A stretch of DNA of 12,253 nt from a bacterium. Lineage in GTDB: Bacteria; AUK180. The stretch covers positions 1 through 12,253 of the forward strand of contig JAUXGM010000064.1 in NCBI GenBank assembly GCA_030622125.1, written 5' to 3'. The position numbers were made by a program, and so were the translations under genes. The notes under the pieces are model-generated. The model did no database searches. It saw only the letters and a program-made list of their open reading frames with translations, and was not told the DNA's origin. This document shows positions 1 through 12,253 of this stretch, one piece after another; the stretch's first letter is position 1; the number at the start of each line of letters is the position of its first letter.

Positions 1-18
1 AAAAAATTCATCTTTCTC

Positions 19-47
19 TTGACAAAAAAACGCCATTAGATTATTAT
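19..47 (+). promoter_or_regulatory. Candidate sigma-70-type promoter upstream of the AbiF unit
   Basis: TTGACA at 19-24 and TATTAT at 42-47 are separated by 17 bases, five or six of six consensus at each box. A transcript would begin near 54 and run through 54-118, where I find no gene, into the next promoter. It could be a second promoter for the AbiF unit, or could serve a small RNA that I cannot delimit. The stretch 1-118 otherwise shows nothing I can support. Confidence 0.45.
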
Positions 48-118
48 ATTGATAACTTCGTTCTTTCTAATATTTTTACCTTTAAAAAGTCCAATATGTT
101 GAGACACCAGACAAAAAC

Positions 119-147
119 TTGACAAAATCTAATTTTTTGTTTATAAT
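119..147 (+). promoter_or_regulatory. Consensus promoter of the hairpin RNA and AbiF-family gene
   Basis: TTGACA at 119-124 and TATAAT at 142-147 are both perfect and exactly 17 bases apart. The start point should fall around 153-155, directly before the hairpin at 156-197. The main product is therefore expected to be a short RNA, with the protein gene reached only by transcripts that pass the hairpin and T-run. Confidence 0.85.
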
Positions 148-153
148 TATACA

Positions 154-204
154 ACATACCCATCACGCCTCTCAACGATGCGCAATTTGATGGGTATTTT
201 TTTT
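154..204 (+). ncRNA. AbiF-associated structured RNA (abiF-motif-like), also an intrinsic terminator
   Basis: A perfect 10-bp stem (156-165 with 188-197) encloses a 22-base loop, in which CGC 166-168 can pair with GCG 180-182 to leave a C-rich apical loop at 169-179. A run of eight T (197-204) follows. With the consensus promoter at 119-147 this predicts a transcript of about 50 nt ending at the T-run, immediately before the ATG at 205. A conserved RNA upstream of abiF genes is described (the 'abiF RNA motif'), and AbiF has been reported as a toxin with an RNA antitoxin. I match this one by position, architecture and remembered loop sequence, not by a covariance-model search. A simple attenuator for the downstream gene is the main alternative, and it could be both. 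Confidence 0.75.
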
Positions 205-1068
205 ATGAAATATAATAAGCCTGCGAAATCATTACCGAAACAAATCCAATTATTAAGAGAACGAGATTTATTAATTACTAATGAAGATTTTACAATAAAT
301 ATATTAAAAAATGTGAATTATTATAGAATAAGTGCTTACTTTTCCCCTTTTCAAAAGATTAAAGATAAATTTATCCCCGACACTACTTTTGATAATATTT
401 TTAATCTGTATAAATTTGATAGGAATTTAAGAATATTGTTTTTTGACTTTTTAGAAATTATTGAGATTTCAATTAGAACAAAAGTTGCATATTATCTTGC
501 AAATAAATATGATAAATTCGGATATATAAGAAAAGATATATATAACCAATTTTTTAAATATGAAGAATGGTTTAGTAAACTTGAAATTAATATTAAGAAA
601 TCCCAAGAAATTTTTGTAAAACATTATAAAACAAAATATACCAAAGAAAAATATTTACCAATATGGATGATGGTTGAAATAATATCTTTTGGCAGTCTTT
701 CAGTATTTTATAATCATTTGAAAAATGCTGATAAACAAAAAATATCAAGGGATAATTATGGAGTTGATAAAAAAATTTTATCTTCATGGTTACATTCGTT
801 AGTATATATTAGAAATTTATGTGCACACCATAGCCGTTTATGGAATAGAATTCTTTCCATATCCCCAAAGAAACCAAAAAAAGAGGATATCTGGAAAAAT
901 TTTCCGGGAAATAAAATATTCACAATTCTTTTAATTTTTAAAAGGTTGTCCCCTGATCAAAATTACTGGAATCATTGGAAAAATAAACTTTATATTTTAA
1001 TTAACAAATATAAAGAAGTAAAAATAGAATCAATGGGATTTCCTGAGAATTGGAAAAAAATATTATAA
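205..1068 (+). CDS. AbiF/AbiD (Abi_2) family HEPN protein, probable RNase toxin
   Basis: This 287-residue protein belongs to the Abi_2 family of abortive-infection proteins. The N-terminal part has the family pattern (an inner stretch with NYYRISAY, then LYKFDRNLR and IEISIRTKVAYYL). The HEPN catalytic motif is RNLCAHHSRLWNR, with R203-X4-H208 when counted from the ATG at 205. The C-terminus has the family-typical MGFPENW. HEPN proteins of this kind act as dimeric RNases in phage defence or toxin-antitoxin modules. An in-frame ATG at 178 lies in the loop of the upstream hairpin RNA and would add nine residues coded by that RNA, so I prefer 205. No Shine-Dalgarno is present, because eight T directly precede the ATG. 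The gene is more AT-rich than glyQ (13 and 10 G/C per 60 at 301-360 and 541-600, versus 28 and 21 at 1741-1800 and 2281-2340), which suggests transfer. Confidence 0.88.
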   Translation: MKYNKPAKSLPKQIQLLRERDLLITNEDFTINILKNVNYYRISAYFSPFQKIKDKFIPDTTFDNIFNLYKFDRNLRILFFDFLEIIEISIRTKVAYYLANKYDKFGYIRKDIYNQFFKYEEWFSKLEINIKKSQEIFVKHYKTKYTKEKYLPIWMMVEIISFGSLSVFYNHLKNADKQKISRDNYGVDKKILSSWLHSLVYIRNLCAHHSRLWNRILSISPKKPKKEDIWKNFPGNKIFTILLIFKRLSPDQNYWNHWKNKLYILINKYKEVKIESMGFPENWKKIL

Positions 1069-1093
1069 AAATTATAAATTATTCAAAAAAAAG

Positions 1094-1122
1094 TTGACAA
1101 AAGTATAAAAATATGATACAAT
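1094..1122 (+). promoter_or_regulatory. Promoter of the RRM protein gene
   Basis: TTGACA at 1094-1099 and TACAAT at 1117-1122 are separated by 17 bases, and TGA before the -10 box makes it an extended -10. The start point is expected near 1129, giving a leader of about 90 bases. The promoter begins only 25 bases after the AbiF stop, so the RRM gene has independent transcription. Confidence 0.85.
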
Positions 1123-1128
1123 CCAAAT

Positions 1129-1207
1129 AAGTTATTTTTTTGATAACGCTTTCTTGTGTTTGAGGAACTTAGGAATTCTTCTTAGGTTTGTTAGAACACA
1201 GTGAAAC
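1129..1207 (+). promoter_or_regulatory. Structured 5' leader of the RRM protein mRNA
   Basis: Three pairings fit this leader: a 5'-terminal stem GTTAT 1131-1135 with ATAAC 1143-1147; an outer stem TGTGTT 1155-1160 with AACACA 1195-1200; and inside it GAGGAA 1162-1167 with TTCTTC 1176-1181 (one G-U). TTAGG also occurs twice (1169-1173 and 1183-1187 by position in the loop region). The ribosome binding site AGGAGG 1208-1213 stays just outside the outer stem. Bacterial RRM genes are often cold-regulated through long leaders, so a temperature-responsive or autoregulated leader is possible. That part is inference. Confidence 0.45.
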
Positions 1208-1217
1208 AGGAGGATAA

Positions 1218-1454
1218 ATGCAAGGAAGCAAACTTTATGTTGGAAACTTAAATTACGATGCGACTGAAGATCAGTTAAAGGAATTATTTGCAGAATTTGG
1301 AACAGTCCAAAGTGTAGTAATTATTCCGAGGAAAGGATTTGGATTTGTTGAGCTATCTTCACCCGAAGAAGCCGAGAAAGCCAAAAATGAACTTAATGAA
1401 AAAGACTTTCAGGGAAGGCCTCTTCGAATTGACGAAGCCAAACCAAAAAGGTAA
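1218..1454 (+). CDS. Single-RRM RNA-binding protein
   Basis: This 78-residue protein is one RNA recognition motif with almost nothing else. RNP2 is LYVGNL at residues 6-11 and RNP1 is KGFGFVEL at 39-46, including the two aromatic positions that stack on RNA bases. The alpha-1 segment (ATEDQLKELFAEFG) and the C-terminal beta strand (RPLRIDEA) are intact. The loop between beta-2 and beta-3 is short (IIPRKGFGF), lacking the usual longer basic loop before RNP1. Stand-alone RRM proteins of this size are known in cyanobacteria and many other bacteria, where they bind single-stranded RNA and are often cold-induced. The ATG has AGGAGG at 1208-1213, four bases away. The gene has its own promoter and terminator and is monocistronic. 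Confidence 0.93.
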   Translation: MQGSKLYVGNLNYDATEDQLKELFAEFGTVQSVVIIPRKGFGFVELSSPEEAEKAKNELNEKDFQGRPLRIDEAKPKR

Positions 1455-1481
1455 ATTATAATTTTCATTTTTGAAAGTTCG

Positions 1482-1524
1482 AGCCGGGGCAGTTTTTTTT
1501 AAAAGCTGTTCCGGCTTTTTTTTT
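1482..1524 (+). terminator. Strong intrinsic terminator after the RRM gene
   Basis: An 11-bp stem (1482-1492 with 1506-1516, two G-U pairs) is extended by T/A pairing of 1494-1497 with 1501-1504 and followed by nine T (1516-1524). It separates the RRM transcript from the glyQ promoter, which starts nine bases later. Confidence 0.93.
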
Positions 1525-1532
1525 GAAAAAAT

Positions 1533-1561
1533 TTGTTATTTTATTTTAAATTTGATATAAT
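1533..1561 (+). promoter_or_regulatory. Promoter of the glyQ operon (predicts leaderless mRNA)
   Basis: TTGTTA at 1533-1538 and a perfect TATAAT at 1556-1561 are separated by 17 bases, with TGA ahead of the -10 box. The usual start-point distance places the first nucleotide at about 1567-1569, which is the ATG of glyQ itself. No Shine-Dalgarno is present upstream of that ATG. Confidence 0.75.
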
Positions 1562-1566
1562 AAAAT

Positions 1567-2427
1567 ATGAGTATAACATTTCAGGATTTAATATTTAAGT
1601 TGCAATTATTTTGGAAAAATCAAGGTGCAAGTGTTATACTGCCTTATGATGAGATGATGGGTGCAGGAACATTTCACCCCGGAACATTTTTTAATGCACT
1701 GAATAAAAAACCGTATTCCTGCTGTTATATTCAGCCCTGTCGCCGACCCAAGGATGGAAGATATGGTGAAAATCCCAATAGGTGGCAGCGTTATTTTCAA
1801 TTTCAGGTTTTAATCCACCCTGTACCGGAAAATATTCAGGAGATATATTTTAACAGTTTAAAGGATATTGGAATTGATATTGATGCTCATGATATTAAGC
1901 TCATAGAGGACAATTGGGAATCACCGACACTTGGTGCCTATGGTGTTGGGTGGGAAGTATGGCTTGATGGTATGGAGATAACACAATATACCTATTTTCA
2001 GCAGATAGGTGGGATACAACTTGATAACACCCCTATTGAGATTACTTATGGACTTGAAAGGATCGCACTTTTCATTCAGAATAAAAAATCAATAAAAGAT
2101 ATTATGTGGTCAAAAGATTTAAGTTACGGTGATCTTAATCTTGATCTTGAAGTGGATGGTTCTTACTACAATTTCGAACATTCAGAACCGAATGTTTTAT
2201 TTGAACTCTATAATATTTATGAAAAAGAGGCACAAAGAATGCTTGAATGCGAAAACATTTATTCGGCTTATGATAACCTTTTAAAATGTTCGCATACCTT
2301 TAACTTATTGGATGCCAGAGGAGTAATTTCTGTTTCGGAAAGAGCCGGTTACATTAAAAAAATTAGATCAATTGCATCAAAAGTTGCAAGTTTATATTTG
2401 AAAAGAGAGAATAATAATGGAAATTAA
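1567..2427 (+). CDS. glyQ: Glycyl-tRNA synthetase alpha subunit
   Basis: This 286-residue protein is the class II catalytic alpha subunit of the alpha2-beta2 (bacterial) glycyl-tRNA synthetase, which activates glycine with ATP. Family landmarks are contiguous: GAGTFHPGTF, the motif-2 region QPCRRPKDGRYGENPNR, YFQFQV, EDNWESPTLGAYGVGWEVW, GMEITQYTYFQQ and the motif-3 GLERIALFIQ, ending with FNLLDARGVISVSER. Length is close to the usual 290-300. The beta subunit (glyS), normally adjacent and needed for tRNA binding, is absent from the window; the next genes are DUF4388 and butyrate kinase. The start at 1567 coincides with the predicted transcription start, and no later Met gives a full family N-terminus, so translation is probably leaderless. 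The stop overlaps the next gene by 11 bases. Confidence 0.97.
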   Translation: MSITFQDLIFKLQLFWKNQGASVILPYDEMMGAGTFHPGTFFNALNKKPYSCCYIQPCRRPKDGRYGENPNRWQRYFQFQVLIHPVPENIQEIYFNSLKDIGIDIDAHDIKLIEDNWESPTLGAYGVGWEVWLDGMEITQYTYFQQIGGIQLDNTPIEITYGLERIALFIQNKKSIKDIMWSKDLSYGDLNLDLEVDGSYYNFEHSEPNVLFELYNIYEKEAQRMLECENIYSAYDNLLKCSHTFNLLDARGVISVSERAGYIKKIRSIASKVASLYLKRENNNGN

Positions 2428-2770
2428 GGGTAATCTTTCGGATTTAAGTTTAGATACATTATTTAACCTTATTAAATTACAAGAACGGGTAGGGTATCTT
2501 ACAATAACAAGAGACGACCAAACAGCTATCTTGTATTTTGAGAACGGTAACCTTATTGGAGCAACCTGCGGAAAAATTCAGGGAGAAGAAGTTATCTACA
2601 TTATTGCAGATTGGAATTCAGGCAGCTATCAATTTTCAGATAGGTTAATGCTATCCGTTAATAACATAAATAAAAACGGACTTATGATATTCAAGGAAGG
2701 AATGAGAAAATTTTTTGTTTATTCATCGTTAAACAAGATCAATGTTTTTAAAAAGGAGGATGACAATTGA
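2417..2770 (+). CDS. DUF4388 (PatA N-terminal-like) protein
   Basis: This 117-residue protein is a single DUF4388 domain: MEIKGNLSDLSLDTLFNLIKLQ, then the hydrophobic strand pattern GYLTI, AILYFENGNLIGATCG, GEEVIYIIADWNSGSYQFSD. In other proteins the domain sits at the N-terminus of response-regulator-like or type-IV-pilus/gliding-associated proteins and is thought to mediate protein contacts; no enzymatic residues are evident. It overlaps glyQ by 11 bases and its TGA overlaps the TTG start of the kinase gene by two bases, so it is translationally coupled on both sides. Only a weak purine stretch (GAGAGA, 2405-2410) serves as ribosome binding site. Its role between a tRNA synthetase and a butyrate kinase is unknown. 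Confidence 0.8.
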   Translation: MEIKGNLSDLSLDTLFNLIKLQERVGYLTITRDDQTAILYFENGNLIGATCGKIQGEEVIYIIADWNSGSYQFSDRLMLSVNNINKNGLMIFKEGMRKFFVYSSLNKINVFKKEDDN

Positions 2771-3846
2771 AAGAATTACTTCTTATCATTAATCCCGGAT
2801 CAACATCTACAAAATGTGCGGTTTACTCCATGAAAAATAGTAAGATTGTCTTTGAAGAGGAATTGAAACATAACAGAGAGGAACTTGAAACATTCGGTAA
2901 ACTTATTGATCAAACCGAATTCAGAAAAAAATTGATCCTGAATATCATTTTAAAAAACGGTTATTCAAGTAAAGATTTTGCAGCAATTGTAGGTCGCGGC
3001 GGCTTGGTGCATCCTTGTGAGGGCGGGGCATATAAAGTAAATGAAAAGATGATCGCAGAATTATCCGAGTGTAGGTATGGAACTCATGCTTCTAACCTGG
3101 GTGCGATCATTTCGAATAAAATTGGAAAGGAATGGAGCATTGATGCTTTTATTGTCGATCCTGTAACGGTAGATGAATTTAATCCGCTTGCGTATGTTTC
3201 AGGCTTCAAGGGAATAGAAAGAAAATCACGATCCCATGCTTTGAATATTAGACAAGTTGCCCGTTTGGTTGCCGATAAAATAGGTAAAAAGTTTGAGGAG
3301 ATAAATTTTATCGGTATCCATATTGGTGGTGGTATTTCCGTTGTGGCAATAGAAAAAGCAAAATTTATTGATACGAATAATGCACTTTTAGGTGACGGAC
3401 CTTTTTCGTCGGAGCGTGCAGGCACCCTTCCATTGGAAGGCATTATAGATATGGCATACTCAGGAAAATATACAAAAGAGCAATTAAGAAAAATATTGTC
3501 GAAAAAAGCGGGACTATTTTCATATCTTGGAACTTCGAATTTTTTAGAGATACTTGATAGAATAAAAAGTGGTGATGAAAATGCAAAGTTCATTGTTGAT
3601 GCATTTGCCTACCGTATCGCAAAAACTATTGGGGAAATGGCAACTGTTTTGAAAGGAAAAATTGATGCAATCTTTTTTACCGGCGGAATAGCCAGATCGG
3701 AATATATTATAAATATTTTAAAGGAACGGATCTCTTTTATTGCAAAGACTTATGTTATTTCCGGTCAGTATGAAATGACCGCACTTGGCAGAAATATTGA
3801 AATGGTATTAAATGGTTTACAGGAGATAAAAAAATATGAGTATTAA
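2767..3846 (+). CDS. buk: Butyrate kinase (or branched-chain acyl kinase)
   Basis: The 359-residue protein is a member of the acetate/butyrate kinase (ASKHA) family, which converts butyryl-phosphate and ADP to butyrate and ATP. Motifs: the phosphate-1 loop INPGSTSTK (residues 8-16), VGRGGLVHP (75-83), HASNLGA, DPVTVDEF (131-138), the phosphate-2 segment HIGGGISV (185-192), GPFSSERAG and the adenosine loop FTGGIA (304-309). GRGG and DPVxVDE favour butyrate over acetate kinase; isobutyrate or other branched acids are possible substrates. The start is TTG, supported by AGGAGG at 2754-2759 seven bases upstream; it overlaps the DUF4388 stop (TTGA). The usual partner phosphotransbutyrylase (ptb) is not in the window. 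It ends inside the next gene with an 11-base overlap. Confidence 0.94.
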   Translation: MKELLLIINPGSTSTKCAVYSMKNSKIVFEEELKHNREELETFGKLIDQTEFRKKLILNIILKNGYSSKDFAAIVGRGGLVHPCEGGAYKVNEKMIAELSECRYGTHASNLGAIISNKIGKEWSIDAFIVDPVTVDEFNPLAYVSGFKGIERKSRSHALNIRQVARLVADKIGKKFEEINFIGIHIGGGISVVAIEKAKFIDTNNALLGDGPFSSERAGTLPLEGIIDMAYSGKYTKEQLRKILSKKAGLFSYLGTSNFLEILDRIKSGDENAKFIVDAFAYRIAKTIGEMATVLKGKIDAIFFTGGIARSEYIINILKERISFIAKTYVISGQYEMTALGRNIEMVLNGLQEIKKYEY

Positions 3847-4411
3847 TGATATGGTTTTTTTAAAGGGGAAGAATATTTACTTGCGTCCTCCGGAAAAAGA
3901 GGATCTTTCAATTTTTACTCGCTGGCTCAACGATGAGAGAATAAGATTATATACAACACGGAGAAAACCTTTAACATTAGTAATGGAAGAAAAAATAATT
4001 GAAAATTTTAATAATGACCATAAGGTGTTTTTTGTAATATGCGAATCAGCATCAACGAAGCCGATTGGTACCATTGATTATCGGCTCAATTGGGTGAATA
4101 GACGAGCAGAACTCGGTATAATGATCGGTGAAATTGATATTCAAAACAAAGGTTATGGAAGGGAATCGTTGGAGATCTTTCTTAAATATGGTTTTGATAC
4201 ACTGAACCTGCACAAGATCTGCCTTGAAGTCTATGATTTTAATGAAAGAGCAATTCATCTTTATGAATCATTGGGATTTAAAGTTGAGGGGCATTTCAGA
4301 AAACACTCCTTTAAAAATGGGAAATATGTTGATCTTATTTATATGGGATTATTTAAAGAAGATTTGAAAAAAGTAAAAAGGCGAACCCTGCCCAGGGAAG
4401 AGCCTTCCTGA
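3836..4411 (+). CDS. RimJ/RimL-like GNAT acetyltransferase
   Basis: This 191-residue protein has the GNAT fold typical of acetyl-CoA:protein or amino-group N-acetyltransferases. It opens with IYLRPPEKEDLSIFTRWLND, followed by IGTIDYRLNWVNRRAELGIMI, the acetyl-CoA pyrophosphate loop QNKGYG (residues 103-108) and the motif-B segment KICLEVYDFNERAIHLYESLGF before the closing strand. Relatives act on ribosomal protein N-termini, polyamines (SpeG) or sugar amines, and the substrate cannot be read from sequence. The ATG has AGGAG at 3821-3825, ten bases upstream; an ATG five codons later (3851) is less well placed. The last 12 or so residues, rich in K, R and E, are coded by a hairpin that overlaps the end of the convergent sugar transferase. 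Confidence 0.88.
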   Translation: MSINDMVFLKGKNIYLRPPEKEDLSIFTRWLNDERIRLYTTRRKPLTLVMEEKIIENFNNDHKVFFVICESASTKPIGTIDYRLNWVNRRAELGIMIGEIDIQNKGYGRESLEIFLKYGFDTLNLHKICLEVYDFNERAIHLYESLGFKVEGHFRKHSFKNGKYVDLIYMGLFKEDLKKVKRRTLPREEPS

Positions 4412-5024
4412 AAGGAAAGGAAATTTTTCCAAAAACCCTTTCCCCGATCATAAATATTGTTTTAAAAAGATAAGTTATATACAAAGAAAAAGAAATATTT
4501 TTTATCCAAAAGAGATCCCACACCAATTTTTCTTCGGGTAAAGAATAATAATCTCCCTCAACCTGAGCTATCCCGGACATTCCCGGATTTACAAGAAACC
4601 TCTTTTCATAATCATCAATTCGTAGAAGGTTTTTATAAAATCTTATAGGTCTAACCGGACGTGGTCCAATGAATGACATTTCTCCCTTTATAATATTGAT
4701 AAGTTGTGGAAGTTCATCAAGTTTTGAATATCTTATAACCTTACCGATAAAAGTTTCAAGTCCCAAATTTTTATCAAGAAGTTTACTATTAACCATTTTT
4801 TCCGCTCCGATCTTTAATGTTCTAAACTTATACATAATAAATCGTCGCCCAAATTTACCAATTCGTACTCCTTTGTAAAAAATCGGCTTGAATGGCTCAG
4901 TAATAAAGATCATCAACCCTATAATTATAAAAACGGGAAGAAGCATTATAAAAAAGATTAAGGCAGTTAGTTTCTCCAATATCCTCATTTCACTATAGTG
5001 CTTGCAAATTCTATGCCAGTGCAT
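4353..5024 (-). CDS. Undecaprenyl-phosphate sugar phosphotransferase (bacterial sugar transferase family)
   Basis: The 223-residue protein is a small monotopic phosphoglycosyl transferase of the WcaJ/PglC type. It moves a sugar-1-phosphate from a UDP-sugar to undecaprenyl phosphate at the inner membrane face, the first step of exopolysaccharide, O-antigen or glycan assembly. A hydrophobic segment at residues 20-41 contains the kinking proline (P30). It is followed by FIMYKFRTL (62-70), the catalytic SKLDELPQL with D103-E104, GEMSFIGPRPVRP (114-126) and NPGMSGIAQVEG (146-157). It lacks the multi-helix N-terminal half of WcaJ. The start could be 5024 or the ATG at 4988; neither has a Shine-Dalgarno. 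The C-terminal tail ALPWAGFAFLLFSNLL does not look like the family and is coded across a hairpin. It follows the two-component pair on the same strand. Confidence 0.92.
   Translation of the reverse strand: MHWHRICKHYSEMRILEKLTALIFFIMLLPVFIIIGLMIFITEPFKPIFYKGVRIGKFGRRFIMYKFRTLKIGAEKMVNSKLLDKNLGLETFIGKVIRYSKLDELPQLINIIKGEMSFIGPRPVRPIRFYKNLLRIDDYEKRFLVNPGMSGIAQVEGDYYSLPEEKLVWDLFWIKNISFSLYITYLFKTIFMIGERVFGKISFPFRKALPWAGFAFLLFSNLL
4371..4406 (-). terminator. Candidate minus-strand terminator inside the two convergent gene ends
   Basis: On the minus strand AAGGC (4406-4402) can pair with GCCTT (4382-4378) around an inner CCCT/AGGG stem (4397-4394 with 4389-4386), followed by TTTTTACTTTTTT (4379-4367). 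It would end the kinase-regulator-transferase transcription unit. The T-run falls before the transferase stop codon (4353), so the hairpin also codes the tails of both genes. The stem is short and interrupted, so this is tentative. Confidence 0.35.
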
Positions 5025-5080
5025 AAGTTATGTTATTTTGGTGAAAAAAAGTATGTTAAGATATCATTGAACAAATATGT

Positions 5081-5096
5081 GCAAAATAATTACCTC
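5081..5096 (-). promoter_or_regulatory. Candidate sigma-54 promoter upstream of the sugar transferase
   Basis: On the minus strand GG (5094-5093) and GC (5082-5081) are separated by exactly ten bases, and the -12 element reads TTTTGCA, matching the TTGC part of the sigma-54 consensus. The -24 element is AGGTAA rather than TGGCAC, so the match is partial. The site directly follows the stop codon of the sigma-54 activator gene and would start transcription near 5069, some 45 bases before the transferase ATG at 5024. Confidence 0.35.
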
Positions 5097-6498
5097 AAAG
5101 TTCTTTTTTATTTAGATTGTGTTTTTTTAGTCTTAGCTCAAGTACCCGGCGATTAATTCCGAGGTGTTCAGCAAGTTTTTGATTTGATTCATTGGGATAT
5201 TTTATTAATATTCTTATCAATATTTCTTTTTCAATATCGTTGTATAATTTCGTGAAATGTTCAAAACCCTTTTCGAGTGGAATATTGGATCTTACACTGA
5301 TAAAATCAGGGTTTCTCTCATGATTTGCACCGTATTCTGAAATATCAAGTTCAATACTTTTCTCGGTAACATATTCTCCCTTTTCTAATATAACTGCTTT
5401 TTCTATAATATTTTCAAGTTCTCTAACATTTCCCGGATAATTGTAACTCATTAATTTTGTAAGTGCATTTTCAGTAAGCCCCTTCATTTTCTTTTCATTT
5501 TTTTGAGAATATTTTTTAGTAAAAAAACTTGCTAAAAGTGGAATATCTTCTTTTCTCTGTCTCAATAATGGTAGGTTGATCCTTATAACATTCAATCTAT
5601 AATAGAGATCATCTCTGAATCGTTTCTCTTGAACCTCTTTTTCTATACTTTTATTTGTGCTCGTAATAAATCTAACATCTATGGAAATGGTTATAACGCC
5701 ACCAACCCTCCGAATTTCTCGGTTTTGAATTGCCGTTAGGAGTTTTGCTTGCAATCTTGGGGACATATCCGCTATCTCATCAAGAAAGATTGTTCCACCG
5801 TTTGCTACCTCAAAAAGACCGGGTTTCAAATTTATGGCACCTGTAAATGCACCCTTCTCATATCCGAAAAGTTCAGCTTCAAGTAGATCTTCGGGTACTG
5901 CTGCACAATTTATTACTATAAACGGAGCTGATTTTCTTTTACTAACATAATGTATTGTTCTTGCTATAAGATCCTTTCCTGTTCCGGATCCTCCGGTTAT
6001 TAAAATATTTGCCGATGAATCCGATATATCCGCAATAGTGTTGAATATTTCTTTCATTTTTTTGTTTTTTCCAACCATCCCCGGAAAGGCTCTTTCAATG
6101 GCACTTGATAAATACGACTTTTCATTTCTAACGATCAGATACATATCAATTGCTTCTTTTATCATTTTATGTAGTTTCTCAAAATCAAATGGCTTTGAAA
6201 TAAAATCATAGGCACCGAGTTTAACTGCATTTACGGCTTTTTCAACCGAACCATAAGCAGTTATGATAATAACGGGAATATCAAAATCTATCCTCTTTAT
6301 CGCCTTTAGAACATCAACACCGTTTATGTCGGGCATTCTTAGATCCGTAAGTACACAATTGGGCAAAAATTTTTTGAATAATTCCAGACCATCCGTACCA
6401 TTGTTTGCGGTTCGGACATTGTATCCTTTTTTTTCAAAATTTATCCGCATTACATTGACTAAATTCTTTTCATCATCAATAATCAGAAGTTTATACAT
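5095..6498 (-). CDS. NtrC-family sigma-54-dependent response regulator
   Basis: A 467-residue three-domain activator. The receiver domain has the acidic pair in LLIIDDE, phosphoacceptor D52 (CVLTDLRMPD) and K102 (ISKPFDF), counted from the ATG at 6498. The AAA+ domain has Walker A GGSGTGKD (169-176), the sigma-54 contact loop GAFTGA (216-221), Walker B GGTIFLDEI (234-242) and the arginine region RFRDDLYYRL. A Fis-type helix-turn-helix closes the protein (NQKLAEHLGINRRVLELRLKKH). All residues needed for phosphorylation, ATP use and sigma-54 contact are present. GGAG eight bases upstream supports the ATG at 6498; a GTG at 6507 overlaps that GGAG and is unlikely. The start is two bases after the kinase stop, so both are made from one mRNA. 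Confidence 0.96.
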   Translation of the reverse strand: MYKLLIIDDEKNLVNVMRINFEKKGYNVRTANNGTDGLELFKKFLPNCVLTDLRMPDINGVDVLKAIKRIDFDIPVIIITAYGSVEKAVNAVKLGAYDFISKPFDFEKLHKMIKEAIDMYLIVRNEKSYLSSAIERAFPGMVGKNKKMKEIFNTIADISDSSANILITGGSGTGKDLIARTIHYVSKRKSAPFIVINCAAVPEDLLEAELFGYEKGAFTGAINLKPGLFEVANGGTIFLDEIADMSPRLQAKLLTAIQNREIRRVGGVITISIDVRFITSTNKSIEKEVQEKRFRDDLYYRLNVIRINLPLLRQRKEDIPLLASFFTKKYSQKNEKKMKGLTENALTKLMSYNYPGNVRELENIIEKAVILEKGEYVTEKSIELDISEYGANHERNPDFISVRSNIPLEKGFEHFTKLYNDIEKEILIRILIKYPNESNQKLAEHLGINRRVLELRLKKHNLNKKEL

Positions 6499-6500
6499 AA

Positions 6501-7886
6501 TCAACACTCCAATGTTATCTTAAAAGTTGTCCATTTTTTATTGCTTTCAACCTCTACTTTGCCTTGATGAAGGTCAATGATCTTTTTTACAATTGCAAGT
6601 CCCAGACCGAATCCTTGCGGGTCGGTAGAAAAAAACGGTTCAAAAATCCTCCCCCTCTCTTTTTTGCTGATATATTGACCATTATTTGCAATTTCTATAT
6701 TCAATTTATATTCAGTGGGCATTGAAACAGTAATATGGATACTTCCGTCTTTAATATCTCCCTTTTTTATCGCATGAGCAGCATTTTCACATATATTCGT
6801 AATAACATTTTTTAAAAGAAGGGTGTCAACTTCAAAAAATATTATTGTTTCCTTGAAGATCAATTCCAATTTAATAGAATTGCCGATCAGATTGATAAGT
6901 CCGTCCTCCATATCAAAAAAGAATTCTTTTATATCAGTGTTTACTTTATTTATATCAAACGGGTTTGAAAAATTTAACATCTTTTCTACGAGTTTGGATA
7001 ACCTTTCCGTTTCTTCAATAATACAATTTAGGAGTTCCAATTTGGATTCATCTGTCTCATAATCTTTGATGGTCGCTGATGATGCTTTTATTGTGCTTAA
7101 TGGATTTCTCAATTCATGTGCCAACATTGAACTGAATTTTCCCATTGTCAAAAATTCACTGTTTTTCTCAATTTCTTCTTTTAAAGCGATCTCGGTAGAA
7201 ATATTTTTTAAAAATAAATGATACCCCATTTTTTCCCTTTCAATATCAAGATCATAGATATTGCCTTTATATACTAATTTCTCAAAGGTTTTGTGAACTC
7301 CTCTTTTCATTGTTTCGAGCTTTTTAAATAAAGACGAAGGGAATTCGGGGAAAAGGGAACGAAATCTATTATAATTACCGTATATGGTAGCATCGTTAGA
7401 ATATATTACATCTAATTTTTTCCCTAACACAATAATTATTCCGTTAAAAACACTACTGATGTCCGATATCTTTATTCTCGGTTTAATTATTATGTAGATA
7501 AGAAATAAGAATGAATTTAAAAGCGTAAAAAGTATTAACAATACAAAGAAATTATACACCGGAAACCGGTAATAAATTTTCATAACATGGAAATTTTTGC
7601 CCAGATTACCTACATTTATTATTTTTAGATTGGAATTATAACCGTAGAACTTATTATAATTACTATCAAGAATATCATTGATCTCAATTCCTTTTACGAT
7701 GTTTATCTCTTTTAGTGTCTTTTCTGATAGTATTTTTTTTTTATATTGATTCTTGATCAGGCGAACCTCTTTGTTCAACTCTATTTTATTTAAAATTCCA
7801 ATAAGTGAAAATTCCAACAGATAAAAAAGAATAACAAAAAATATAATTTTAAGTATCTTTTCAACTTTTTTTCTATCGGTATACAT
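6501..7886 (-). CDS. Membrane sensor histidine kinase (NtrB-like)
   Basis: A 461-residue sensor kinase and the evident partner of the adjacent regulator. Two membrane helices (about residues 12-32 and 111-135) flank an extracytoplasmic sensor of about 75 residues. A PAS-like cytoplasmic segment follows (about 140-230). The HisKA motif is MLAHELRNPLSTIKAS with H257, the N box is NVITNICENAAHAI, the F box IFEPFFST and the G2 box GFGLGLAIVKKI. The G1 box, usually DxGxG, reads NNGQY: Asn replaces Asp and Tyr replaces the second Gly, a variant also met in some NtrB-like kinases. The ATG at 7886 is preceded by AGAGGT 11 bases away; an in-frame TTG at 7892 is closer to that site and would add two residues. 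The extracytoplasmic part resembles nothing I recognise. Confidence 0.93.
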   Translation of the reverse strand: MYTDRKKVEKILKIIFFVILFYLLEFSLIGILNKIELNKEVRLIKNQYKKKILSEKTLKEINIVKGIEINDILDSNYNKFYGYNSNLKIINVGNLGKNFHVMKIYYRFPVYNFFVLLILFTLLNSFLFLIYIIIKPRIKISDISSVFNGIIIVLGKKLDVIYSNDATIYGNYNRFRSLFPEFPSSLFKKLETMKRGVHKTFEKLVYKGNIYDLDIEREKMGYHLFLKNISTEIALKEEIEKNSEFLTMGKFSSMLAHELRNPLSTIKASSATIKDYETDESKLELLNCIIEETERLSKLVEKMLNFSNPFDINKVNTDIKEFFFDMEDGLINLIGNSIKLELIFKETIIFFEVDTLLLKNVITNICENAAHAIKKGDIKDGSIHITVSMPTEYKLNIEIANNGQYISKKERGRIFEPFFSTDPQGFGLGLAIVKKIIDLHQGKVEVESNKKWTTFKITLEC

Positions 7887-7909
7887 TTTCAATTATTACC
7901 TCTTATATT

Positions 7910-7938
7910 ATTATACACAATTTTATTCTTTTTTTCAA
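7910..7938 (-). promoter_or_regulatory. Promoter of the kinase-regulator operon
   Basis: On the minus strand TTGAAA (7938-7933) and a perfect TATAAT (7915-7910) are 17 bases apart. The start point should be about 7903-7904, so the AGAGGTAAT that carries the ribosome binding site would form the very 5' end of the mRNA. It is divergent from the NfeD promoter, with the two -35 boxes only seven bases apart. Confidence 0.7.
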
Positions 7939-7945
7939 AAAAGAC

Positions 7946-7974
7946 TTGATTTATTAAATAAAAAATATTATAAT
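7946..7974 (+). promoter_or_regulatory. Promoter of the nfeD-slipin operon
   Basis: TTGATT at 7946-7951 and a perfect TATAAT at 7969-7974 are separated by 17 bases. The start is expected near 7981, which leaves a leader of about 16 bases that begins with the ribosome binding site AGAGG (7982-7986). This excludes the in-frame ATG at 7973, which lies inside the -10 box. Confidence 0.8.
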
Positions 7975-7996
7975 GTTATTTAGAGGTAATTTAAAT

Positions 7997-8281
7997 ATGG
8001 AAATTTTGGGTTATATTGCATTATTATTATTAATTTTCTTTGTTGCAATTGCCGTTTATTATTCTTTTGTTGCTCACCATAACACAATTTCAACCGGAAG
8101 TGAGGGCATCGTAGGTCAAAAGGCAAGAACGATGACAAAGATAAACAAGGATGGAGGAAAGGTTTTTCTAAAAGGAGAAATCTGGGAAGCAATCTCTAAT
8201 AAAGAGATTAAAAAAGGTAAAAATGTTATTATTGTTGAATTTTTAGACGAATTAACATTAAAAGTTAAGGAGGCAAAATAA
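7997..8281 (+). CDS. Short NfeD-family membrane protein
   Basis: This 94-residue protein has one N-terminal membrane helix (about residues 4-25) and a small soluble beta domain of the NfeD OB-fold type: [14 protein letters not shown], then [15 protein letters not shown], a [10 protein letters not shown] strand and a final LTLKVKEA. Short NfeD proteins are typically coded beside slipin or stomatin genes, bind them at the membrane, and are thought to help organise membrane microdomains. No protease domain of the long NfeD form is present. I chose the ATG at 7997 because AGAGG lies at 7982-7986 and because the upstream ATG at 7973 sits in the promoter. The stop shares one base with the next start (TAATG), so the two products are coupled. 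Confidence 0.88.
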
Positions 8282-9054
8282 TGAGTGCAGGATGGATTGT
8301 TCTAATTGCTATTGTAGTTATTTTGATTTTAAATGCAATTAAGGTGTTACCGGAATATGAAAGAGCAATAGTCTTTCGTCTTGGAAGATTATTACCCGTT
8401 CCAAAGGGTCCCGGTATATTCTTAATTATACCTGTTATTGATCAGATAAGAAGGATTTCACTGAGAATAGTGGTTCTTGATGTTCCGCCACAGGATATTA
8501 TCACAAAGGATAATGTTTCCATAAGTGTTAATGCGGTGGTTTATTTCAGGGTAATGAATCCGAACAAGGCAATCGTTGAGGTGGAAAATTTCAAGTATGC
8601 TACATCTCAGCTTGCTCAAACCACTTTAAGAAGTATTCTTGGTCAGGTAGAACTTGATGAACTTCTTTCGGAGAGAGAAAAACTAAACAAATCGCTTCAG
8701 GAAATATTGGATCAGCAAACCGATCCCTGGGGTATTAAGGTTTCTCTTGTTGAGGTAAAACAGGTAGATTTACCTGATCAGATGAAAAGAGCAATGGCAT
8801 ATCAGGCGGAAGCAGAAAGGGAAAGAAGAGCAAAAATTATACATGCAAGGGGTGAATTTCAGGCAAGTGAAACCCTGAGAGATGCAGCAAAGATATTATC
8901 GGAGGATCCGAATTCTATTCAACTTCGTTATTTACAGGCATTAACGGAGATCTCTGCTGAAAAAAATTCTACTATTATTTTCCCGTTGCCGCTTGAACTT
9001 TTAAAGCCATTTTTAAGTTTATATTCTAATGAAATAAAAAATAAGGAGGAATAG
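8281..9054 (+). CDS. Slipin (stomatin/prohibitin SPFH family)
   Basis: This 257-residue membrane-anchored SPFH protein matches bacterial and archaeal slipins. An N-terminal hydrophobic segment (about residues 5-22) precedes [15 protein letters not shown]. The SPFH core has [70 protein letters not shown] and [24 protein letters not shown] coiled-coil stretch [25 protein letters not shown] follows, and the C-terminus is [10 protein letters not shown]. Slipins oligomerise in the membrane and work with NfeD partners. The start is backed by AGGAGG at 8268-8273. Order and overlap with the short NfeD gene are the standard slipin-NfeD arrangement, in NfeD-first orientation. Confidence 0.95.
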
Positions 9055-9057
9055 ATT

Positions 9058-9324
9058 ATGACAAAGAACGAACTTGCTGAAAAGCTTGCTCGCGAACTAA
9101 ACATTACTGTTGTTCAGGGCAAAGAGATTATGGGAATTATTTTAAATGAAATGAAAAGTGCATTAATTCGCGGCAACCAAATCCAATTAAGAGGATTGGG
9201 AAGTTTTATTGTCAAAGTCCGACAAGCAATGAAAAGAAAACACCCAGGTACAGGGAAGATAATAACTATTCCAAAGCAAAAAGTTGTAAGATTTATTCCA
9301 GGAAAATCAATTAAAAAATTATAA
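9058..9324 (+). CDS. HU/IHF-family DNA-binding protein
   Basis: This 88-residue histone-like protein bends and packages DNA as a dimer. The N-terminal helices (MTKNELAEKLARELNI) are followed by the beta-arm signature GLGSFIVKVRQAMKRKHPGTG, then IITIPKQKVVRFIPGKSIKKL with the conserved IPxxKVVxFxPGK pattern. Length is normal. The arm lacks the usual acidic residues and is rich in Arg and Lys (KVRQAMKRKH). AAGGAGG at 9043-9049, inside the end of the slipin gene, lies eight bases before the ATG, and only three bases separate the two genes. HU is usually monocistronic, so its place in a membrane-protein operon is unusual. The 3' end may once have overlapped the start of the following lipoprotein gene. 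Confidence 0.95.
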   Translation: MTKNELAEKLARELNITVVQGKEIMGIILNEMKSALIRGNQIQLRGLGSFIVKVRQAMKRKHPGTGKIITIPKQKVVRFIPGKSIKKL

Positions 9325-9751
9325 ACTATTTCTTGGAATTTTACTTCTTATTTTATCACTTGGATGCGGTGGGATAGAGATAAACAATAAAGGAAATTTT
9401 GAGGATAAATTACTAAGTGATATTAAAAGTGCTATCTTACTTTATAATAAGTATGATTTTGTGAATTCAATTATAATATTAGAAAAAATTCAAAGTCAGG
9501 TTCCAAATTATTTTGATGTAAAATTTTATTTGATGCTAAATTACTACAAACTCGGTTGGTGGGAATCATCGTTGAAAATAGCTGAAGAAATTATGAATAT
9601 AGCAAATGATCATACCTTTATGATTATAATTAAATGGGTAATTTGTAAAAGCAAATTAAATTTAGATATAGATAGAAAAAGTAATATTGAAATAATGAAA
9701 AATATTAGGATGAAAAATGGAGATATCTTACAAAAATTTAAACTCCCGTAG
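9323..9751 (+). CDS. Small lipoprotein with TPR-like helices; start codon missing as sequenced
   Basis: The frame is open from 9290 to the stop at 9749-9751 and codes KLFLGILLLILSLGCGG followed by about 125 helix-rich residues. The leader has a hydrophobic core and a lipobox-like SLGC, with the Cys codon at 9365-9367, so the product should be a lipidated envelope protein. Segments such as YDFVNSIIILEKIQ and FYLMLNYYKLGWWESSLKIAEEIM resemble TPR units; I do not recognise the family. No ATG, GTG or TTG lies upstream of the signal peptide in frame. One G inserted after 9322 would turn the HU end into an ATGA stop/start overlap with ATG AAA CTA in the right frame. The only ordinary start, GTG at 9461, would cut off the signal peptide. 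Hence a lost base or sequencing error is likely. The end overlaps purN by 35 bases. Confidence 0.6.
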   Translation, partial: KLFLGILLLILSLGCGGIEINNKGNFEDKLLSDIKSAILLYNKYDFVNSIIILEKIQSQVPNYFDVKFYLMLNYYKLGWWESSLKIAEEIMNIANDHTFMIIIKWVICKSKLNLDIDRKSNIEIMKNIRMKNGDILQKFKLP

Positions 9752-10331
9752 GGTCGCTGTTTTTATCTCGGGAAGAGGAAGCAATTTAAAGGCAATGCTT
9801 AACAATGAAAAAAATAGAATTCTAAATGGTGAGATCTCATTCATTTATTCAAATGAGAAAAACGCATTAGGGCTTAACTATGCAAAAAAATTCAATAAGG
9901 ATTTTGAAAGTTTTCCATATAAGAAAAAGAACGAAGGTCATCTTTTACGGATTTTAAAAGCGAAAAATATTGATATAATTGCCCTTGCAGGTTTTATGAA
10001 GATACTTTCATCTCATTTTATTGCAAAATTTAAAGGTCTGATTGTTAATATTCATCCTGCTTTACTCCCTTCCTTTCCCGGACTGAATGCTCAAAAACAA
10101 GCTTATGATTACGGCACAAAAATAAGCGGTGTAACGGTTCATTTTGTTGATAATGATCTCGATGGGGGTATTATTATTAAGCAAAGGGCAATAAATATAG
10201 AGAATTGCGGTAATGCAGATGCGGTAACGAAAAAGATATTAAGATTAGAACACAAAATATATACGGAAGCCTTAAATATATTGCTTACAAAAAAATGGCA
10301 CATAGAAGGCAGACATTTTATCTATGAATAG
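9717..10331 (+). CDS. purN: Phosphoribosylglycinamide formyltransferase
   Basis: The 204-residue enzyme transfers the formyl group of 10-formyl-tetrahydrofolate to GAR, the third step of purine synthesis. It has VFISGRGSNLKAML (the phosphate-binding loop, residues 15-28), IALAGFMKILS (88-98), NIHPALLPSFPG with catalytic N111 and H113, GVTVHFVDNDLDGG with the catalytic Asp D149, and the closing RLEHKIYTEAL. All catalytic residues are intact. AGGA at 9707-9710 lies six bases before the ATG. The gene overlaps the lipoprotein gene by 35 bases and the next gene by eight. No other purine gene is present, so it travels as a member of a mixed operon. Confidence 0.96.
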   Translation: MEISYKNLNSRRVAVFISGRGSNLKAMLNNEKNRILNGEISFIYSNEKNALGLNYAKKFNKDFESFPYKKKNEGHLLRILKAKNIDIIALAGFMKILSSHFIAKFKGLIVNIHPALLPSFPGLNAQKQAYDYGTKISGVTVHFVDNDLDGGIIIKQRAINIENCGNADAVTKKILRLEHKIYTEALNILLTKKWHIEGRHFIYE

Positions 10332-11220
10332 ATTGGAATTATCACAAAAATTTCTTACTTCGTATTTTTCAAATAAATTATTTATTGGGAATAAGATGTT
10401 TCTGCGATTAAACGGGCTTATTGGTTTTCCCAATATTGAAAAATCACTTGTTCGGGAAGAAATTCGTATTTGGCAGGTGAGAAAGATGCGTCTGATATCA
10501 CTTTTAAGTGAGTTTTTAGAAAGATTCAACCAGTTTAACTTTATTTTTTACAAAGGAATTGATATTGAAAAAAAATACCCGAATACTATTGCAAGATTTT
10601 ATTCCGACATTGATCTTCTTTGCGATAGAGCAACCTTTAAGAAATTAAGAAGGGTATTAAATGGTAACAGTGAGGAAGTGGTATATAGAAAAAGAGGGCT
10701 GGAAATTGAAGTAAAATCCAATTTTTTTTGGCATGATATGTCATCTATCTTACCCTCAAGAAGAAAAAAATATTTAAATGATTTTTATAAAAAAACCAAT
10801 AAAGGGATTTCCTCTTTTGATAATTTAATATTACTTTCAATTCACAACTTTGCGCATCAATTTGCCAGATTGGACCGTTTTTTTGATATTTATTTTCTCA
10901 TAAAAGATCAAGAACCGAATATTCGTCAAGCATTGAATTATGCCGAAGAATATAATCTTTCTCAATTTATCAGGTATAACCTTTTTTTACTAAAATATCT
11001 TGGTTTCCCGATAGATTATAATGTCATACTCAACAAATTTGAGAAATTCCTTATTTTATCTCTTTTCAATAAAAATAAAAATAGATATAAACTATTACTC
11101 ATTATGTTAAATTTAAATCCGATGTACGGGGTCGTGATCTTTTTGCAAAAAATTTTTTTTTTAGATATACCGAATACTAAAAGAATGTTGAAAAATCTTA
11201 AAAATAAGATTAAAATATAA
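10324..11220 (+). CDS. Putative nucleotidyltransferase (NTP_transf_5-like)
   Basis: This 298-residue protein resembles the uncharacterised nucleotidyltransferases of the NTP_transf_5 family. The signature region is IFYKGIDI (residues 74-81), then an Arg and the metal-binding RFYSDIDLLC (91-100) with D95 and D97, the arrangement KG...R...DID expected for a pol-beta-type fold. A third acidic position may be EIEVK further on. The rest is rich in Phe, Leu, Lys and Asn and has no clear domain; IHNFAHQFARLDRFFDIYFLI and a hydrophobic C-terminal part follow. Members often sit in polysaccharide or peptide-modification loci, but their reaction is not established. The ATG overlaps the purN end by eight bases; a weak AGAAGG lies 14 bases upstream. 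Confidence 0.72.
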   Translation: MNRLELSQKFLTSYFSNKLFIGNKMFLRLNGLIGFPNIEKSLVREEIRIWQVRKMRLISLLSEFLERFNQFNFIFYKGIDIEKKYPNTIARFYSDIDLLCDRATFKKLRRVLNGNSEEVVYRKRGLEIEVKSNFFWHDMSSILPSRRKKYLNDFYKKTNKGISSFDNLILLSIHNFAHQFARLDRFFDIYFLIKDQEPNIRQALNYAEEYNLSQFIRYNLFLLKYLGFPIDYNVILNKFEKFLILSLFNKNKNRYKLLLIMLNLNPMYGVVIFLQKIFFLDIPNTKRMLKNLKNKIKI

Positions 11221-11237
11221 TAGATAGGAGATTGTTT

Positions 11238-11738
11238 ATGAAAGAAAAAACAGGACACATTAGAGATGCAATTACTAATGAAAATGCAGATTTTTTAAGT
11301 GGTAAGAAATACAAAAACTACACTGCTTGCAAAAAATGCCACATCATTTTTATTGATGGGAAATGGCACTATAATGAGACACTTTACAATGAAGCGGTTA
11401 AAAAAAAGTTGATACAAAAAGAAATTGTTTGTCCTTCTTGCAAGCAAATAGAAAGCAACAGACCAAACGGTTATCTATATATTGCAAAAGAACACCTGAA
11501 AGGTAAATATGATGATATCAAAAATATGGTAAAAAACATTGAGACAGGGGAACTAAAACATTTCAATCCACTTGATCGACTTGTTGAAATAAAAGAAGAA
11601 AATGATCAATTTGTTTTTACCTCGACAACACCTCGATTTAGTGATATTATTGCAAAAAAAATTGGAAAAGTGCTGCACAAAAAACCGGAATTTCATTGGT
11701 CTGAGGATAATAAATTTGTAAAGATCTATATTAGATAA
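11238..11738 (+). CDS. Zinc-ribbon BCAM0308-like protein
   Basis: This 166-residue protein has two CxxC pairs, C31-KK-C34 and C65-PS-C68, which can form a zinc ribbon, and the pattern RPNGYLYI, NIETGELKHFNPLDRLVEI and FTSTTPRFSDIIAKKIGKVLHKK. This arrangement matches my memory of the BCAM0308 family, small proteins without an assigned function; the fold after the ribbon looks like an alpha-beta RNA-binding-type module, which is inference. I chose the ATG at 11238, with AGGAG at 11226-11230 seven bases upstream, rather than the TTG at 11232. It starts 18 bases after the nucleotidyltransferase stop and ends two bases before the acylphosphatase gene. Confidence 0.75.
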   Translation: MKEKTGHIRDAITNENADFLSGKKYKNYTACKKCHIIFIDGKWHYNETLYNEAVKKKLIQKEIVCPSCKQIESNRPNGYLYIAKEHLKGKYDDIKNMVKNIETGELKHFNPLDRLVEIKEENDQFVFTSTTPRFSDIIAKKIGKVLHKKPEFHWSEDNKFVKIYIR

Positions 11739-11740
11739 AA

Positions 11741-12019
11741 ATGAAAAAAAGCATTTCTATCTCAGTAAAAGGGCGGGTACAGGGAGTTGCTTTTAGATAT
11801 TATGCTGTTCATAAAGCAATTGAACTTGATCTTGTTGGCTGGGTTAGAAATCTTTCCGATGAAAATACCGTTGAGATATATGCCGAAGGTGAAGAAAAAG
11901 ATCTGATGGAAATTCTGGACTGGGCTCATCATGGACCCTCCTCTGCCTATGTTACGGATCTTAATTTTTATTGGGGAGAAGCATTCGGTAAATACTCCGG
12001 TTTCTCAGTGAAATATTAA
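11741..12019 (+). CDS. acyP: Acylphosphatase
   Basis: The 92-residue protein hydrolyses the carboxyl-phosphate bond of acyl phosphates such as acetyl phosphate. The family signature GRVQGVAFRYY contains the phosphate-binding arginine (R19), and GWVRNLSDENTVEIYAEG contains the catalytic Asn (N37). The ending KYSGFSVKY is typical, and length is normal for the family. It is the last gene of the operon and starts two bases after the previous stop, without a recognisable ribosome binding site, so it is probably translated by coupling. The window also codes butyrate kinase, whose substrate is an acyl phosphate, though the two genes are far apart and in different operons. Confidence 0.95.
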   Translation: MKKSISISVKGRVQGVAFRYYAVHKAIELDLVGWVRNLSDENTVEIYAEGEEKDLMEILDWAHHGPSSAYVTDLNFYWGEAFGKYSGFSVKY

Positions 12020-12029
12020 CTTCCTCCCA

Positions 12030-12230
12030 TCATTCAGAATCCCTTCTTCGGAGTTTACCCCGTACTTGATACGGGGTCATTCTGAGCCCCTTGTGGGTGA
12101 AGAATCTATAAAAGAAGAGGTTAGAGGCATGTGCCCAGCACCAAGCCACAGCCCCTTGTAAAGAGGCTGGATAAATTGGTGCGGGGTGAAAGGTTAGAGG
12201 TTAGTAAGAAAAGCAATATTAAACTCCGAA
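12030..12230. repeat. GC-richer intergenic repeat with nested hairpins
   Basis: No gene is present from 12020 to the window end. An inverted repeat TTCGGAGTTTA (12047-12057) / TAAACTCCGAA (12220-12230) brackets the stretch. Inside lie CCCCGTA/TACGGGG (12058-12064 with 12070-12076), TCAGAAT/ATTCTGA (12034-12040 with 12079-12085), GCACCAA/TTGGTGC (12138-12144 with 12176-12182) around a CAGCC/GGCTG stem (12149-12153 with 12165-12169), two copies of AGCCCCTTGT (12085-12094 and 12150-12159) and GGTTAGAGG at 12119-12127 and 12192-12200. Base composition is 31 of 60 G/C at 12121-12180, far above the genes. The GTCATTCTGAG...GAAGAATC pattern resembles a dispersed repeat seen in several bacteria. Whether it is mobile cannot be judged from one copy. 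Confidence 0.6.
12058..12076. repeat. Perfect 7-bp hairpin in the intergenic repeat
   Basis: CCCCGTA at 12058-12064 and TACGGGG at 12070-12076 enclose a five-base loop. It lies 39 bases after the acylphosphatase stop. There is no following T-run on the plus strand, so it may stabilise or end transcripts only weakly. Confidence 0.6.
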
Positions 12231-12253
12231 AAGCCATAAAAGAGGGACATTAC

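Follow-up and report, generated by a model that had tools for sequence, protein, structure and literature searches.

The window, the whole stretch of 12,253 nucleotides analysed here from a bacterium of the phylum AUK180, carries in its first 1.07 kb a compact abiF unit in which a promoter, a hairpin RNA, a T8 run and a gene are arranged head to tail on the forward strand. The promoter is of the sigma-70 type (TTGACA-N17-TATAAT, positions 119..147, +) and would serve both the RNA and the gene; both hexamers fit the consensus and stand 17 bases apart, so that it is as perfect as an earlier note on this DNA had read it, and it is the sole exact match in the window, against 0.02 expected. It is followed by a probable antitoxin RNA with a T8 end (153..204, +), which scores 75.8 bits with R1, a model built from eight abiF RNAs, the window sequence among them. 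The core of this RNA (159..195, +), which covaries in eight relatives, belongs to the abiF family of Rfam: the covariance-model search that the earlier note had proposed gives a match to RF03085 in cmscan at 48.4 bits (gathering cut-off 37, E 1.3e-6). The hairpin at 156-197 has a predicted folding energy of -17.2 kcal/mol (z -4.7), and the T8 run 3' of it (197..204, +), kept as a T-rich tail in relatives, is likely an intrinsic terminator or attenuator between the RNA and abiF. The same note held the RNA boundaries to be readable from the sequence; this is borne out for the hairpin and its T8 end, whereas the 5' end is deduced from the promoter position, which would put the transcription start at about 154. 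A single abiF RNA copy is present in the window, without a tandem-repeat antitoxin array as in ToxIN, CptIN and TenpIN, and a search of positions 1-2400 for a repeat array finds none.

The abiF gene (205..1068, +) encodes a 287-aa Abi_2 / AbiD-F HEPN protein, identified by Pfam, PADLOC, PDB and fold matches. Specifically, the protein belongs to Pfam Abi_2 (PF07751; E 2e-56, 191.4 bits, cut-off 25.6) and matches PADLOC AbiD (E 1.5e-88), and its sequence matches PDB 8vz6, the PbAbiF-ncRNA complex, with E 8e-40; a search of NCBIfam returns no match. Its AlphaFold model (pLDDT 90) superposes on 8vz6 over the full length (TM 0.90/0.87, Z 26.4, 29% identity), which answers the comparison with AbiF structures that the earlier note had suggested. 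The HEPN catalytic motif R-N-L-C-A-H (R203, H208; 811..828, +), of the R-X4-H type, is invariant among 11 homologues in one alignment (A1) and among 21 in another (A2), and the predicted fold is that of AbiF, in agreement with the note's description of an HEPN Abi protein. Searched alone against IMG/VR, the window AbiF finds 0 loci, and an alignment query finds 28; a scan of genome contigs with the window AbiF finds only one homologue, a distant one from Ignavibacterium.

The start codon, ATG205, directly abuts the T8 run. The earlier note had placed it at the next base after the RNA, and the homologue starts back position 205, but the open frame also contains two ATGs further upstream, at 178 and 190, within the RNA. 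Both are unlikely as starts of AbiF from the alignment of related sequences: the loop AUG at 178, tried as the true start, is out of frame in L004, L005 and L006, and homologues begin at 205. No anti-Shine-Dalgarno match above background is found at ATG205. The absence of a ribosome-binding site as a feature unique to abiF is weakened, since glyQ and several other window genes likewise have no Shine-Dalgarno match. Because the ribosome-binding site is missing and the start codon lies right after the T-run, translation of abiF is probably weak, which would tilt the balance further to the antitoxin.

Four of the seven genomes of the phylum, the window's own counted, carry an abiF gene with its cognate RNA at the promoter, and both gene and RNA are absent from the other three. 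The three further AbiF copies are 59, 58 and 44% identical to the window AbiF. In all four, the arrangement that defines an AbiF system is found: a promoter, then the RNA and, next to it, the gene. L004, L005 and L006 share the promoter layout of the window ahead of the RNA. Between RNA and start codon lie 9 bases in the window, against 17-45 in the phylum relatives, among which AACATA (or AACACA) 5' of the stem is preserved, as is the T-rich tail. When eight abiF RNAs are compared, each can form the full set of nine pairs (all 72 cells), three of these pairs being changed on both sides, and both the number of paired cells and the covariation score surpass each of 500 shuffles and any slid register. 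A similar hairpin upstream of close homologues, on which the earlier note had made its reading depend, is present before the three closest, with the same promoter layout and compensatory stem changes. In one relative (G005:C254, L006/L069), two complete units of promoter, abiF RNA and T-run lie in tandem upstream of a single abiF gene.

The genomic setting is consistent with abiF being a mobile defence gene, as judged from gene order and composition. As the earlier note had observed, abiF is more AT-rich than its neighbours, with a GC of 0.23 versus 0.32-0.38 in the next five window genes. AT content alone is a weak argument for the transfer that the note drew from it, but the glyQ-DUF4388-kinase block 3' of the window abiF is conserved in five relatives without an adjacent abiF, and G002 and G004 have abiF elsewhere in the chromosome, downstream of one shared gene. 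The site in G004 is a small defence island, which also holds genes for a GmrSD-type endonuclease subunit, a Vsr endonuclease and a C5-cytosine methylase. In the window, a gene for a small RRM-type RNA-binding protein adjoins abiF at 1218-1454; no such gene turned up around glyQ in any of five relatives compared.

A wider set of 49 Abi_2 loci was drawn from plasmids, phages and viral contigs, and in 29 of them an R1 match lies just upstream of the gene (three of the 29 were used to build R1). The Rfam cut-off is passed in only 3 of 20 plasmid and phage Abi_2 loci, all three of which went into R1, and an R1 search finds no abiF RNA upstream of the prophage Abi_2 genes L057-L065. In L018, L014, L026, L031 and L040-L043, the abiF RNA bears an extra hairpin in its terminal loop (CCTCGGACGGAAC..GGTTTCG), and the Abi_2 genes downstream of such RNAs are mostly proteobacterial. 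Because plasmid RNAs with the extra hairpin score below Rfam gathering, Rfam undercounts the abiF RNA family.

Taken together, these features make it very probable, by reference to characterised relatives, that the window unit is a type III-like AbiF toxin–antitoxin or abortive-infection system. AbiF paired with an RNA antitoxin, which the earlier note had mentioned, is indeed reported for C. difficile RCd22-AbiF (PMC12373285) and for PbAbiF (PMC12737573), so the AbiF/RNA system is already described and the window adds a member. In C. difficile, AbiF is toxic and needs R202/H207, and RCd22 neutralises it in cis and in trans via direct binding (PMC12373285). From these relatives we infer the antitoxin role of the RNA, the RNase activity of the protein and the stop at the T-run in the window copy. 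In such a scheme, transcription from the promoter at 119-147 would mostly yield an abiF RNA of ~50 nt ending at the T8 run, and occasional read-through past the run would supply the abiF mRNA. The HEPN protein would dimerise to form the RNase site of R203/H208, and one RNA per AbiF monomer, by extrapolation from the solved relative, would block this site. When the ratio of RNA to toxin falls, for instance upon phage takeover, the toxin would cut RNA and growth would stop.

Three other explanations of the unit were weighed. The hairpin could merely attenuate transcription of abiF or regulate it from the 5' UTR instead of being a protein-binding antitoxin, as the position of the hairpin and T8 run immediately before the start codon and the 17-fold rise of abiF mRNA upon RCd22 deletion in C. 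difficile (PMC12373285) would both suggest. This is very improbable, since conservation of the loop and the 3' bulge goes far beyond the needs of attenuation, orphan abiF RNAs occur without a downstream AbiF gene (see below), and the C. difficile RNA acts in trans and binds protein (PMC12373285). That the locus is a decayed remnant at a contig edge, to which the absent Shine-Dalgarno match and the GC of 0.23 would point, is very improbable given that the 287-aa frame is intact with all invariant residues, the promoter is perfect and compensatory changes preserve the stem. Finally, AbiF could be an RNA-guided Cas13-like effector with the abiF RNA as its guide, to which weak matches of the model to Cas13 structures (Z 5.6-7.5, with EsCas13d at 7.5) would point. 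This is extremely improbable: one R-X4-H is found per chain as against the two HEPN motifs of Cas13 and type VI CRISPR, no repeat array occurs in 1-2400, and the RNA loop is invariant where a guide would vary.

The R1 search of the phylum also reveals two more strong abiF RNAs away from any Abi_2 gene; the AbiF carriers of the phylum have one Abi_2 gene per genome. One of these orphan RNAs (G002:C14, L074 2713-2764, -), scoring 46 bits with R1, lies inside a prophage, flanked by an SU10-type major capsid protein gene and by a small ORF followed by an SU10-type adaptor gene; G002 thus has both a prophage orphan RNA and, elsewhere, a chromosomal AbiF unit. The other (G005:C277, L075 1740-1792, -) has its own promoter and lies directly before a Fic-family gene.

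Orphan RNAs of this kind are widespread in viral contigs. In IMG/VR, the RNA core pattern CACGCCTCTYARCRATGCG matches at least 120 stretches, versus 1 for the reversed pattern of the same composition, and a second pattern gives 79 matches. Of the RNAs in the 186 loci read, 11 adjoin Abi_2; for 160 others, which form five or more of the six outer-stem pairs, the fetched stretch contains no Abi_2. Whole-record searches of 46 viral records with an orphan RNA (15-175 kb, possibly fragments) likewise find no Abi_2. The outer stem is perfectly Watson-Crick in 102 of 132 first-pattern cores, compared with 19.6 on average and 29 at most for re-dealt 3' arms, a comparison in which the outer stem lies outside the search pattern save one base, the shuffles ignore relatedness and 47 different 5' arms are represented. 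On this sequence comparison, the outer stems of orphan abiF RNAs covary. The 3' bulge is conserved as well, with A in 121 and C in 115 of the 132 cores at its two positions. A fixed partner gene of the orphan RNAs was sought and rejected: there is no common neighbour, the upstream genes falling into 104 clusters among 144.

Similar RNAs are present in isolate phages, namely the Bacillus Nitunavirus phages SBSphiJ, Grass and phiNIT1, Bacillus phage P59, Lactobacillus phage P1, the T7-like Aeromonas phage PZL-Ah8, Salicola phage CGphi29, Rhizobium phage Pasto, Synechococcus phage S-CREM1 and isolate phages of Streptococcus and Enterococcus. The RNAs of PZL-Ah8, CGphi29 and S-CREM1 pass the Rfam cut-off, and R1 supports those of SBSphiJ, Grass, P1, P59 and Javan132 and, weakly (E 0.0015), that of dArtagnan. 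Their inner stem changes on both sides, from CGC/GCG to UGC/GCA or CAC/GUG. Whole-record searches of nine complete isolate phage records find Abi_2 in none (0/9).

Many of the orphan RNAs occur in phage tRNA arrays or structural operons. Of 132 non-redundant IMG/VR orphans, 15 have a tRNA gene no more than 100 bases away, versus 3.1 expected when positions are drawn at random within the same stretches (at most 8 in any of 1000 trials), and all 15 share the strand of the tRNA. The RNA of P59 (L272 2501-2535) has tRNA-Asp on one side and tRNA-Pro on the other within a 15-tRNA array, that of Lactobacillus phage P1 abuts tRNA-Gly, and that of S-CREM1 lies between tRNA-Asn and tRNA-Gly. The tails 3' of the stem are poorer in T next to tRNAs, where 6 of 16 have at least 7 T in 11 bases versus 42 of 83 elsewhere, a small difference. 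The isolation host of P59 is Cytobacillus oceanisediminis, in which species AbiF and its cognate RNA occur on a plasmid (L029). The S-CREM1 RNA has been reported as a single abiF sRNA within a tRNA cluster of this cyanophage, with no mechanism proposed (PMC9964418); like the other orphans, it is an abiF RNA in a phage without an AbiF gene. It is the only orphan abiF RNA that we found in the literature searched, and Weinberg et al. 2017 and the Cell 2025 paper may mention others.

The simplest reading of the phage orphans would be RNA mimicry of the antitoxin. We lean, on balance and by analogy, towards the view that orphan abiF RNAs of many kinds of phage are antitoxin mimics silencing host AbiF in trans, that AbiF acts perhaps partly on tRNAs, with the phage perhaps supplying both the inhibitor and replacement tRNAs, and that P59 and C. 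oceanisediminis are a candidate natural pair. Antitoxin RNA made by the phage, from its tRNA arrays or structural operons, would keep AbiF silent as host transcription falls, and abortive infection would fail. Phage phiTE offers a precedent for such mimicry, its pseudo-ToxI repeats suppressing ToxIN (PMC3475682). That tRNAs may be among the targets of AbiF is a guess, made because many orphan RNAs sit in phage tRNA clusters and phage tRNAs are known to evade tRNA-cutting defences (PMC10264068, PMC11555353). Alternatively, the orphan hairpin may have a structural role in phage transcripts, as a terminator or processing site, although a mere terminator is less likely in view of the conserved loop and bulge; or the orphan RNA may serve superinfection exclusion or work with some non-Abi_2 partner.

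What the window itself adds, for a phylum of which few genomes are available, is a compact AbiF unit that combines a perfect promoter with a single-hairpin RNA. The more interesting result is the lead outside the window, namely orphan abiF RNAs ranging from T7-like to Herelleviridae phages. If these orphans silence AbiF, antitoxin RNA mimicry would be a common phage counter-defence, beyond the single ToxIN case, and their placement in tRNA arrays hints at where the natural target of AbiF may be sought.

Among known systems, RCd22-AbiF of C. difficile has the same order as the window unit, one promoter, an abiF motif RNA and then an Abi_2 gene (PMC12373285). Unlike the window unit, which has one motif with a T-run abutting both stem and ATG and no RBS, RCd22 comprises two abiF motifs, a separate terminator and an RBS, a difference that, like the missing anti-Shine-Dalgarno match at ATG205, counts somewhat against the reading favoured here. 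The PbAbiF-AbiFr RNP (8vz6), in which one AbiFr binds per monomer according to a review (PMC12737573) of Zilberzwige-Tal et al., Cell 2025, shares with the window unit the full-length fold (predicted for the latter), the R-X4-H motif and a cognate ncRNA; it comes from a different lineage and is a solved RNP, whereas the window unit is known from its sequence and a predicted fold. ToxIN combines an RNA antitoxin and an RNase toxin in one transcript, as the window unit probably does, and in both cases phages bear antitoxin-like RNA; its antitoxin is a tandem repeat array, whereas that of the window unit would be one hairpin. The toxin fold also differs, being of the ToxN kind in ToxIN and HEPN in AbiF.
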